NCBI RefSeq assembly: GCF_038397755.1
Contig: NZ_CP151637.1
Span: 1,488,001 to 1,552,000 of the forward strand
DNA: 64,000 nt
Reading direction: 5' to 3'
Source: Microbacterium sp. LWH7-1.2
GTDB taxonomy: Bacteria; Actinomycetota; Actinomycetes; Actinomycetales; Microbacteriaceae
A model generated the notes under the pieces. The model saw nothing but the letters and a program-made list of their open reading frames with translations, was not told the origin of the DNA and made no database searches. Numbering within the stretch: the stretch's first letter is position 1; every line of letters starts with the position of its first letter. This document shows positions 1 to 64,000 of this stretch, one piece after another. Both the position numbers and the translations under genes were made by a program.

Positions 1-647
1 TAGGTGTTGAGCTCGCCGGTCTCGAGGATCACCTTGAGCGACGCGTAGGTGCCATCGGGGCGGCGGCACGCCTGCTTGACGCGGGCGATCTGGTCGAACA
101 CGATGCCATACCGGCCCGCGAGGAAGGCCCCGCGGTCGATCACCATGTCGATCTCGTCGGCACCGTGGGCGACGGCCTCGGCGGTGTCGGCGAGCTTGAT
201 GTCGAGCGAGGCGCGGCCGCTCGGGAACGCGGTGGCGACGGCGGCGACGCTCACTCCCCCGTCATCGGGGTCGCCGTGCGCGGCGCCGAGAGCCTCGACG
301 GCGTTGGGCACCATGTCACCGTAGACGCAGACGGCCGCCACGCGCGGGCACGTCGGGTCGGAGGCATCCGGATTCAGCGCCTTCGCGACCAGCGAGCGCA
401 CCTTGCCAGGCGTGTCGGCACCTTCGAGCGTGGTGAGGTCGATGAGCTCGATGATCTTGTCGAGCGCCCACGCCTTCGACGTCGTCTTGATCGAGCGCGT
501 ACCGAGCGCGGCGGCGCGCTGCTCGAGTCCGACGGCGTCGACGCCGGGGAGTCCGTGGAGGTAGCGCCGCAGCGTGGTGTCGTCGGGCTGCCCGCCGAGC
601 AGCTCGACGGCTCGCTCGGGCAGCGTCACGATGGAGGTGCCTGACAT
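1..647 (-). CDS. deoC: deoxyribose-phosphate aldolase, C-terminus cut by window edge
   Basis: Class I aldolase that splits 2-deoxyribose 5-phosphate into glyceraldehyde 3-phosphate and acetaldehyde in deoxynucleoside breakdown; cytoplasmic. The visible 215 residues contain the family blocks DLTTLEGADTPGKV (70-83), VAAVCVYGDMV (103-113) and SLKVILETGEL (203-213); Lys205 in the last block is the expected Schiff-base lysine. The end, with the second conserved lysine, lies outside the window. The ATG at 647 is the first good start. It lies 51 bp downstream of a SorC/DeoR-type regulator on the same strand, so the two probably form a deo operon. The identification is firm; only completeness is unknown. 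Confidence 0.95.
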   Translation of the reverse strand, partial: MSGTSIVTLPERAVELLGGQPDDTTLRRYLHGLPGVDAVGLEQRAAALGTRSIKTTSKAWALDKIIELIDLTTLEGADTPGKVRSLVAKALNPDASDPTCPRVAAVCVYGDMVPNAVEALGAAHGDPDDGGVSVAAVATAFPSGRASLDIKLADTAEAVAHGADEIDMVIDRGAFLAGRYGIVFDQIARVKQACRRPDGTYASLKVILETGELNT

Positions 648-698
648 GTCCTGACCTGGCTTTCATTGGATTCGGAGATGGGATGCTGACGCCGCGGC

Positions 699-1643
699 TC
701 AACCGTCGAGCAGGTGCTGCGCCGTGGATTCGTCGGTGACGAGCACGGTGCACAGGCCCGACGCGACCACTGCGGCGGCGATCGCGCGTTTTGAAGTGCC
801 GGCGATCGCGGCGATCGCGACATCGGCGCGACGCAGGTCGTCGAGCGAGACCCCCACGGTGCGCGCATCGAGCTCGTCATCGGCGATGCGTCCGTCGGCG
901 GCGATATACCGCCCGACGACGTCGCCGACCGCGCCCGCCGCGACGAGCCGGTCGATATCGGCGGTCGTGAGGTAGCCGCTGTCGACGTGGACGGAGCCGT
1001 GGTCGGCGGGACCCGCGCTGAAGAGGTACGCGTTCGCCGAGCGCGCGGCGTCGAGCACGCCGGCAACGACGCGGTCGGCCTCGATCGCCTCCTTGGTCGC
1101 ACGCCGCTCGAGGATGGCCGGGCTCGGCAGCAGCGCCGCCGTGCCCCCGCCCTTCTGCGCGATGCTGACCGCGGTCGCCGCCGCGGTGCCGGGCCGCTGG
1201 CTCATGCTGACGCCGCCGTTGATCTGCACGACATCGGTGCCTCCCGACCACCCGTCGCGGAGGTGGTGCGCGATGTCGGACAGCGTGCGCCCCCAGCTGA
1301 CACCGAGCACGCGCGGATTCGGCCGCATCCCGGCCAGGTAGTCCGCGGCGGCCTGGGCCACGCGCTGCGGGAGTTCGTCTTCGCTGCGGACGCCCGCGCG
1401 TGACACCACGACGGCGTCGATCAGACCGCGCTCCTCACGCAGGCGTCGCTCGAGCTGCGGTCGGCGCGCGCGGGAATGGAGGATCTCGATGCGGACGAAG
1501 CCCTCCTCCTTCGCCTGGGTGAGCAGGCGCCCGACCTTCCAGCGGGTGATCTGGAGATTGCGGCCGATCTCCTCCTGCGTGAGGTTCTCCTCGTAGTAGA
1601 GCTCGGCTGCGCGGATCGAGAGAAGTTCGTCGACGGCGTCCAC
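699..1643 (-). CDS. SorC/DeoR-type sugar-binding transcriptional regulator
   Basis: About 314 residues. The N-terminus carries a helix-turn-helix (roughly residues 15-40, with LTQEEIGRNLQITRWKVGRL) and the rest is the sugar-phosphate-binding domain of the SorC family (GVSWGRTL, ILERRATKEAI). Such regulators sense a phosphorylated sugar, and next to deoC the natural effector would be deoxyribose 5-phosphate; that is inference from context. I chose the GTG at 1643 because conserved sequence starts there and AAGGAGG lies 3 bases before it, a rather short spacing. An in-frame ATG at 1706 would place the start inside the candidate operator at 1698-1722, so it is less likely. Likely autoregulated with deoC. 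Confidence 0.85.
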   Translation of the reverse strand: MDAVDELLSIRAAELYYEENLTQEEIGRNLQITRWKVGRLLTQAKEEGFVRIEILHSRARRPQLERRLREERGLIDAVVVSRAGVRSEDELPQRVAQAAADYLAGMRPNPRVLGVSWGRTLSDIAHHLRDGWSGGTDVVQINGGVSMSQRPGTAAATAVSIAQKGGGTAALLPSPAILERRATKEAIEADRVVAGVLDAARSANAYLFSAGPADHGSVHVDSGYLTTADIDRLVAAGAVGDVVGRYIAADGRIADDELDARTVGVSLDDLRRADVAIAAIAGTSKRAIAAAVVASGLCTVLVTDESTAQHLLDG

Positions 1644-1697
1644 GATCCTCCTTCCGTCGTCTCCTCCAGGCTGACACGGACCGAGGGCGCGCGCCAA

Positions 1698-1722
1698 CAT
1701 CTGCACAGACTTTGCTCAGATG
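1698..1722. promoter_or_regulatory. candidate operator of the deo regulator
   Basis: Inverted repeat CATCTG-N13-CAGATG, 55 bp upstream of the GTG start of the SorC/DeoR-type gene. SorC-family regulators commonly bind such interrupted palindromes beside their own genes. The arms are only 6 bp, so this is a candidate, not a demonstrated site. Confidence 0.4.
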
Positions 1723-1751
1723 AGCATGGCGGCTCGAGCGGCGAAAGGCGA

Positions 1752-1769
1752 CGGCGGCTTCAGCCGCCG
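1752..1769 (-). terminator. short hairpin over a stop codon
   Basis: CGGCGGCT and AGCCGCCG pair as a perfect 8-bp stem with a 2-base loop (1760-1761). It overlaps the stop codon of the membrane-protein gene ending at 1760 and precedes the regulator gene, so it may end that transcript. There is no T-run. Confidence 0.35.
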
Positions 1770-2131
1770 GTGCTCGCCGGCGGCGACGCGGTGACCTTCG
1801 CGTGCCTCAGCAGCACGATGAGCCCGATGCCGACCACCACGACGAATGCGATCGTGAGCGACGTGAAGGCGAACCAGTTCTCGTCGAGCGCGAGCACGAT
1901 CGCGGCCGAGATCACCGCGATCGCAGCGGCCACGAGCTTGGAGCCGAACTTGAGCCCCATTCCCGGGCTCAGTCGCCCCGCCGGGGAGTCGCCTCGCGCG
2001 AGGATCAGGTCGGCGAACGCGTCGAGCGTCGCCAGCAGCGAGGCGGAGTACGCCACCGCGCACCCGAGCGCGCCCCACAGGTTGGGGGAATCGGCGGCAT
2101 CGGCGGCCGCCAGCAGGTCCAGCGCGTGCAC
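1760..2131 (-). CDS. small membrane protein of unknown function
   Basis: 123 residues with about three hydrophobic helices (roughly 20-45, 68-90 and 93-112); no recognised family motif. The GTG start at 2131 follows TACGAT (2138-2143) by exactly 6 bases and lacks a ribosome-binding site, the pattern of a leaderless mRNA. It is downstream of ribF on the same strand but appears to have its own promoter. No function is proposed. Confidence 0.6.
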   Translation of the reverse strand: MHALDLLAAADAADSPNLWGALGCAVAYSASLLATLDAFADLILARGDSPAGRLSPGMGLKFGSKLVAAAIAVISAAIVLALDENWFAFTSLTIAFVVVVGIGLIVLLRHAKVTASPPASTGG

Positions 2132-2210
2132 GGCTCGATCGTAGAGGCGAGCGGGTGCGCGGGTCTACGGGTCCTGAGACGCGTCGACGAGCGGATGCGG
2201 GACCGGCGTG

Positions 2211-3182
2211 TCAGGCCAGCTCGTGCCGCACGCGCACGATGTCGTCGCTCATCTGCGCGATGAGCGGCTCGATCCCCTCGAACGCGACCATCCCGCGGAT
2301 CCGCGACACGAACTCGATCTCGACGACGTGTCCGTACAGGTCGAGGTCGGTCTCGCCGAGCACGTACGCCTCGACCTGGCGCACCTCGACGTCGTCGAAC
2401 GTCGGGTTCGTTCCGATGCTGATGGCCGCGGGGTACCGCACGCTGCTGCGCGGCTCGGATGCTCCATCCCGAGGCGCCCCCTCGTCCACCAGCCATCCGG
2501 CATAGACACCCTCGGCAGGCACGAAGCCTTCGAGGTCGGCCGAGAGGTTCGCGGTCGGGAAGCCCAGCTCGCGACCGCGCTTGGCACCGTGGACGACCTC
2601 GCCGCGCACGGCGTGGGGTCGCCCCAGCAGGCGAATCGCGCCCGCCACGTCGCCGGCGTCGAGCAGCTCCCGCACCCACGTCGAGGAGACGCGGCGGCCG
2701 GCGTCGATGGCGCGCACGTCGTCGACGACGTCGACCTCGAACCCGAACTCAGGTCCGAGTTCGCGCAGCAGCTCCGGGTTTCCGGCACCGCCGCGGCCGA
2801 ATCGGAAGTCCGCGCCGACCATCACGATCCGCACGCCGAGCGCGCCGACGAGCACGTGCTCGACGAACTCGCGTGCGCTCAGGTCCGCGAGCGCACGGTC
2901 GAAGGTGAGCATGAGCGTCGCGTCGACGCCGGCGTCGGCGAGCAGACGGAGCTTCTGCTCGACGCCGACGAGGCTGTCGGGGCAGATCTCGGGGCGCAGC
3001 AGCGCCAGCGGGTTGCGGTCGAAGGTCACCGCGACGACGCGCGCACCGGAGGCCTCAGCATCCACCCTCGCCCGATCGATGACCGCGCGATGCCCCGAGT
3101 GAACCCCGTCGAACTTGCCGATCGCGACGACCGAGGGCCCGAAGCCCGCGGGAACCTCACTCGGATCGCGGAAGACGATCAC
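2211..3182 (-). CDS. ribF: bifunctional riboflavin kinase / FMN adenylyltransferase
   Basis: Converts riboflavin to FMN and then FAD in the cytoplasm. The 323 residues are a typical RibF length. The N-terminal adenylyltransferase domain carries the HxGH-type motif (GKFDGVHSGH near residue 25) and the C-terminal kinase domain carries HGAKRGRELGFPTANLS. The start is the GTG at 3182, which shares GTGA with the stop of the upstream membrane-protein gene; this coupling decides the start, and longer in-frame extensions should be ignored. No FMN riboswitch is possible directly upstream because the preceding sequence is coding. The link to truB and rbfA is the usual bacterial gene neighbourhood. Confidence 0.96.
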   Translation of the reverse strand: MIVFRDPSEVPAGFGPSVVAIGKFDGVHSGHRAVIDRARVDAEASGARVVAVTFDRNPLALLRPEICPDSLVGVEQKLRLLADAGVDATLMLTFDRALADLSAREFVEHVLVGALGVRIVMVGADFRFGRGGAGNPELLRELGPEFGFEVDVVDDVRAIDAGRRVSSTWVRELLDAGDVAGAIRLLGRPHAVRGEVVHGAKRGRELGFPTANLSADLEGFVPAEGVYAGWLVDEGAPRDGASEPRSSVRYPAAISIGTNPTFDDVEVRQVEAYVLGETDLDLYGHVVEIEFVSRIRGMVAFEGIEPLIAQMSDDIVRVRHELA

Positions 3183-3625
3183 GATGCGACCGCCGCGGGT
3201 GCGGGGGTCGGCGCCTCGGCCGCGGGGTGGTGCGTCGCGAGCCACCAGATGCCGAGGAACGGCAGCACGAGCGGGACGAACAGGTAGCCCATGCCGAACC
3301 ACGACCACACAGTCGGGTGGGCGAAGAGCTCCGGCATGACGAGGCTCAGCGTTCCGATGACCAGTACTCCGACGAGCTCGAACACGATCGCCACCCACGC
3401 CACGACATACCAGCCGCGGCGGCCGGCGAAGATCAGCGCGAGCGTCGCGACGATGTAGACGATCGCGGAGAGCGCCGACAGCGTGTAGGCGACCGGCGCC
3501 TCGTCGAAGCGTTCGACGATCTGCACGAAGGACCGACCGGTGGCGCCGAGGGCCATGATCGCGTAGACGATCACGAGCACGCGGCCGCTGCCGGTCATGC
3601 GGGGGCGAGCGGGAGTGGTCGACAT
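3179..3625 (-). CDS. four-helix membrane protein upstream of ribF
   Basis: 148 residues with four predicted membrane helices (about 15-35, 47-67, 72-95 and 107-128) and an Ala/Pro-rich tail. Its stop codon overlaps the ribF start by 4 bases (GTGA), so the two are translationally coupled. A −10-like TAAACT lies 9 bases before the ATG at 3625, with no clear ribosome site. I recognise no family motif. The coupling with ribF suggests co-expression, perhaps of a conserved actinobacterial membrane protein. Confidence 0.7.
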   Translation of the reverse strand: MSTTPARPRMTGSGRVLVIVYAIMALGATGRSFVQIVERFDEAPVAYTLSALSAIVYIVATLALIFAGRRGWYVVAWVAIVFELVGVLVIGTLSLVMPELFAHPTVWSWFGMGYLFVPLVLPFLGIWWLATHHPAAEAPTPAPAAVAS

Positions 3626-3666
3626 AACCAGACGAGTTTAGTTCGTGTCGCCGGGGCCGCGGCTTC

Positions 3667-4035
3667 TCAGGCCACCTGGACGGCCCAGATGACGTACATG
3701 CGCCACACCATGACCGCGATGGACAAGGCCGCGATGCCCATGATCACCGTGCTCCAGCGGCTGCGCTCGAGGAGCGCCCACGCGACCGCGGCGAACGGCA
3801 GCAGCACAGCCGACACGAGGTAGACCCAGAACTCGAGCAGGCTCCCCGACGGCGGATTGCCCGTGAGCGGCGCGACGATCGCGATCACGACCTGCACCAG
3901 CAGCAGCAGTTCGACGAGCGCCAGCGAGCCGACCGTCCAGTCGCTCGGGCGACGACCTGCGAGGCCGGCGATCACGCAGAACAGCCCGGCGGCGACGGCG
4001 ACGGCGACCTGCGCGATCGTGAACCACAGGATCAT
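3667..4035 (-). CDS. four-helix membrane protein downstream of truB
   Basis: 122 residues, almost entirely hydrophobic, with four helices (roughly 3-25, 37-58, 69-88 and 95-118). The ATG at 4035 overlaps the truB stop as ATGA, so it is read from the truB transcript. It resembles the neighbouring 148-residue protein in size and topology, and the two might be distant relatives; no function can be assigned from sequence alone. Confidence 0.7.
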   Translation of the reverse strand: MILWFTIAQVAVAVAAGLFCVIAGLAGRRPSDWTVGSLALVELLLLVQVVIAIVAPLTGNPPSGSLLEFWVYLVSAVLLPFAAVAWALLERSRWSTVIMGIAALSIAVMVWRMYVIWAVQVA

Positions 4036-4937
4036 CGGGCAGCCTCCTCGGGCATGTTCATCGCGCTCTTCACGTCGGCGCCGCGCCGCTCGACGATGCC
4101 GACCAGCACACCGTCCGGATCGATCGCGGCGGTCGGGTTCGCGGGCAACCGCTCGGCGGCGCCCAGCAGTCGCTTGCCGTGGCGGAGGTCGCGCGCCTCA
4201 TCCGCGGTGACGTCGAACCTGCGGAGCACAGCGGTGGCGGCGGCCGCAGGGGCGAGCAGCGGGGCGTCGGCCAACATGTCGACGTCGGCGGCGTCCGCGA
4301 CGTCGAAGGGGCCGATCCGCGTGCGCCGCAGCGCAGTGAGGTGACCGCCGACACCGAGTGCCGCGCCGAGGTCTCGCGCGAGCGAGCGGATGTAGGTTCC
4401 GCTCGAGCAGTCGACGACCACGTCGAGGTCGACGACTCCCGCCGTCCCCGGGTCCGTCGGAGGGCGGCGCTCCGCGAGTACGTCGACCCGCGACACGACG
4501 ACCTCGCGGGCCTTCAGCTGCACGTCCTCCCCCGCACGCGCGAGGTCGTAGGCGCGGCGCCCGTCGACCTTGATCGCCGAGTAGGTGCTGGGGACCTGCG
4601 AGATGCGGCCGGTCAGTGCGGCGATGCCGGCGGCGATCTCGGCGGAGTCGAGGGACGAGGCATCCGTCGCCGACACCGTCTGGCCCTCGGCATCGTCGGT
4701 GTCGGTCGCGACACCGAGCCGGATGGTCGCCTCGTACGTCTTGTCGAGCCCGACCACGAAGGTCAGCAGGCGCGTCGCGCCCTCGACGCCGAGGACGAGC
4801 AGGCCCGTCGCCATCGGGTCGAGCGTGCCGGCATGGCCGATCTTGCGGGTGCCGAGTGCGCGTCGCGCACGCGCGACGACGTCGTGCGAGGTGATGCCGC
4901 CGGGCTTGTCGACCAGCAGGATTCCGGGTGCCGCCAT
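4032..4937 (-). CDS. truB: tRNA pseudouridine(55) synthase
   Basis: Isomerises U55 in the T-loop of tRNAs. 301 residues; the catalytic aspartate is Asp40 in GHAGTLDPMATGLL, preceded by LLVDKPGGITSHD. Later conserved blocks include VPSTYSAIKVDGRRAYDLAR and CSSGTYIRSLARDLG. The ATG at 4937 shares one base with the stop of the upstream kinase gene (TGATG), and the truB stop overlaps the next gene (ATGA), so three genes form a tight operon. In many bacteria truB follows rbfA directly; here mutY and two other genes intervene. Confidence 0.97.
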   Translation of the reverse strand: MAAPGILLVDKPGGITSHDVVARARRALGTRKIGHAGTLDPMATGLLVLGVEGATRLLTFVVGLDKTYEATIRLGVATDTDDAEGQTVSATDASSLDSAEIAAGIAALTGRISQVPSTYSAIKVDGRRAYDLARAGEDVQLKAREVVVSRVDVLAERRPPTDPGTAGVVDLDVVVDCSSGTYIRSLARDLGAALGVGGHLTALRRTRIGPFDVADAADVDMLADAPLLAPAAAATAVLRRFDVTADEARDLRHGKRLLGAAERLPANPTAAIDPDGVLVGIVERRGADVKSAMNMPEEAAR

Positions 4938-5617
4938 CAGCTGCGCCCGACGATCCGGGGGTGTGCGAGGTCGGCGTTGTCGACGAGGACGGATGCTGCG
5001 TCCCGCGGGCGTGCCTCGTTCAGGTAGATCTCCTGCCCCTGGCGGTAGCGTGCGTTCGACGGCGCGTCGGGGTCGGGATCGGAGCCGTCGCGGAGCGCCA
5101 TTCGCGCATACGAGATCTCGAAGGGAACGTCGAGCCACACCGACCAGTCCCACACGTCCTGCAGCTCGGGACGGTGGAGGAAGATGCCGTCGACGACGAG
5201 CACCGCGTCGAGCGGGGCGGTCACCCACTGCGACTCGACGGGCCGGTCGCGCGCGACGTCGAACGCGGCGAGCTGGAAGCCCGTCGCGCCGGCGGTCTGC
5301 GCGCCGTCCCGGAACGGGTCGATGAGCACGCGGCGGAACGTGGCGTAGTCGTAGGAGTCCCGGTAGAAGCCCTCGGCGCTCCGCCGCCCGCGGACGTAGC
5401 GCTCAGCGCGCGGGCGATGGAAGCCATCGATGCTCGCCCTGAACACCGCGTCGCCGGTCTCGGCGAACACCTCGGCGAGACCGTCGGCGAAGACCGTCTT
5501 GCCCGCCCCGTCGAGCCCGTCGATCGCGACGATCACCCGCCCGGCGGGGTAGCGCCGCCGCACGCGGTCGCGCAGCTCGCGCCACAGCGTCGTGGTCGGA
5601 GTGACGGGCAGGCGCAT
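4937..5617 (-). CDS. uridine kinase-like P-loop phosphotransferase
   Basis: 226 residues. The Walker A motif is GLDGAGKT (about 34-41), followed by the family's SIDGFHRPR region and VVDGIFLHRPEL, which resemble uridine/cytidine kinases and related nucleoside kinases. The substrate cannot be fixed from sequence. The ATG at 5617 sits 6 bases after TAGGCT (5624-5629) without a ribosome site, so it is probably leaderless and heads the kinase-truB-membrane protein operon. Confidence 0.8.
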   Translation of the reverse strand: MRLPVTPTTTLWRELRDRVRRRYPAGRVIVAIDGLDGAGKTVFADGLAEVFAETGDAVFRASIDGFHRPRAERYVRGRRSAEGFYRDSYDYATFRRVLIDPFRDGAQTAGATGFQLAAFDVARDRPVESQWVTAPLDAVLVVDGIFLHRPELQDVWDWSVWLDVPFEISYARMALRDGSDPDPDAPSNARYRQGQEIYLNEARPRDAASVLVDNADLAHPRIVGRS

Positions 5618-5659
5618 GGTTCCAGCCTACGGCGCGGCGGCTGGTCGACTCGCCCGAGG

Positions 5660-6298
5660 TCAACCGCAGAGCTCGTACGGCGGCATTTCTGCCGTCGTCA
5701 CCGTCACCGCCGTGATCACAGGCTCCTCCCGGTAGGTGAAGAAGATCCGACCGGCCTGAACGTGAACGATCTCCGAGTCGACCGCACCCGGAACCTCGAC
5801 GGCATCGGGGTACGCCGCCCGCACCTCGTCGACGGAGGATCCGACACCGATGCCCTCGGTCGTGCGAGGACCGGAGGAGGCGGCCGGATCTGCCCAGGCC
5901 GAGGTCCCCACGACGCTGACCGGGGAGCGGTCGGGCGCCGTCTCCGTGCCTGCCATGTAGACGTCATAGTCATATGCGCCCTCGGTCCACCACGCCACCG
6001 AATCGCACCGGTCGGTGTCGTTGCGGGTGTCGCCCGGCATCAGCGCCAGTGCGTCGACGAACGGCGCGCCGAGAGTGATCGGGCCGATGCCCCGATCGGT
6101 GATCACCCACGTCGACGGATCGTCCGAATCGACCGTCGACGTGGCCGTCGACTGCGGGTCGGCGGACGCGGCCGGAGCAGGCGCCGACGGCGACGGCGAC
6201 GGCGACGGCGATCCCGCGGACCGCGGAGCGGGACTCGCACAGGCGGTGAGCAGCGCTGCGAAGAGCAGCACGACGATGGCGGATGCCGGCAGACGCAT
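5660..6298 (-). CDS. secreted lipoprotein of unknown function
   Basis: 212 residues. A signal peptide ends in the lipobox LTAC (about residues 17-20), followed by a low-complexity Ser/Pro/Ala linker (about 22-55) and a globular domain (DRGIGPITLGAPFVDALALMP onward) containing several cysteines. It should be lipid-anchored outside the membrane. AGGAG lies just before the ATG at 6298. The promoter region is shared with divergent mutY. The C-terminal part recalls other small actinobacterial lipoproteins, but I cannot name a function. Confidence 0.75.
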   Translation of the reverse strand: MRLPASAIVVLLFAALLTACASPAPRSAGSPSPSPSPSAPAPAASADPQSTATSTVDSDDPSTWVITDRGIGPITLGAPFVDALALMPGDTRNDTDRCDSVAWWTEGAYDYDVYMAGTETAPDRSPVSVVGTSAWADPAASSGPRTTEGIGVGSSVDEVRAAYPDAVEVPGAVDSEIVHVQAGRIFFTYREEPVITAVTVTTAEMPPYELCG

Positions 6299-6428
6299 AT
6301 GACTCCTCGTGAATCGCGTGAGTCCACACTAAGGGCGGGCAGATCAGAGCCTCTGACGCACTCGGGCGATCGTGATGAGGTTGTGACGGGTCGCCCCGAG
6401 GCGCCCGGCACGACCTACGCTGGAGCGC

Positions 6429-7295
6429 ATGCCCGACCTCGCCGCTCCCCTCGTGGACTGGTACCGGGCGAACGCCCGCGACCTGCCCTGGCGGCGACCG
6501 GGCTTCGGGGCGTGGGGCGTGCTGGTGAGCGAGTTCATGCTGCAGCAGACCCCCGTGAACCGGGTCATCCCGCATCTCGAGGCCTGGCTGGTGCGCTGGC
6601 CGACGCCGACCGATCTCGCCGGCGCCGCCCCTGCCGACGCGGTGCGGCAGTGGGCCAACCTCGGCTACCCGCGACGGGCGCTGTGGCTGCAGCGCGCGGC
6701 GGTCGAGATCCGCGATCGCCACGACGGGATCGTGCCGCGCGACGTCGACGCGCTGCTCGCGCTCACCGGCATCGGCGACTACACGGCGCGGGCGGTGGCG
6801 GTCTTCGCCTACGGCGACCGGCACCCCGTCGTCGACACGAACACGCGACGTGTGCTCGCACGCGTGACCGGGGGCAGGTCGCAGCCGGGTCCTCCGTCGC
6901 GGCGCGACCTCGACGCGATGGAGGCGATCCTGCCCGACGACCGCGGGACGGCGGCCATCGTGAATGCGGCGGCGATGGAGCTCGGCGCGACGGTCTGCAC
7001 CGCGCGGATCCCCCGGTGCGAGGTCTGCCCGCTCAGCGATCGCTGCGCCTGGCTCGCCGCCGGTCGCCCCGACACGGGCGACGAACGCCGCAAGCAGGCG
7101 CGCTACGAGGGCAGCGACCGGCAGGCACGTGGTGCGGTGCTGAAGACGCTGAGGGATGCTGCGACCCACGCGGTGCCGCTGGCCGACGTCGTCCCCGACT
7201 GGCCGGACGCGCTGCAGCGCGACCGCGCGATCGACTCGCTCATCGCGGACGGGCTCGCCGAGGCCGCCGACGGGACCCTGCGCCTGCCGCGGTGA
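6429..7295 (+). CDS. mutY: A/G-specific adenine glycosylase
   Basis: Removes adenine mispaired with 8-oxoguanine. 288 residues. The catalytic Glu is in SEFMLQQTPV (near 36), the helix-hairpin-helix is ALTGIGDYTARAV, the catalytic Asp is in VVDTNTRRVLAR, and the 4Fe-4S ligands are C-X6-C-X2-C-X5-C (about 192-208). After the cluster only some 80 residues remain, so the NUDIX-like 8-oxoG-sensing domain of long MutY proteins is absent or replaced, as in other short actinobacterial versions. TACGCT (6416-6421) lies 7 bases before the ATG and there is no ribosome site, suggesting a leaderless mRNA. Confidence 0.95.
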   Translation: MPDLAAPLVDWYRANARDLPWRRPGFGAWGVLVSEFMLQQTPVNRVIPHLEAWLVRWPTPTDLAGAAPADAVRQWANLGYPRRALWLQRAAVEIRDRHDGIVPRDVDALLALTGIGDYTARAVAVFAYGDRHPVVDTNTRRVLARVTGGRSQPGPPSRRDLDAMEAILPDDRGTAAIVNAAAMELGATVCTARIPRCEVCPLSDRCAWLAAGRPDTGDERRKQARYEGSDRQARGAVLKTLRDAATHAVPLADVVPDWPDALQRDRAIDSLIADGLAEAADGTLRLPR

Positions 7296-7310
7296 CGATG
7301 GCCGTCGGGA

Positions 7311-7356
7311 ACGCAGAACGCCGCGACCGGATCGAGCCGGTCGCGGCGTTCTGCGT
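7311..7356. terminator. perfect 20-bp hairpin between mutY and rbfA
   Basis: Bases 7311-7330 and 7337-7356 are perfect reverse complements around the loop ATCGAG. It lies between convergent genes, 15 bp after the mutY stop and 15 bp before the rbfA stop, so it can serve both strands. No T-run follows on either side. Confidence 0.8.
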
Positions 7357-7370
7357 GAGCTGCGCTCCGC

Positions 7371-7805
7371 CTACTCGTCGTCGTCGAGTTCGCGGGGCTT
7401 GAGGTACGGGTCGGCGTCGCCGGCGTAGGTGGCCGAGGCGGCGAGCCCCGCGACCGCGGCGTCCCGCTCCTGCGCCTCGCGCAGAAGGTCGGCGATGTGG
7501 CCCGCGTTCTCGGGGATCGCGTCGGGGATGAACTCGAGCGACGGGGTGAGGCGCACGTTGAGGTGCTTGCCCACCTCGGAGCGCAGCATCCCGGTCGCCG
7601 CCTTGAGCGCCTTGGCGGAATCCTCGCGCTCCTCCGCAGAACCCAGCACCGTGTAGAACACGGACGCGTGCTGCAGGTCACCCGTGACGCGCACGTCGGT
7701 GATCGTGACGAAGCCGAGGCGCGGGTCGCGCAGACCCTTCTCGAGCCTCTCGGCCAGGATCACGCGGATGCGGTCGCCCAGACGGGCCTGACGTTCCGAA
7801 GACAT
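7371..7805 (-). CDS. rbfA: 30S ribosome-binding factor A
   Basis: Assists 16S rRNA 5'-end maturation and late 30S assembly. 144 residues with the KH-like RbfA fold: QARLGDRIRVILAERLEKGL, DPRLGFVTITDVRVTGDLQHA, then an acidic tail ELDDDE. The ATG at 7805 has AAAGGAG 7 bases upstream, which rules out the longer in-frame start at 7862. It follows infB on the same strand, but a strong hairpin at 7825-7863 lies between them, so it may be expressed at a lower level than infB or respond to antitermination. Confidence 0.95.
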   Translation of the reverse strand: MSSERQARLGDRIRVILAERLEKGLRDPRLGFVTITDVRVTGDLQHASVFYTVLGSAEEREDSAKALKAATGMLRSEVGKHLNVRLTPSLEFIPDAIPENAGHIADLLREAQERDAAVAGLAASATYAGDADPYLKPRELDDDE

Positions 7806-7824
7806 GATGATGCTCCTTTCGAAG

Positions 7825-7863
7825 CGTGAGGGACGCCCTGATGATCTCAGGGCGCCCCTCACG
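7825..7863 (-). terminator. hairpin between infB and rbfA
   Basis: A 17-bp stem with one A-C mismatch (7825-7841 with 7847-7863) and a 5-base loop. It begins 8 bases after the infB stop and ends just before the rbfA ribosome site. It could be a leaky terminator or an RNA-processing/stability element inside the operon; no T-run follows. Confidence 0.6.
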
Positions 7864-7871
7864 TGCGCGGT

Positions 7872-10706
7872 TTACGCGCGGGGCTTCTCGACCATCTCGG
7901 TGGTCTCGATCTCGTCGCCCACCTGGATGTCGTTGTACTTGCCGAGGCCGATACCCGCCTCGAAGTCCGTGCGGACCTCGGTGACGTCGTCCTTGAAGCG
8001 GCGCAGCGACTCGATCGCCAGACCGTCGGCGATGACGACGCCGTCGCGGATGACGCGCGCCTTGGCGTTGCGCGTGATCGTGCCCGAGCGGACGATGACA
8101 CCGGCGATGTTGCCGAACTTCGAGGAGCGGAACACCTCGCGGATCTCGGCGACACCCGACTGGACCTCTTCGTACTCCGGCTTGAGCAGGCCCTTGAGCG
8201 ACTGCTCGACGTCGTCGATCGCGTTGTAGATGACCGAGTAGAACCGGACATCCACACCCTCACGGGCGGCGCGCTCGCGCGCCTTCGTGTCGGGACGGAC
8301 GTTGAAGCCGATGACGATCGCGTTGTCGATCGTCGCGAGGTTGATGTCGGACTCGGTGATCGCACCGACACCGCGGTGGATGATCCGCAGCTGGACGGAG
8401 TCGTCGACCTCGATCTTGAGCAGCGACTCCTCGAGCGCCTCGACGGCACCCGACACGTCGCCCTTGATGATGAGGTTGAGCGACTCGACCTTGCCCTCTT
8501 CGAGAGCGCGGGTGAAGTCCTCGAGCGAGATGCGCTTGCGGGCCTTGGCCAGCTGGGCGTTGCGCTCGGCGGCCTCGCGCTTCTCGGCGATCTGGCGGGC
8601 GGTGCGGTCCTCTTCGGTCACGATGAACGTGTCGCCGGCTCGCGGCACCGAGTTCAGACCCTGCACCTGCACCGGGCGGGAGGGGAAGGCCTCCTCGACC
8701 GGGTCGCCGTTCTCGTCGATCATCGCGCGAACGCGGCCGTAGGCCGTGCCCGCGACGATCGCGTCACCGACACGCAGCGTTCCGGACTGGATGAGCACCG
8801 TGGCCACCGAACCGCGACCCTTGTCGAGCTTCGCCTCGATGGCGACACCGCGGGCGTCCTTGTTCGGGTTGGCCGTGAGGTCCAGACCCGCGTCGGCGGT
8901 GAGCAGCACCGCGTCCAGGAGCTCCTGGATGCCGGTGTTCTGACGGGCCGACACGTCGACGAACATGACGTCGCCGCCGTACTCCTCGGCGACCAGGCCG
9001 TACTCGGTCAGCTGCTGTCGCACCTTGGCCGGGTTGGCCTCGGGCTTGTCGACCTTGTTCACCGCGACCACGATCGGCACGTTCGCCGCCTGGGCGTGGT
9101 TCAGCGCCTCCACCGTCTGCGGCATGATGCCGTCGTCGGCCGCGACCACGAGGATCGCGATGTCGGTCACCTGCGCACCGCGGGCACGCATGGCGGTGAA
9201 CGCCTCGTGACCCGGGGTGTCGATGAAGGTGATCGCGCGCTCGATCTCGTCGTGCTCGGTCCAGACCTGGTAGGCACCGATGTGCTGCGTGATGCCACCG
9301 GCCTCGCCCGCGACCACATTGGTCTGGCGGATGGCGTCGAGCAGTCGCGTCTTACCGTGGTCGACGTGACCCATGACGGTCACGACCGGAGGACGGATCT
9401 CGAGGTCTTCCTCGTTCTCCGCCTCCAGCTCGGCCTCGAGGTCGAGACCGAAGCCCTCGAGGAGCTCCTTGTCCTCGTCTTCGGGCGAGACCATCTGGAT
9501 CTTGTAGCCGAGCTCGGCGCCGAGCACCTCGAACGTCGCCTCGTCCAGCGACTCGGTGGCCGTGGCCATCTCGCCCAGGTTGAAGAGGATCGTCACGAGC
9601 GTGCCGGGCTGCACGGTGTAGCCGCGCAGCGCCTCGAGCTTGTCGGCGAAGTCCGCGATCGATGCGCCGCGGCGCAGGCGGATGATCTCGCCGTTGCCCT
9701 TCTGGACGTTGACGCCGCCGACGACCGGCGCCGACCGCATCTCGAATTCCTGCCGCTTCGCGCGACGCGACTTGCGCTGCTTGGACTTGCCGCCGCCCTT
9801 GCCGAAGGCACCGGCGGTGCCGCCGCCGGGGCCGCGTCCACGACCGCCGCCACCACCGGGACGACCGGCGAAGCCGCCGCCCGGGGCGCCTGCACCCGGC
9901 GCGCCGCCGGGACGCTGGAAGCCGCCGCCGGCACCGCCGGGACGACCGGGACCACCGGGACGCTGCTGGAACGGAGCGCCGGGACGACCGCCACCACCGG
10001 GGCGACCCGCGCCACCGGGACGCGGAGCGCCGGGACGGGGTGCCCCCGGGCGCGGAGCCTGGGGACGCGGGATGTTGCCCGGGCTCGGGCGCTGGCCCAT
10101 GCCCTGTGCGGAGGCGAAGGGGTTGTTGCCCGGACGCGGGCCGGCCGGGCGCTGGCCCATGCCCTGCGACGACGCGAAGGGGTTGTTGCCGGGACGCGGC
10201 GTACCACCCGGGCGCGGGGGCTGCGGCGTGGCGGCGGCGGGGCCGCCGGGCTTGGGCGCACCGGGCGCGGCCGGGGCGGCCGGAGCCTTGGCGGCCGGAG
10301 CCGCAGGCGCGGCCGGGGCGGGCGCGGCGGGAGCCTTGGCCGCCGGAGCAGCCGGTGCCTCCGGAGCGGCCTTCGCCTCCGGGGCGGCCTTCGCCTCCGG
10401 GGCGGCGGGGGCAGCCGGAGCGGCCGGGCGCGCCGGACCCGGCTTGGCAGCCGGGCCGGGTCGACCCGCCGGCGCGCCGGGCTTCGCCGCGGGCGCGGCG
10501 GGCTTCGCCGGGGCGGGCGCACCGTCACCGGACTTGGCCGCGCCGTCGGCTTCGAGCGCAGCACGGAGCTTCCGCGCTACGGGGGGTTCGATGGTGGACG
10601 AGGGGCTCTTGACGTATTCGCCGAGCGCCTTCAGCTTCTCGAGCGCGACCTTGCTGTCGACGCCGAGCTCGGAAGCGATCTCGTGCACGCGTGGTTTGGC
10701 AGCCAC
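7872..10706 (-). CDS. infB: translation initiation factor IF-2
   Basis: GTPase that brings fMet-tRNA to the 30S subunit. 944 residues. After an N-terminal IF2-N motif (about 1-55) comes a long Ala/Pro/Gly-rich region (about 60-320) ending in the basic stretch [17 protein letters not shown]; then a second IF2-N, the G domain with [10 protein letters not shown] near 443-450, [13 protein letters not shown], and NKVDK, and the C-terminal domains. The start is the GTG at 10706 ([14 protein letters not shown] follows), with AGGAGA 5 bases upstream. That ribosome site is the foot of a 10-bp hairpin (10714-10737). The low-complexity region contains a 60-bp-period duplication at 10091-10199. Confidence 0.98.
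10091..10199. repeat. 60-bp tandem duplication inside infB
   Basis: Two nearly identical blocks, 10091-10139 and 10151-10199, spaced 60 bp apart, each encode PGNNPFAS-(S/A)-QGMGQRP in the disordered N-terminal region of IF-2. It looks like an in-frame duplication in a length-tolerant segment. Confidence 0.8.
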
Positions 10707-10710
10707 AAAT

Positions 10711-10737
10711 TCTCCTGTCTGGGTCCACCCAGACAGG
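10711..10737 (-). promoter_or_regulatory. hairpin overlapping the infB ribosome-binding site
   Basis: CCTGTCTGGG (10714-10723) and CCCAGACAGG (10728-10737) form a perfect 10-bp stem with loop TCCA. On the mRNA the 3' foot of the stem includes part of AGGAGA, the infB ribosome site, and the GTG follows 8 bases after the stem. Translation of IF-2 could therefore depend on opening of this stem, for example by coupling to rnpM translation. Confidence 0.55.
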
Positions 10738-10797
10738 GCAGACCGTTATTGGCGGACGGGTCTCATTTCGAGCCGTTCACTTTGTTTCCATAGCCGT

Positions 10798-11049
10798 TCA
10801 GCCTTTTCGCTGTATGTGCTGTTCGATGGTCTGCGTGTCAAGCGGGCCTGACACACGCAATGCCCGCACGAAGGCGCGGCGCCGAATCGCGGCATCCACG
10901 CACTCCGGCGTCTCGTGCACCCACGCGCCTCTTCCGGGCATCGATGCGCGCTCGTCGACGACGAGGACGGAATCGATGGAGACCACCCTGAGGAGGGTGG
11001 CCCGGGGAGCACGCGTGCGGCATCCGACGCACGTTCGTACAGCCTCCAT
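10798..11049 (-). CDS. rnpM: YlxR/RnpM family RNA-binding protein
   Basis: 83 residues of the DUF448/YlxR family. The signature RTCVGCR (about 5-11) and the basic ARRxxR-like region CVDAAIRRRAFVRALR are present. YlxR/RnpM has been linked in Bacillus to control of RNase P activity; the operon position between nusA and infB is the standard one. The ATG at 11049 is used; the stop is 91 bp before the infB start, in a region that holds the infB hairpin. Confidence 0.93.
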   Translation of the reverse strand: MEAVRTCVGCRTRAPRATLLRVVSIDSVLVVDERASMPGRGAWVHETPECVDAAIRRRAFVRALRVSGPLDTQTIEQHIQRKG

Positions 11050-11083
11050 ATTACACCGCGCAGCTGGGAGCCGGCGCCGCGGG

Positions 11084-12073
11084 TCAGCCCTCCTCGAGGA
11101 TCGAGTCCGGCTGGATGTCGATCTTCGCGCCCGTGAGCTTCGCGGCCAGGCGGGCGTTCTGCCCCTCCTTGCCGATCGCGAGCGACAGCTGGTAGTCGGG
11201 CACGAGCGCGCGCACGGCCTTGTTCGAGGCGTCCAGGATGAAGCTCGACGTCACCTTCGCGGGCGACAGGGCGTTCGCGACGAACTTGGCGAGCTCGGGG
11301 TCGTAGTCGACGATGTCGATCTTCTCGCCGCCGAGCTCCTCGGTGACCGCGCGGACGCGGCGGCCGAGCTCACCGATGCACGCGCCCTTCGCGTTGATCG
11401 AGGGGTCGTTCGCCTTCACGGCGATCTTGGTGCGGTGGCCGGCCTCGCGCGCGAGCGAGACGATCTCGACCAGGCCCGCGGGGATCTCGGGCACCTCGAG
11501 CGCGAACAGCTTGCGGACGAGCCCGGGGTGCGTGCGCGAGACGGTGATCTGCGGGCCCTTGGTGCCCTTTGCGACCGAGGTCACGTAGACGCGCAGGCGC
11601 GCGCCGTGCGCGTAGTCCTCGCCGGGCACCTGCTCCTCGGGAGGAAGGATCGCCTCGACCGTGCCGAGGTCCACGTGCACCATGCGCGGGTTCGGTCCCT
11701 GCTGCACGATGCCGGCGACGATGTCGCCCTCTTTGCCGCGGAACTCCCCCAGCACGGCGTCGTCGGCGATGTCGCGCAGACGCTGGCTGATGACCTGCTT
11801 GGCGGCGAACGCGGCGATGCGGCCGAAGTCCTCGGGAGTCGACTCCTCTTCGCCGACGACGGCGCCCTCGTCGTCGAGCAGGGGGATGAACACGGCCACG
11901 TGACCGGTCTTGCGGTCCAGCTCCGCGCGCGCGCCCTCCGGCAGCTCGCCCGTGGGCGAGGTGTGCTTGGCGTAGGCGGTCAGGATCGCCTGTTCGATGA
12001 TGCGCACGAGCTCGTCGAAGGGGATCTCCTTCTCGCGCTCGACAGTCCGCAGCAGTCCGAGATCGATGTCCAC
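11084..12073 (-). CDS. nusA: transcription termination/antitermination factor NusA
   Basis: 329 residues: N-terminal RNA polymerase-binding domain (about 1-105), S1 domain (about 110-180, GDIVAGIVQQGPNPRMVHVDLG), and two KH domains (GHRTKIAVKANDPSINAKGACIG is split between them; YQLSLAIGKEGQNARLAAKLTG is in the last). It lacks the acidic C-terminal repeats of E. coli NusA, which is normal for Gram-positive bacteria. The start is the GTG at 12073 with GGAGG 6 bases upstream. It heads the nusA-rnpM-infB-rbfA operon. Unusually, no rimP precedes it; the upstream gene encodes a lipase-like fusion. Confidence 0.97.
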   Translation of the reverse strand: MDIDLGLLRTVEREKEIPFDELVRIIEQAILTAYAKHTSPTGELPEGARAELDRKTGHVAVFIPLLDDEGAVVGEEESTPEDFGRIAAFAAKQVISQRLRDIADDAVLGEFRGKEGDIVAGIVQQGPNPRMVHVDLGTVEAILPPEEQVPGEDYAHGARLRVYVTSVAKGTKGPQITVSRTHPGLVRKLFALEVPEIPAGLVEIVSLAREAGHRTKIAVKANDPSINAKGACIGELGRRVRAVTEELGGEKIDIVDYDPELAKFVANALSPAKVTSSFILDASNKAVRALVPDYQLSLAIGKEGQNARLAAKLTGAKIDIQPDSILEEG

Positions 12074-12128
12074 AGTGGCCTCCGTATTCAGCTCTCACCA
12101 GCGCGTCGATGCGCGCCGGAACCCTCCA

Positions 12129-12134
12129 ACATTA
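12129..12134 (-). promoter_or_regulatory. candidate −10 box of the nusA operon
   Basis: TAATGT on the minus strand in the 140-bp gap between the lipase-like gene and nusA. It would give a leader of about 50 bases that includes the nusA ribosome site GGAGG. No convincing −35 hexamer is visible. Confidence 0.35.
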
Positions 12135-12213
12135 CCGGATGCCGCGTCCCGCGGTTCCGCGAGTCGGCTCCGGGCCGGGCGGCCCCCGTCGTCGCGCTGC
12201 CCGCACGCCGCGA

Positions 12214-14079
12214 TCACCGGGCCGGGCAGTCGTCGACGTGCGTGTCGGAGTGGCGGAACCGGGCATCCGTCCAGGTGATCAGCACCGGGACGAAGTGCGA
12301 TCCCGGCAACAGCGTGCGCAGATGGTCGTAACCGCGGTACTCGAGACTGCGCACCTGGTTGCCCTCCGTGCACAGCCGTTCGACGAACTCGTGCTGCAGA
12401 TGGGGCGGGATGACCTCGTCCTCGTCGCCCCACGCGATGAGGATGGGCTGCGTCCACGGGCCGGCCGGGGTGTTGTCGTCAAGGCGCCTCCCGAGCGCGC
12501 CGGCCGTCAGGTCGCCCACGTAGAGCGGGCGGTCCTCGGAGACGCCCAGTGCGGTCGCGACCGACACGATCACGCCGGGCTCGGACGGGCAGCGCTGCGT
12601 CATCTCGCGGACGATCGCCTCCGAGCCGGGCGCGATGTAGCGGGTGAGATCGACATCGCCGTACGTGTCGGCGTACGGCACGAGCACCCACGAGATGAGG
12701 ATCGACAGCAGCGCGTTCGCGTCGCCGCTGGTCAGCTCCTCGGCGAGCGCGACCGGCTCGGCGGCCGGCGCGAGCAGGGCGGTGCCGCGCACCTCGAGAT
12801 CGGGCGCGTACTCCTGGGCGATCTGCGAGGTCCAGAGGGCGGCGTGCCCGCCCTGCGAGTGCCCCCACACTGCGGTCCGGCTCGAGAGGCTGACGCCGTC
12901 GAGCTCGCGCGCTGCGATGACGGCATCGAGCGACGACCGCGCCTCGCCGCGGCCGATGAGGTACGGGAAGACGCCGGGCGCCCCCTGCCCCGAGTAATCG
13001 GAGGCCACGACCACCCAGCCGTTCGCGATCGCCTGATCGAGTCCGGGGATCGCCCACTTCGTGGCCGACGCGTCGCGCAGGCTCGGCGCACAGCCGCGCG
13101 CGACGCCGGTGGTGCCGTGGTTCCACACCACGACCGGCCGCGGGCCTGGCGGCGGGTCCTGCGGCACGATGACGAGCGCGCTGGCCACCGCCGGCTGGCC
13201 GTTGGCATCCCGGGTCGTGTACAGGATGCGGCGGACGTCTGCGCCGGCGGGCTTCTGGCCCGAGAAGTCGTCGCTGCGGATCAGGCGCCCATGCTCGTAC
13301 GGCACGACGGCGGGCGGGTCGTAGAACGCGTCCACCACCTGGGCTCCGTCCTCGAACCACGAGTTCGCCCACCACCCGCCGATCGCGAGCGCCACCAGCA
13401 TCGCGGAGAGCGCGTAGCGCCCCGCGGCCAGCCACGCCGCACGGGCACGGCGGCGTGTCGGGGAGGCGGATGCGGGGACGGATGCTGCGGGCAGCCCCGT
13501 CGCCGGCACCGAGCGCCTTCCTTCCACGAAGGCGCGCACCGCGCGGATCAGCAGCGTGGCCCCGAACACGATCGTGCGCACACCGAAGATCACCGCCACG
13601 ACGAGGACCGTGACGTCGGGCCACGCGTACGACAGGACGCCGAACGCGATCTGCGTCCCGCCCCAGACGCCGGCGAGCACGCGCTGGCTCACGCTGCCGC
13701 GCGACACCGCGTCGTAGATCGACGCCAGGCCGCCCAGCACGAGCAGCACGGCGATGATCTCGGGCAGCAGCTCGAGCGTCCGACCGAGACCGAAGAGGAT
13801 CGCGAGCCCGAGCCCGATCCACAGCCCGCCGAACATGACCCGCGACCAGACGGGGGTCTCCGGCGCGGCGAACAGGCGCGCCAGGCCGGAGAAGACGGCG
13901 CTGAGGCCCACGTACACGGTCAGCAGCACGAGGGATGTGAGCGGCCGCGTGACGATGAGGAGCCCGGCGAGAAGCGACAGCGCGCCCACGGCGACGAGCA
14001 CGACGGGAGGGGCTCCCCGCACCAGGCGGGGTACGACGCTCCAGCCGGTCGCCGGCGGTCGACGGCCCTCGCGGATCAT
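12214..14079 (-). CDS. DUF308-type membrane domain fused to a secretory lipase-type alpha/beta hydrolase
   Basis: 621 residues in two parts. The first ~190 residues hold six or so membrane helices in pairs, resembling the HdeD/DUF308 family (LVAVGALSLLAGLLIVTRP). After a linker and another helix (near 225-245) comes an alpha/beta hydrolase of the secretory-lipase (LIP) type: VVVWNHGTTGVARGCAPS, nucleophile Ser408 in WGHSQGGHAA, Asp in AWGDEDEVIPP, and His in YRGYDHLRTLLPGSH. The hydrolase part should face outside and act on esters or lipids. The ATG at 14079 follows TATCTT (14086-14091) by 6 bases, a leaderless arrangement. Confidence 0.8.
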   Translation of the reverse strand: MIREGRRPPATGWSVVPRLVRGAPPVVLVAVGALSLLAGLLIVTRPLTSLVLLTVYVGLSAVFSGLARLFAAPETPVWSRVMFGGLWIGLGLAILFGLGRTLELLPEIIAVLLVLGGLASIYDAVSRGSVSQRVLAGVWGGTQIAFGVLSYAWPDVTVLVVAVIFGVRTIVFGATLLIRAVRAFVEGRRSVPATGLPAASVPASASPTRRRARAAWLAAGRYALSAMLVALAIGGWWANSWFEDGAQVVDAFYDPPAVVPYEHGRLIRSDDFSGQKPAGADVRRILYTTRDANGQPAVASALVIVPQDPPPGPRPVVVWNHGTTGVARGCAPSLRDASATKWAIPGLDQAIANGWVVVASDYSGQGAPGVFPYLIGRGEARSSLDAVIAARELDGVSLSSRTAVWGHSQGGHAALWTSQIAQEYAPDLEVRGTALLAPAAEPVALAEELTSGDANALLSILISWVLVPYADTYGDVDLTRYIAPGSEAIVREMTQRCPSEPGVIVSVATALGVSEDRPLYVGDLTAGALGRRLDDNTPAGPWTQPILIAWGDEDEVIPPHLQHEFVERLCTEGNQVRSLEYRGYDHLRTLLPGSHFVPVLITWTDARFRHSDTHVDDCPAR

Positions 14080-14171
14080 CCCCCCAAGATAGAACCGCCT
14101 CTCTGGGAGGAACCGATGCGCGATGCGTCAAGCCCCCTCGAGTGGCGCCGCAGCGGTCTAGCGTGAGGGAG

Positions 14172-15008
14172 GTGACGACCGGTGGGCGCGTGAAGAGCAG
14201 CGCGAAGCAGCTCGCCCGCGGTGCGGAGTCGAGCAGCGTCTTCGAGGGCGTCGCTCGGGGCGGCTATGTCGCGAACGCGGTCATCCATGCACTCATCGGC
14301 GTCATCGTGATCGTGATCGCCTCAGGTGGCAAGGGCGAGGGCGACCAGGCCGGCGCCATGAAGGCCGTGGCGGGTGCTCCCGCGGGCTTCGTCGTGCTGT
14401 GGCTCATCGCGGTCGGGCTGTGCGCGCTCGGGGTGTGGCACGCCGCCGAGGGACTCCTGGCCAGGGACCGGTCGGGCGACACGAAAGGCTCCGCCCGCAA
14501 GTGGGGACGCCGCGTCGCCGAATGGGGGCAGGCCGCGGTGTTCCTCGTGCTGGGCCTCATCTCGGCGGCCGTGGCGATCGGCGCGCGACCGGACGCCGAC
14601 CAGACGGCCGAGGATGCCAGCCGCGAGCTGCTGCGGGTGCCCGGCGGTTCCCTCGTCCTGGCGGCGATCGGCCTGGCAATCGCGATCGCCGGCGTCGCAT
14701 TCGTGACGATGGGCCTGCGGCGCAGCTTCCGCGCGCGCATGCAGATTCCGGACGGCGCGCTCGGGCGAGGGGTCACGGTGCTCGGCGTCGTGGGATTCGC
14801 CGCCAAGGGGGTCGCCCTGGCCAGTCTCGGCGTATTGCTCATCGTGTCCGCGCTCGGGACCGACGCCGACACGGCGGGCAGCCTCGACGGCGCCATCGAC
14901 GCCATGCTGGCACTGCCGTTCGGCCCGGCGCTCGCATGGACGGTCGGCATCGGATTCCTGGCGTACGCCGCCTTCACCGTGGCCCGTGCGCGCTTCGCGC
15001 GGATGTGA
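14172..15008 (+). CDS. DUF1206 family membrane protein
   Basis: 278 residues with six helices arranged as three similar two-helix units (about 20-85, 105-175 and 195-275), the known layout of DUF1206; function unknown. Each unit begins with a pattern such as RGGYVANAVIHALIG, RVAEWGQAAVFLVLG or VVGFAAKGVALASLG. I chose the GTG at 14172 because TAGCGT (14159-14164) lies 7 bases ahead; other in-frame GTGs at 14142, 14163 and 14190 are possible. It is divergent from the lipase-like gene. Confidence 0.85.
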   Translation: MTTGGRVKSSAKQLARGAESSSVFEGVARGGYVANAVIHALIGVIVIVIASGGKGEGDQAGAMKAVAGAPAGFVVLWLIAVGLCALGVWHAAEGLLARDRSGDTKGSARKWGRRVAEWGQAAVFLVLGLISAAVAIGARPDADQTAEDASRELLRVPGGSLVLAAIGLAIAIAGVAFVTMGLRRSFRARMQIPDGALGRGVTVLGVVGFAAKGVALASLGVLLIVSALGTDADTAGSLDGAIDAMLALPFGPALAWTVGIGFLAYAAFTVARARFARM

Positions 15009-15089
15009 CCGCCGGAGGCGGGTGTACGGCGCGGCGGCCGTGCTGTCAATGCCCTGGCGCCGTGCGCGGACTCGACAGAACCTGGCGGC

Positions 15090-15611
15090 ATGACCCACAC
15101 AGAGGAAGATCTCGTCACCGGCCCCGAAGCGATCGCGCGGGTCAAGGAACTCGTCGAAGACATCGACTTCACGATGCTGACCACCCGCGACTCGTCGGGG
15201 AACCTCGTCAGCCGGCCGATGAGCACGCGGCAGATGGACGATAAGGGCGACATCTGGTTCTTCACCCTCGCCGGCACCGGCAAGGTCGCCGAGAGCCAGG
15301 CCGATCCGCAGCACGACGTCGGGCTGTCGTACCTCGACTCGAAAGGACACCGGTACGTGTCCGTCGCCGGTCGCGCGGAGGTCGTCCGCGACGAGGCGAA
15401 GATGAAGGAGCTGTACTCGCCCAGCCTCGACATCTGGTTCGAGGACGGGCTCGACACCCCCGGCATCGTGCTGCTGCGCGTGACGCCCGTCGAGTGCGAG
15501 TTCTGGGAGCCTCGTCACGGCAAGCTCGTCACGGCGGCGGGCATGCTCAAGGCGCTCGTGACCCGGGACACACCGGACGACACCATGTCGCACGGCAGAG
15601 TCAGCTGCTGA
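15090..15611 (+). CDS. pyridoxamine 5'-phosphate oxidase-like split-barrel protein
   Basis: 173 residues of the general-stress-protein-26 type (FMN-binding split barrel): IDFTMLTTRDSSGNLVSRPMSTRQM, IWFFTLAGTGKVAE, SYLDSKGHRYVSVAGRAEVV and WEPRHGKLVTAAGMLKALVT. Such proteins bind flavin and are often stress-induced; the reaction is unknown. The ATG at 15090 has no strong ribosome site. It stands alone between the DUF1206 gene and the convergent PhoX-type gene. Confidence 0.85.
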   Translation: MTHTEEDLVTGPEAIARVKELVEDIDFTMLTTRDSSGNLVSRPMSTRQMDDKGDIWFFTLAGTGKVAESQADPQHDVGLSYLDSKGHRYVSVAGRAEVVRDEAKMKELYSPSLDIWFEDGLDTPGIVLLRVTPVECEFWEPRHGKLVTAAGMLKALVTRDTPDDTMSHGRVSC

Positions 15612-15665
15612 CGTCCGCCGTGGATCCGCGGCGACCCCGACCCGAAGTCCTGAGGCAGACGCGGG

Positions 15666-15700
15666 GACGCCGCCCCGCCTGAGGAGGGCGGGACGGCGTC
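15666..15700. terminator. hairpin between convergent genes
   Basis: GACGCCGCCCCGCC and GGCGGGACGGCGTC pair as a 14-bp stem with one mismatch around a short loop. It lies 20 bp before the stop of the PhoX-type gene on the other strand and after the split-barrel gene, fitting a shared terminator. Confidence 0.6.
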
Positions 15701-15719
15701 TCGATCCGACGCTCGGGCC

Positions 15720-17783
15720 TCAGCCGCGGTACACCTGCACGACCGACGGGCGGGGCGCCGTCGGCACGGCGCCCACCGCGGTCGAGCCGAAGTCGGGGAA
15801 CAGCGAGTGCGGCTCGGCGAAGGTGCCGCCTTCACCCGGGTGCTGCACCGCGACGAACACGATGCCGTCCTCGTCGTGGATGACCGGACCGCACGTCTCG
15901 GCCTCGCGCGGCACTGCGAGGAACTGCTGTACGTGTCCGCGCTCGGCTCCCTCGAGCGGCACCAGGAACAGGCCGTCGTTGTAGCCGATCGCGCTCGGCG
16001 CGCCGTCGGTCGAGATCCAGAGGTTGCCGGCGGAGTCGAACGCGACGTTGTCGGGGCAGGAGATCGGCGACACGAGCTCCTTGGGGAAGCCGGCGAAGTA
16101 CGAGTTCGCGAACACGGCGGGATCGCCGCACAGGAGCAGGATGCTCCAGCCGAACGTCCTGCCCGCCTGGCCGGCGGTCTCGGTCATCTCGATGACGTGG
16201 CCGTAGCGGTTCCCCGTGACCGGGTTCGCCTCGTCCAGCGTCGCCACCGAGCGGCTCGAGTTGTTCGTGAGCGCGAGGTAGACCTTGCCCGTCTTGGGGC
16301 TCGGCTCGACGTCCTCCGGGCGGTCCATCTTCGTTGCGCCCACGGCATCCGCTGCCAGACGCGTGTAGACGAGCACCTGCTCGGTCGTGAACCCGGAGAC
16401 GACGCTCCGGCCGTTCTGCGTGAGCGGGATCCAGGTGCCCGAGCCGTCGAACCTGCCGTCGGCCGGCAGGGCGCCGTTGCCGGTGATCTGGTTCGCCGGG
16501 GAGTTGCCTGCGAACTGGGCGACGTAGAGATCGCCCTCGCTCAGCAGCTCGAGGTTCTTCTTGCGCGAGCCCGAGATCTTGTTCTTCGAGACGAACTTGT
16601 AGAGGTAGTCGTTGCGTTCGTCGTCGCCCATGTAGGCGACCACGCGGCCGTCCTCGGCGACGATGACGTTCGCACCCTCGTGCTTGAACCGACCCATGGC
16701 GGTGTGCTTGCGCGGGGTCGATGTGGGGTCCTGCGGGTCGATCTCGACGATGTACCCGAAGCGGTTCGGCTCGTTGACGTAGTCGGCATTGTGCGCGTCG
16801 AAGCGGGGGTCGTACTTCTCCCAGCCGGTCTCGGTGCCGGTCGACGGTGTCGACTGATACCGCTTCTGCGCCGCGGTGTCGGCCGCCCACGCGAAGTAGC
16901 CGTTGAAGTTCTCCTCGCCCGAGAGGATCGTTCCCCAGGGGGTGGTGCCGCCGGCGCAGTTGCCGAGCGTTCCGTGCACCCAGCGACCCTCCGGGTCGGC
17001 GGCGGTCTTCACCAGGTCGCTGCCGGCCGCCGGACCGGTGAGTTCGAACACCGTCTCGACGGTGATGCGGCGGTTGCGCTTGCCGTCGACGACGTACGAC
17101 CACGGCTCACCGGTGCGCTTGCGCGTGATCTCCACGACGGACATGCCCTGGGCGGCCTTGAAGATGTCGCCCCGGCGCTGCAGTTCGGCGGCGTCGGTCG
17201 TCGGCGGGAACATGAGGTTCGGGTTGCAGTACTCGTGGTTGTTGACGAGCACGCCTGTCTTGCCGCTGGGGTCGGCGACGATGTCGAGGTAGTCGCTGTT
17301 GTAGCCGAACTGCACGGCCTGCGCGGCCGGGGACTGCGCGTTGATGTCGAAGACGGGCGCGTTCGAGAACAGCGGGTCGCCCCAGCGGATGATCGGCTGC
17401 CAGGTGTATCCGGCCGGCACGGTGAACTCGTCGACCAGACGGTTCACCGGGTCGATCGGGTCGAACGGGAGGCTGCCGCCCGCCGGACGCGCGAAAGCGG
17501 CACCGGCTCCGCCGACACCCGACGAGCCCGGACCCGACAGGGGCGTCTGCCCGCGGAGCCCGCCGACGGTGATGGCGACCGCACCGGCCGCGCCCAGTCC
17601 GAGGAGCGCGCGACGCGACAGCGCAGCCGATGCGACTTCCTGGAACGTCTCGTTGTGCGACGAGTTGCACTCGGGGCCCACGCACGCGTTGGCGCACTTG
17701 AACTGGCACGTCACGGCGAGGCGCTTGCCTCGTGCGTGGTCGGCCATGGGCAAGGAACGGCGGAATCCTTCGATGATGCTCAC
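15720..17783 (-). CDS. PhoX-type alkaline phosphatase family protein (DUF839)
   Basis: 687 residues. A twin-arginine signal with SRRALLGLGAAGA near residue 57 targets the folded protein for Tat export. The mature part has the PhoX/DUF839 blocks TPWGTILSGEENFNGYF, MGRFKHEGANVIVAEDGRVVAYMGDDER (split here), RPEDVEPSP and GNLWISTDG. PhoX enzymes are calcium/iron-dependent phosphomonoesterases used under phosphate limitation; that role is inferred. The start is the GTG at 17783 with GAGAGGA 6-7 bases ahead, before a cysteine-containing N-terminal segment (CQFKCANACVGPEC) preceding the Tat motif. A candidate PHO box lies at 17853-17874. Confidence 0.85.
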   Translation of the reverse strand: MSIIEGFRRSLPMADHARGKRLAVTCQFKCANACVGPECNSSHNETFQEVASAALSRRALLGLGAAGAVAITVGGLRGQTPLSGPGSSGVGGAGAAFARPAGGSLPFDPIDPVNRLVDEFTVPAGYTWQPIIRWGDPLFSNAPVFDINAQSPAAQAVQFGYNSDYLDIVADPSGKTGVLVNNHEYCNPNLMFPPTTDAAELQRRGDIFKAAQGMSVVEITRKRTGEPWSYVVDGKRNRRITVETVFELTGPAAGSDLVKTAADPEGRWVHGTLGNCAGGTTPWGTILSGEENFNGYFAWAADTAAQKRYQSTPSTGTETGWEKYDPRFDAHNADYVNEPNRFGYIVEIDPQDPTSTPRKHTAMGRFKHEGANVIVAEDGRVVAYMGDDERNDYLYKFVSKNKISGSRKKNLELLSEGDLYVAQFAGNSPANQITGNGALPADGRFDGSGTWIPLTQNGRSVVSGFTTEQVLVYTRLAADAVGATKMDRPEDVEPSPKTGKVYLALTNNSSRSVATLDEANPVTGNRYGHVIEMTETAGQAGRTFGWSILLLCGDPAVFANSYFAGFPKELVSPISCPDNVAFDSAGNLWISTDGAPSAIGYNDGLFLVPLEGAERGHVQQFLAVPREAETCGPVIHDEDGIVFVAVQHPGEGGTFAEPHSLFPDFGSTAVGAVPTAPRPSVVQVYRG

Positions 17784-17852
17784 GAGCGTCCTCTCGGCAT
17801 GCATGACAGCGGCTGGCGGGGGGTGGCGCCAGCCTCGTCCCGCGGAGCGAAG

Positions 17853-17874
17853 CCGCCTGAAACCCGAGGTGAAC
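17853..17874 (-). promoter_or_regulatory. candidate PHO box upstream of the PhoX-type gene
   Basis: Two adjacent 11-base units on the minus strand, GTTCACCTCGG (17874-17864) and GTTTCAGGCGG (17863-17853). The first closely fits the 11-base GTTCA-type direct-repeat unit bound by PhoP in Streptomyces; the second fits less well. The site ends 70 bp before the GTG start. Confidence 0.45.
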
Positions 17875-17945
17875 GGCCGGCGACGAGGACATGAGAACGG
17901 CCTCATCGAACGGATGCTGCCGCCCGACGCCGGCCGTGGAGGGCG

Positions 17946-18995
17946 TCAGGCGGCCGGCGCCGACTCCAGCGAGTTGATCGCCCGGATGAGGCGGTGCAGC
18001 TCCCCCACCCGGAACTGGTTCAGCCGTATGACCAGCCGCGGCAGGTGGAGCTCGTCGCCGTCCTCGACCTCGACGGTGAGCGGTCCGCGCCGCTCGATCT
18101 CGCCCTCGGTGACGAGGTCGCCGAACGCGGCGTTGAGCGCCTGGACCTCAGCATCCGTCGGCTCCGCCTTCAGCCGCAGCACGAGTCGCTTGCCGACCCA
18201 CCGCAGCGAGTGGTAGTTGCGATAGAAGCCGGTGAGCTCGTCGACCGCGGCCGTCACCGAGTCGGTGACGAGCACCCGATCGAAGTCGCCCGGGGAGATC
18301 ACGCCGGACGGCAGCAGATGGTCGTCCACGAAGCGGCGGAGCCCCGACCAGAACGTGCCGCCGGGCGCATCGAGCAGGACGATGGGCGTCGGATCCGCCT
18401 TGCCGGTCTGCTGCAGGGTCAGCAGCTCGAACATCTCGTCGAGCGTGCCGAAGCCGCCGGGGACGCAGACGAACCCGCTCGACTCCTTCACGAGCATGAG
18501 CTTGCGCGTGAAGAAGTACTTCATCGCCACGTTGCGGGCGTTCGCGCCCACGATCGCGTTCGGCTTCTCCTCGAACGGAAGGCGGATAGAGACACCGAGC
18601 GAGTTGTGCGGGCCCGCGCCCTCGGCGGCGGCCTGCATGATCCCCGGCCCCGCGCCGGTGACCACCATCCAGCCCCGCTCGGCGAGCGCGGTCGCCGCCT
18701 CCGAGGCCTGGCGGTAGAGCGCGTCGTCCGGCAGTGTGCGCGCGGAGCCGAAGATCGTGACCTTGGGGATGCCGCGATACGGTGCGAACAGGCGGAACGC
18801 GGCGCGCATCTCGCTGAGCGCCGCGGACGTGATCTTGAGGTCGAGACGCTCGGTGTCGTCGATGCCCAGTCCGATGCCGGTCGCGAGGATGCGCGCCACG
18901 AGGTCGGTGCTCTCGGTGATGCCCGCTGCGGCGATCGTCGCGCGGAGCTCCTCGGTCACGGGATGCGGGATGGTTCCGGTGTCGCTGGGGCCCAT
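17946..18995 (-). CDS. LOG family (TIGR00730-type) Rossmann-fold protein
   Basis: 349 residues. The central domain carries the lysine-decarboxylase-like/LOG signature PGGFGTLDEMFELLTLQQTG (about 180-199) and the nucleotide-binding region VTIFGSARTLPDD and TGAGPGIMQAAAEGA. LOG proteins hydrolyse nucleoside 5'-monophosphates to free base and ribose phosphate; plants use this for cytokinin activation. This protein is longer than the usual ~190 residues, with extra N- and C-terminal parts. The real substrate in bacteria is uncertain. It lies between proS and the PhoX-type gene. Confidence 0.85.
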   Translation of the reverse strand: MGPSDTGTIPHPVTEELRATIAAAGITESTDLVARILATGIGLGIDDTERLDLKITSAALSEMRAAFRLFAPYRGIPKVTIFGSARTLPDDALYRQASEAATALAERGWMVVTGAGPGIMQAAAEGAGPHNSLGVSIRLPFEEKPNAIVGANARNVAMKYFFTRKLMLVKESSGFVCVPGGFGTLDEMFELLTLQQTGKADPTPIVLLDAPGGTFWSGLRRFVDDHLLPSGVISPGDFDRVLVTDSVTAAVDELTGFYRNYHSLRWVGKRLVLRLKAEPTDAEVQALNAAFGDLVTEGEIERRGPLTVEVEDGDELHLPRLVIRLNQFRVGELHRLIRAINSLESAPAA

Positions 18996-19074
18996 GACGC
19001 CCAGAGTGCCACGCGGAGCCGCCGTTCGGTGGACGACGCGTGAACGATCCGGTCACGGCCGGTCGCGCAGCGGA

Positions 19075-19104
19075 GCCGCCGGCCCCCCGAAGAAGGTCGG
19101 CGGC
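19075..19104 (-). terminator. hairpin after proS
   Basis: GCCGCCGGCC (19075-19084) and GGTCGGCGGC (19095-19104) form a 10-bp stem with one mismatch, just 7 bp beyond the proS stop codon. It most likely terminates proS transcription. Confidence 0.55.
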
Positions 19105-19111
19105 GCTCGGC

Positions 19112-20911
19112 TCAGCGGGCGCTGAGGCGGGAGACGGCGTCCGCCGGGGAGAGGACTTCGCGGTCGCCGGTGCGGCGGTCCCAGAGCTCGACCTGGCCGT
19201 CGGCGGCGCCGCGGCCCACGATGATGATCTTCGGCACGCCGACGAGCTCGGCGTCGCCGAACTTGACGCCGGGCGAGACCTTGGGGCGGTCGTCGTAGAG
19301 AACGTCGAGACCGGCGGCCTCGAGGTCGGCCGAGAGCTGCTCCGCCACATCGAACATGACGGCTTCGCGGCCCGCCGCGACGACGTGCACGTCGAACGGC
19401 GCGACGGACGCGGGCCAGATGAGCCCCTTGTCGTCGTTGTTGAGCTCAGCGAGGTTCGCGAGGATGCGGGTCACGCCGATGCCGTACGAACCCATCGTCA
19501 CGGTGACGAGCTTGCCGTTCTCATCGAGGACCTTGAGCCCCAGGGTCTCGGCGAAGAAACGCCCGAGCTGGAAGACGTGCCCGATCTCCATGCCGCGCGC
19601 GAGCTCGACCGGACCCGAGCCGTCGGGCGCCGCGTCGCCGGGCCGCACGTTCGCGACCTCGACGAATCCGTCTCCCGTGAAGTCACGACCCGCGACGAGC
19701 GTGTGGACGTGCTTCTGGTCGATGTTGGCGCCGGTGACCCACGCGGTCCCGTCGACGACCCGGGGGTCGAGCAGGAACCGGATGCCGGTCGCCGACTCCT
19801 CGCCGAGGAGCGCGCCGGTCTCGGACCAGGGCCCGATGTAGCCCTTCACGAGCAGCGGGTGCTTCTCGAAGTCCTCGGTGGTCGCGGCCTCGACGGCGGC
19901 GGGCGCGAAAGCGACCTCGGCCCGCTTGTCGTCGATGTCGCGGTCGCCGGGGATCCCGACGACCACGAGCTCTCGCGTGCCGTCGAGGTGCGTGAGCGCG
20001 AGGACGACGTTCTTCAGCGTGTGCGCGGCGGACCACTGCGTCACGCCGTCCGTGGCGGGACCGGCGATGCCGGGCGCGGGGGCATCCAGGTGCGCGTTGG
20101 AGTGATCGACGAGCGTCTGGATCGTCGGGGTGTTCGGCGAGTCGAAGATCACCGGAGCCCCGATCCCGTCGAACGGGATCGGGTCGGGGACCACGGTCGT
20201 GAACGCCTCGACGTTCGCCGCGTAGCCGCCGGCGGTGCGGACGAACGTGTCTTCGCCGACCGGGGTGGGATGCAGGAACTCCTCCGAACGCGCGCCGCCC
20301 ATGAGCCCGTTGTCGGCGGCGACGATGACGTATTCCAGACCGAGGCGCTGGAAGATGCGCTCGTACGCATCGCGCTGGGCCTGGTAGGAGGCGTCCTGAC
20401 CCTCGTCGGTGTAGTCGAACGAGTACGCGTCCTTCATGGTGAACTCGCGTCCGCGCAGCAGACCTGCCCGGGGACGGGCCTCGTCGCGGTACTTGTCCTG
20501 GATCTGGTAGATCGTCAGGGGAAGGTCCTTGTACGACGAGTACAGGTCCTTCACGAGGAGCGTGAACATCTCCTCGTGCGTCGGCGCGAGGAGGTAGTCG
20601 GCCCCACGGCGGTCCTGCAGGCGGAAGATGCCGTCGCCGTAGGAGGTCCACCGACCCGAAGCCTCGTAGGGCTCGCGCGGCAGCAGCGCCGGGAAGTGCA
20701 CCTCGAAGGCGCCGGCGCGGGTCATCTCGTCGCGGATGATCCCCTCGATCTTCGCCTTGACCCTCAGCCCCAGCGGCATCCATGTGAAGATGCCCGGCGC
20801 CGCCCGGCGGATGTAGCCGGCGCGCACGAGCAGCCTGTGGCTCGCGACCTCGGCATCGGCGGGGTCTTCACGAAGGGTGCGGAGGAAGAAGTTCGACAGA
20901 CGGGTGACCAC
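19112..20911 (-). CDS. proS: prolyl-tRNA synthetase, bacterial type
   Basis: Class II aminoacyl-tRNA synthetase charging tRNA-Pro. About 599 residues with motif 1/2 regions ([49 protein letters not shown]), the editing insertion domain (about 220-400), motif 3 ([15 protein letters not shown]) and a C-terminal anticodon domain. I prefer the GTG at 20911 ([12 protein letters not shown] follows) because TAAACT (20920-20925) lies 8 bases upstream; a TTG at 20920 is also in frame but would overlap that box. It is one of the conserved backbone genes that normally sits before rimP-nusA. Confidence 0.96.
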
Positions 20912-20951
20912 GAGGGTCAAGTTTAGGCCGAACGGATGCTGCGCCCCCGCG

Positions 20952-22139
20952 TCACGGGGACATCGAGGCGAAGACGACTTGGGTGAGCGGCAGCGCGTCA
21001 GCGGTCTCGCGGACGACGTCGGGCGTGACCATGAGCATGTTGACCCCGTCGGTCGCGACGATGACGTGGCCGGATCCCTCGTACCGGTCGAGCCCCGGCA
21101 CGATGACCGCCTGCGCTCCGCTGACGGTGACGGTGCGCGCTTCTTCGGCGGCTGTCGCGGTCGGGAAGGTCAAGGCCCCTCCGGGGACGACGTCGATCCG
21201 CACCACCTCTCCGGTGGAGATGTCGCCGCTGCCCGACGTGAAGTGGAGCTCGCACGAGAACGCCGCTCGGGCCAGCGACACGATCGCCTCCGGCCGCGCT
21301 CCCGGGTCCGAGGTCGTCGGCTCGAGCTGAGCCACCCGCTCGTACCCGTACACGCCGGGATCGATGCGGGCCGCGAGCGCGGCGCAGTCCGGCTGCGACC
21401 ACCACTGGTCGGTCCGGGTGGCGGGCGTGGCACGAGGGTGTTCGCCGAGCCGGGCGGCGGCGGCGGCGTAGAGCGCGTCCACCCCCGACGCCGAGACCTG
21501 GTCGGTGGGGCCATAGGCGCGGACGAGGAGCCACGTTCCGTCCACGGTGCCGGATGTCACGCACTCGACGGCCGGACCGTTGCCGGAATCGACGCATCCG
21601 GCTGCCACCGCATCTCGCACGTCCGCGGGCACGACGGACTCCGGGTAGGCGAACAGGTGCACCGTCGCCGTCAGATATGCCTCTTCCGAGACCCACACGC
21701 AGTCGATGCCGCCGAGCACGTCGTTCGCGCCCGTCCGCCAGCGGTAGTCCGATCGAATCATGCCGAGGCCCCGGAGCCCATCGACCTCCTCGTCGGTGAG
21801 AGTGGCGCCGCAGTCGCCGCCGAAGGCGGGCACCGCGGCCGGGCTCGGAGCGGGCTCGGACTCCTGCGAAGTGGGCGCCGGCGACGGCGACGTGGGAGTC
21901 GGCGACGGCTCAGGTGTCGGCGTCGTCACGCTCGGCGTCGACACGGGAGTCGGCCTGTCCGAGCTGAGCAGCGCCGCCGTCGTCAGGGCGCCTCCGGTGA
22001 CCCCGCCGACCATCACGAGCGCGATGGCCCCCGCGACGATCGGGACACGGTGGCGACCGGCGGGCTTCACCCGCTGAGTGCCGGCCAACACCAGATCGCG
22101 CATCTCGTCGTGCTCACGAGGCGACAGTCCCTCGTTCAT
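20952..22139 (-). CDS. single-pass membrane protein encoded with an ECF sigma factor, possible anti-sigma factor
   Basis: 395 residues. A short cytoplasmic N-terminus (about 1-35, [15 protein letters not shown]), one helix (about 36-60), a Thr/Pro/Ser-rich linker (about 65-105) and an extracellular domain with several cysteines and no recognised family. The ATG at 22139 shares ATGA with the sigma factor stop and has GAGGAGG 7 bases upstream, so the pair is coupled. The topology and coupling fit a membrane anti-sigma factor or signal receptor, but no zinc-type anti-sigma motif is visible; the assignment is inference. Confidence 0.65.
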
Positions 22140-22675
22140 GTCCACACCTCCTCGATCGTCGCGAGTTCATCTCGCAGCTTCGCCTTGGCTCGCGCGAGCC
22201 GGGACTTGACGGTCCCCACCGGGATGCCGAGTGTCTCCGCGGCCGCACGATCCGGGTATCCCTCGAGCACGGTCAGCACGACCACGCTCTGCTCACGCGC
22301 CGGCAACCGCCGCAGGGCGGCGAGTACGCCGGTCTCGTCGGCAGCGAACGGCGGAGCGACATCGCCCGCTATGGGCGTGCGAGCGAGGAGCGCGCGATAG
22401 CGCCGGCTCGATCGCTCGAGGTTTCGAGCGGAGTTCGAGACGGTGTTCAGCAGCCAGGGCAGCGGCGATCCGTCGACCAGCCGAACCGACTCCCGTTTGC
22501 GCCACAGTTCGAAGAACGCGATGGCGACAGCATCCTTCGCGTCCTCGCGGCTGGTGAGCAGGCGTCGTGCGTGGCGGAACAGCCGCGCCTCATGACGGTC
22601 GAACAGGGCGCCCAATGCGGCCTCGTCGCCCTCGCACACTCGTCCCCAGAGGGAGACGTCCTGCTCATCGCTCAT
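22136..22675 (-). CDS. ECF-type RNA polymerase sigma factor
   Basis: 179 residues with sigma region 2 (ALGALFDRHEARLFRHARRLL and DAVAIAFFELWRKRE, about 20-75) and region 4 (LPAREQSVVVLTVLEGYPDRAAAETLGIPVGTVKSRLARAKAKLRDEL in parts, about 120-175). The ATG at 22675 starts SDEQDVSLWGRV; a longer upstream frame is unlikely to be translated. It is read together with a membrane protein whose start overlaps its stop. Target promoters cannot be told from the window. Confidence 0.9.
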   Translation of the reverse strand: MSDEQDVSLWGRVCEGDEAALGALFDRHEARLFRHARRLLTSREDAKDAVAIAFFELWRKRESVRLVDGSPLPWLLNTVSNSARNLERSSRRYRALLARTPIAGDVAPPFAADETGVLAALRRLPAREQSVVVLTVLEGYPDRAAAETLGIPVGTVKSRLARAKAKLRDELATIEEVWT

Positions 22676-22746
22676 ATCTTGTAGTGTCCGGGATCGCCGG
22701 AATGGTTCGCACTCTCCCCGGCACACGCCGTGCCTACACTGATCGG

Positions 22747-24189
22747 GTGCCTGCACGCCGACCTCGACTCGCTCCCGCACGCGCCCACGACGAGCTCGTC
22801 GAATCGTTCGCCCGGCTGCGCGAGGAACTGGATCTTCCGGCAGACTTCCCCGCCGACGTGTTGGCCGAGGCGGAGGATGCGGCGCGTGCCGTCGCCACCG
22901 ATCCGGCCGCCGCGGGGCTCGATGATCTGCGTGACCTCGAGTTCCTCACGATCGATCCCGAGGGCTCCACGGATCTCGACCAGGCACTCCACCTCGAGCG
23001 CACCCCGACCGGGGCCGTGCTGCACTACGCGATCGCCGATCTGCCGGCGTTCGTGACGCCGGACGGCGCGGTCGACGCCGAGGCGCGGCTGCGCGGACAG
23101 ACGCTGTACACGGCTGACGGCCGGATTCCGCTGCATCCCGTCGTCATCAGTGAGGACGCCGCGTCCCTGCTGCCCGAGCGCGACCGGAGCGCGTTCGTGT
23201 GGCGGTTCGTCCTCGACGACGGGGCTCGGCCCGTCGAGGCGACGCTGCGCCGCGCGATCATCCGCTCTCGGACGCAGTGGAGCTACGACGGCGCGCAGGC
23301 CGCTGTCGACGCCGGCACCGCTCCCCCGAGCCTCGACGCCCTCGCATGGTTCGGCCCGCTGCGGCTCGCTCGCGAAGCCGAGCGCGGCGGCGCGAGCCTG
23401 AACGTCCCCGAGACCCGCATCGTCGCCGATGACGGCGGCTACCGCCTCGAGCGTGACGCGCCGCTCGCGATCGAGGACTGGAACGCCCAGGTCTCGCTTC
23501 TCACGGGTATGGCCGCCGCCGACATCATGCTGCGAGGCGGCGTCGGGATCCTGCGCACGATGCCCGCCGCCGAGACGGTCGACGTGGCCGCCTTCCGCGC
23601 CCAGACGGTGGCGCTCGGCATCCCGTGGCCCGCCGAGGTCTCGTACGGCGACTACCTGCGCGGGCTCGAGCGCGATTCGCCCGCCGCGCTGGCGATCCTC
23701 GATGCCGCGTCCGGCCTGTTCCGGGGCGCTGGATACGTGACGTTCGACGGGGCCCTGCCCGCCGACCCGCTGCAGGCCGCGATCGGCGCGCCGTACGCCC
23801 ACGCCACGGCTCCGCTGCGGCGGCTCGTCGACCGCTGGGCGCTCGTCATCTGTGAGGCGCTGGCGAACGGGCGGGACGTGCCCGCCTGGGCGCGCGAGAG
23901 CCTTGCGGCCCTGCCGAAGATCATGGCGCGCAGCGACGGCGTGGCGAACCGGCTGGACGCGGCGACCCTCGATCGCGTCGAAGCGGCCCTCCTCTCAGGT
24001 CACGAGGGTCGGGTGTTCGAGGCTGTCGTGCTGGGCTTGCGGGGCGACGGCGCGCGCGTGCAGCTGACCGACCCGCCGGTCACCGCGAAGGTCCCGGGGC
24101 TCGACGCGGGCGCAGGCGCGACGGTGCGGCTGCGTCTCAAGACGGTCGACATCGCCTCGGGCACGGTCCTGCTCGAACCGACCGCATAG
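22747..24189 (+). CDS. RNB-domain ribonuclease (RNase II/R family)
   Basis: 480 residues. The RNB catalytic core shows FLTIDPEGSTDLDQALHLE (about 60-80) with the expected acidic residues for metal-dependent 3'-5' exonuclease action, and later RGAGYVTFDG and YAHATAPLRRLVDRW. It is much shorter than RNase R and lacks clear N-terminal cold-shock domains, like other actinobacterial RNB proteins. The GTG at 22747 lies 6 bases after TACACT (22735-22740), with no ribosome site: leaderless. It precedes pcp by 9 bp. Confidence 0.9.
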   Translation: MPARRPRLAPARAHDELVESFARLREELDLPADFPADVLAEAEDAARAVATDPAAAGLDDLRDLEFLTIDPEGSTDLDQALHLERTPTGAVLHYAIADLPAFVTPDGAVDAEARLRGQTLYTADGRIPLHPVVISEDAASLLPERDRSAFVWRFVLDDGARPVEATLRRAIIRSRTQWSYDGAQAAVDAGTAPPSLDALAWFGPLRLAREAERGGASLNVPETRIVADDGGYRLERDAPLAIEDWNAQVSLLTGMAAADIMLRGGVGILRTMPAAETVDVAAFRAQTVALGIPWPAEVSYGDYLRGLERDSPAALAILDAASGLFRGAGYVTFDGALPADPLQAAIGAPYAHATAPLRRLVDRWALVICEALANGRDVPAWARESLAALPKIMARSDGVANRLDAATLDRVEAALLSGHEGRVFEAVVLGLRGDGARVQLTDPPVTAKVPGLDAGAGATVRLRLKTVDIASGTVLLEPTA

Positions 24190-24192
24190 CGT
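24187..24192 (+). promoter_or_regulatory. −10 box of pcp overlapping the preceding stop codon
   Basis: TAGCGT ends 6 bases before the pcp ATG (24199), matching the leaderless arrangement seen at many genes here. Its first three bases are the TAG stop codon of the RNB ribonuclease gene. Confidence 0.5.
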
Positions 24193-24198
24193 GGTCGC

Positions 24199-24834
24199 AT
24201 GACGACTGTGCTGCTCACGGGGTTCGAACCGTTCGGCGGCGACGCCGCCAACCCCTCCGGGGCTGCCGTCGACCTCGTGGCGTCGCGTTGGGAAGGGCCG
24301 GAGGTGCTCGTCACCGCCGTGCTGCCGGTCACGTTCGCAGGGGCCGCTGAGCGCCTGCGCGAACTGCTGGCGGAACATCGGCCCGATGTCGTGATCGCCG
24401 CCGGGCTCGCGGGCGGCCGCGCCGCGATCGGCGTCGAGCGCGTTGCGGTCAACCTCGTCGACGCGCGCATCCCCGACAACGACGGCCACCAGCCGGTCGA
24501 TGTGCCGAGCGTTCCCGGCGCCGCGCCGGCCCACTTCGCGACACTCCCGGTCAAGGAGATCGCACGGCGCATCGCCGCCGAGGGCATACCCGCCGAGGTC
24601 TCGCACTCGGCAGGAACGTTCGTCTGCAACCACGTCTTCTTCACCGCGCTCGAGGCCGCAGCATCCGGAAGCCGTGCCGGGTTCGTGCACGTTCCCTGGT
24701 CTGCCGAGCATGCGCCGTCGACGGATGCCGCCACCCTGCCGCTCGCCGACATCGCCCGGGCACTCGAGATCGCGGTGCGGACGAGCCTCGACGTCACCGC
24801 CGACGCCGTCCTGCCCGGCGGGACGCTGCACTGA
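24199..24834 (+). CDS. pcp: pyroglutamyl-peptidase I
   Basis: Cysteine peptidase that removes N-terminal pyroglutamate. 211 residues. The first motif is AGLAGGRAAIGVERVAVNLVD with the active-site Glu near 81; the nucleophile Cys is in SAGTFVCNHVFF (about 142); the His is in FVHVPWSAEHAP (about 163). Start ATG at 24199, probably with its own leaderless promoter. It is cytoplasmic and may work in peptide turnover. Confidence 0.95.
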   Translation: MTTVLLTGFEPFGGDAANPSGAAVDLVASRWEGPEVLVTAVLPVTFAGAAERLRELLAEHRPDVVIAAGLAGGRAAIGVERVAVNLVDARIPDNDGHQPVDVPSVPGAAPAHFATLPVKEIARRIAAEGIPAEVSHSAGTFVCNHVFFTALEAAASGSRAGFVHVPWSAEHAPSTDAATLPLADIARALEIAVRTSLDVTADAVLPGGTLH

Positions 24835-24847
24835 TGGGACGGAGGCG

Positions 24848-25456
24848 TCAGCCGACGGCGGGCTCGGCCGCGGCGGCGGCGGCAGCGGCCGCGGTCACCG
24901 CGGAGACGATCGCCGCTCGGCGGGCTGCGATGCGCGCGGCGCCTTCGCCGGCGTCGGGCACGATCAGCGCATCGAGCTGCGGTAGCACCGGCCAAGCGTT
25001 GACGAGGCTCACGAGGGTGAGCAGCAGCTCCCCCGCCTCGACGCGGCTCAAGCTCGGCAGCATGCGCTGAACGCGGGTGACCTTCTCGGCGTGGAACTCG
25101 GCCCGCACCGGGCTGTCGGCCGCCGCAATCCCCCGCTCGAGTCCCTCCCAGTAGACGAGGCGCGGGACGTGGCCGTTCGCCATGTGGTGGTCGAACAGCC
25201 GCGCGGCGTAGTCGCCCACTGCCTCGGGCCCGGTGCCCTCGACCTGAACCGCCTGCAACGCGGCCTCGAGCGCCTCGGCCAGCACGGTGGCGAAGAACTC
25301 GTCCTTCTTTCCGAAGTACTGGTAGATGCGCTCCTTGTTGACCCCGGCGGCGGCGGCGATGCGGTCCACGCGTGCTCCGGCGAGCCCGTGCTCGCTGAAC
25401 TCCGCCGTCGCCGCTTCCAGCAGCAGCCGCCTGGTGCGCTCGGTGTCCCACGCCAT
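24848..25456 (-). CDS. TetR family transcriptional regulator
   Basis: 202 residues. N-terminal HTH TRRLLLEAATAEFSEHGLAG and ARVDRIAAAAGVNKERIYQYFGKKDEF (about 9-55), then an effector domain and an alanine-run tail. The ATG at 25456 follows TATCAT (25463-25468) by 6 bases: leaderless. Three copies of the palindrome CAACY-N4-RGTTG lie in the divergent region (25478-25547), so it very likely represses itself and the facing membrane-protein gene. Effector unknown. Confidence 0.92.
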   Translation of the reverse strand: MAWDTERTRRLLLEAATAEFSEHGLAGARVDRIAAAAGVNKERIYQYFGKKDEFFATVLAEALEAALQAVQVEGTGPEAVGDYAARLFDHHMANGHVPRLVYWEGLERGIAAADSPVRAEFHAEKVTRVQRMLPSLSRVEAGELLLTLVSLVNAWPVLPQLDALIVPDAGEGAARIAARRAAIVSAVTAAAAAAAAAEPAVG

Positions 25457-25477
25457 GTGCCGATGATAACGAAGATC

Positions 25478-25491
25478 CAACTGAATGGTTG
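25478..25491. promoter_or_regulatory. TetR operator copy 1
   Basis: CAACT-GAAT-GGTTG, a palindrome of the form CAACY-N4-RGTTG. It lies 10 bp upstream of the TATCAT −10 of the TetR gene, where bound protein could block that promoter. Confidence 0.7.
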
Positions 25492-25519
25492 CGGAATAGT
25501 CTGCCCGGTGGTTCACTTA

Positions 25520-25547
25520 CAACCAGCCAGTTGCAACTATCCAGTTG
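25520..25547. promoter_or_regulatory. TetR operator copies 2 and 3, directly adjacent
   Basis: CAACC-AGCC-AGTTG (25520-25533) followed without a gap by CAACT-ATCC-AGTTG (25534-25547), the same palindrome as copy 1. They end 8 bp before the ribosome site of the rightward membrane-protein gene and should control it. Confidence 0.75.
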
Positions 25548-25568
25548 GCTCTTGAAAGGATGCCGCAC

Positions 25569-25844
25569 ATGTCCGTTTCTTCGAGCACCGAGCCCGTCCC
25601 CACGGCCGCCCCCGCTCCCGCGCCGTCCGTTCACGTGCGGGCCGCGATCACGTGGCTCGCGATCTTCCCCCTCGTCTCGATCGGGATGCTGCTCCTCGCG
25701 CCCGTCTCGGAGTCGTGGCATCCGATCCTTCGCGCACTGGTGCTGACCGGCGTCGTCGTGCCGCTGGCGGTCTACGTCGTCGTTCCCCGCCTGCTCCGCG
25801 TCTACACGTCGCTTCGCCGGCGCCGGGCGCCTCGGGAGGACTGA
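25569..25844 (+). CDS. two-helix membrane protein under TetR control
   Basis: 91 residues: a Pro/Ala-rich N-terminus, helix 1 (about 27-45, ITWLAIFPLVSIGMLLLAP), helix 2 (about 55-75, RALVLTGVVVPLAVYVVVP) and a basic tail. This pattern resembles the membrane tail found on some antibiotic-biosynthesis-monooxygenase proteins, here without the monooxygenase part. I chose the ATG at 25569, 8 bases after AAAGGA; an in-frame ATG at 25560 overlaps that site. The divergent TetR gene and paired operators suggest it is induced by a small molecule. Confidence 0.7.
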   Translation: MSVSSSTEPVPTAAPAPAPSVHVRAAITWLAIFPLVSIGMLLLAPVSESWHPILRALVLTGVVVPLAVYVVVPRLLRVYTSLRRRRAPRED

Positions 25845-25869
25845 GGCCGCCGGGTCCTGAGCGGCGCGG

Positions 25870-27075
25870 TCAGCGCGGGCGGCGCCCGGCGTGCAGCACC
25901 TCACGCACCAGGAGTCCGGCCGCGAGCGCCCAGAACGCCGCGCTCACACCTGCGATCGCGACGCCCGACGCCGCCACCAGGAAGGTCACCACGGCCGGCA
26001 GCCGCTCCCCCGGATCGTCGATCGCCTGCTGCACGGCCGAGCCGAACGCGCCGAACAGGGCGATGCCGGCGACCGCCGGGATGACGGCCTCGGGTGCCAC
26101 CACGACCAGTGCGACGAGTGCTGCCGAGAGCCCACCGAGCACGATGCCGCTCGCACCCGTCGACACGCCCGCGACCCAGCGCCGCCCGGGGTCCGGATCG
26201 GCGTCGGGAGCCGCGGCGAGCGCCGCACTGATCGCGGCGAGGTTGATGGCGTGTCCGCCGGCGGTCGCACCGAGCGCCGTCCCGACGCCCGTCACGAGCA
26301 TCGCCGGCCGCCACGGGACCTGGTAGCCGAAGCTGCGCATGATGGCGATTCCCGGCACATTCTGCGACGCCATCGTCACGAGGAAGAGCGGCAGCGCAAG
26401 CCCGACGACCGCGCCGAAGGTGAACGTGGGCGCCGTGAACTCCAGTCGGGGAACGAGCAATGCCGGGTCGACCCTCGCGCCCGTGACCGCGACATCCACC
26501 GCCACGACGACGGACGCCGCGACGAACGCGAGCGGCACCGCCCATCGCGGCGCGAGGCGCACGAACACGAGCCACGTGACGAGGACCGGGACGACGCCCC
26601 ACGGGTTCAGTACGAGCCCGGTGATCGGTGCGAGGCACAGCGGCAGCAGCACGCCGGCGAGCATGGCCTGGGCGATCGACGGCGGGATCCGGGCGATGAG
26701 CCGGCCCAGCTGTGGCCAGATGGCCGTCAGCAGGATGAGGCCGGCGGTCACGAGGAAGGCGCCCACCGCCGCCGGCCAGCCTCCCTCGACGGCTCCGGTG
26801 GCGGCGAGCACCGCGGCACCGGGCGTGGACCACGCGACGGTGATCGGCATCCGGTACCGCCACGCGAGGAGGACCGCGGACGCACCCATCGTGAGGCACA
26901 GCGCGAGCAGCCCGCTCGCCGCCTGCGCGCGCGTCGCGCCGACGGCGTCGAGGCCTGTCAGCACGACCGCGAACGAGCTCGTCACGCCGACGAGCGACGT
27001 CACGATGCCCGCGACGATGGGTCGCGACAGCGGTGCTGCCGCCTCGGGCGGAGCCGGCGCCTCCGTGTCGCTCAT
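25870..27075 (-). CDS. BenE family (benzoate/H+ symporter-like) transporter
   Basis: 401 residues with about 12 helices. Family-type segments include MASQNVPGIAIMRSFGYQVPW and GGHAINLAAISAALAA, typical for BenE. Such carriers import benzoate or related aromatic acids; the true substrate is not known. The ATG at 27075 overlaps the stop of the metallophosphoesterase gene (ATGA), so it is the second gene of a two-gene operon. No aromatic-degradation genes lie nearby. Confidence 0.87.
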   Translation of the reverse strand: MSDTEAPAPPEAAAPLSRPIVAGIVTSLVGVTSSFAVVLTGLDAVGATRAQAASGLLALCLTMGASAVLLAWRYRMPITVAWSTPGAAVLAATGAVEGGWPAAVGAFLVTAGLILLTAIWPQLGRLIARIPPSIAQAMLAGVLLPLCLAPITGLVLNPWGVVPVLVTWLVFVRLAPRWAVPLAFVAASVVVAVDVAVTGARVDPALLVPRLEFTAPTFTFGAVVGLALPLFLVTMASQNVPGIAIMRSFGYQVPWRPAMLVTGVGTALGATAGGHAINLAAISAALAAAPDADPDPGRRWVAGVSTGASGIVLGGLSAALVALVVVAPEAVIPAVAGIALFGAFGSAVQQAIDDPGERLPAVVTFLVAASGVAIAGVSAAFWALAAGLLVREVLHAGRRPR

Positions 27076-27815
27076 GCGCTCTGCCTTCCCCGATAGACCG
27101 CCGTGCGCAGCTCGACCTCCCACACGTCGCGTTTCGGCATCCCGACCCGGCGTGCGACGGCGACCTCCGCATCGACGTCGTACGGCACGCGCACGAAGCG
27201 CACCTCGAACGGCGCGGGCTCGAGCCAGTCGAGCGCGCCCTCGAGGATGACGTAGCTCGGTGTCGGCTCGTCGAGCGGGTTACCGACGCTGCCCACGTTG
27301 AAGAGCGTGCGGCCGCCCCGGGACTCGACGTACGCGTCGTGGATGTCGCCGTACCCGACGACGGTGGGTTCGGGCCCTGGCCCGGTCATCGCGGTCGCAC
27401 CGAACATGCCGTCGAACTCCTCGTCGGTGTGGCGGCGCCGCACTCGTACGTGCGGGCTCTGGGCGGACGCATGGAAGAGCCTGATGCGCCGGCCCATGAG
27501 GAGGTCGTGCACGAGGTCGAGCCGACCCAGCCACCGGCGCTGCTCGGCCGAGAGCTCGTCACGCCACCAGCGCATCTCCGCCGGCTCGGCGTCGCTCAAC
27601 CCGTCGATGAAGTCGTCCCAGTTGCCGCGGAGGTTCACGTCGCACACCTCGCGCACGCGATCCGTGACCGCGGCTCCGCGCGGCCCCTTCCCGACGTTGT
27701 CGCCCAGGTTCACGATCCGCCGGATCCCGCGCTGCGCGATGTCATCGAGCACCGCTTCGAGCGCCGTCAGATTGCCGTGGATATCCGAGATGAGGGCGAT
27801 CCGGTCGAGGGGCAT
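27072..27815 (-). CDS. metallophosphoesterase family protein
   Basis: 247 residues. Calcineurin-like phosphoesterase motifs: SDIHGN (about 10-15), GDNVGKG (38-44), GNWDD (about 64-68), and GYGDIHDAY in place of the usual GHTH, then NVGSVGNP. Two-metal hydrolase of the YfcE/DUF2436-like type; substrate unknown. The ATG at 27815 lies 6 bases after CATGAT (27822-27827), with no ribosome site. Coupled to the BenE carrier downstream. Confidence 0.85.
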   Translation of the reverse strand: MPLDRIALISDIHGNLTALEAVLDDIAQRGIRRIVNLGDNVGKGPRGAAVTDRVREVCDVNLRGNWDDFIDGLSDAEPAEMRWWRDELSAEQRRWLGRLDLVHDLLMGRRIRLFHASAQSPHVRVRRRHTDEEFDGMFGATAMTGPGPEPTVVGYGDIHDAYVESRGGRTLFNVGSVGNPLDEPTPSYVILEGALDWLEPAPFEVRFVRVPYDVDAEVAVARRVGMPKRDVWEVELRTAVYRGRQSA

Positions 27816-27880
27816 CCTCGGATCATGCCATGCGGTGGGACGATGACGACGACGCCGGCCGCGACTCCGGCACGCCACGG

Positions 27881-28792
27881 TCAGCGCTCGAACTCGGCGA
27901 GCACCTCTGCGATCATGCGATGGCCCTGCGCCTCGAACTCCGTGTCCCCCACCTGGTGCGCCCAGCAGGCCGTGCCGATGGCCTCCCGCATGCGCATCAG
28001 GATCCAGTGGGACGGATGCCGCGGCTCGCGCCCGTAACCCTCGAGGAACGCCGTCTCGCACGCGGGGTCCTCCCGCCACTCCTGCGCGGCGAGACGCGCG
28101 AAGTCCGTCGCGGCGGGGCGGAACGCGAAGCGGCCGAAGTCGATCACCCTGACTTCGCCGGCGTCCACGAGCCAGTTGCGCGGCTGCCAGTCGCCGTGGG
28201 TGGGGACGAGGTCCTCCTCCACCGGCGGCAGCGCGGCAAGCGCTGCCCGCAGCCGGCTTTCGACGTCGGAGGCGATCGCGTGGGACGAGTCGAGCCAGGC
28301 GATCGCGCGGCGGGTGGCGGCAGCATCCGTCCCCTCCGAAGGTCGGCTCGCCTGCGTGTGGAATCGTCGCAGAAGAGCGCCTGCGCGGCGATGGACCTCC
28401 GGGTCGACGCCCGCGGGCGTGCGATACGCCAGCTCTCCGGGCAGCCAGTCGAGCACCAGGACCCGTGCGTCTCGGTCGGCGAACCGCAGGGTCGCCGCGT
28501 GACCCTCCCGTGCCCACGACGCGACGTATCCGCCTTCGTGGGCGTCGAGTTCGCGGCCCAGATGGTGATCGGCGTCGCCCGCCGCCTTGACGATCAGCGA
28601 GCGGTCGCCGTGGCGCACCTGCAGCACGATCGTCTCCACCTGGTTCCAGCCGAGGTCGGCGACGACCTCGGCGTCGGGCAGCCAGGCGCCGACGAGCGCG
28701 CGCTGGGCGGTCGTCAGGCGGTCGAATCCCGCGGCCACCGGCGGCGCCGGGTCCGAGGATCCGCCGTGAGCGGGCGTCGAGGGCTCATGCAC
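27881..28792 (-). CDS. aminoglycoside phosphotransferase-like (APH family) kinase
   Basis: 303 residues with a protein-kinase-like fold: the catalytic loop THGDWQPRNWL (about 199-209) and the metal-binding VIDFGRF (about 217-223), in which DFG stands for the family's DxD. Many such proteins phosphorylate small metabolites such as choline, homoserine or sugars and not antibiotics, so resistance should not be assumed. The GTG at 28792 follows the same −10 as the previous gene, CATGAT (28799-28804), by 6 bases. Divergent from the YdcF gene. Confidence 0.82.
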   Translation of the reverse strand: MHEPSTPAHGGSSDPAPPVAAGFDRLTTAQRALVGAWLPDAEVVADLGWNQVETIVLQVRHGDRSLIVKAAGDADHHLGRELDAHEGGYVASWAREGHAATLRFADRDARVLVLDWLPGELAYRTPAGVDPEVHRRAGALLRRFHTQASRPSEGTDAAATRRAIAWLDSSHAIASDVESRLRAALAALPPVEEDLVPTHGDWQPRNWLVDAGEVRVIDFGRFAFRPAATDFARLAAQEWREDPACETAFLEGYGREPRHPSHWILMRMREAIGTACWAHQVGDTEFEAQGHRMIAEVLAEFER

Positions 28793-28840
28793 GATGGGAT
28801 CATGCCACGCGCAGGGGATCTCTGCCCGTAGGGTCGGCGT

Positions 28841-29446
28841 GTGCGTCGACTCGTCCCCCCGCTCGCAGCTGCAGCTGCGGCCGCCGGCCTGGGCATCCTC
28901 GCCGGGGCGGAGTACGTGAGCTGGCGCGCCTCGTACCGCGCGCTGGGCGACGGCGCAGTACAGGGAGGCGCAGAGGCCGTCGTGGTGCTCGGCTACCGCA
29001 ACCGGGGCAGGCGCGCCAACTTCGTCAACCGGTACCGAGTTCGCGTCGGTCTGCGTTCGTTGAGCCCGGACACCCGCGAGAGCGTGCTGGTGCTGTGCGG
29101 CGGGAGCGTCGGCGGCGACATCCCGGAAGCCGAGCTCATGGCGCGCTACGCCCGCGAGAGCCGCGGCTACGCCGGATCCATCCTGCTCGACACGACGAGC
29201 ACGACCACGCAGCAGAACATCGAGAAGGCGATCCCGCTGATCGAGGACGCCGGTGCGATCAAGATCGTGTCGCACTCGCCCCATGCTGCGGTCGGTCGCG
29301 AGTACCTCCGCACCCTCCGACCCGACCTCGCGGCCCGTCTCACACGCGGTGCGGACTACCGGTTCGGCGAGGCCCCGCTGCTCAAGGTGGCCGCGGCCCT
29401 CATCGCGGGCCGCTACCACGCGCGACAGCGTGCGCGAAAGGACTGA
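28841..29446 (+). CDS. YdcF/DUF218 family protein
   Basis: 201 residues. An N-terminal hydrophobic segment (about 3-25) is probably a membrane anchor, followed by the DUF218 core: AVVVLGYRNRG, VLVLCGGSVGGDIPEAELMARYA, LDTTSTTTQQNIEKAIPLI. Related proteins (YdcF, SanA, ElyC) act in or near the cell envelope; precise function unknown. The GTG at 28841 follows TAGGGT (28829-28834) by 6 bases: leaderless. Confidence 0.83.
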   Translation: MRRLVPPLAAAAAAAGLGILAGAEYVSWRASYRALGDGAVQGGAEAVVVLGYRNRGRRANFVNRYRVRVGLRSLSPDTRESVLVLCGGSVGGDIPEAELMARYARESRGYAGSILLDTTSTTTQQNIEKAIPLIEDAGAIKIVSHSPHAAVGREYLRTLRPDLAARLTRGADYRFGEAPLLKVAAALIAGRYHARQRARKD

Positions 29447-29458
29447 CGGCGCCGAGCC

Positions 29459-30610
29459 CTAAGAGGTGAGGACCTGCGCGGTGCCGACCGGTGCGTCGGG
29501 GCCCATCTCGTCGGCGATGCGGTTCGCCTCTTCGATGAGCGTCGCGACGATGTCGGCCTCGGGCACGGTCTTGATGACCTGCCCCTTGACGAAGATCTGC
29601 CCCTTGCCGTTCCCGGAGGCGACGCCCAGATCGGCCTCACGCGCCTCCCCCGGACCGTTCACGACGCAGCCCATGACCGCGACGCGCAGCGGCACGGTCA
29701 TGTCCTTGAGACCCTCGGTCACGTTGTCCGCCAGTGTGTAGACGTCGACCTGGGCGCGGCCGCACGAGGGGCAGGAGACGATCTCGAGCTTGCGCTCGCG
29801 GAGGTTCAGCGACTGCAGGATCTGGTGGCCGACCTTGACCTCTTCCGCGGGCGGGGCCGACAGCGAGACGCGGATCGTGTCGCCGATGCCCTCCGCGAGG
29901 AGGATGCCGAATGCCGTCGCCGACTTGATCGTGCCCTGGAACGCCGGACCCGCCTCGGTCACGCCGAGGTGCAGAGGCCAGTCGCCTCTCTCGGCGAGCT
30001 GGCGGTAGGCCTTCACCATGACGATCGGGTCGTTGTGCTTGACCGAGATCTTGAAGTCGTGGAAGTCGTGCTCCTCGAAGAGCGAGGCCTCCCACACGGC
30101 GCTCTCGACGAGTGCCTCGGGCGTCGCCTTGCCGTACTTCTCGAGCAGGCGCCGGTCGAGTGAGCCGGCGTTGACGCCGATGCGGAGCGACACTCCTGCG
30201 GCCTTCGCGGCGGCGGCGATCGCGCCGACCTGATCGTCGAACTTGCGGATGTTGCCCGGGTTCACGCGCACGGCGCCGCAGCCCGCGTCGATCGCCTGGA
30301 AGACGTACTTCGGCTGGAAGTGGATGTCGGCGATCACCGGGATCTGGCTCTTCGCCGCGATGATGTGCAGCACGTCGGCGTCGTCCTGCGAGGGCACGGC
30401 CACGCGCACGATCTCGCAGCCCGAGGCGGTGAGCTCGGCGATCTGCTGAAGCGTCGCGTTGATGTTCGTGGTCGGCGTCGTGGTCATCGACTGGACGCTC
30501 ACGGGGGCGTCGCCGCCCACCAGCACTTTGCCCACCTTGATCTGGCGACTCTTGCGACGGGGGGCGAGCGTTTCGGGGACCTTGGGCATCCCGATGTTGA
30601 CGGCTGGCAC
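29459..30610 (-). CDS. ispG: 4-hydroxy-3-methylbut-2-en-1-yl diphosphate synthase
   Basis: Penultimate step of the MEP isoprenoid pathway; uses a 4Fe-4S cluster. 383 residues: TIM-barrel part with [11 protein letters not shown] (about 40-50), [19 protein letters not shown], and the cluster region with SCPSCGR (about 279-285) and [11 protein letters not shown] (about 311-321). I chose the GTG at 30610 because TAGGCT (30618-30623) lies 7 bases ahead; the 37-residue longer ORF is unlikely. Ordinarily it follows dxr and rseP directly; here it is 8-13 kb away from them. Confidence 0.96.
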
Positions 30611-30738
30611 GTCTGACAGCCTACGCGTCGGCGCGGACCCCAGGCTGGGTGTCGGTCCCTGCACTCCGTTCATCCACCGTGCGTCGGGGAACGTCATCGA
30701 TTTCGCATAGGATCGCGCCAACCTGAACTAGGAGTCTC

Positions 30739-33033
30739 ATGAAACGCGTCCTCGCCGTCGGCAGCGTGGTTATCACCGCGGTCCTCGGGGCAACTGTCCT
30801 CGCCGCCGCGCCGGCGGTCGCCGTCGATGGCGCGACGATCCACGGGCGGTTGCTCAACCCCGGCGGCGGCCTGCTGACCGGGGAGGAGACTTATTCGGTC
30901 GCCCTACAACTTGCGAACTCCACGCAGCGCTACGCCACCTTCGCCAAATCGGACGGGACGTACTCGATCGAAGGAGTGGAACCCGGCGAGTACTGGGTTC
31001 GATTCGGCTACAGCGGCCCCCACGGATATCTGGACAAGTACCTCGGCGATGTCTATTACCTCGACACGGCCTTGCATCCGGGCCTCACCCTGAGCGCCGG
31101 AGACACGGTGGAAGCCAGCGAGCAACTCGATCCGCCGAGCTGGGTGAAGGGGCGGGTCACCGGGGTGTCCGGCGCGATCGACTCCCCCTCGGTCACCATC
31201 ACCGGCCGCACGCCCGGCTGGGCCGCCAACCACGTCCCCGCACCGGAGGTCGACGCCGACGGGACATTCACGGTCGGCCCGATCGCCCCGGGAGACTACG
31301 ACATGAGCTTCTCCTCCGACACCTCTCGGTGGGTCGGCGAGAATCAGAACGGAGCTCCGCTCACGGCGGGGGCCACGGGTGCTCCTGTGGTCGTGGGCGT
31401 GGGAACGACCTCTACCCTCAATCCAGTCCTGGACGCCGCCGGGCGTGTCGAGGCGACTGTCGGCGTGAAAGAAGGCGACGGGAAGATCACGCCCTACACC
31501 GGGAACGTCACGTGGTGGACTCGCTATCCCTTCGGCAACTTCGCGTTCCCCGGAGCCCCCACTTCCCCGGGCGTCTACGATCGGTGGACCCAGCCCGGCA
31601 GCTCCTATAATCTGCTCGTACCGGAGGACCGCGCGAACTTCATCGTCGGCAGGTGGTGGGATGGCGCGCCAGATGTGACTGCCTCGCAACCACTGTCGGC
31701 CGAGCCCAATTCGATTCGCACCATCTCCGCGACCGCGGTCAGGGGCGGGACGATCACGGGCCGAGTCGGCGTGGCCGCCTTCATCGGCGGCGCCCCGGCC
31801 TTCGGGGGCAACGACATCGGCGTGTACGTCTACCGGCACACGCTCCAGGGAGGTCTGGAGCCGATCTCGGCGATCGACGCAGGAGGCTCCGCCTTCCCGC
31901 TGGGGTCCAGTATGTGGAACGCAGGCACAGGGACCTTCACGACCCCCGTCCTCGAGCCGGGCACCTACACGCTGTTCTTCGCCCCGACGGACGAATCGGT
32001 CGGCGGTGAGTACTACGAGGACGCACGCTACTTCGCGGAACGCACCGACGTCGTCGTCCGCGCGGGTGAGGCGCGCGCTCTCGGGGATCTGTCACTCGAG
32101 CCGCGCTATTTCGACGTGGGTCGCATCGCGGGCGAAGATCGATTCGACACCGCAGTGCAGATCTCTCGCGCTCTCTTCGATGACGGCGAGCGCCCTGAAG
32201 TGGTCTACATCGCCAACGGCCGCAACTTCCCCGACGCGCTCAGCGCCGGACCGGCGGCGATCACCCGCGGTGGCGTCATCCTCACCACGGAACAGGGTCA
32301 GCTTCCCTCCGCCGTAGCGAAGGAGCTCGCGCGGCTGCGCCCTGAGCGCATCGTGGTCGCCGGAGGTCCGGTCGCCGTCTCCGATGCCGTCCTGGAGCAG
32401 CTGAAGGCGTACGTCGACTCTCCCAGCGGAGTGTCGAGGCTATCCGGTGAGACCCGCTACGAAACCGCGGCGGCCATCGTCCGCGACGCCTTCCCGGACC
32501 AGACCCCGGTGGCGTTCCTCGCGACGGGGACGAACTACCCCGACGCGCTCGCGGCGGGCGCCGCTGCCGGCTACTCCGGCTCTCCCGTGGTGCTCATCGA
32601 CGGTGCGGCTCTTCAGGTGTCGACGGAGACGTTCGAGCTGCTCCGCGACCTCGGAGTCGGGCGCGTGTACCTCGTCGGTGGTCCCAGCGCCATCTCCGAC
32701 GCGATCCAGCAGAGCCTCGCGCGGGGCCTGAGTGGGGTCCAGGTGCTCCGACTCGCCGGGGACAACCGCTTCGCAACAGCAGCGGTGGTGAATGCCCGTA
32801 TCTTCCCGGCCGCCGAGACGGCGTTGCTCACCAACGGCTACGGGTTCGCGGACGCATTGACAGGGGCTCCGCTCGCGGGTGCTGCCGCGGCGCCGATGTT
32901 CCTTTCGCAACAGGGCTGCCTGCCCGTGGAGACCGCGCAAGGCGTGTGGGACTTGGACGCGCGCGGCATCTTCCTCGTGGGAGGTCCCGCTGTCCTGAGC
33001 CCAGCAGTGGAGGCGCTTGCAGTCTGCGGGTGA
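30739..33033 (+). CDS. secreted protein with three CWB2 cell-wall-binding repeats
   Basis: 764 residues. Signal peptide (about 1-29, cut after APAVAV), then several beta-sandwich, carboxypeptidase-regulatory-like segments (about 30-455; for example FAKSDGTYSIEGVEPGEYWVRF), then three putative cell-wall-binding repeats (PF04122 type) from about 462: RIAGEDRFDTA, RLSGETRYETA and RLAGDNRFATA, each followed by NFPDALSAG-like blocks. It is probably held on the cell wall and exposed; the target is unknown. AGGAG precedes the ATG by 4-5 bases, and TAGGAT (30709-30714) is a likely −10. Codon use is a little less GC-rich than its neighbours. Confidence 0.88.
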   Translation: MKRVLAVGSVVITAVLGATVLAAAPAVAVDGATIHGRLLNPGGGLLTGEETYSVALQLANSTQRYATFAKSDGTYSIEGVEPGEYWVRFGYSGPHGYLDKYLGDVYYLDTALHPGLTLSAGDTVEASEQLDPPSWVKGRVTGVSGAIDSPSVTITGRTPGWAANHVPAPEVDADGTFTVGPIAPGDYDMSFSSDTSRWVGENQNGAPLTAGATGAPVVVGVGTTSTLNPVLDAAGRVEATVGVKEGDGKITPYTGNVTWWTRYPFGNFAFPGAPTSPGVYDRWTQPGSSYNLLVPEDRANFIVGRWWDGAPDVTASQPLSAEPNSIRTISATAVRGGTITGRVGVAAFIGGAPAFGGNDIGVYVYRHTLQGGLEPISAIDAGGSAFPLGSSMWNAGTGTFTTPVLEPGTYTLFFAPTDESVGGEYYEDARYFAERTDVVVRAGEARALGDLSLEPRYFDVGRIAGEDRFDTAVQISRALFDDGERPEVVYIANGRNFPDALSAGPAAITRGGVILTTEQGQLPSAVAKELARLRPERIVVAGGPVAVSDAVLEQLKAYVDSPSGVSRLSGETRYETAAAIVRDAFPDQTPVAFLATGTNYPDALAAGAAAGYSGSPVVLIDGAALQVSTETFELLRDLGVGRVYLVGGPSAISDAIQQSLARGLSGVQVLRLAGDNRFATAAVVNARIFPAAETALLTNGYGFADALTGAPLAGAAAAPMFLSQQGCLPVETAQGVWDLDARGIFLVGGPAVLSPAVEALAVCG

Positions 33034-33071
33034 CGCTGTCGCATCGGCACTCTCAACTCCCCGGAGGACTC

Positions 33072-34967
33072 TCAGCCGGTCGACGAGGACGTCGCCTCGG
33101 CACCGTCAGCCTCCGAGCCCGTGAGCGCGCGGACGAGCGTGCGCGCGTCGTACGGCCCGACGTGGCGCACGCCGTTGATGAAGAACGTCGGCACCGACGT
33201 GATGTCCATCGCCTCGGCATCCAGCATGTCGTCGCGCACCCGCTGGGTGACCTTCGGCGAGCTGAGGTCCTCCTCGAAGCGCTCGACGTCGAGGCCGAGC
33301 TCCCGCGCGCGACGGATGATGTCGGACGGCAGCTGGTGGTCCTGGTCGGCGAAGAGGCTGCGAGAGAACTCCGGCAGCTTGCCCTGCAGGTTCGCCGCCT
33401 CGGCCGCCTCGGCCGCGGCGAGCGCGTTGGGATGCTGCCTCTCGAGCGGGGCGTGGCGCCACACGTACCGCAGCCGATCGCCGAGTTCCCGCCGCACCTC
33501 CTCGATGGAGCCCGATGCCTTGAGGCAGAACGGGCACTGGAAGTCGCCGTATTCGACGATCGTGAGGGGTGCGTTCACGTCGCCGTAGATGTGGTCCCGC
33601 TTCGGGTCCACGGGACGCACCAGGGTGCGCCCGCCGTCGTCGTCGGGTCGCCGCGCGTCGGAGATGCGGAACATGATCGCGGCGAGGACGAAGGCGAGGA
33701 CGGATGCCGCCAGCACGCCGACGCGCGCCTCGTTCTGCACGTCGGGGTCATCGATGGCGAGATCGATGATGAAGAGCGAGATCGTGAACCCGATGCCGCA
33801 GAGCATCGCGCCGCCGGCGATGCGGTCGAGGGTGAGGCCGAGGCCGAACTCGCCGAGCTTGAAGACCTTCATGATCGCGGACGCGCCGAAGACGCCGACG
33901 AACTTGCCGACGACGAGACCCACGATGATGGCCCACGTCACCGGCGACTGGGCTGCGGCCGCGAGGATCGGTCCCGAGATCTCGACACCCGCATTGGCGA
34001 GCGCGAACAGCGGCAGGATGACGTAGGCGACGTATGGGGAGTACGCCGACTGCAGCCTCTCGTTGATCGAGATCGATTCGCGCAGGCTGTTCGCCGCCTG
34101 ACGCGCGTACTCGGTGTTCGGCGACTGGCGGAACACGCGGGCGAGCTCGAGCGCCTGCTCGACGTCACGGCGGTTGGGCCGGTAGACCGGGATCAGCAGG
34201 GCGATGGCGACGCCGGCGAGCGTCGGGTGGACGCCGGACGCCAGGAACGCGAGCCACACGATGATCGACAGGGTGGCGTAGATCGGGCCGCGGCCGCGGC
34301 GCACGTAGCGGGTGAAGTAGATGCCCGCGAGCCCGACCGCTGCGATCAGGAGCGGCGCGGGCGTGAAGTTCTCGGTGTAGAAGAGGGCGATGATGCTCAG
34401 CGCGCCGATGTCGTCCACCACGGCGAGGGCGAGAAGGAACACCCGCAGCCTTCCCGAGGCGCGTGGCCCGATGAGCGCGAGCGCGCCGACGAGGAACGCG
34501 GTGTCGGTCGAGATCACGACGCCCCACGCATGCTCATAGCCGGACCCCGCTGCGATCGCGAGGAAGAGCGCGGCCGGCACGAGCAGGCCCGCGACGGCGG
34601 CCATCACGGGGATCATCGCGCGCGACCAGCTCGTGAGCTCGCCGATCGCGAACTCGCGGCGCACCTCGAGGCCGACGGTGAAGAAGAAGATCGCCATGAG
34701 CGCGTCGTTTACCAGCGCGTGCAGCGTGAACTCGAGGTGGATGTCGCCGAAGCCGATGGTCAGCTCGGTCTCCCAGAAGTCGTGGTACGACGTCGCGGAG
34801 ATGTTCGCCCACACGATCGCGACGAGCGTCGCGAGCACCAGCAGCAGCGCTCCGGTGCGCTGCTCCCCCATGCTGCGGATGCGGTCGGCGATGGAGGGGC
34901 CGCGTCGCCGCGGGCGCGGCGACCGTTCGGGCTCGGGCGAGCGATCGGTCATGGTCAACTGGGTCAT
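33072..34967 (-). CDS. nhaA: Na+/H+ antiporter NhaA fused to a DsbA-like thioredoxin domain
   Basis: 631 residues. Residues about 30-440 are NhaA: MAIFFFTVGLEVRREFA, the ion-binding Asp pair in LAVVDDIGALSI (about 165-175), and a helix-rich C-half. Residues about 460-620 are a DsbA/thioredoxin-like domain with YGDFQCPFC (redox Cys478 and Cys481) and the cis-Pro loop TSVPTFFING. Sodium/proton exchange with a redox domain on the same chain is a known actinobacterial arrangement; which side the thioredoxin part faces is not obvious. The ATG at 34967 has GGAGG 7 bases upstream. Upstream in-frame extension is unlikely. Confidence 0.93.
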   Translation of the reverse strand: MTQLTMTDRSPEPERSPRPRRRGPSIADRIRSMGEQRTGALLLVLATLVAIVWANISATSYHDFWETELTIGFGDIHLEFTLHALVNDALMAIFFFTVGLEVRREFAIGELTSWSRAMIPVMAAVAGLLVPAALFLAIAAGSGYEHAWGVVISTDTAFLVGALALIGPRASGRLRVFLLALAVVDDIGALSIIALFYTENFTPAPLLIAAVGLAGIYFTRYVRRGRGPIYATLSIIVWLAFLASGVHPTLAGVAIALLIPVYRPNRRDVEQALELARVFRQSPNTEYARQAANSLRESISINERLQSAYSPYVAYVILPLFALANAGVEISGPILAAAAQSPVTWAIIVGLVVGKFVGVFGASAIMKVFKLGEFGLGLTLDRIAGGAMLCGIGFTISLFIIDLAIDDPDVQNEARVGVLAASVLAFVLAAIMFRISDARRPDDDGGRTLVRPVDPKRDHIYGDVNAPLTIVEYGDFQCPFCLKASGSIEEVRRELGDRLRYVWRHAPLERQHPNALAAAEAAEAANLQGKLPEFSRSLFADQDHQLPSDIIRRARELGLDVERFEEDLSSPKVTQRVRDDMLDAEAMDITSVPTFFINGVRHVGPYDARTLVRALTGSEADGAEATSSSTG

Positions 34968-35064
34968 GGCGAACCTCCGCGGCCGGGGATGGGAGGAGAC
35001 GGGCTCGCCCCAGTATGGTGCGTAACCCAAGGCGCCGGGGCCGACCGCCCGATCGGGCGTGTGG

Positions 35065-35070
35065 TAGGTT
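35065..35070 (+). promoter_or_regulatory. −10 box of the trp leader transcript
   Basis: TAGGTT lies 6 bases before the ATG of the 11-residue leader peptide, so the mRNA should start at or next to that ATG. A convincing −35 hexamer was not found. Confidence 0.6.
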
Positions 35071-35076
35071 CGGCGC

Positions 35077-35112
35077 ATGTCCGCGCACCTCTCCTGGTGG
35101 CTCACCGCATAG
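35077..35112 (+). CDS. trpL: tryptophan leader peptide
   Basis: An 11-codon reading frame, MSAHLSWWLTA and then TAG, with two consecutive Trp codons at 35095-35100. Tandem Trp codons are otherwise very rare here, and this frame sits directly before a set of competing RNA stems and a fused anthranilate synthase gene. It is the ribosome-stalling sensor of a classical attenuator: low charged tRNA-Trp stalls the ribosome on the Trp codons and frees stem 2:3. It has no ribosome site and is probably leaderless. Confidence 0.85.
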   Translation: MSAHLSWWLTA

Positions 35113-35161
35113 GCGGTGGGTTCGCGCGACCACAGACCGCCCACGGGGCGGTCTTCTTTTT
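35103..35161 (+). promoter_or_regulatory. tryptophan attenuator with competing stems and terminator
   Basis: Segment 1 is CACCGC (35103-35108). Segment 2 is GGCGGTG (35112-35118). Segment 3 is AGACCGCC (35134-35141). Segment 4 is GGCGGTCT (35147-35154), followed by TCTTTTT (35155-35161). Segments 1:2 and 2:3 are alternatives, and 3:4 is an 8-bp terminator stem with a T-run. Stalling on the Trp codons at 35095-35100 would cover segment 1, let 2:3 form and prevent termination. These features together are the textbook trp attenuation layout. Confidence 0.85.
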
Positions 35162-35200
35162 CGTACGGGACTCCGCCCCCACGACGAAAGACGACGCACC

Positions 35201-37132
35201 ATGACCGGGCCCGCATCCCCGTCCCTTCCCGACCTCGCCGCGAGCGGTCTCCCGTTCGCGCTCATCGCGCGCGACGATCGCACCGTCGAGGTGCTGACCG
35301 GTGACGTCGTCGACGTCGACCTGCTCGCCGACATCCCGCTGATGGATGCCTCGGGCGCGCCGCACGAGGTGCTCGCCCTGGTGCCGTTCCGTCAGGTGCG
35401 CGAGCGCGGGTTCGAGTGCCACGACGACGGAGCGCCGCTGCGATGCCTCATCGTGCGGGATCGCGCTTCGCTCCCCCGCCACGAAGCCCTCGCCCAGCTC
35501 CCGACCGACGCGGTCGCGCTCGAGAACCCCGGCTTCGACATCGCCGACGAGGAGTACGCCGAGATCGTGCGGCGCGTGATCGCCGACGAGATCGGCCGCG
35601 GCGAGGGGGCGAACTTCGTCATCCGACGCGACTTCACGGCGGGAGTGACGACGGATGCCGCCACCGCCGCCCTGACGTGGTTCCGGGCTCTCCTCGAGCA
35701 CGAGCGGGGCGCGTACTGGACGTTCGCCGTCGTCACGCCCGGGCACGTCGCCGTGGGCGCCAGCCCGGAGGCGCATGTGAGCGCGCGCGACGGCGTCGTC
35801 ACGATGAACCCGATCTCGGGGACGTTCCGCCACCCGGCGGGGGGCGCGACTCCCGAGACGCTCACCGAGTTCCTCCGCTCGACGAAGGAGACCGAGGAGC
35901 TGTTCATGGTCGTCGACGAGGAGCTCAAGATGATGAGCGCCGTCTGCTCCGACGGCGGCCGCATCACCGGCCCCCACCTCAAGGAGATGTCGCGGCTCAC
36001 GCATACCGAGTACGTGCTGCGGGGCCTCAGCAAGCTCGACCCGCGCGAAATCCTGCGCGAGACGATGTTCGCCCCCACCGTGACCGGCTCGCCCATGCAG
36101 AACGCGTGCACCGTCATCACGCGCCACGAGACGACGCCGCGCGGCTACTACTCGGGTGTCGCCGCGCTCTTCACCCCCCGCAGCACGCTCGCGGGGGGCG
36201 AGGCGACCCACGACCTCGACGCACCCATCCTCATCCGCACCGCCTACCTGCAGGATGGCCGGTTGCGTGTTCCCGTCGGGGCCACGCTCGTGCGGCACTC
36301 CGATCCCTACGGCGAGGTCGGCGAGACCCACGGAAAGGCTGCCGGCGTGCTCGGCGCGATCGGCGCCGTCCCCCGTGATGCGGCGGCCGAGTCCGCGGCC
36401 GGCGCCGACGTCATCGACGAAGACGCACCTGCCCCGGCCCCTCGCCGTCTCGCCGACGACCCGGCGATCGCCGAGCTGCTGGCGTCGCGCAACGGTCGCC
36501 TCGCCGAATTCTGGCTCAACCCGCAGGGCTCGGGCGAGCCCGGCCCCTTCGACGGACGATCCGCGCTCGTCGTCGACGCCGAGGATCGCTTCACGACGAT
36601 GCTCGCCCACCAGCTGCGCCACCTCGGGCTGGACGTCGAGATCTCACCTTGGAGCGAGGTCACCGACGCGCAGGTCGATCAGGCGGAGCTCCTCGTGACC
36701 GGGCCCGGCCCGGGCGACCCGCGGGACTCCTCGAGCCCCCGCATCCGTCGCATGCGCGATGTCGTCGCGCGCCGTCGCGCCGCCGGCCGGCCGCTCCTCG
36801 CGGTGTGCCTCAGTCACCAGATCCTCGCCGACACGTTCGGCATCGACCTCGCGCCGCTCGGCGCGCCGCACCAGGGCCTGCAGAAGTCGGTCGACGTTTT
36901 CGGCATCCCGGCGTCGATCGGCTTCTACAACACCTTCACCGCGCGCGTTCCGGCCGGCACGACGCACGTGGGCGAGGCCGAGATCGCGGCCGACGCATCC
37001 GGTGACGTGTACGCGCTGCGCGGCCCCGGCTTCGCGTCGGTGCAGGGCCACCTCGAGTCGATCCTCTCGCGCGACGGCATGACGACGCTGCAGCGCCTCG
37101 TCGAGCAGGCTCTGGCGCCCGTCCCCGCCTGA
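35201..37132 (+). CDS. fused anthranilate synthase (component I + glutamine amidotransferase), PhzE-like
   Basis: 643 residues. The first ~440 form the chorismate-binding domain with MNPISGTFRHPAGG, STKETEELFMVVDEELKMM, HTEYVLRGLSK and GSPMQNACTVI; the last ~200 are a class I glutamine amidotransferase with nucleophile Cys536 in LAVCLSHQIL, and QGHLES carrying the His/Glu pair. The chain resembles PhzE of phenazine pathways and fused TrpEG proteins. No phenazine genes are near, and a trp attenuator precedes it, so it probably makes anthranilate for tryptophan; whether it makes anthranilate or aminodeoxyisochorismate cannot be told from sequence. ATG at 35201, weak ribosome site. Confidence 0.9.
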   Translation: MTGPASPSLPDLAASGLPFALIARDDRTVEVLTGDVVDVDLLADIPLMDASGAPHEVLALVPFRQVRERGFECHDDGAPLRCLIVRDRASLPRHEALAQLPTDAVALENPGFDIADEEYAEIVRRVIADEIGRGEGANFVIRRDFTAGVTTDAATAALTWFRALLEHERGAYWTFAVVTPGHVAVGASPEAHVSARDGVVTMNPISGTFRHPAGGATPETLTEFLRSTKETEELFMVVDEELKMMSAVCSDGGRITGPHLKEMSRLTHTEYVLRGLSKLDPREILRETMFAPTVTGSPMQNACTVITRHETTPRGYYSGVAALFTPRSTLAGGEATHDLDAPILIRTAYLQDGRLRVPVGATLVRHSDPYGEVGETHGKAAGVLGAIGAVPRDAAAESAAGADVIDEDAPAPAPRRLADDPAIAELLASRNGRLAEFWLNPQGSGEPGPFDGRSALVVDAEDRFTTMLAHQLRHLGLDVEISPWSEVTDAQVDQAELLVTGPGPGDPRDSSSPRIRRMRDVVARRRAAGRPLLAVCLSHQILADTFGIDLAPLGAPHQGLQKSVDVFGIPASIGFYNTFTARVPAGTTHVGEAEIAADASGDVYALRGPGFASVQGHLESILSRDGMTTLQRLVEQALAPVPA

Positions 37133-37156
37133 CCGCCCGCATCCCATCACTCCTTC

Positions 37157-37229
37157 GGGTTTGGGGCGCAGCGCATACGTTCGGGGCGCACGTCGCGCGC
37201 CCCGAACGTATGCCGCGCGCCCCAAACCC
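37157..37229. repeat. large two-part inverted repeat after the anthranilate synthase gene
   Basis: GGGTTTGGGGCGC (37157-37169) pairs with 37217-37229, and 37173-37189 pairs perfectly over 17 bp with 37197-37213; a 3x3 internal loop separates them and the apical loop is 37190-37196. It lies between convergent genes and can end both, but its size and internal symmetry also fit a dispersed intergenic repeat. Confidence 0.7.
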
Positions 37230-37254
37230 AGAGCAGACGACGGATGCCGCGGGC

Positions 37255-38508
37255 TCAGCGCGCCGCGCGGGCGGCGAGGAGGCGGCGCTCGGCCTCGTTC
37301 GCCGTGAGTTCGAGGGCGCGCAGGTCCGCGGCGAGCGCCTCGTCGTCGCGGCCGAGGTCGCGCAGCAGCGACGCCCGCACCGCGTGCCACAGGTGCGAGC
37401 GCGCAAGGGGACCCTCGAGCGCGTCGACCTCGGCGAGAGCGACCGCCGCGCCCTCGACGCGCGCGAGCGCGACTGCGCGGTTGAGCCGCACCACCGGCGA
37501 CCGGTCGTACGCCAGGAGCATGTCGTAGAGCGTCAGCACCTGGAGCCAGTCGGTGGACGCCGCGTCGGCGGCATCCGCGTGGCACGCCGCGATCGCCGCG
37601 TGAAGCTGCCAGCGTCCCGGCCGTCGCAGGCGCGCCGCCCGCCCGAGCGCCTGCCGCGCGCCGGCGAGCAGCGTCGCGTCCCACTGCGTGCGGTCCTGTC
37701 GGGCGAGCAGCACGAGCTCCCCGTCGACGGATCTCGCCGACTCACGGGCGCGATGGAAGCGCAGCAGCGACAGCAGCCCCCATGCCTCCGCGGCACGCGG
37801 CAGCGCCTCGGCGACCACCTGGGCCAGCCACAGCGCGTCGTCGGCGAGATCGCGGTCGGCCGCGGCATCCGCCCCCGCCACGAAGTGCGCCTCGCTGTAC
37901 ATCACCGACACGGTCGTGAGCACGAGGTCGAGCCGACCCGCCGCGTCCGCGCCCTGGGGCACGCGCAGCGGGATGCCGCTGTCGGCGATCTTGCGCTTCG
38001 CCCGCGAGATCCGCTGTCCCGTCGTCGGCTCGGTCGAGAACGTCGCCCGAGCGATCTGCGCGGTCGTGAGGCCGCACACGGCGCGCAGGGTCAGCGCGAG
38101 CTGGGCATCGGGCGCGAGGGCCGGGTGGCAGCATCCGAAGAGAAGGAGAAGCCGCTCGTCCGCAGGCCGGCCGTCGACGCTCGGCTCCGGCTCGAGCAGC
38201 GCCACCTTGTCGCGGAGCACGCGCTCGCGGCGCACCCGGTCGAGCGCGTTGTGCCGCGCCGCCTGCATGAGCCAGGCGCCCGGGTTCGGCGGGATCCCGC
38301 GGCTGCGCCACTCTCGCAGCGCCTCCTCGACGGCCGCAGCGACCGCCTCCTCCGCGACATCGAAACTGCCGAACGAGACGGTCAGCGTCGCCGTGATGCG
38401 CGCGGACTCCTCGCGCACCACGCTCACGAGCAGGCGATCGGATGCCGCGGCCCCGCCTGAGCCCGGATGTCCCGGGTCACGCGGGGCCGCAGCATCCGTT
38501 CCGGACAT
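37255..38508 (-). CDS. ECF42-type sigma factor with C-terminal TPR-like extension
   Basis: 417 residues. N-terminal sigma regions 2 and 4 (SFDVAEEAVAAAVEEALREW; GAWLMQAARHNALDRVRRE; FGCCHPALAPDAQLALTLRAVCGLTTAQIARA in part), then a ~200-residue helical extension typical of ECF42 (WQLHAAIAACHADA, YDRSPVVRLNRAVAL). In this group the sigma gene is paired with a small DGPF/YCII protein, as here. Either ATG 38508 or GTG 38511 can start it; the ATG overlaps the partner's stop (TGATG). Target genes unknown. Confidence 0.92.
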   Translation of the reverse strand: MSGTDAAAPRDPGHPGSGGAAASDRLLVSVVREESARITATLTVSFGSFDVAEEAVAAAVEEALREWRSRGIPPNPGAWLMQAARHNALDRVRRERVLRDKVALLEPEPSVDGRPADERLLLLFGCCHPALAPDAQLALTLRAVCGLTTAQIARATFSTEPTTGQRISRAKRKIADSGIPLRVPQGADAAGRLDLVLTTVSVMYSEAHFVAGADAAADRDLADDALWLAQVVAEALPRAAEAWGLLSLLRFHRARESARSVDGELVLLARQDRTQWDATLLAGARQALGRAARLRRPGRWQLHAAIAACHADAADAASTDWLQVLTLYDMLLAYDRSPVVRLNRAVALARVEGAAVALAEVDALEGPLARSHLWHAVRASLLRDLGRDDEALAADLRALELTANEAERRLLAARAAR

Positions 38509-38873
38509 CACTCGAATTGGCTGTAGTCGACGACCATGGGCCGGATCTCGACGGCCACGCCCGGGAATTCCAAGGACGGCCAGGTCTTGACGAGATCGAT
38601 CGCCGCATCGAGGTCGGGAACGTCGATGACGCTGAACCCGCCGATGACCTCCTTGGCCTCCGAGAATGGCCCGTCTGCGACGACCGGACCGTCGTCACCC
38701 GCGCGCACCGTCGTCGCGGTGCTGACGGGGTGCAGCTCCGCACCCGAGTCGTCGATCTTGTCGGCGTTCCTGCCGAACCACTCGTAGATGCGTCCGTAGA
38801 CCTCCTGCCGGCGCTCTTCGGGCACCGCGGCGTCGAGCTCGGGGGTCGAGGTGAACATGATGACGTACTTCAC
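38508..38873 (-). CDS. YCII/DGPF family protein, partner of the ECF42 sigma factor
   Basis: 121 residues starting KYVIMFTSTPELDAA, with the signature DGPFSEAKEVIGGF (about 80-93). Family members are small dimeric alpha/beta proteins of unknown chemistry that are regularly encoded with, and controlled by, ECF42 sigma factors. The GTG at 38873 has AAAGGA 8 bases upstream. A TGTCGA element at 38933-38938 lies 60 bp upstream and could be the −35 of an ECF42 promoter, giving autoregulation. Confidence 0.9.
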   Translation of the reverse strand: MKYVIMFTSTPELDAAVPEERRQEVYGRIYEWFGRNADKIDDSGAELHPVSTATTVRAGDDGPVVADGPFSEAKEVIGGFSVIDVPDLDAAIDLVKTWPSLEFPGVAVEIRPMVVDYSQFE

Positions 38874-38932
38874 GGTCGTGTCCTTTCGTCAGTGGAACCG
38901 TTGCATCCCTACAGCGAACGGACAGACCGATT

Positions 38933-38938
38933 TCGACA
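38933..38938 (-). promoter_or_regulatory. candidate ECF42 −35 element
   Basis: TGTCGA upstream of the DGPF gene, matching the −35 motif reported for ECF42 promoters. About 16 bases further comes CGCTG, a poorer fit to the expected −10. Confidence 0.35.
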
Positions 38939-38975
38939 CGACCGCGGAAGATTCTTCAGGTCGATGCGCGAGGCG

Positions 38976-40271
38976 TCAGAAGAGCACGACCGGGTTGAAG
39001 AGGTCGGCGAGGATCAGGACACCGCCCATGACGAGCAGCGCCACGAAGACGGCGAATGTGAGCGGCACCAGCTTGGTCGCGTCGACCGGTTTCGGCGGTG
39101 GGCGACGGAAGAGCTTCGCCCACACCCGCTTGATGCCCTCCCACAGGGCGACCGCGATGTGGCCGCCGTCCAGCGGCAGCAGGGGAATGAGGTTGAAGAC
39201 GAACAGGGCGATGTTCAGCGATGCCAGCAGGGACAGGAAGCCCGCGACGCGGTTCAGCACGGGCGAGTCGGCGGCGGCGACCTCGCCGGAGAGGCGGCTC
39301 GCACCCACGATGCTGAGCGGGCCGTTCGGGTCGCGCTCCTGGCCGGTGACCAGGTCGACGCCGGTCTGCCACACCTTGGCCGGCAGCTGCCAGATGATCC
39401 CGGCGACCGCGCCGACGTTCTGCACGGCCATCTGGGGTCCTGCCCAGATCGGCTGCTGCACGTACTCCACGGTGGGACCGACGCCCACGAAGCCGACCTC
39501 CTGGGTGGCCGTCGTGCCGTCGGCCGCCGTCACCTCGCTCTGGATCGTCGCGGGCGTGATCTGCAGGGTCTGCTCGGCGCCGTCGCGCTCGACGACGAAG
39601 GTCAGCTGCTCGCCGGGCGACGAGCGGATGATCGCGGATGCCTCGCTGAAGTCCGCGACCGGCTCCCCGTCGATCGAGACGATGACGTCGCCGGGCTGGA
39701 TGCCGGCAGCCTCCGCCGGAGCGGCGGGAGAGGAGTCGGTGCACTCGGTCGAACTGGTGGCCGGAACGCACTCCGAGACGCGCGCGACTTCGGTCGTGGC
39801 GGTCTGGACGCCGAGGCCGGTCAGCAGGATCGAGAACAGCACGATGGCGAAGAAGAAGTTCATCAGCGGCCCGCCGAGCATCACGACGATCCGCTTCCAG
39901 ATCGGCAGGCGGTAGAAGACCCGCGTGTCGTCCTCACCCTGCAGTGTCTCGTCGTTCGCGTCGCGCGCGTCCTGCACCATCGTCGCGAAGAAGCCGCCGG
40001 CGGCGCGTCCGTCGCGCCGTGCGGCCTGCGGCGACGGCGGGTACATGCCGGCCATCGAGATGTAGCCGCCGAGCGGGATCGCCTTGAACCCGTACTCCGT
40101 GCCGCGCCAGCGCTTCGACCACAGCGTCGGGCCGAACCCGATCATGTACTGGCCGACGCGTACCCCGAACTTCTTGGCCGGCCACAGGTGCCCGAGCTCG
40201 TGCAGCGCGATCGACACGGCGAGGCCCACGACCATGAGCGCGACACCGATGACGAACGCGAGGATCTCCAC
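38976..40271 (-). CDS. rseP: RseP/RIP-type site-2 metalloprotease
   Basis: 431 residues, intramembrane protease of family M50. The zinc motif HELGH is at residues 24-28, followed by KKFGVRVGQYMIGFGP and GTEYGFKAIPLGGYISMAGM; a PDZ domain lies around residues 170-270 (AAGIQPGDVIVSIDG), and the third ligand motif NLIPLLPLDGGH is near 360-372. It cleaves membrane-bound regulators such as anti-sigma factors. The GTG at 40271 lies 6 bases after TACCGT (40278-40283), a leaderless pattern. Its normal neighbours dxr and ispG are separated from it here. Confidence 0.95.
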   Translation of the reverse strand: MEILAFVIGVALMVVGLAVSIALHELGHLWPAKKFGVRVGQYMIGFGPTLWSKRWRGTEYGFKAIPLGGYISMAGMYPPSPQAARRDGRAAGGFFATMVQDARDANDETLQGEDDTRVFYRLPIWKRIVVMLGGPLMNFFFAIVLFSILLTGLGVQTATTEVARVSECVPATSSTECTDSSPAAPAEAAGIQPGDVIVSIDGEPVADFSEASAIIRSSPGEQLTFVVERDGAEQTLQITPATIQSEVTAADGTTATQEVGFVGVGPTVEYVQQPIWAGPQMAVQNVGAVAGIIWQLPAKVWQTGVDLVTGQERDPNGPLSIVGASRLSGEVAAADSPVLNRVAGFLSLLASLNIALFVFNLIPLLPLDGGHIAVALWEGIKRVWAKLFRRPPPKPVDATKLVPLTFAVFVALLVMGGVLILADLFNPVVLF

Positions 40272-40378
40272 ACGCTCACGGTACCCGCGCCAGCCTTTGA
40301 GTTGGGTGTGACGGCTGATCGCGAGAAGCGGCGTGTGAGCGCCTCGCTCCTCCCGTAGGCTCGACGCGAGGAGGAGTC

Positions 40379-40942
40379 GTGACCCCACGCCACGTGCGCG
40401 CGCTGCGCGGCACCGCTGCCGCGTGGGTTGCGGCCGTCGTCGCCGCCACGGCGCACACCCTCGGCGGGGGCGGCGCGCCGTCACCGGCCCTCGTCGCGGC
40501 GGTCGGCATCCTCGCCGCTCCCGTCGCGGTCGCCCTCGTCGGCCGGCGGCCCTCGACCTGGCGCATCGGCGCTTCGGTGCTCGCGAGCCAGGCGCTGTTC
40601 CACGTCGCCTTCGCCGTCACCGCCGACGCCGATCCCGCGGCGCTCCACGGCCACCACCTGACGCACCTCGGCGGCGACCTCAGCGCCGTCGTCGTCCCCG
40701 ATGCGCCCATGCTCGCCGCCCACGCGCTGGCGGCGATCGCGACCCTCGCCGGGCTGTACGGCGGAGAACGGATGCTGCGCGCCCTGGGCCGCGGCATCCG
40801 TTCGCTCTTCACTCGCCTGCGGGGCGTGGCACCCCGGCCGTCACAGCCGCGGGTCGCGCCGGCGCCCGCCGGCCCCCTGCTCTTCGCGGCGCGGATCGTC
40901 CTGTCGGACGTCTCGCGGCGCGGTCCTCCCGCTCTCGTCTGA
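40379..40942 (+). CDS. histidine-containing membrane protein upstream of a YcnI gene
   Basis: 187 residues with four or five helices (about 10-28, 33-52, 60-82, 105-125) and a cluster of histidines in a loop, HGHHLTHLGGD (about 91-101), followed by a basic Pro-rich tail. I know no family name. The GTG at 40379 has GAGGAGGAG just before it, and TAGGCT (40356-40361) is a likely −10. The YcnI-type copper protein gene follows after 133 bp on the same strand, so a role in copper handling is possible but inferred. Confidence 0.65.
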   Translation: MTPRHVRALRGTAAAWVAAVVAATAHTLGGGGAPSPALVAAVGILAAPVAVALVGRRPSTWRIGASVLASQALFHVAFAVTADADPAALHGHHLTHLGGDLSAVVVPDAPMLAAHALAAIATLAGLYGGERMLRALGRGIRSLFTRLRGVAPRPSQPRVAPAPAGPLLFAARIVLSDVSRRGPPALV

Positions 40943-41075
40943 GCGGCGCTTCGCGCCGCGCCCGTCGCCGGCCTGCGCCCGATGCGCGCGCCGGAACCCT
41001 CTCGCGCGCCCGCCCTCGCGGCGCGCGTCGATCGGCGATCCCGCCGACGACTCAGACGAAGGACGAAACACAGCC

Positions 41076-41795
41076 ATGACCGATTCCACCATCCGTTCCG
41101 CCCGCACCCGCCGCGTCGTGATCGGCGTCACCGCCGGCCTCGCACTCGCGATCGGCGCGCCGCTCGCCGCGTCGGCCCACGTGCACGTCACGCCCGAGAC
41201 GGCATCGGCCGGCGGCACCCAGACCCTCACGTTCTCGTTCTCGCACGGGTGCGACGGCTCCCCCACCACCGCTCTGGCCGTCGATATCCCCGAGGGCGTC
41301 GGCAACGCGACGCCGGTCGTGCAGGGAGGCTGGACCATCACGCGCGAGCTCGGCCCCGACGGCGTGCCGACCCGCGTCGTGTACACCTCCGACACACCCG
41401 TCGAGGACCACCTCAAGGCCGCCGTCTCGATGGACGTGCTCTTCACCGAGGGGACCGCCGACTCGACCCTCGCCTTCCCCGTGACACAGACCTGCGCCGA
41501 GGGCGAGACGGCGTGGACGCAGGTCGCCGAGGACGGCGAGGATCCGCACGATCTCGACGCCCCCGCGCCGCTGGTCGCGGTCGGCGCCATGGTGCACGAG
41601 GCGGACGCCGGACACGGTGGCGCCGACGGTTCCGGCCACGCCTCGGACGATGCAGCCGCAGCCGACGCGGATGCCGAGGCTGCGGCATCCGTCTCCTCCG
41701 GCGACCCGGTCGCCCGCTGGCTCGCCGCCGGCGGACTCGCCGCGGGGATCGCGGCACTCGTCGTCGTGCTGGTGCGGGGGCGCCGCAAGGCCTGA
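41076..41795 (+). CDS. YcnI family copper-binding membrane protein (DUF1775)
   Basis: 239 residues. The signal peptide is followed by ASA-HVHVTPETASAGG, so cleavage leaves an N-terminal histidine, a ligand for copper in YcnI proteins. The body is a beta-sandwich (LTFSFSHGCDGSPTTALAVDIPEG in part) with two cysteines, then a Gly/His/Asp-rich linker (about 180-205) and one C-terminal helix with a basic tail, anchoring it outside the membrane. It probably takes part in copper delivery or tolerance. The ATG at 41076 lacks a strong ribosome site. Confidence 0.9.
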   Translation: MTDSTIRSARTRRVVIGVTAGLALAIGAPLAASAHVHVTPETASAGGTQTLTFSFSHGCDGSPTTALAVDIPEGVGNATPVVQGGWTITRELGPDGVPTRVVYTSDTPVEDHLKAAVSMDVLFTEGTADSTLAFPVTQTCAEGETAWTQVAEDGEDPHDLDAPAPLVAVGAMVHEADAGHGGADGSGHASDDAAAADADAEAAASVSSGDPVARWLAAGGLAAGIAALVVVLVRGRRKA

Positions 41796-41816
41796 GTTCG
41801 GTAGGTCCGCCTCCTC

Positions 41817-41906
41817 CCGGTCGTTGAGCGAGCTTGCGAGTCGAGACGTCGTCGATGATCCCTGCGACGTTTCGACGCGCTCATTCCTCGCTCGCTCAAC
41901 GACCGG
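41817..41906. repeat. intergenic hairpin repeat with GGTCGTTGAGCGAG ends
   Basis: A 17-bp perfect outer stem (41817-41833 with 41890-41906) encloses a second inverted pair near TCGAGACGTC/GACGTTTCGA. It lies between the YcnI gene and the Mur ligase gene on the same strand. Sequences with these GGTCGTTGAGCGAG ends recur between genes in Microbacteriaceae genomes as I recall them, so this is probably a dispersed repeat; only one copy is in the window. Confidence 0.65.
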
Positions 41907-41950
41907 AGACCGCCGGCGTGATGCAGGCGCCATGCGAAGATGGATGCGCC

Positions 41951-43615
41951 ATGCCGACCGACGCGCCTTCGAACCTGCCCCCGGTACTCCGTCCCGACGC
42001 GCCGCCGACACACTCGCTCTCAGACCTCGCGGCACGCTTCGCCGTCGACGTCCGCGGTGACGTCGCCGACGCCACGCTGACGGGCCTCACCCTGGCGACC
42101 TCCGACCTCCGCCCGGGCGACGTCTTCGTCGCGGTGCAGGGCGTCAACCGCCACGGCGCCGACTTCGCCGCGGCCGCCGCCGAGAAGGGCGCTGTCGCGG
42201 TGGTGACGGATGCCGCCGGAGCCGACGCCGCCGCCGCGAGCGGGCTGCCCGTGGTGCTGGTGGAGAACCCTCGTGCGATCCTCGGCGAGCTGTCGGCGTG
42301 GGTCTACAGCACGGGCCGCGACGACGACCTCCCGACGCTGTTCGGCACGACGGGCACCAACGGCAAGACGAGCGTCTCGCACCTGCTCGAGGGCATCCTC
42401 GGGCAGCTCGGCGTCACGACCGGCCTGTCATCGACCGCCGAGCGCCACATCGCCGGGCAGGTCATCGTGTCGCGCCTCACGACTCCCGAGGCGTACGAGA
42501 TGCACGCCCTCCTCGCCCTCATGCGCGAACGCGGCGTGGAGGCCGTCGCGGTCGAGGTGAGCGCTCAGGCGCTCAGCCGCCGCCGCGTCGACGGCATCGT
42601 GTTCGACGTCGCCGGCTTCACGAACCTCACGCACGACCACCTCGACGACTACGCCGACATGCGCGAGTACTTCGAGGCGAAGCTGCCGCTGTTCCGCACC
42701 GACCGTGCCCGACGCGCGGTCGTGTGCATCGACTCGGCGCCCGGTGCGGAAGTGGTCGCGCGCAGCGAGGTGCCCACGGTGACGGTGGGTACCCCCGCAC
42801 TCGCTTCTGACCCCGATGCCGCGGCCGCCGCCGACTGGGTGGTCGAGATCCTCGACGAGCGCCAGGTCGGCACCGAGTTCCGTCTCACCGCCCGGGACGG
42901 CCGCACGCTCACGACCCTGGTCCCCGTGATCGGCCGGCACATGGCGGCCAACGCCGGACTCGCGATCGTGATGATCCTCGAGGGCGGGTACGCCTGGGAG
43001 CGCCTGGTCTCCGCGCTGGACGGGAGCCGGATCGAGGCGTACCTGCCGGGGCGCACCGAGCTCGTCTCGGGCGAGACCGGCCCTGCCGTCTATGTCGACT
43101 TCGGCCATTCCCCCGACGCCTTCGAGAAGACGCTCGCGGCCGTCCGTCGCGTCACGCCGGGCAAGGTCGTCATGCTGTTCGGCGCCGACGGCGACCGCGA
43201 CGCCACGAAGCGCCACGACATGGGCCGCACCGGCGTCGAAGGAAGCGACATCCTCGTCATCACCGACCACCACCCCCGCAACGAGGACCCGGACTCGATC
43301 CGCGCCACCCTCGTCGAGGGCGCGCGCCGCGCGCAGCCCGATGCCGAGATCCACGAATACTCGCCGCCCGAGCGCGCGATCATCGAGGCGGTCGCACTCG
43401 TCGGCGACGGCGACGCGATCCTGTGGGCCGGCCCCGGACACCAGGACTACCGCGACATCCGCGGCGTCCGCACGCCCTACTCGGCGCGCGAGCTCGCCCG
43501 TCGCGCGCTGCGCGAGGCGGGGTGGCCCGTGCCCGAGCCGCACTGGCCGGTGCCGTACCCGGAGGACATGACCCCGGCATCCGACCCCCTGCGCCCGGTG
43601 TATCCGGAGGCCTGA
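41951..43615 (+). CDS. Mur ligase family protein, MurE-like paralog
   Basis: 554 residues. N-terminal UDP-binding part (about 25-115), the ATP-binding loop LFGTTGTNGKTS (about 131-141), central ligase domain, and C-terminal domain with VMLFGADGDRDATKRHDMG and TDHHPRNEDPDSI. The latter replaces the DNPR motif that recognises meso-diaminopimelate in classical MurE. It is outside any cell-division/wall cluster, so it may act on another peptide-like substrate or be a second MurE. Start ATG 41951 chosen among close in-frame ATGs; a start at 41921 is possible. Confidence 0.85.
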   Translation: MPTDAPSNLPPVLRPDAPPTHSLSDLAARFAVDVRGDVADATLTGLTLATSDLRPGDVFVAVQGVNRHGADFAAAAAEKGAVAVVTDAAGADAAAASGLPVVLVENPRAILGELSAWVYSTGRDDDLPTLFGTTGTNGKTSVSHLLEGILGQLGVTTGLSSTAERHIAGQVIVSRLTTPEAYEMHALLALMRERGVEAVAVEVSAQALSRRRVDGIVFDVAGFTNLTHDHLDDYADMREYFEAKLPLFRTDRARRAVVCIDSAPGAEVVARSEVPTVTVGTPALASDPDAAAAADWVVEILDERQVGTEFRLTARDGRTLTTLVPVIGRHMAANAGLAIVMILEGGYAWERLVSALDGSRIEAYLPGRTELVSGETGPAVYVDFGHSPDAFEKTLAAVRRVTPGKVVMLFGADGDRDATKRHDMGRTGVEGSDILVITDHHPRNEDPDSIRATLVEGARRAQPDAEIHEYSPPERAIIEAVALVGDGDAILWAGPGHQDYRDIRGVRTPYSARELARRALREAGWPVPEPHWPVPYPEDMTPASDPLRPVYPEA

Positions 43616-43637
43616 GCTCGCTCCCGTTCTCCGGGGA

Positions 43638-44723
43638 TCAGGATGGTGCGGCGATGACCTTGTCGGCCTTGCGGCGCGCCCAGTCCTCGGCGTCGGCGAG
43701 CGCCGCCCGTGTGAGGGTGTCGGGCGCGTCGTGCTTGTCGACCACGCGCTCGATGACATCGATGATGCCGAGGAAGCTGAGGCGCCCCTCATGGAAGGCG
43801 TCCACCGCCTGCTCATTCGCCGCGTTGAACACCGCGGGGTAGGTGCCGCCGGCGCGCCCGACCTGCTTGGCGAGCCGTACCGCGGGGAACGCCGCGTCGT
43901 CGAGCGGCTCGAAGGTCCACGAGGTGGCGGTGGTCCAGTCGAGCGGCCGGCCGACGCCGGCGACACGGTGGGGCCAATCGAGGCCCAGCGAGATCGGCAG
44001 GCGCATGTCGGGCGGTGACGCCTGCGCGATCGTGGAGCCGTCGACGAACTCGACCATCGAGTGCACGATCGACTGCGGGTGGACGACGACGTCGATCTCG
44101 GAGTAGGGCACCGTGAAGAGGAGGTGCGCCTCGATCACTTCGAGGCCCTTGTTGACGAGGGTCGCCGAGTTGGTCGTGACGACGCGGCCCATGTCCCACG
44201 TCGGGTGGGCGAGCGCCTCTGCGGGGGTCACGCCCTCGAGCGACGCGCGGGTGCGGCCCCGGAACGGGCCCCCGGATGCCGTCAGCACGAGCCGGCGGAT
44301 CTCGCTGCGCTCCCCCGACCGCAGCGCCTGGGCGAGGGCGGAGTGCTCGGAATCGACGGGGACGATCTGCCCGGGGCGCGCAAGCGCCGTGACGAGGTCG
44401 CCGCCGACGATCAGCGACTCCTTGTTCGCGAGCGCGAGCGTGCGACCCGTCTCGAGCGCGGCGAGGGTCGGGCCGAGGCCGACGGAGCCCGTGATGCCGT
44501 TGAGAACGACGTCTGCGTCGACATCTCGCACCAGCTGTTCGGCCTCGACCGCTCCGAGTGCGGTGTTCTCGACGCCGAACTCGGTCGCCTGCGCCTCGAG
44601 CGCGTGGCGGTCGGATCCCGCTGCGAGACCGACGACTTCGAACCGCCGAGGGTTCGCCCGCACGACGTCGAGCGCCTGCGTGCCGATGGAGCCGGTCGAG
44701 CCGAGGATGAGGACGCGCCGCAT
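43638..44723 (-). CDS. dxr: 1-deoxy-D-xylulose 5-phosphate reductoisomerase
   Basis: Second step of the MEP pathway, NADPH-dependent. 361 residues: [17 protein letters not shown] (about 5-21), the metal/substrate region [12 protein letters not shown] and [22 protein letters not shown], and [28 protein letters not shown] in part, [11 protein letters not shown]. The ATG at 44723 follows TAGGCT (44730-44735) by 6 bases: leaderless. Together with ispG in this window it supplies isoprenoid precursors. Confidence 0.97.
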
Positions 44724-44763
44724 CCGGCCAGCCTATCGCCGGGCCGGATGCGGCCGCCTCGGG

Positions 44764-45732
44764 TTACTGCTGGGCGGCGGCGCGCTGCACGCCGAGGATG
44801 TCGACGACGAAGACGAGGGTCTCCTTCTGCAGTTCGTGGCCCTCGCTCGCGCCGTAGCCGAACTCCGGCGGGATCACCACGAGCACCTGCGAGCCGACCG
44901 TCTGGCCCTCGAGCGCCTGCTGGAAGCCGGCGACCACGCCGGTCGTCTGGAACGCCGTCGGCTGGCCGCGGTCCCAGCTCGAGTCGAAGACGGATCCGTC
45001 CGACCACTTCACGCCGGTGTACTGCACGAAGACCGTGTCGCCCGACTCGACGACCGGGCCATCGCCCTTCTTGAGCTCCGCGATCTGCACCTCGCTCGGC
45101 GGCTCCTCGGCGGGCACGGTGATGGTGGGCGCGCCGTCGTCGTCGAGCTCCACCGTCGGCATGCCGTCGACCGGGTCCTGCTCGGCGCCGTCCGCGCTGG
45201 TCGGGATGAAGTCGGTGGTCTCGGCGACGATCACGACGGGCGATGCGCCTTCGCCGAAGGCGCTGCCGGGGATCGACATCGCGACCGTCGAGCCGATCGG
45301 CGCACACTCGAGAGCGGCGACGAACAGGGAGTACTGCTGCGGGTCCATGATGATCGGGACCGCGCCGGAATCGTCGGCCGAGGTCTCGGACGAGTCCTGC
45401 AGGACCTCACCGGTCGAGCCGTCGTAGAGGGTGTAGAAGCCGCTGACGAGGTCACCCGAGACGATGTCATCGCCCGAGCCCTCGGTCACGATCGTGCGCT
45501 CAACGTCCTCGAAGGCGAGGGTGTCGGGGAGGGTCGCCGCCAGATCCGCACCGCTGCCCGTGACCTCGATCGCGTCGGAGTCCGCACCCGGCTTCGCGTC
45601 GAGCAGGCACTCGGAAGAGGCGGTGGAGGTCGGCGTGGGGGTGGCGTTCGGATCGGCCGACCCGGAGCACCCGGCGAGCAGCAGGGTCGACACGGCGACG
45701 ACGGACAGGGCGGCGAACGGGCGAATGCGCAC
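44764..45732 (-). CDS. FKBP-type peptidyl-prolyl isomerase lipoprotein
   Basis: 322 residues. Signal peptide with lipobox LLAGC (about 18-22), a Thr/Pro linker, a degenerate first FKBP-like domain (about 45-180), and a canonical C-terminal FKBP domain (GDTVFVQYTGVKWSDGSVFDSSWDRG; GSQVLVVIPPEFGYGA in part). It should fold proteins outside the membrane. The start at GTG 45732 places the signal peptide at the N-terminus (VRIRPFAALS); an ATG at 45768 would add 12 residues. It lies behind dxr on the same strand, without overlap. Confidence 0.9.
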   Translation of the reverse strand: MRIRPFAALSVVAVSTLLLAGCSGSADPNATPTPTSTASSECLLDAKPGADSDAIEVTGSGADLAATLPDTLAFEDVERTIVTEGSGDDIVSGDLVSGFYTLYDGSTGEVLQDSSETSADDSGAVPIIMDPQQYSLFVAALECAPIGSTVAMSIPGSAFGEGASPVVIVAETTDFIPTSADGAEQDPVDGMPTVELDDDGAPTITVPAEEPPSEVQIAELKKGDGPVVESGDTVFVQYTGVKWSDGSVFDSSWDRGQPTAFQTTGVVAGFQQALEGQTVGSQVLVVIPPEFGYGASEGHELQKETLVFVVDILGVQRAAAQQ

Positions 45733-45845
45733 GGAACAACCTCGAGTCAAGGGAAGGGAAGCCTCCATCCTTTCGCATCTTTCCTCTGTCCGCGCTGGGA
45801 AACGGCATGCCGATACCGGAATGCAACGGGGAGTACCCTCTACGG

Positions 45846-46634
45846 GTGACTTCCGACCTCGTGCCCGGCGCCGAAGACACCGCCGACGAGACGGCGGAAG
45901 AACCCGGGTCCTCCGCCGCGCCCGCCCGCCGCATGGGTCTCACGTATGCGCTGGGGCGCAGCATCCTGACCCCCCTCGCTCGGATCGTGTATCGCCCCCA
46001 CATCGAGGGCAGGGCCAACGTCCCCAAGTCCGGCCCGGTGATCTTCGCGAGCAACCATCTGTCGTTCATCGACTCGATCGCGATCCCGGTCGCCGCGCCG
46101 CGGCCCGTCCACTTCCTGGCGAAGTCGAGCTACTTCGACAAGCCCGCCTCCCGCTGGTTCTTCACCTCGATCGGCGCGATCCCGGTGCAGCGCGGTGCGG
46201 GGCAGGCCGCACTCGACGCGCTCGACCAGCAGCGAGCCCTCCTCGACGAGGGCAAGGCGGTCGCCCTCTACCCGGAGGGCACGCGCTCGCTGGACGGTCG
46301 CCTCTACAAGGGCCGCACCGGTGTCGCGTTCCTCGCGCTACAGGCAGGGGCACGCGTCGTGCCGGTGGGGCTCATCGGCACCGACAAGGTGATGCCCGTC
46401 GGGGCGAAGAAGCCGTCGTTCCAGCACCGCATCACCGTCAGGTTCGGCGAGCCGCTGGATCTCGCCCACCACGGGCCGGCCTCGTCGGGCAAGGCGCGCC
46501 GCCTCGCGACCGACGAGATCATGGCTGCGATCCACTCCCTGTCGGGCCAGGAGCGCGCGAACGCCTACAACGAGGTCCCCGCGCACAACACCATCGACCG
46601 CATCAAGCAGGTCCTCCCGCACGAGCGCCTCTGA
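45846..46634 (+). CDS. 1-acyl-sn-glycerol-3-phosphate acyltransferase family protein (PlsC-like)
   Basis: 262 residues, membrane-associated acyltransferase. HX4D motif NHLSFIDS near 71, FLAKSSYFDKP, and YPEGTRSLDGRLYKGRTGVA (about 143-162), the acceptor-binding block. It probably transfers acyl groups in phospholipid or glycolipid synthesis. The GTG at 45846 follows TACCCT (45834-45839) by 6 bases with no ribosome site: leaderless. Confidence 0.9.
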   Translation: MTSDLVPGAEDTADETAEEPGSSAAPARRMGLTYALGRSILTPLARIVYRPHIEGRANVPKSGPVIFASNHLSFIDSIAIPVAAPRPVHFLAKSSYFDKPASRWFFTSIGAIPVQRGAGQAALDALDQQRALLDEGKAVALYPEGTRSLDGRLYKGRTGVAFLALQAGARVVPVGLIGTDKVMPVGAKKPSFQHRITVRFGEPLDLAHHGPASSGKARRLATDEIMAAIHSLSGQERANAYNEVPAHNTIDRIKQVLPHERL

Positions 46635-46641
46635 CGCGCGC

Positions 46642-46714
46642 CCGCGAGAGGACATCTCCCGGACGAGACTGCGGTTGCTTCCGTACCTCTCGTCCACCAG
46701 CTGTACTCTCGCGG
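46642..46714. terminator. nested hairpin between plsC-like and osmC-like genes
   Basis: Outer stem 46642-46654 with 46702-46714 (13 bp, one mismatch); middle stem 46661-46668 with 46688-46695 (8 bp); inner stem near 46670-46674 with 46681-46685, loop TTGCTT. It is 8 bp beyond the acyltransferase stop and upstream, on its own strand, of the end of osmC, so it can end both. Its complexity also suggests a dispersed repeat or RNA structure. Confidence 0.6.
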
Positions 46715-46743
46715 TCTGAGAGGGGCGGCAGGAGGAGCGGGCG

Positions 46744-47220
46744 TCAGGCGCCGGCGACGAGGATCGTGGGCTCGTGGCGCACGGGGAAGTTCACCGAGTT
46801 CGCGATGAAGCACCACTCGTTGGCCTGAGCATGCGCGGCGATCGCGGCATCCGTCATCGACGCGTCCGCGACGGTCACGCGCGGCCGCAGCACGACCTCG
46901 CGGAAGGCGCCGCCGCCGCGGCCGTCTTCGACCATGAGACCGGATGCCTCGTCCTCATAGCCGACGACCACGACACCCGCCTGGACGCAGGCGTGGAGGT
47001 ACGACAGCAGGTGGCACTGGCTGAGGGCGGCCAGCATCATGTCCTCGGGGTTCCAACGGGACGGGTCGCCTCGGAACGGCTTGTCGGAGGAGGCGAGCAG
47101 CGCCGGCTTGCCGTCGATCGCGATCGTCGTCGCCCGGTCGTAGTCCCGGTAGCCCGAGGTGCCCGTGCCGCGGTCACCGGTCCACGTCGTCCGGACGGAG
47201 TATCGATGCTCGCCCCACAT
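46744..47220 (-). CDS. OsmC family protein
   Basis: 158 residues of the OsmC/Ohr fold: GYRDYDRATTIAIDGKPALLASSD, NPEDMMLAALSQCHLLSYLHAC (conserved Cys near 70), and a C-terminal CFIANSVNFPV. OsmC-type proteins reduce organic hydroperoxides or react with other electrophiles using conserved cysteines; which activity applies here is not certain. ATG at 47220 is used; an in-frame GTG at 47226 is possible. Convergent with the acyltransferase, divergent from asparaginase. Confidence 0.88.
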   Translation of the reverse strand: MWGEHRYSVRTTWTGDRGTGTSGYRDYDRATTIAIDGKPALLASSDKPFRGDPSRWNPEDMMLAALSQCHLLSYLHACVQAGVVVVGYEDEASGLMVEDGRGGGAFREVVLRPRVTVADASMTDAAIAAHAQANEWCFIANSVNFPVRHEPTILVAGA

Positions 47221-47272
47221 GAGCACAGTCTGTCATGCCGGTGGACCGCCGCTCCGGCGGTAGGCTGGCGGG

Positions 47273-48262
47273 GTGCCGCAGACCTTCGCCGCGACCGACG
47301 CCGTCGAGCTCGCCGTCGTCGAACGCAGCGGCTTCGTCGAGTCGCGTCACGCGGGTATCGCCATCGTGCTCGCGGCCGACGGCACCATCGCTGAGAAGCT
47401 CGGCGATCCGTCGGCGCTGATCCTCCCCCGCTCCAGCCTCAAGCCGCTGCAGGCGCTCGCGTGCCTCTCGGCCGGGGTTGCGCTCGAGGGCGAGCGGCTG
47501 GGCCTCGCGACCGCGAGCCACTCGGGCACCGACCGTCACGTCGCAGTGGTCCGCGACATCCTGTCCCTTGCCGAGCTCGGCGAGGACACGCTGGGATGCC
47601 CCGCCGCCTGGCCCGGCGACACGGCGACCCGCGACGAGATGGTGCGTGAGCTCGGCCAGCCCGCACGCATCCGGATGAACTGCTCCGGCAAGCACGCCAC
47701 GATGCTCCTCACCAGCGTCGTGAACGGCTGGGACCCCGAGGGATACCTGGCGCCGGAGCATCCGGTGCAGGTGCTCGTCCGCGAGACCGTCGAGCGCCTC
47801 ATCGGCGAGAAAGTCGCGGCGACCGCCGTCGACGGCTGCGGCGCCCCCGTCTACGCGATGACCCTCTTCGGCCTCGCACGCGCCATCCACCGGATCGGCA
47901 CCTCCTCGACGACGTCCCCGTTCGCGCTGCACCGCAGCGCCGGCGCCCTCGTCGAGGCGGTGCGCGCCGACCCGTGGACCATCGACGGCCCCGGCCGCGC
48001 CGACACGATCGCCATCGAGCGGCTCGGCGTGTTCGCCAAGGGCGGCGCCGAGGGCGTCATGGTGATGGTCGCCCCGAACGGCACCACGGTGGCGCTCAAG
48101 ATGCTGGACGGCAGCGGCCGCGCGGCCACCGCCGTCGCACTGCGGCTGCTCGAGCGGCACGGCGCGCTGGCGTCGGCGGATGTCGCCGACACGATGTCGA
48201 GGCTTCCGCTGGCCGTCACCGGCGGCGGACAGGATGTCGGGGCCATCCGCCCCGCTTTCTAG
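47273..48262 (+). CDS. L-asparaginase II-type protein
   Basis: 329 residues of the asparaginase family represented by PF06089: LPRSSLKPLQALACLSAG (about 43-60), ATASHSGTDRHVAVVRDIL, GQPARIRMNCSGKHATMLL, AVDGCGAPVYAMTL, and the late GAEGVMVMVAPNG. It would hydrolyse asparagine to aspartate and ammonia. The GTG at 47273 follows TAGGCT (47261-47266) by 6 bases: leaderless. The ald gene follows after 56 bp, suggesting joint use in amino-acid breakdown. Confidence 0.9.
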   Translation: MPQTFAATDAVELAVVERSGFVESRHAGIAIVLAADGTIAEKLGDPSALILPRSSLKPLQALACLSAGVALEGERLGLATASHSGTDRHVAVVRDILSLAELGEDTLGCPAAWPGDTATRDEMVRELGQPARIRMNCSGKHATMLLTSVVNGWDPEGYLAPEHPVQVLVRETVERLIGEKVAATAVDGCGAPVYAMTLFGLARAIHRIGTSSTTSPFALHRSAGALVEAVRADPWTIDGPGRADTIAIERLGVFAKGGAEGVMVMVAPNGTTVALKMLDGSGRAATAVALRLLERHGALASADVADTMSRLPLAVTGGGQDVGAIRPAF

Positions 48263-48318
48263 AGGCGCTCCCACGAGGAGCCCGAGCGCTCCAACGGCGG
48301 AGCGGAAAGGATCACACG

Positions 48319-49434
48319 ATGCGGATCAGCGTCCCCACCGAGGTGAAGAACAACGAGTATCGGGTCGCCCTCACTCCCGCGGGCGTGCACGACCTGGTCG
48401 CCTCCGGCCATGAGGTGTTCGTGCAGCGCGGCGCGGGCGAGGGCTCGTCGATGCCGGATGCCGAGTATGCCGACGCGGGGGCGGTGCTCCTCGACGATGC
48501 CGCCGAGGTGTGGGCGCGCGCCGAGCTGCTCCTGAAGGTCAAGGAGCCGATCGCGAGCGAGTACGGCTTCTTCCGCGACGATCTCGTCCTCTTCACCTAC
48601 CTGCACCTCGCGGCGGATCGTCCGCTCACCGAGCGCCTCCTCGCCGACGGCGTGACCGCGATCGCGTACGAGACCGTCCAGCTGGTCGGCGGCGGGCTCC
48701 CCCTGCTCGCCCCTATGAGCGAGGTCGCCGGGCGCCTGGCCCCGACCGTCGGCGCAGCGACGCTGATGCGCTCCGCCGGAGGGCTCGGCCTGCTGATGTC
48801 GGGCGTGCCGGGAACGCGGCCGGCGACCGTCACCGTGATCGGCGGCGGCGTCGCCGGCGCCAATGCCGCCGTGATCGCGGTGGGCATGGGCGCAGACGTC
48901 ACCGTCTTCGACACCAACGTGCAGCGCCTGCGCTACCTCGACGACCACTTCCAGGGCCGGGTCAAGACGGCCGCGTCCAACCCGCTCGACCTGGACCGGG
49001 CGGTCACCGCCTCTGATCTCGTGATCGGCTCCGTGCTGATCCCCGGCGCGAAGGCCCCGAAGCTCGTCACCAACGACATGGTCTCGCGCATGCGCCCGGG
49101 TTCCGTGCTCGTCGACATCGCCGTCGACCAGGGCGGATGCTTCGAAGACACGCACCCGACGACGCACGCCGATCCCACCTTCCCGGTGCACGGCAGCATC
49201 TTCTACTGCGTCGCGAACATGCCGGGCGCGGTGCCCAATACCTCGACGTCGGCGCTCACCAACGCCACCCTCCCCTACATCCGCCAGATCGCCCGTCGCG
49301 GCTGGAAGGAAGCACTTCGAGCGGATGCTGCGCTGGCGGGCGGGCTGAACACCGTGGGTGGCCGCGTGGTCAATGCCGGGGTGGCCACCGCGCACGAGCT
49401 CGAGCTCGCTCCGCTGGACGCCGCGCTGGTCTGA
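48319..49434 (+). CDS. ald: alanine dehydrogenase
   Basis: NAD-dependent conversion of alanine and pyruvate. 371 residues: [29 protein letters not shown] with catalytic Lys near 74, FTYLHLAAD with catalytic His near 95, the NAD-binding [14 protein letters not shown] (about 170-183), [14 protein letters not shown] and [16 protein letters not shown]. The ATG at 48319 has GGAAAGGA about 6 bases before it. It ends at a GC-rich hairpin at 49450-49487. Confidence 0.96.
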
Positions 49435-49449
49435 CGGCGTTCACTGCTT

Positions 49450-49487
49450 CAACAGCCCCGGGCTCCAGCGCGAGTCCGGGGCTGTTG
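49450..49487 (+). terminator. hairpin terminator after ald
   Basis: CAACAGCCCCGG (49450-49461) and CCGGGGCTGTTG (49476-49487) form a perfect 12-bp stem, with a small inner CTC/GAG pair in the loop. It begins 16 bp after the ald stop. No T-run. Confidence 0.7.
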
Positions 49488-49535
49488 CGCGGGCAGGATG
49501 GTGCGGGTGTCGGCGCCCTGGCCGAGACTGAGGTG

Positions 49536-49916
49536 ATGACCGACGCGCACGAGTGGACGGTGGACGATCACCTCAGGGATGCCGACCCGGCCGCCGTACA
49601 GCTGTGGCATCGGATCGACGAGCTGATCCGGTCGTTCGGCCTGGTGACGCACTCGGTCGCGAAGACGACGATCACGTTCAAGGGTCCACGCCGCGGGTTC
49701 GCCGGTGTAAGGCCATGGCGCGCCGGCGCGCGCGGCTACTTCGACCTGATGCGCGAGCTCCCGCCCGACCCGCGGATCCTGAGCGCCTCACCTTACGGCC
49801 GGCGCCTGTTCGTGCACCAGTTCCGGCTCGCCGACGAGAGCGAGTTCGACGACGATGTCGCCGCGTGGCTGCGCGAGGCCTACGACGTCGGGTGCGGGGC
49901 GCACCTCGGCCCATGA
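49536..49916 (+). CDS. DUF5655-like protein
   Basis: 126 residues: [50 protein letters not shown] (in part), and a C-terminal [16 protein letters not shown]. The layout fits DUF5655, small cytoplasmic proteins of unknown role sometimes linked to nucleic-acid functions. Start ATG 49536, where GAGG sits close in front. Convergent with the permease gene. Confidence 0.7.
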
Positions 49917-49950
49917 GGACCGGGGCCCCGCACGCTCGCGGTGCTCCTGC

Positions 49951-51516
49951 TCAGGCGAGCCCGCCGTCGATCGATCGTGCATAGTCGGCAGGGTCCTCGG
50001 GGACGAGCACCGGCGTTTCGCGGTTGAGGCTCTCGCCCCGGAAGAACGCCTTCGCCCGCGGGAACAGGAACCACAGGAGCATGAGCAGCACGCCGAACGC
50101 GAGCGATCCGATGCCGAGCACGAACGTGCCGCCGATTCCGAGAAGAACGGTGTAGCCGTAGTCGACGTCGTACATGTCGATGGCCGACTGCACGAACGCG
50201 TAGGTCAGCATCAGCGATCCGAGCAGCGGGAAGAGGAACCGGTAGAAGAAGTTCCTGGCGCTGTTGAACAGCTCCCGCCGGAAGTACCACACGCAGGCGT
50301 AGCCGGTGATGGCGTAGTAGAAGGCGATCGCGAGCCCCAGTGACAAGATCGAGTCTTGCAGGATGTTGTCGCTGATCAGGGTCATGCCGACGTAGTAGAC
50401 GATGGCGACCACACCCATGACCAGGGTCGAGAACGACGGCGTCTTGTAGCGCGGATGCACCGTCGCGAACCGGCGGGGCAGCGCCTTGTAGGCGGCCATC
50501 GAAAGCGTGCCGCGCGCCGTCGGCAGAATCGTGGTCTGCGTCGACGAGATCGCCGAGATCATGACAGCGACCACCAGCACCCAACCGAGCGGGCCGAGCA
50601 GGCCGTCTTTGATGGCGAGGAAGAAGTCGTCCGCGTTCGCCTCGTTGCCCAGGCCCGTGCCCGTCTCGCCGAGGCCGGCGTACATCATCGCGGCCACCGT
50701 CACGCCGACATAGGTGAAGAGGAGGATCACCGTCGTCAGCAGCGCCGCTCGACCGGGGATGCGCTTGGGGTCCCTGGTCTCCTCGTTGAGGGCCAGGCAC
50801 GTGTCCCAGCCCCAGTAGATGAACAGCGCCAGCAGGACCGCCTCGACGAATCCGCTCCACTCGGTGAACGCGAACGGGTTGAACCACGACCAGTCGAACG
50901 GCGTCGGGTCCGGGGCGGTGCCGGCGAAGAACTGCCAGAGCGCGGCGACCACGAAGATCGCCAGGGCGACGTACTGGATCGCCAGCAGCACGTTCTGGAT
51001 GCGCTCGCCGATCTCGACGCCCCTCCAGCTCACCCACGTCATCGCCGCGATGAACACCACTCCGGTCGCGGTCACGAGGGGGACGTTGTCGGCGAGCAGC
51101 GCGTCCTCGGGGTTGCCGACGATGCCGTCCACGAGCGCCCAGAAGTAGATGCCCGCGATCTGTGCGAGGTTCGCGAGCACGACCATGCCGGCCACGGCGA
51201 CGCCCCATCCGCCCATCCAGCCGACCCAGGGCCCGAAGGCCTTCGTCCCCCAGGTGAAGGTGGTGCCGCAGTCGGGGACGTCGTTGTTGAGCTCGCGGTA
51301 CGCGAACGCGATGAAGAGCATCGGGATGAACGCGATGACGAACGCGATGGGCGCCTGCGCACCGACCGCCAGCACGACGAAGCCGAGGGTCGCGACCAGG
51401 GAGTAGACGGGCGCGGTGGACGCGAGGCCGATGACCGTGGAACCCCACAGTCCCAGCGTGCCCGCGGCGAGTCCCTTGCCCTCAGGCCGTTGCAGATCGA
51501 TAGGGGTTGTAGCCAC
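49951..51516 (-). CDS. APC family amino-acid permease
   Basis: 521 residues with 12 helices. N-terminal LGLWGSTVIGLASTAPVYSLVA and NNDVPDCGTTFTWGTKAFGPWVGW match amino acid-polyamine-organocation permeases; the substrate is unknown. The GTG at 51516 follows TAGCGT (51523-51528) by 6 bases, no ribosome site: leaderless. Monocistronic in appearance; the next gene on the strand (an FtsK ATPase) lies upstream of it, 66 bp away. Confidence 0.88.
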   Translation of the reverse strand: MATTPIDLQRPEGKGLAAGTLGLWGSTVIGLASTAPVYSLVATLGFVVLAVGAQAPIAFVIAFIPMLFIAFAYRELNNDVPDCGTTFTWGTKAFGPWVGWMGGWGVAVAGMVVLANLAQIAGIYFWALVDGIVGNPEDALLADNVPLVTATGVVFIAAMTWVSWRGVEIGERIQNVLLAIQYVALAIFVVAALWQFFAGTAPDPTPFDWSWFNPFAFTEWSGFVEAVLLALFIYWGWDTCLALNEETRDPKRIPGRAALLTTVILLFTYVGVTVAAMMYAGLGETGTGLGNEANADDFFLAIKDGLLGPLGWVLVVAVMISAISSTQTTILPTARGTLSMAAYKALPRRFATVHPRYKTPSFSTLVMGVVAIVYYVGMTLISDNILQDSILSLGLAIAFYYAITGYACVWYFRRELFNSARNFFYRFLFPLLGSLMLTYAFVQSAIDMYDVDYGYTVLLGIGGTFVLGIGSLAFGVLLMLLWFLFPRAKAFFRGESLNRETPVLVPEDPADYARSIDGGLA

Positions 51517-51582
51517 AGGCCGACGCTATGGCGTGCGAGAAGTGCGGGTCAAGGCGTCCGCCTGACGGTCAGACCGGACATC

Positions 51583-54399
51583 TCAGGACGGAAGGACAAT
51601 GCGCACGGGATCGGCTCCGGCCGAGATGAGCCACCCGCGAGCGGCACCGGGCTCGCAGTAGGGCGGCACCCCACGGAATCCCGCCAGGACGCGAAGCTCG
51701 GGCGCGCACGACGTGTCGATCACGAGGTCGTGGTCGCCGCGCACATCGGCGAGCAGACGCCAGTGTCGCTGCCAGTCATCGGGCTCCCCCACGACGACGA
51801 CGCGCCCGCTCGCCGCGGCACCGGGATCCGCCACGTAGTCGTCGACGCCGAACACGTGCAGACCATGCTCCTCCCACGCCGCGAGCGCGCGTCGGCCGGC
51901 CGGCGATCGGCGCGCCACCACACCCGTGAGCGGGGTGGACGGGACCCACGCGACCTCGGGCTCGCGCGGCTCGCTGAACGTCGGCGGCGCCATCGCGAGC
52001 TGCAGCGTGCGTCCGTCGAGCCGGCCCCTCCCCGCGGGCGCTGAAGGATCGAACGCCGAAGGGTCTCCCCCGGCCAACGCGTGATCGACGCGCGTTGCGT
52101 ACGGCAGCAGGAGGCGTCTCGGGAAGAGCTCGGCGACGCGCGCCACCGGGCCGGTCAGCCGGTGCGCACCCACCACCATCAGCACGCCGGCCCCGGCGGC
52201 CCGGCGGACGACGTCCTCGATCCGCTCCATGACGACCTGCGCGTACTCGGGCGACAGACGAAGCGCGATCGCGTCGAGGTCATCGACGAGCACCGCCGAT
52301 CCGCGGTGAGGCAGTTCCTCGTGCAGCCCGGCAACGGCATCCCAGAGCAACTCCGGGTGCGCAGGCAGGCGCACCGCCGCCCCGCGCCGCTGGGCGGCGA
52401 CGAGGTCGAGCGCGTTCGACACGCCGGACGCCGGGCCGCCGAGCACCAGCAGGCCGCGGTCGGAGGCGCCCAACAGAGCCACGGGCTGCCGCTGGCGCTC
52501 GGGCTCGTCGGCGAGCCCGAGCAGCACGGCCCCGGCCGCAGGCCCCTCACGATCCGCCGCGGAGCGGGCGACGAGTTCGTCGAGCGTCATCAGCTTCGGC
52601 AGGTCGGGCAGCCAGGGCCGGCTCGGCGCGCGGTGTCCGACCCGCAGCGCGGCGGCCGCCACATCGCCCGGGCCGGACAGCGCGATGCGCACCTGCTGCG
52701 GGCTCGCGTCGCCGGCACGACGGACGTACGCCATCCCGCGCCCCGAGACCCCGCCGGGCAGTCGTGCCGCGTCGTCCGTCCCCAGCAGCGCCCGGCTGTC
52801 GGCCGAGTCGGTGACGCGAAGGCTGACCCGCAGCGGGCAGTTGGCCAGGAGGTTGTCGCGGATCACCCCAGCCGCCCGCTGCGTGCCGAGGATGAGATGA
52901 ATGCCGAGGGCCCGGCCGCGCGCCGCGAGATCTGCGAAGAGTCCGTGCAGCTCGGGGTGATCGCCCAGCAGGGCGGCGAACTCGTCGACCACCACCACGA
53001 GCCGGGGCAGCCGCACACGCGGATCGCCGATGTCGCGGGCGCCCGCAGCGGCGATGGCCGCCTCACGGCGGCGCAGCTCGGCCCGCAGGCTCTCGATCGC
53101 GCGGCGAGCACCCGAGCCGTCGAGGTCGGTGATGACCCCGCTGACGTGCGGCACCCCCGCCAGGCCGTCGAACGCGGTTCCGCCCTTGAAGTCCGCGAGC
53201 AGAAAGGTCACCTCATCGGTCGAGCGCGTCGCGCAGAGTGCGAGGATCCACGTGATGAGCAGCTCGCTCTTACCTGCCCCGGTGATCCCTGCGACGACGG
53301 CGTGGGGTCCGTCCGCGACGAGGTCGACGAGCACGGGCTCGCCACGGCTCGTCCCGATCGCCGCGGGCAGCCCGTCCTGTGTCGCGGGTACGGTGGCCAG
53401 GAGCGGACCCAGCGCGATCGGCTCCGGCGCTCCGCGCTGCAGTCCGAGAGTGTGCTCGGCACGGGCGAAGAGTTCGGCCGCTATCTCCTCCGCCTGCCCG
53501 CGGGCCACCGCCTCCACCCGCACCGGCACGACCTCGCCGGCATGCTCGAGCCGCGCGACGTCGGGTGACGAGATCGTGAGCACAGCCTGGCACCGCGGCG
53601 GCAGGGGTTCGCCGGGGCGGCCGCGCGCGATCACCAGTTCCGCCTCTGCGGGGACCAGCTCGCCCGGCCCGACGACCGCCAGAGGGGATCCGCCCCGGCC
53701 GTCGCGGTGCGGCAGCGCCTCCATCCACTCGAGACCGCGCCCGAGCGGGCCGACGACGCGCAGCTCGTCCGGCGCGAACGCGAGGCAGGCCTGCAGGACG
53801 AGCGCTCGCTGGACCGCGGTCGCAAGCGTCTCGCCGCCGACGACCACCACGCCTGCGGCGAGCGGGAGCGTCACGGGTGCCCCCGAAACGCGAGCCGCGC
53901 GGCGACGCAGCTCCGCAGCATCCGTGTCGCCCTCGCCTCCGGTCACGCGGACGACACTCGCGCGCTCGCCCTCGCCGACCACGAGCCACGCGTCGCGCCC
54001 GCCGCGCCAGATCTCGCCCTCGCGCGCGACGAGCCGCGCGACATCGGGGTGCCGCGCCCACAGCTGTGCCCGTTCGCCTTCGTGTCGCTCCGCCACCACC
54101 GCAGCGACCTCATCGCGGGCGCGCACCGCGTCGGCTGCGGCGCGACGGCCGTCGCGGCGGGCGGCGCGCCGCGCGTCGAGCATGGTCGCCGCGGCGATCA
54201 GCGGACCGAGGAGCGCGAACCAGAGGGAGAACAGCGAGCCGGTGACGAGCCACAGCGCGACGGCGCCGACCACCGGGACGATCGCCGCCACGAGCGGCAG
54301 CGGCGGGCGCGGCGGCGGCGTCCAGGCCGCGGGAAGGACGAGCGGCTCGTCGTCGAGCACGCCACCGGTCGCGGAAGTCGAAGGAGCGGTCGAGCGCAT
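51583..54399 (-). CDS. EccC-like FtsK/SpoIIIE ATPase, orphan
   Basis: 938 residues. Two helices near the N-terminus (about 38-75), a canonical FtsK/EccC ATPase domain with GITGAGKSELLI (Walker A, about 370-381), FLLADFKGGTAFDGLAGVPH, VVVVDEFAALLG, and LGTQRAAGVIRDNLLANCPLRV in part, then a second degenerate ATPase-like domain (GGPASGVSN without the Walker Lys; VLVDDLDAI). This layout is that of the type VII secretion motor EccC. No WXG100 or other type VII genes are in the window, so it may work with a distant locus or have another role. ATG at 54399. Confidence 0.85.
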   Translation of the reverse strand: MRSTAPSTSATGGVLDDEPLVLPAAWTPPPRPPLPLVAAIVPVVGAVALWLVTGSLFSLWFALLGPLIAAATMLDARRAARRDGRRAAADAVRARDEVAAVVAERHEGERAQLWARHPDVARLVAREGEIWRGGRDAWLVVGEGERASVVRVTGGEGDTDAAELRRRAARVSGAPVTLPLAAGVVVVGGETLATAVQRALVLQACLAFAPDELRVVGPLGRGLEWMEALPHRDGRGGSPLAVVGPGELVPAEAELVIARGRPGEPLPPRCQAVLTISSPDVARLEHAGEVVPVRVEAVARGQAEEIAAELFARAEHTLGLQRGAPEPIALGPLLATVPATQDGLPAAIGTSRGEPVLVDLVADGPHAVVAGITGAGKSELLITWILALCATRSTDEVTFLLADFKGGTAFDGLAGVPHVSGVITDLDGSGARRAIESLRAELRRREAAIAAAGARDIGDPRVRLPRLVVVVDEFAALLGDHPELHGLFADLAARGRALGIHLILGTQRAAGVIRDNLLANCPLRVSLRVTDSADSRALLGTDDAARLPGGVSGRGMAYVRRAGDASPQQVRIALSGPGDVAAAALRVGHRAPSRPWLPDLPKLMTLDELVARSAADREGPAAGAVLLGLADEPERQRQPVALLGASDRGLLVLGGPASGVSNALDLVAAQRRGAAVRLPAHPELLWDAVAGLHEELPHRGSAVLVDDLDAIALRLSPEYAQVVMERIEDVVRRAAGAGVLMVVGAHRLTGPVARVAELFPRRLLLPYATRVDHALAGGDPSAFDPSAPAGRGRLDGRTLQLAMAPPTFSEPREPEVAWVPSTPLTGVVARRSPAGRRALAAWEEHGLHVFGVDDYVADPGAAASGRVVVVGEPDDWQRHWRLLADVRGDHDLVIDTSCAPELRVLAGFRGVPPYCEPGAARGWLISAGADPVRIVLPS

Positions 54400-54465
54400 G
54401 CGCCCATTCCACCCCGCGCCCGCTTGCGACGGGTGGCCGGGACCCGGATCCGTGGATCGGCCCGG

Positions 54466-55263
54466 TCAGTCCTCCGCTGTGGAGGAATCGCCCTCGGCGG
54501 GGTGGCCCACGTCGAGCACGATGATCGTGATGTTGTCTCGGCCGCCGTTCTCGAGCGCAGCTTCGAGCATGGCGGATGCCGCGTCGCCCGGGTCCGCGTT
54601 CTCTTCGAGGAAGTGGCGGATGCCGTAGTCGGTGAGCTCTTTCGTCAACCCGTCGGAGCAGATCACGAAGCGGTCGCCGTCGAGCGCGTCCAGCCGGACG
54701 TAGTCGGGCGTGACTCCCTCGCTGGGGCCTACGGCGCGCGTGATGACGTTGCCGTAGGGGTGGTTCTCAGCCTCTTCGGGACTCAGTCGTCCTGCCGCGA
54801 CGAGCTCCTGCACGACGGAGTGGTCGGTGGTGATCTGGACGATCGCGCCATCGCGCACGAGGTATACGCGCGAGTCGCCGATGTTCAGCGTGACCCAGTG
54901 CGGCGCATCCCCCGACGTGTCGAGGAACACCCCGGTGACCGTCGTGCCCGTCCCGTCGTCAGTGGCTTCCGGGTGTGACGCGATGTCCTTGACCGCGCGC
55001 GCGAGCGCCTTCTCGATCGTCTTCGGCGTCACCGTGCCGCTGTCGGCGACCGCGCGGAGGCGCTCGATCGCGCTCGCACTGGCGATCTCGCCCCCGACGT
55101 GTCCGCCCATGCCGTCGGCGACGACGAACAGGGGATACGACGCGAACATCGCGTCCTGGTTCACCTCGCGACGGCGTCCGGTGTCCGTCACGGCGGCCCA
55201 GGAGAGCTCGAGCACGCCACCGGAAACCGGGACGGCGAGAGACTGGGTGGAAACTTCGGGCAC
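54466..55263 (-). CDS. PP2C-type protein serine/threonine phosphatase
   Basis: 265 residues with the PP2C motifs: TDTGRRREVNQDAMFAS, VVADGMGGHVGGEIAS, LNIGDSRVYLVRDG, TTDHSVVQELVAAG, ITRAVG, and CSDGLTKELTDYGI; metal-binding Asp in ENGGRDNITIIVLDVG. It removes phosphate from Ser/Thr of proteins, probably opposing a kinase encoded elsewhere. The GTG at 55263 has GGGGAGG 7 bases ahead; the longer frame is unlikely. It lies between an FtsK ATPase and an ABC exporter pair on the same strand. Confidence 0.92.
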   Translation of the reverse strand: MPEVSTQSLAVPVSGGVLELSWAAVTDTGRRREVNQDAMFASYPLFVVADGMGGHVGGEIASASAIERLRAVADSGTVTPKTIEKALARAVKDIASHPEATDDGTGTTVTGVFLDTSGDAPHWVTLNIGDSRVYLVRDGAIVQITTDHSVVQELVAAGRLSPEEAENHPYGNVITRAVGPSEGVTPDYVRLDALDGDRFVICSDGLTKELTDYGIRHFLEENADPGDAASAMLEAALENGGRDNITIIVLDVGHPAEGDSSTAED

Positions 55264-55327
55264 GCCCTGTCCTCCCCGTCGGAATACGCCGGAGCCCTTC
55301 GCCCCCGCGTCTTCACATACTAGTGGG

Positions 55328-57373
55328 TTACTCGACGGCGTCTTCGGACTCGGCGAGGGCATCGACGACGATCTGCGCGGTCGTCGGGGGCGGCGACTGC
55401 GGCACCGTCGGCAGCTCGACAGGCCCCTCGTCCTCGGCCGCACCCTCGAACTGCGCGTTGTAGAGACGCCAGTAGGCGCCCTTCTGTGCGAGCAGCTCGG
55501 CGTGGGAGCCCTGCTCGACGATCGCCCCGTTCTCCATCACGAGGATGAGGTCGGCATCCCGGATCGTCGACAGCCGGTGGGCGATCACGAACGCCGTCCG
55601 GTCCTCGCGCAACCGCGACATCGCACGCTGGATGAGCAGCTCGGTGCGGGTGTCCACCGACGACGTCGCCTCGTCCAGGATCAGGATGCGCGGATCGGCC
55701 AGGAACGCGCGCGCGATCGTGACGAGCTGACGCTCGCCAACGCTGAGGTTGGTGGCTTCGTCGTCGAGCATGGTGTCGTAGCCGTCGGGCAGCGCGTGCA
55801 CGAAACGGTCGACGTAGGCCGCGCTCGCCGCGGCGACCATCTCCTCCTCCGACGCGTCCGGCCGCCCGTACGCGATGTTCTCGCGGATGGTGCCGGCGAA
55901 CAGCCATGTGTCCTGCAGAACCATCCCGGTGCGTGCGCGGAGGTCGTCGCGCGTCATCCGGCGGGTGTCGATGCCATCCAGCACGATGCGGCCGGAGTCG
56001 ACGTCGTAGAAGCGCATGATGAGATTCACGAGCGTCGTCTTGCCGGCGCCGGTGGGCCCGACGATCGCGACGGTGCTCCCGGGCCGCGCCTCCAGGGTGA
56101 GACCGTCGATGAGAGGCTTGTCGGCCGCGTACCGGAATGAGACGTCCTCGAACTCGAGGCGGCTGGCCGACTCCGGTGCCGTCTCGGCAGGGTCGTCGTC
56201 CGGAGTCTGCTCCTCCTCGTCGAGCAGCTCAAACACGCGCTCGGCGCTCGCGACGCCCGACTGCAGCAGGTTCGCCATCGAGCCCAGCTGGCTGAGCGGC
56301 TGGGTGAACTGGCGCGAGTACTGGATGAACGCCTGCACGTCGCCGATCGACATCAGCCCGGCGGCGACCTGCAGTCCGCCGACGACAGCGATCGCCACGT
56401 AGACGAGGTTGCCGACGAACATCATCGCGGGCATGATCACGCCCGACAGGAACTGCGCCCCGAAACTCGAGCGGTACAGCTCCTCGTTCTCGGCGCGGAA
56501 ATCCGCCTCGACCTCCTTCTGGTGGCCGAACACCTTCACGACCGAATGGCCCGAGAACGTCTCCTCGACGCGGGCGTTCAGCACGCCCGTCGTCTTCCAC
56601 TGCTGCACGAAGAGCTTCTGCGAGCGCCGGGCGACGAGCACCGTGATGAGGATCGTGAGAGGGATCGTGACGAGGGCGATGACGGCCAGCAGCGGCGAGA
56701 TGATGAACATCATCGTCAGCACGCCGATCACGGTCAGCAGCGAGATGACGACCTGCGACAAGGTCTGCTGCATCGTCTGCCCGATGTTGTCGACGTCGTT
56801 CGTGACGCGGCTGAGCAGCTCGCCGCGCTGTACGCGGTCGAAGTACGACAGCGGAAGACGCTGGATCTTGTCCTCGACCTGCAGCCGCAGCCGGTGCATC
56901 GCGCGCTGCACCACACCGTTGAGGATGCGCGCCTGCAGCCACCCGAAGAGGCTCGAGAACACGTAGACGAGGAGCACGAGCGTCAGGATCCGGGCGAGCT
57001 GGTCGAAGTCGACGCCGGCGCCGGGCACGTAGTCCATCGCGGCGATCATGTTCGCCTGGTCCTGGTTGCCTGACGCGACGAGCTGTTCGACGATCTGCTG
57101 CTTGGTCATCCCCGCCGGCATCTGCAGCGAGATGAAACCCGCGAACACCACATTCGTGCCCTCGCCGAGCAGCTTGGGGCCGATCACCGAGAGAGTGACC
57201 GACAGGATGCTGAACACGAGCACCACCGACAGCCGCGGCGTGTCCGAGCGCAGGGTCGCGAGCAGTCGCTTCGCGCTGGGACCGAAGTTCTGCGCCTTCT
57301 CGCCACCCGTCACCTGCCCCATCGGGCCTCGGCCGATCGGCATCCGCTGCGGGGCCCGCCCCGGGCCGCTCAT
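55328..57373 (-). CDS. ABC exporter subunit with canonical catalytic site, degenerate signature
   Basis: 681 residues: six-helix exporter membrane domain (about 40-370) then an ATPase domain with GPTGAGKTTLV, the Walker B LILDEATSSVD (Glu present) and IAHRLSTI (His present), but the signature reads LSVGERQ instead of LSGGQ. With its partner encoded upstream (overlapping by ATGA) it should form a heterodimer with one good ATP site: this chain's Walker motifs with the partner's normal signature. Substrate unknown. Confidence 0.94.
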   Translation of the reverse strand: MSGPGRAPQRMPIGRGPMGQVTGGEKAQNFGPSAKRLLATLRSDTPRLSVVLVFSILSVTLSVIGPKLLGEGTNVVFAGFISLQMPAGMTKQQIVEQLVASGNQDQANMIAAMDYVPGAGVDFDQLARILTLVLLVYVFSSLFGWLQARILNGVVQRAMHRLRLQVEDKIQRLPLSYFDRVQRGELLSRVTNDVDNIGQTMQQTLSQVVISLLTVIGVLTMMFIISPLLAVIALVTIPLTILITVLVARRSQKLFVQQWKTTGVLNARVEETFSGHSVVKVFGHQKEVEADFRAENEELYRSSFGAQFLSGVIMPAMMFVGNLVYVAIAVVGGLQVAAGLMSIGDVQAFIQYSRQFTQPLSQLGSMANLLQSGVASAERVFELLDEEEQTPDDDPAETAPESASRLEFEDVSFRYAADKPLIDGLTLEARPGSTVAIVGPTGAGKTTLVNLIMRFYDVDSGRIVLDGIDTRRMTRDDLRARTGMVLQDTWLFAGTIRENIAYGRPDASEEEMVAAASAAYVDRFVHALPDGYDTMLDDEATNLSVGERQLVTIARAFLADPRILILDEATSSVDTRTELLIQRAMSRLREDRTAFVIAHRLSTIRDADLILVMENGAIVEQGSHAELLAQKGAYWRLYNAQFEGAAEDEGPVELPTVPQSPPPTTAQIVVDALAESEDAVE

Positions 57374-59103
57374 GCCGCCGCCTCCGCTGCGAGCTGGGAC
57401 TCCACGATCTCCCGGTAGGTGTCGTTGGTCTCGACGAGCTGCGCATGCGTGCCGATGCCGACGACTCGTCCGTGATCGAGCACGAGGATCTGGTCGGCGT
57501 GCTGGATCGTCGAGACGCGCTGTGCGACGACGAGCCGGGTCGCGTCGGGCAGGTGCGTATCGAGCGCGCGGCGGAGCGCAGCATCCGTCCTCAGATCCAG
57601 GGCCGAGAACGAGTCGTCGAAGATGTACGCCTCCGGTCTTTTCACCAGCGCGCGGGCGATGGCGAGGCGCTGGCGCTGCCCGCCCGAGACGTTCGTGCCA
57701 CCCTGCGCGACCGGCGCCTCGAGGCCTTCGGGCATGGCCCGCACGAAGTCCGCGGCCTGCGCGAGCTCGAGCGCCGTCCAGAGCTGCTCGTCGGTCGCAT
57801 CACGGTCGCCGTACCGCAGGTTCGAGGCGATAGTGCCCGAGAACAGGAATGCGCGCTGCGGCACCAGCCCCACGCGCGTCCAGAGCTCGTCGGGGTCGTA
57901 GTCGCGCACGTCGACCCCGTCAACCCGGACGCTGCCCGCGGTCACGTCGAACAGCCGCGGCACGAGGCTGATCAGGGTCGTCTTGCCGGAGCCGGTCGAG
58001 CCGATGACCGCGGTCGTGGTGCCGGGCTCGACCGTGAAGGTGACGTCGTGCAGCACAGCGTCCTCGGCGCCCGGGTACGCGAAGTCCACGTGGTCGAACT
58101 CGATCCGGCCGGTGGGAACGGGCGCGGATGCTGCGGCGAGGGGCGTCGACACCGACGGCTCGGTCTCGAGCACCTCGCCGACGCGGTTCGCGCACACGGC
58201 GGCGCGCGGGATCATCACGAACATGAAGGTCGCCATCATGACGCCCATCAGGATCTGCATCAGGTAGGTGAGGAACGCGAACAGCGTGCCGATCTGCACG
58301 CCGTTGTTCTGCACCTGAAAGGCGCCGAACCAGATCACCGCGACGCTCGAGACGTTCATGACCAGCATCACGGCGGGGAACATCAACGCCATCAGGTTGC
58401 CCGCGCGCAGTCCCGTCGCCATCACGTCGTCGCTGGCCGCCTCGAAGCGGGTGCGCTCCTGCCGCTCGCGCACGAACGCCCGCACGACGCGGATGCCGCT
58501 CAGCTGCTCGCGCATGATCTGGTTGACGCGGTCGATGCGCTTCTGCATCTGCGTGAACGCCGGCACCATCCGCCACACGATCAGCCCCACGATGACGAGC
58601 AGCACCGGGATCGCGACCGCCATCAGCCACGACAGGCCGACGTCCTGGCTGATCGCCATGATGACGCCCCCGATCGCGAGCATGGGCGCCGAGATCATGA
58701 GCGTCGCCGACACCTGCACCAGCATCTGCACCTGCTGCACGTCGTTCGTGTTGCGAGTGATGAGCGAGGGGGCGCCGAACTGGCCGACCTCGCGCTGGGA
58801 GAACGCCACGACGCGATGGAAGAGGTCGCCGCGCAGCTCACGGCCCATTCCGGTCGCCAGACGCGAGCCGAAGTACACCGCGACGATCGCGCACATCACC
58901 TGCACCAGACTCACGATCAGCATGACGCCGCCGGTGGACCAGATGTAGGGGATGTCGCCGGTGACGACGCCGTTGTCGATGATGTCGGCGTTGAGCGTCG
59001 GCAGCCAGAGGGACGCGATCGACTGGGCCAGCTGGAAGAAGACCACCGCGACGATGAGCGGCCACGCAGGACTCAGATACCGCACCAGGAGCTTTCCGAG
59101 CAC
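57370..59103 (-). CDS. ABC exporter subunit with degenerate catalytic residues, canonical signature
   Basis: 577 residues: six-helix domain then an ATPase domain with GSTGSGKTTLI, normal signature VSGGQRQRLA, but Walker B ends IFDDSFSALD (Asp in place of the catalytic Glu) and the H-loop reads VAQRVSTI (Gln in place of His). Paired with the downstream chain it provides the degenerate half of an asymmetric exporter such as TM287/288 or LmrCD. I prefer the GTG at 59103, which has GGAAGGGA 5 bases ahead; a start at 59139 is in frame. Confidence 0.94.
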   Translation of the reverse strand: MLGKLLVRYLSPAWPLIVAVVFFQLAQSIASLWLPTLNADIIDNGVVTGDIPYIWSTGGVMLIVSLVQVMCAIVAVYFGSRLATGMGRELRGDLFHRVVAFSQREVGQFGAPSLITRNTNDVQQVQMLVQVSATLMISAPMLAIGGVIMAISQDVGLSWLMAVAIPVLLVIVGLIVWRMVPAFTQMQKRIDRVNQIMREQLSGIRVVRAFVRERQERTRFEAASDDVMATGLRAGNLMALMFPAVMLVMNVSSVAVIWFGAFQVQNNGVQIGTLFAFLTYLMQILMGVMMATFMFVMIPRAAVCANRVGEVLETEPSVSTPLAAASAPVPTGRIEFDHVDFAYPGAEDAVLHDVTFTVEPGTTTAVIGSTGSGKTTLISLVPRLFDVTAGSVRVDGVDVRDYDPDELWTRVGLVPQRAFLFSGTIASNLRYGDRDATDEQLWTALELAQAADFVRAMPEGLEAPVAQGGTNVSGGQRQRLAIARALVKRPEAYIFDDSFSALDLRTDAALRRALDTHLPDATRLVVAQRVSTIQHADQILVLDHGRVVGIGTHAQLVETNDTYREIVESQLAAEAAA

Positions 59104-59240
59104 GACGGTCCCTTCCGGCGCGCGGAGTCGCCCGCTCACGCGGACCGCGCACGGATAGCGACGCTACGCCTGCGTCGTCACCCTGGACAGCCCGTCGCGT
59201 ACGCCGTCGGCGAACTCCCCCGGCGCCCGTTCGTGAGCTG

Positions 59241-60224
59241 TCAGAGGGCGGACTCCGGCGGCGGGAACAGCGCATCGATCGCCGCGAGATCCGCGGCCGT
59301 CGGCGTCCACGCCGAGGCCGCCGCGGCGTTCGCCCGCACCTGCTCGGGCGTCGTCGCGCCGGCGATCACGCTCGACAGCGCCGGACGCGACAGCAGCCAT
59401 CCGAAAGTCGCCTCGAGCATCGTGATGCCCCGCGCGTCGCAGAACGCCTGGTACCCCTCGAGCGCATCCCACGGCGCATCGTCGTAGATGTGGCGGCGCT
59501 GACGGATGATGCGGGTGTCGGCGGGCGCGGCGTCCCGCGTGAACTTGCCGGTCAGAAGTCCGTTGTGGAGCGGGAAGTAGGGGAAGAAGCCGAGGCCATA
59601 CCGCTCGACGGCCCGCAGCACGTTCCGCTCGGCTCCGCGCGCGAGCAGGCTGTACTCGTTCTGCGACGAGACGAACGGCACGCCGTGGCGCATGAGGGCG
59701 GTGAAGTGGCCCTCGGCGATCTGCCAGCCCGAGAAGTTCGAGTGCCCGATGTAGCGGACCTTGCCCTCGCGCACGAGGTCCGCGAGGGCGTCGAGCGTCT
59801 CCTCCATCGGGGTGTCGTCGTCGGGCACGTGCAGCTGGTACAGGTCGATCCAGTCGGTCTGCAGGCGGGTGAGGGATGCCTCGACCGCACGCCGGATGTA
59901 CGACCGCGAGCCCTTCGCGCCCGACGGCGGGTAGCCCATGTCGCGGCCGGGGTGACCGAACTTGGTCGCGAGCGTGACCTGGTCGCGGCGCCCCTTGAGC
60001 GCCTCCCCCATGAGCGTCTCGGACTGGCCGGGGTCGCCGCCGTACATGTCGGCGGTGTCGAGGAAGGTCACCCCCGCATCGATGGCGGCGTCCAGCACCC
60101 CCCGCGTGCCCTCGAGCGTCTCGCTGCGCGTGCCCGGGCGGCCGAAGTTGTTGCAGCCGAGGCCGACGGCGGAGACGAGGAGGCCGGACGCGCCGACCCG
60201 ACGCAGCGGAACAGTCGAGGTCAT
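59241..60224 (-). CDS. aldo/keto reductase
   Basis: 327 residues, NADPH-dependent (beta/alpha)8 barrel. LRRVGASGLLVSAVGLGCNNFG, DTADMYGGDPGQSE with catalytic Asp and Tyr, LATKFGH with Lys, and LYQLHVPD with His. The substrate is unknown. The ATG at 60224 follows TAGCGT (60231-60236) by 6 bases, no ribosome site: leaderless. Confidence 0.92.
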   Translation of the reverse strand: MTSTVPLRRVGASGLLVSAVGLGCNNFGRPGTRSETLEGTRGVLDAAIDAGVTFLDTADMYGGDPGQSETLMGEALKGRRDQVTLATKFGHPGRDMGYPPSGAKGSRSYIRRAVEASLTRLQTDWIDLYQLHVPDDDTPMEETLDALADLVREGKVRYIGHSNFSGWQIAEGHFTALMRHGVPFVSSQNEYSLLARGAERNVLRAVERYGLGFFPYFPLHNGLLTGKFTRDAAPADTRIIRQRRHIYDDAPWDALEGYQAFCDARGITMLEATFGWLLSRPALSSVIAGATTPEQVRANAAAASAWTPTAADLAAIDALFPPPESAL

Positions 60225-60273
60225 GCGTCCACGCTATCCCGGGATACGGATGCTGCCGCCCCGCGGGGAACGC

Positions 60274-60305
60274 GACAGCCCCTCGCCGCACGGCGAGGGG
60301 CTGTC
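60274..60305. terminator. perfect 15-bp hairpin after the DUF5684-type gene
   Basis: Bases 60274-60288 and 60291-60305 pair perfectly around a 2-base loop (CA). It sits 9 bp beyond the stop of the DUF5684-type gene and 50 bp before the aldo/keto reductase start on the same strand, so it insulates the two. Confidence 0.75.
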
Positions 60306-60313
60306 AGGCGATG

Positions 60314-61084
60314 CTACGGCCGGGGCGCTTCGGGCGCCGGCGGCTCGGTGGTGGGCGCCTCGGTCGCCGGCGGCGCGGCCGGAGGCTGAGCGGCCGGGGG
60401 CTCGGCCGCGGGCGGCGGCACCGGCGCGGCGGGCGCCGCAGCGGGCGCGGGCGGCGGCGCGTAACCGGCGGGCGGAGCCGGCGGTGCGGTGTATCCGGCC
60501 GGAGGCTGGTAGCCGGCGGGGGTCCCGTACCCGGGCACGGCTGCAGCGGCCTGGGCTGCCCCCTGGTCGGGCTGCACCGGGATTCCCTGCCACACGGTGG
60601 TGTCCTTCAGGAACGAGTTGCGCCACGGCGACGGCGTGATGTTCGGGTTCCAGCGCGAGCTGCCGAACGCCAGGATGCCGAGCCAGATGAGGATGCCGAC
60701 CCCGGGGATGAGCCACAGCAGCAGGAGCGCCCACGACGCGCCGAGCTTGGCGCCGATGCGCCAGCCGGAGAGGACCCAGGCTGCGATGCCGACGAGGCTC
60801 AGAATCCAGCCGACGACGGGGATCTGACCGAGGAAGCCGGCGATCAGAATCGCCCCGAGCATGACCCAGGGTGACAGATCACCGAGCTTTGCGGCCACCA
60901 TCGAGTTGTAGACAGGCACCCAGGCGCGCCAGCGGCCCTGCACGCCGGCCTTATCGAAGACCTTCATGAGGAACCACGAGCCGATGACGTACCCGGCGAT
61001 GGCGAGCAGGAAGAGGAAAGGTGCGAGGACGAGCCAGGCGATGAGCGCCCCGGCGCCACCGCCGTCGTAGTAGTCCATCTGCAT
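60314..61084 (-). CDS. DUF5684-type membrane protein with Pro/Ala-rich tail
   Basis: 256 residues: three or four helices (about 12-38, 63-108, 120-135) with SWFLMKVFDKAGVQGRWRAWVPVYN and GWRIGAKLG between them, typical of DUF5684 and related 'signal peptidase-neighbour' proteins, then about 100 residues of Pro/Ala/Tyr-rich, probably disordered tail. Function unknown. The ATG at 61084 is chosen, with GGAGG about 10 bases upstream; promoter at 61160-61189. Confidence 0.75.
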   Translation of the reverse strand: MQMDYYDGGGAGALIAWLVLAPFLFLLAIAGYVIGSWFLMKVFDKAGVQGRWRAWVPVYNSMVAAKLGDLSPWVMLGAILIAGFLGQIPVVGWILSLVGIAAWVLSGWRIGAKLGASWALLLLWLIPGVGILIWLGILAFGSSRWNPNITPSPWRNSFLKDTTVWQGIPVQPDQGAAQAAAAVPGYGTPAGYQPPAGYTAPPAPPAGYAPPPAPAAAPAAPVPPPAAEPPAAQPPAAPPATEAPTTEPPAPEAPRP

Positions 61085-61159
61085 TGTGGAGCGACCTCCG
61101 AGAGAGTCGGTTCTGGACACGTCGGGACGCGCCAGCGGAGCCCCTGCTCCGCTCGACAC

Positions 61160-61189
61160 ATGCTAGCGACGCTCTCAGCCGACTGTCAG
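61160..61189 (-). promoter_or_regulatory. promoter of the DUF5684-type gene
   Basis: On the minus strand CTGACA (61189-61184) and TAGCAT (61165-61160) are separated by 18 bases, a close fit to a housekeeping sigma promoter. It gives a leader of about 70 bases before the ATG. Confidence 0.6.
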
Positions 61190-61270
61190 CATTGGCGGCC
61201 CGATCCGGGGGATGGCTTCCCGATGCGTCGGGTGGATAGCCTGAGCACAACTCCCGACCGAAGGGCTGCC

Positions 61271-61723
61271 ATGACCGACCAGACTCCGTCCTCCCCGACT
61301 CCCCCGCCGCTGCCCCCGCAGTCGGCCGCCGACGCCGCCCGGGCGGCCGATCCGGACGACACGGGGGTTCCGACGATCCGAGGCGAGGTGGACGACGTCG
61401 GCCGAGGCTTCTTCTCCGCCTTGTTCGACCTGTCGTTCCGCACCTTCATCACCCGGCGGCTGGCGAGCGTGTTCTACTTCGTCGGGCTGATCGCGATCGC
61501 CATCGGGTTCATCGTGTACTTCGTCGGCGGCATCATGAGTGCGATCTCGCTCATGTGGTTGAACGTCGGCGCGGGAATCACCGGGCTCATCGCCACCATC
61601 ATCGTGGTGCCGGTGGTGACCTTCCTCGCGATCATCCTGCTCAGGTTCATCATCGAGGCGGTCGTCGCCCTGATCGCGATCGCCGAGAACACCGAGCGCA
61701 CCGCCGAGCACACGAAGCACTGA
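61271..61723 (+). CDS. DUF4282 family membrane protein
   Basis: 150 residues. A Pro/Asp-rich N-terminus (about 1-45), then FFSALFDLSFRTFITRRLASVFYFVGLIAIA in part and two helices (about 65-90 and 98-125), then IAENTERTAEH. This matches DUF4282, of unknown function. The ATG at 61271 has GAAGGG upstream; TAGCCT (61237-61242) is a likely −10. Divergent from the DUF5684-type gene. Confidence 0.8.
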   Translation: MTDQTPSSPTPPPLPPQSAADAARAADPDDTGVPTIRGEVDDVGRGFFSALFDLSFRTFITRRLASVFYFVGLIAIAIGFIVYFVGGIMSAISLMWLNVGAGITGLIATIIVVPVVTFLAIILLRFIIEAVVALIAIAENTERTAEHTKH

Positions 61724-61750
61724 CGCGCGGCGTGTCCTCCACGCCGCCAG

Positions 61751-62500
61751 TCAGGCGAAGAGCTCGAGCTCGCCGGTTCCGGTCTCGCGCACGCGCAGGC
61801 CCGCAGCATCCGCCCACGACAGGAAGGCCGCCGCAGACCCGATGCGCGGGCGATCCTCGGCGAGCCGGCGCACGAGCGCGCCCTTCGCGTGCTTGTTGAA
61901 GTGGTTGAGGGCACGGACGGCACCGTCGGCGCCCTCCGTCACGACGCGGACGTACCGCGAGGCGACGTCCGCAGGCACGGGACCCAGCCCGACGTACGCC
62001 TCGGAGCGGAGGTCGAGCACGAAGCGCGGTTCCAGCGCCGCGAGGGCGGCGGTGACGTCCGCGCCCCACAGTCGCCGCAGCGGCGGCACGCCCGGGAGCG
62101 ACGTCGCGGCGCCGAGGCGGTACGCGGGGATCGGATCGAGAGCCCCCACCGGCCCGAACGGCGCCGAGTGCACGAGGACGTGGGCTCCCAGCCAGCGCCG
62201 GCCGGCGGCGGAGACGGATGCTGCATCCAGCGCGTCGAAGAGCACGCCGGTGTAGCGATCGATCGCGGCCATCGACGGGCCGTCGCGCAAGGCGGCGTTC
62301 ACCGCGACCTCGCCGCGCTGCTTCGGACCGAGCTTGAGGACGCGGGCGGCGTGGTCCTCGTCGCCCGACAGAGCGACCAGTGCGGCGACGACGGCCTCGC
62401 GCTGCGGAGCGAGCTGCGGCAGTGCGAGCCGCGTGACGTCCAGCGGCCGGCGTGTGCCCCCGGCCCGCTTCGTCTCGGACGGGGGCAGCAGGATCAGCAT
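61751..62500 (-). CDS. yaaA: YaaA family peroxide-stress protein
   Basis: 249 residues: MLILLPPSETKR at the N-terminus, RYTGVLFDALDA, HVLVHSAPFGPVGALDPIPAYRL in part, and LNHFNKHAKGALVRRL. E. coli YaaA lowers free iron during peroxide stress. The ATG at 62500 has a GGAGAGAG site upstream. It follows atpC on the same strand, behind a terminator at 62547-62578. Confidence 0.88.
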   Translation of the reverse strand: MLILLPPSETKRAGGTRRPLDVTRLALPQLAPQREAVVAALVALSGDEDHAARVLKLGPKQRGEVAVNAALRDGPSMAAIDRYTGVLFDALDAASVSAAGRRWLGAHVLVHSAPFGPVGALDPIPAYRLGAATSLPGVPPLRRLWGADVTAALAALEPRFVLDLRSEAYVGLGPVPADVASRYVRVVTEGADGAVRALNHFNKHAKGALVRRLAEDRPRIGSAAAFLSWADAAGLRVRETGTGELELFA

Positions 62501-62546
62501 GACTCTCTCCGTGGCGGTGGTCGGGGCGAGGGTGCCGGATGAAACG

Positions 62547-62578
62547 ACTCGGCCGATCCCCGAAGGGACCGGCCGAGT
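62547..62578 (-). terminator. terminator of the ATP synthase operon
   Basis: ACTCGGCCGATCCC (62547-62560) and GGGACCGGCCGAGT (62565-62578) form a 14-bp stem with one mismatch and a CGAA loop, starting 16 bp after the atpC stop. Confidence 0.7.
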
Positions 62579-62593
62579 GCGGATGATCGTCGA

Positions 62594-62854
62594 TCAGGAG
62601 ATCAGTGCGGCGTTCCCGGCCACGATCGTGAGGTCATCGCCCTCCATCGACAGGAATCCGTCCTGCGCGTTGGCGATGATCTTCGTCCCCGAGGTCTGGG
62701 TGATGCGCACCTGACCTTCGGCGAGGATCGCGAGCACCGGCTCGTGGCCGGTCATGAAGCCGATCTCGCCCTCGACGGTCTTGGCGACGACGAGCGAGGC
62801 CTCCCCCGACCAGACCTCCGCGTCCGCGGAGACGAGACTCACCTTGAGCGGCAT
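62594..62854 (-). CDS. atpC: ATP synthase F1 epsilon subunit
   Basis: 86 residues: the N-terminal beta-sandwich of epsilon only (KVSLVSADAEVWSGEASLVVAKTVEGEIGFMTGHEPVLAIL in part), without the C-terminal helical hairpin, the short form usual in actinobacteria. It is part of the central stalk of F1. The ATG at 62854 lies 2 bases after the atpD stop. Confidence 0.95.
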   Translation of the reverse strand: MPLKVSLVSADAEVWSGEASLVVAKTVEGEIGFMTGHEPVLAILAEGQVRITQTSGTKIIANAQDGFLSMEGDDLTIVAGNAALIS

Positions 62855-62856
62855 GA

Positions 62857-64000
<1,144 letters not shown>

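Follow-up and report, generated by a model that had tools for sequence, protein, structure and literature searches.

How is the fused TrpE-TrpG enzyme encoded at this locus controlled, and what does the cell use it for? The enzyme (643 aa; 35201-37132, plus strand) contains a chorismate-binding and a GATase domain and is PhzE-like in sequence, and a preliminary description had placed a complete tryptophan attenuator directly before it. We analysed the locus within the window (the whole 64-kb stretch of DNA), and compared it with related genomes and with known systems. Judging from sequence, we think it very likely that a ribosome-mediated Trp transcription attenuator governs the fused gene, whose product is probably the one anthranilate synthase that this Microbacterium possesses.

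A tryptophan leader and its alternative stems

The leader ORF, as read from the sequence (35077-35112, plus strand), consists of the codons ATG TCC GCG CAC CTC TCC TGG TGG CTC ACC GCA TAG and encodes MSAHLSWWLTA; the letters and coordinates given earlier for it, tandem Trp codons included, were correct. These two codons (TGG TGG, 35095-35100, plus strand), which are conserved among leaders, are the proposed sensing step. The element TAGGTT (35065-35070) lies 6 nt upstream of the leader ATG and forms part of a predicted extended -10 promoter, TGTGGTAGGTT (35060-35070, plus strand). In form, the pattern resembles an extended -10 promoter that would feed a leaderless message, with transcription probably starting at the leader ATG itself (35077). 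A promoter of the -10/-35 consensus type was also considered and rejected, as none was found at the locus and no -35 element was conserved among 58 non-redundant leaders from relatives. The window holds three short ORFs (6-30 codons, both strands) with adjacent Trp codons, and the MSAHLSWWLTA leader is the only one of them with TAnnnT 5-8 nt 5' of its start. Positions 33072-34973, divergent from the attenuator, encode an NhaA-type Na+/H+ antiporter that carries a DsbA-like thioredoxin domain as a fusion.

Four pairing regions follow on the plus strand. Region 1 (CTCACCGC, 35101-35108) can pair with region 2 (GGCGGTGGG, 35112-35120), which overlaps the leader stop and has either region 1 or region 3 as its partner. 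Region 3 (AGACCGCCC, 35134-35142) can in turn pair with region 2, as the antiterminator, or with region 4 (GGGCGGTCT, 35146-35154), the 3' arm of the terminator, which runs into the T-run TCTTTTT (35155-35161, plus strand). Stem 1:2 (35101-35108 with 35113-35120) has 8 bp and -12.8 kcal/mol when folded alone, the antiterminator 2:3 joins 35112-35117 to 35136-35141, and the intrinsic terminator 3:4 has 9 bp (35134-35142 with 35146-35154) and the tail TCTTTTTCGT. The three mutually exclusive stems and the T-run thus lie where they had been described, except that stem 1:2 is two pairs longer. The 3:4 hairpin was the sole terminator-like site on either strand of 34960-35260 (mean for shuffled sequence 0.1). 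Structure prediction for 35065-35200 (136 nt), which had been suggested as a check, gave a fold better than that of 199 of 200 shuffles (z = -2.80), one shuffle being as good.

We judge the attenuator to be genuine, strongly conserved and of a known kind, and the predicted switch is the textbook one. Driven by the extended -10 promoter, transcription would begin on or beside the leader ATG, and the ribosome would load on the 5' AUG. With Trp-tRNA in short supply, the ribosome would stall on UGG UGG (35095-35100), where the usual footprint of a stalled ribosome covers region 1 and leaves region 2 free; regions 2 and 3 would then pair before the terminator could form, and RNA polymerase would continue into the gene. 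With ample Trp-tRNA, the ribosome would run on to the stop codon, whose position overlaps the beginning of region 2, and would cover that region, so that stem 3:4 would end transcription near 35160. In the case of no translation, stems 1:2 and 3:4 could both form and transcription would stop too. The start site, the stalling and the response of termination to Trp are what we infer from this arrangement.

If region 1 is blocked and region 4 is available, folding to minimum energy gives the terminator (-23.2 kcal/mol, against -12.2 kcal/mol for the antiterminator, 35111-35141). As the terminator is the more stable structure once region 4 is present, antitermination would have to be kinetic. In the minimum-energy fold the terminator U-tract can also pair with ACGACGAAAGA 5' of the gene (35155-35190). 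By eye this pairing is restricted to close relatives, and we did not count it as part of the system. A known RNA family was likewise rejected as the identity of the element, since no Rfam family matched the 64-kb window at gathering scores.

Conservation of the switch among relatives

We examined 133 loci with the fused gene: 24 from the family sample, 29 further loci from the genus and 80 named loci. The named loci were the best 80 of 572 relatives, and 74 of them are titled Microbacterium. The sources overlap and some genomes are counted twice, so that the 130 leaders found correspond to 107 distinct trimmed sequences. In 130 of the 133 loci a tandem-Trp leader stood upstream of the fused gene; the earlier claim of a complete Trp attenuator ahead of a PhzE-like fused enzyme is supported, and the attenuator is conserved in relatives. 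Of the loci without a leader, L104 and L147 are interrupted by a contig end and L033 is a true miss. For the pairing analyses we set aside L030, which has no clean terminator, and L133, for which the wrong hairpin had been chosen, and thinned the remainder at 90% identity to 58 leaders. The preliminary description would have been contradicted by relatives that lacked the Trp codons or the pairing of the stems, and both are kept, in the 130 and in the 58 leaders, respectively.

The leaders are uniform in the parts that matter to the proposed switch. They contain two Trp codons in 127 of the 130 cases and three in the other 3, and the last Trp codon is followed by the stop after 9 nt (123 leaders) or 6 nt (7 leaders), while the residues N-terminal to the Trp pair vary. 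TAnnnT was kept 5' of an in-frame leader start in 130/130, at N6 in 90 and N7 in 40, with ATG as the start codon in 122 and GTG in 8. The same spacing was found for 250 of 16854 ATGs in the same loci (1.5%), a comparison that somewhat favours the leaders because several start codons were permitted for each. The four bases 5' of G/A/C-TAnnnT were mostly T, G, T and G (45, 46, 42 and 48 of 58).

The stems are conserved as pairs. Stem 1:2 folded in 58/58 leaders, with a mean of -9.76 kcal/mol compared to -8.62 kcal/mol when partners were swapped between species (0/300 as low) and -6.14 kcal/mol when region 1 was shuffled (0/200 as low as its own). The terminator showed covariation, with 21 cells changed on both sides (0/500 shuffles as high), and 91.4% of its cells were paired, compared to 28.9-64.6% when the arms were slid. 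For the antiterminator the figures were 93.4% and 26.4-69.6%, and with regions 1 and 4 removed region 2 paired with region 3 in 58/58. The antiterminator showed no covariation among the 58 leaders because its core is invariant; a sequence that serves three helices is expected to freeze.

A covariance model, R1, was built from the 58 leaders, the present site included. With this model the present site scored 68.2 bits, and the runner-up in the 4.4-Mb genome 18.5 bits. Together with the leader in 130 of 133 loci, this specificity places the attenuator beyond chance. In the 199 family genomes, R1 gave at least 46 matches in 40 genomes, and the 23 matches of 39 bits or more all lay before the fused gene. 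We also considered that the attenuator might belong to canonical trpE in relatives, and rejected this: by coordinates, 0 of the 46 listed matches lay directly upstream of a canonical trpE in our catalogue, which leaves out the trpE of G131.

The weaker matches inspected were L204-L210. Three of these, L205, L206 and L207 (genomes G158, G136 and G161), lie near position 1501, score about 36 bits and comprise leaderless-looking leaders with adjacent Trp codons and terminators before a trpB-like gene, which in L205 is trpB by TIGR00263 (573.6 bits). At the thresholds used, canonical TrpE and the fused enzyme were both absent from G136 and G161, which may therefore live on external indole or Trp. 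In a 1.4-Mb genome (G027, loci L033 and L214), the fused enzyme was present and both canonical TrpE and the attenuator were absent; this lineage may have lost the switch during genome reduction.

Identity and distribution of the fused enzyme

Three proteins of this genome match PF00425: a PabB-like protein (TIGR00553, 326.8 bits, cut-off 328.4), an isochorismate synthase (TIGR00543, 233.4 bits, above its cut-off) and the fused enzyme. The last scored 89.5 bits with the canonical TrpE profile NF010086, under the curated 693, and was far below the cut-off of every NCBIfam among the matches listed. None of the three is thus a canonical TrpE. The enzyme had been called an orphan; if that is to mean a spare or a secondary activity, the view is not upheld: as no canonical TrpE was found among the chorismate-binding proteins of the genome, it is probably not a spare. 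The gene is probably the cell's only anthranilate synthase gene, serving the first step of tryptophan synthesis. Among other trp genes of the genome, trpD, trpC and trpB were found, and trpA was recognised by eye.

The nearest solved chain was 3r74 (492.8 bits over residues 26-637, both domains), titled anthranilate/para-aminobenzoate synthases component I. We take 3r74 to be PhzE, an ADIC synthase, and it resembles the present protein in being a fused two-domain enzyme. Names among the best 120 of 7999 homologues include anthranilate synthase family protein and phenazine biosynthesis protein phzE, besides others. The product here would be anthranilate for Trp rather than ADIC. The motif LLES, the Trp site of TrpE, is absent from this protein and present in 2 of the 44 rows of the tree described below, which hints, weakly, that feedback control of the fused enzyme is not of the canonical type. 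A fused anthranilate synthase of S. venezuelae (Ashenafi et al. 2015) is mentioned in PMC5897657. It is like the present enzyme in being fused and in being reported as an anthranilate synthase; the two are likened by description, sequences having been compared for the Streptomyces-like relatives only.

The fused enzyme was present in 98 of 99 genus genomes, the lone absence being from a genome that is 88% complete, and the cut-off for canonical TrpE was passed by 0/99. G286 had a near-full-length TrpE match of 646.9 bits, and the other best matches in the 99 genomes were of 268.6 bits or less. Most simply, the fused enzyme would be the only anthranilate synthase in almost all of the genus. In the family sample, where E < 1e-110 counted as canonical TrpE, the fused enzyme was found in 24/199 genomes (E <= 1e-60). 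Canonical TrpE was missing from 11 of these 24, compared to 12 of the 175 genomes without the fused enzyme (Fisher p = 4e-6, uncorrected for kinship, and with incomplete assemblies among the 12). The other 13 of the 24 carry canonical TrpE too, and thus the attenuator does not depend on the fused enzyme being the sole one.

In genus g49, the fused enzyme occurs alone in G048, and TrpE alone in G118 and G173. The order in locus L037, by motif, is hisI, a membrane-protein-like ORF, an HGxxPAAW protein and trpC, with no trpE; in L042 hisI and the HGxxPAAW gene flank a canonical trpE, and in L039-L041 trpE is followed by the HGxxPAAW gene, hisI not being seen in the short flank. The fused gene lies near ispG in 61 of 69 long named loci (motif test), as it does in the window, and in L214 it lies near ispG and an M50 protease gene. 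What follows for annotation is a correction of labels: the Microbacterium gene to which databases frequently give the name phzE is probably a housekeeping trpE(G), the sole entry into Trp synthesis in the genus.

Known systems, rival readings and the enzyme tree

In the E. coli trp attenuator, a ribosome stalls at tandem Trp codons and thereby decides between alternative stems; the leader has a Shine-Dalgarno sequence and precedes the whole trp operon. The alternative stems and, as predicted, the stalling logic are shared with the present locus. Unlike in E. coli, the leader here is predicted to be leaderless, and a single gene, separate from trpC, trpB and trpD, follows it. A trpL-trpE attenuator of S. 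venezuelae was reportedly described by Lin et al. 1998. In S. lividans, trpL1 (MFAHSTRNWWWTAHPAAH) is reported to be leaderless and to precede a monocistronic trpE (PMC8079986). The Streptomyces trpL-trpE arrangement, as far as these accounts give it, is like the one predicted here: a short leaderless ORF with tandem Trp codons, a terminator and a monocistronic anthranilate synthase gene. It differs in having three Trp codons, compared to usually two in the 11-residue peptide here.

The S. meliloti trpE(G) is likewise a fused gene. Its attenuator RNA is reported to begin at the trpL ATG (PMC7298713), and this leaderless trpL before trpE(G), with attenuation, resembles the layout predicted here. 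S. meliloti belongs to another phylum, and trans-acting roles are reported there (PMC7298713) whereas none is known here. The preliminary description had called leaderlessness unusual for an attenuation sensor, a judgement at odds with the leaderless trpL1 of S. lividans and trpL of S. meliloti, as reported in PMC8079986 and PMC7298713. Among the relatives of the present locus, too, the predicted leaderless layout is the rule, not an oddity.

We take Leifsonia to be a member of this family (Microbacteriaceae). It is among the genomes studied in PMC1262725, and the passages of that account that concern it do not report trp attenuators for it. For Corynebacterium and Streptomyces, the same source describes trp attenuators with a complementary triple, gGCC-rGCy-GGCC, in antiterminator and terminator (PMC1262725), whereas the stem core here is GGCGG-CCGCC. 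By eye, 35101-35160 contains no GGCC, and for lack of this triple we file the element under the wider trp-attenuator kind, not in the sequence group of PMC1262725. The open-licence literature yielded no report on a Microbacterium Trp attenuator or leader peptide, and papers on Microbacterium trpE or anthranilate synthase concern other subjects, going by titles and the starts of abstracts. What is probably new is the control, by an attenuator, of an enzyme that is probably the only anthranilate synthase in Microbacterium; the leaderless layout has already been reported in other bacteria.

Could the same observations be explained otherwise? Short GC-rich stems are easily found, and three short ORFs with adjacent Trp codons in one window might suggest a constitutive terminator next to a chance ORF in GC-rich sequence. 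We give this reading almost no credence, as it is contradicted by the leader in 130/133 loci, and by TAnnnT in 130/130, the swap test of stem 1:2, the terminator covariation and the specificity of R1. A leader whose main product is a peptide or small RNA that acts in trans, like the peTrpL and rnTrpL of S. meliloti, with cis attenuation secondary, would fit the leaderless layout and the short terminated RNA, which match those reported for S. meliloti (PMC7298713). It would place conservation elsewhere than where we find it, on the Trp codons and stems with variable residues before the Trp pair, and we regard it as very improbable.

It is somewhat less improbable, and still unlikely, that the attenuator is real and the enzyme is an ADIC synthase (PhzE) for a secondary product, with anthranilate for Trp coming from elsewhere. 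The full-length similarity to 3r74 (492.8 bits) and the many database names that read phzE would agree with this, and passages of PMC5958127 state that the protein sequence gives no clue why PhzE stops at ADIC and that anthranilate synthase and PhzE are indistinguishable by sequence. The Trp codons in the leader speak against an ADIC synthase, as does the result that canonical TrpE was found neither in this genome nor in 98 of the 99 from the genus. None of the six neighbouring proteins scanned is a phenazine protein by Pfam name, and in the tree the enzyme falls outside the clade of 3r74. We therefore retain attenuation of an anthranilate synthase as the preferred reading.

The tree has 44 rows: 22 family and genus loci, 20 non-family loci, a second copy from G293 and the 3r74 chain. 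It was rooted at its midpoint; several rows are long and three are of odd composition. The non-family loci come from 14 genomes, and the fused enzyme was found in 20/396 genomes of the phylum. A leader with WW or WWW preceded 13 of the 20 non-family loci, each with TAnnnT at N6 or N7; 7 of these 13 leaders start with MFAHS or MFALS and contain WWWTA, and so come near to S. lividans trpL1; the genomes we infer to be Streptomyces. The attenuator label required 3 changes on the tree (0/500 shuffles as low). One clade (98/95) among attenuated rows united the 3r74 chain with seven further rows that lack an attenuator, the remaining attenuator-less rows being L033 and L173. Thus 3r74, unlike the fused enzyme of this genome, sits in a clade without attenuators. 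That presence of the predicted attenuator distinguishes these enzymes, on the tree, from the PhzE clade is a new point, and the attenuator may serve as a genomic marker that separates anthranilate synthases from PhzE-type ADIC synthases.

Residues at positions 273, 342, 357, 383 and 388 differ between the 34 attenuated rows and the 8 rows that make up the PhzE clade; at position 342, for example, P occurs in 34/34 attenuated rows and A, V or S in the clade. As all 8 rows share one branch, these residues may reflect one event, and we conclude nothing from them. More tentatively, and with the balance somewhat against it, the Trp attenuator could be ancestral in actinobacterial fused anthranilate synthases, ADIC synthases (PhzE and its kin) having arisen by loss of the switch and of the last lyase step. 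If this were true, presence of the attenuator would separate the two activities where protein sequence reportedly cannot, and Microbacterium, apparently endowed with this enzyme alone, would provide a large natural set of lyase-competent members.

No leader with adjacent Trp codons was found in the 500 bases 5' of the second fused copy of G293 (L211:7047-9173). That copy lies in a biosynthetic-looking cluster with a class II DAHP synthase, an MFS transporter, an adenylation-carrier-reductase protein and a phosphopantetheinyl transferase. In the window, the fused gene is followed by an inverted repeat (37139-37247) with 54-nt arms that are 78% complementary and 1 nt apart, located between it and a convergent sigma-factor-like gene. 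The latter belongs to a minus-strand pair (37255-38873) that encodes a sigma-70 region 4 / DUF6596 protein and a YCII-domain protein.
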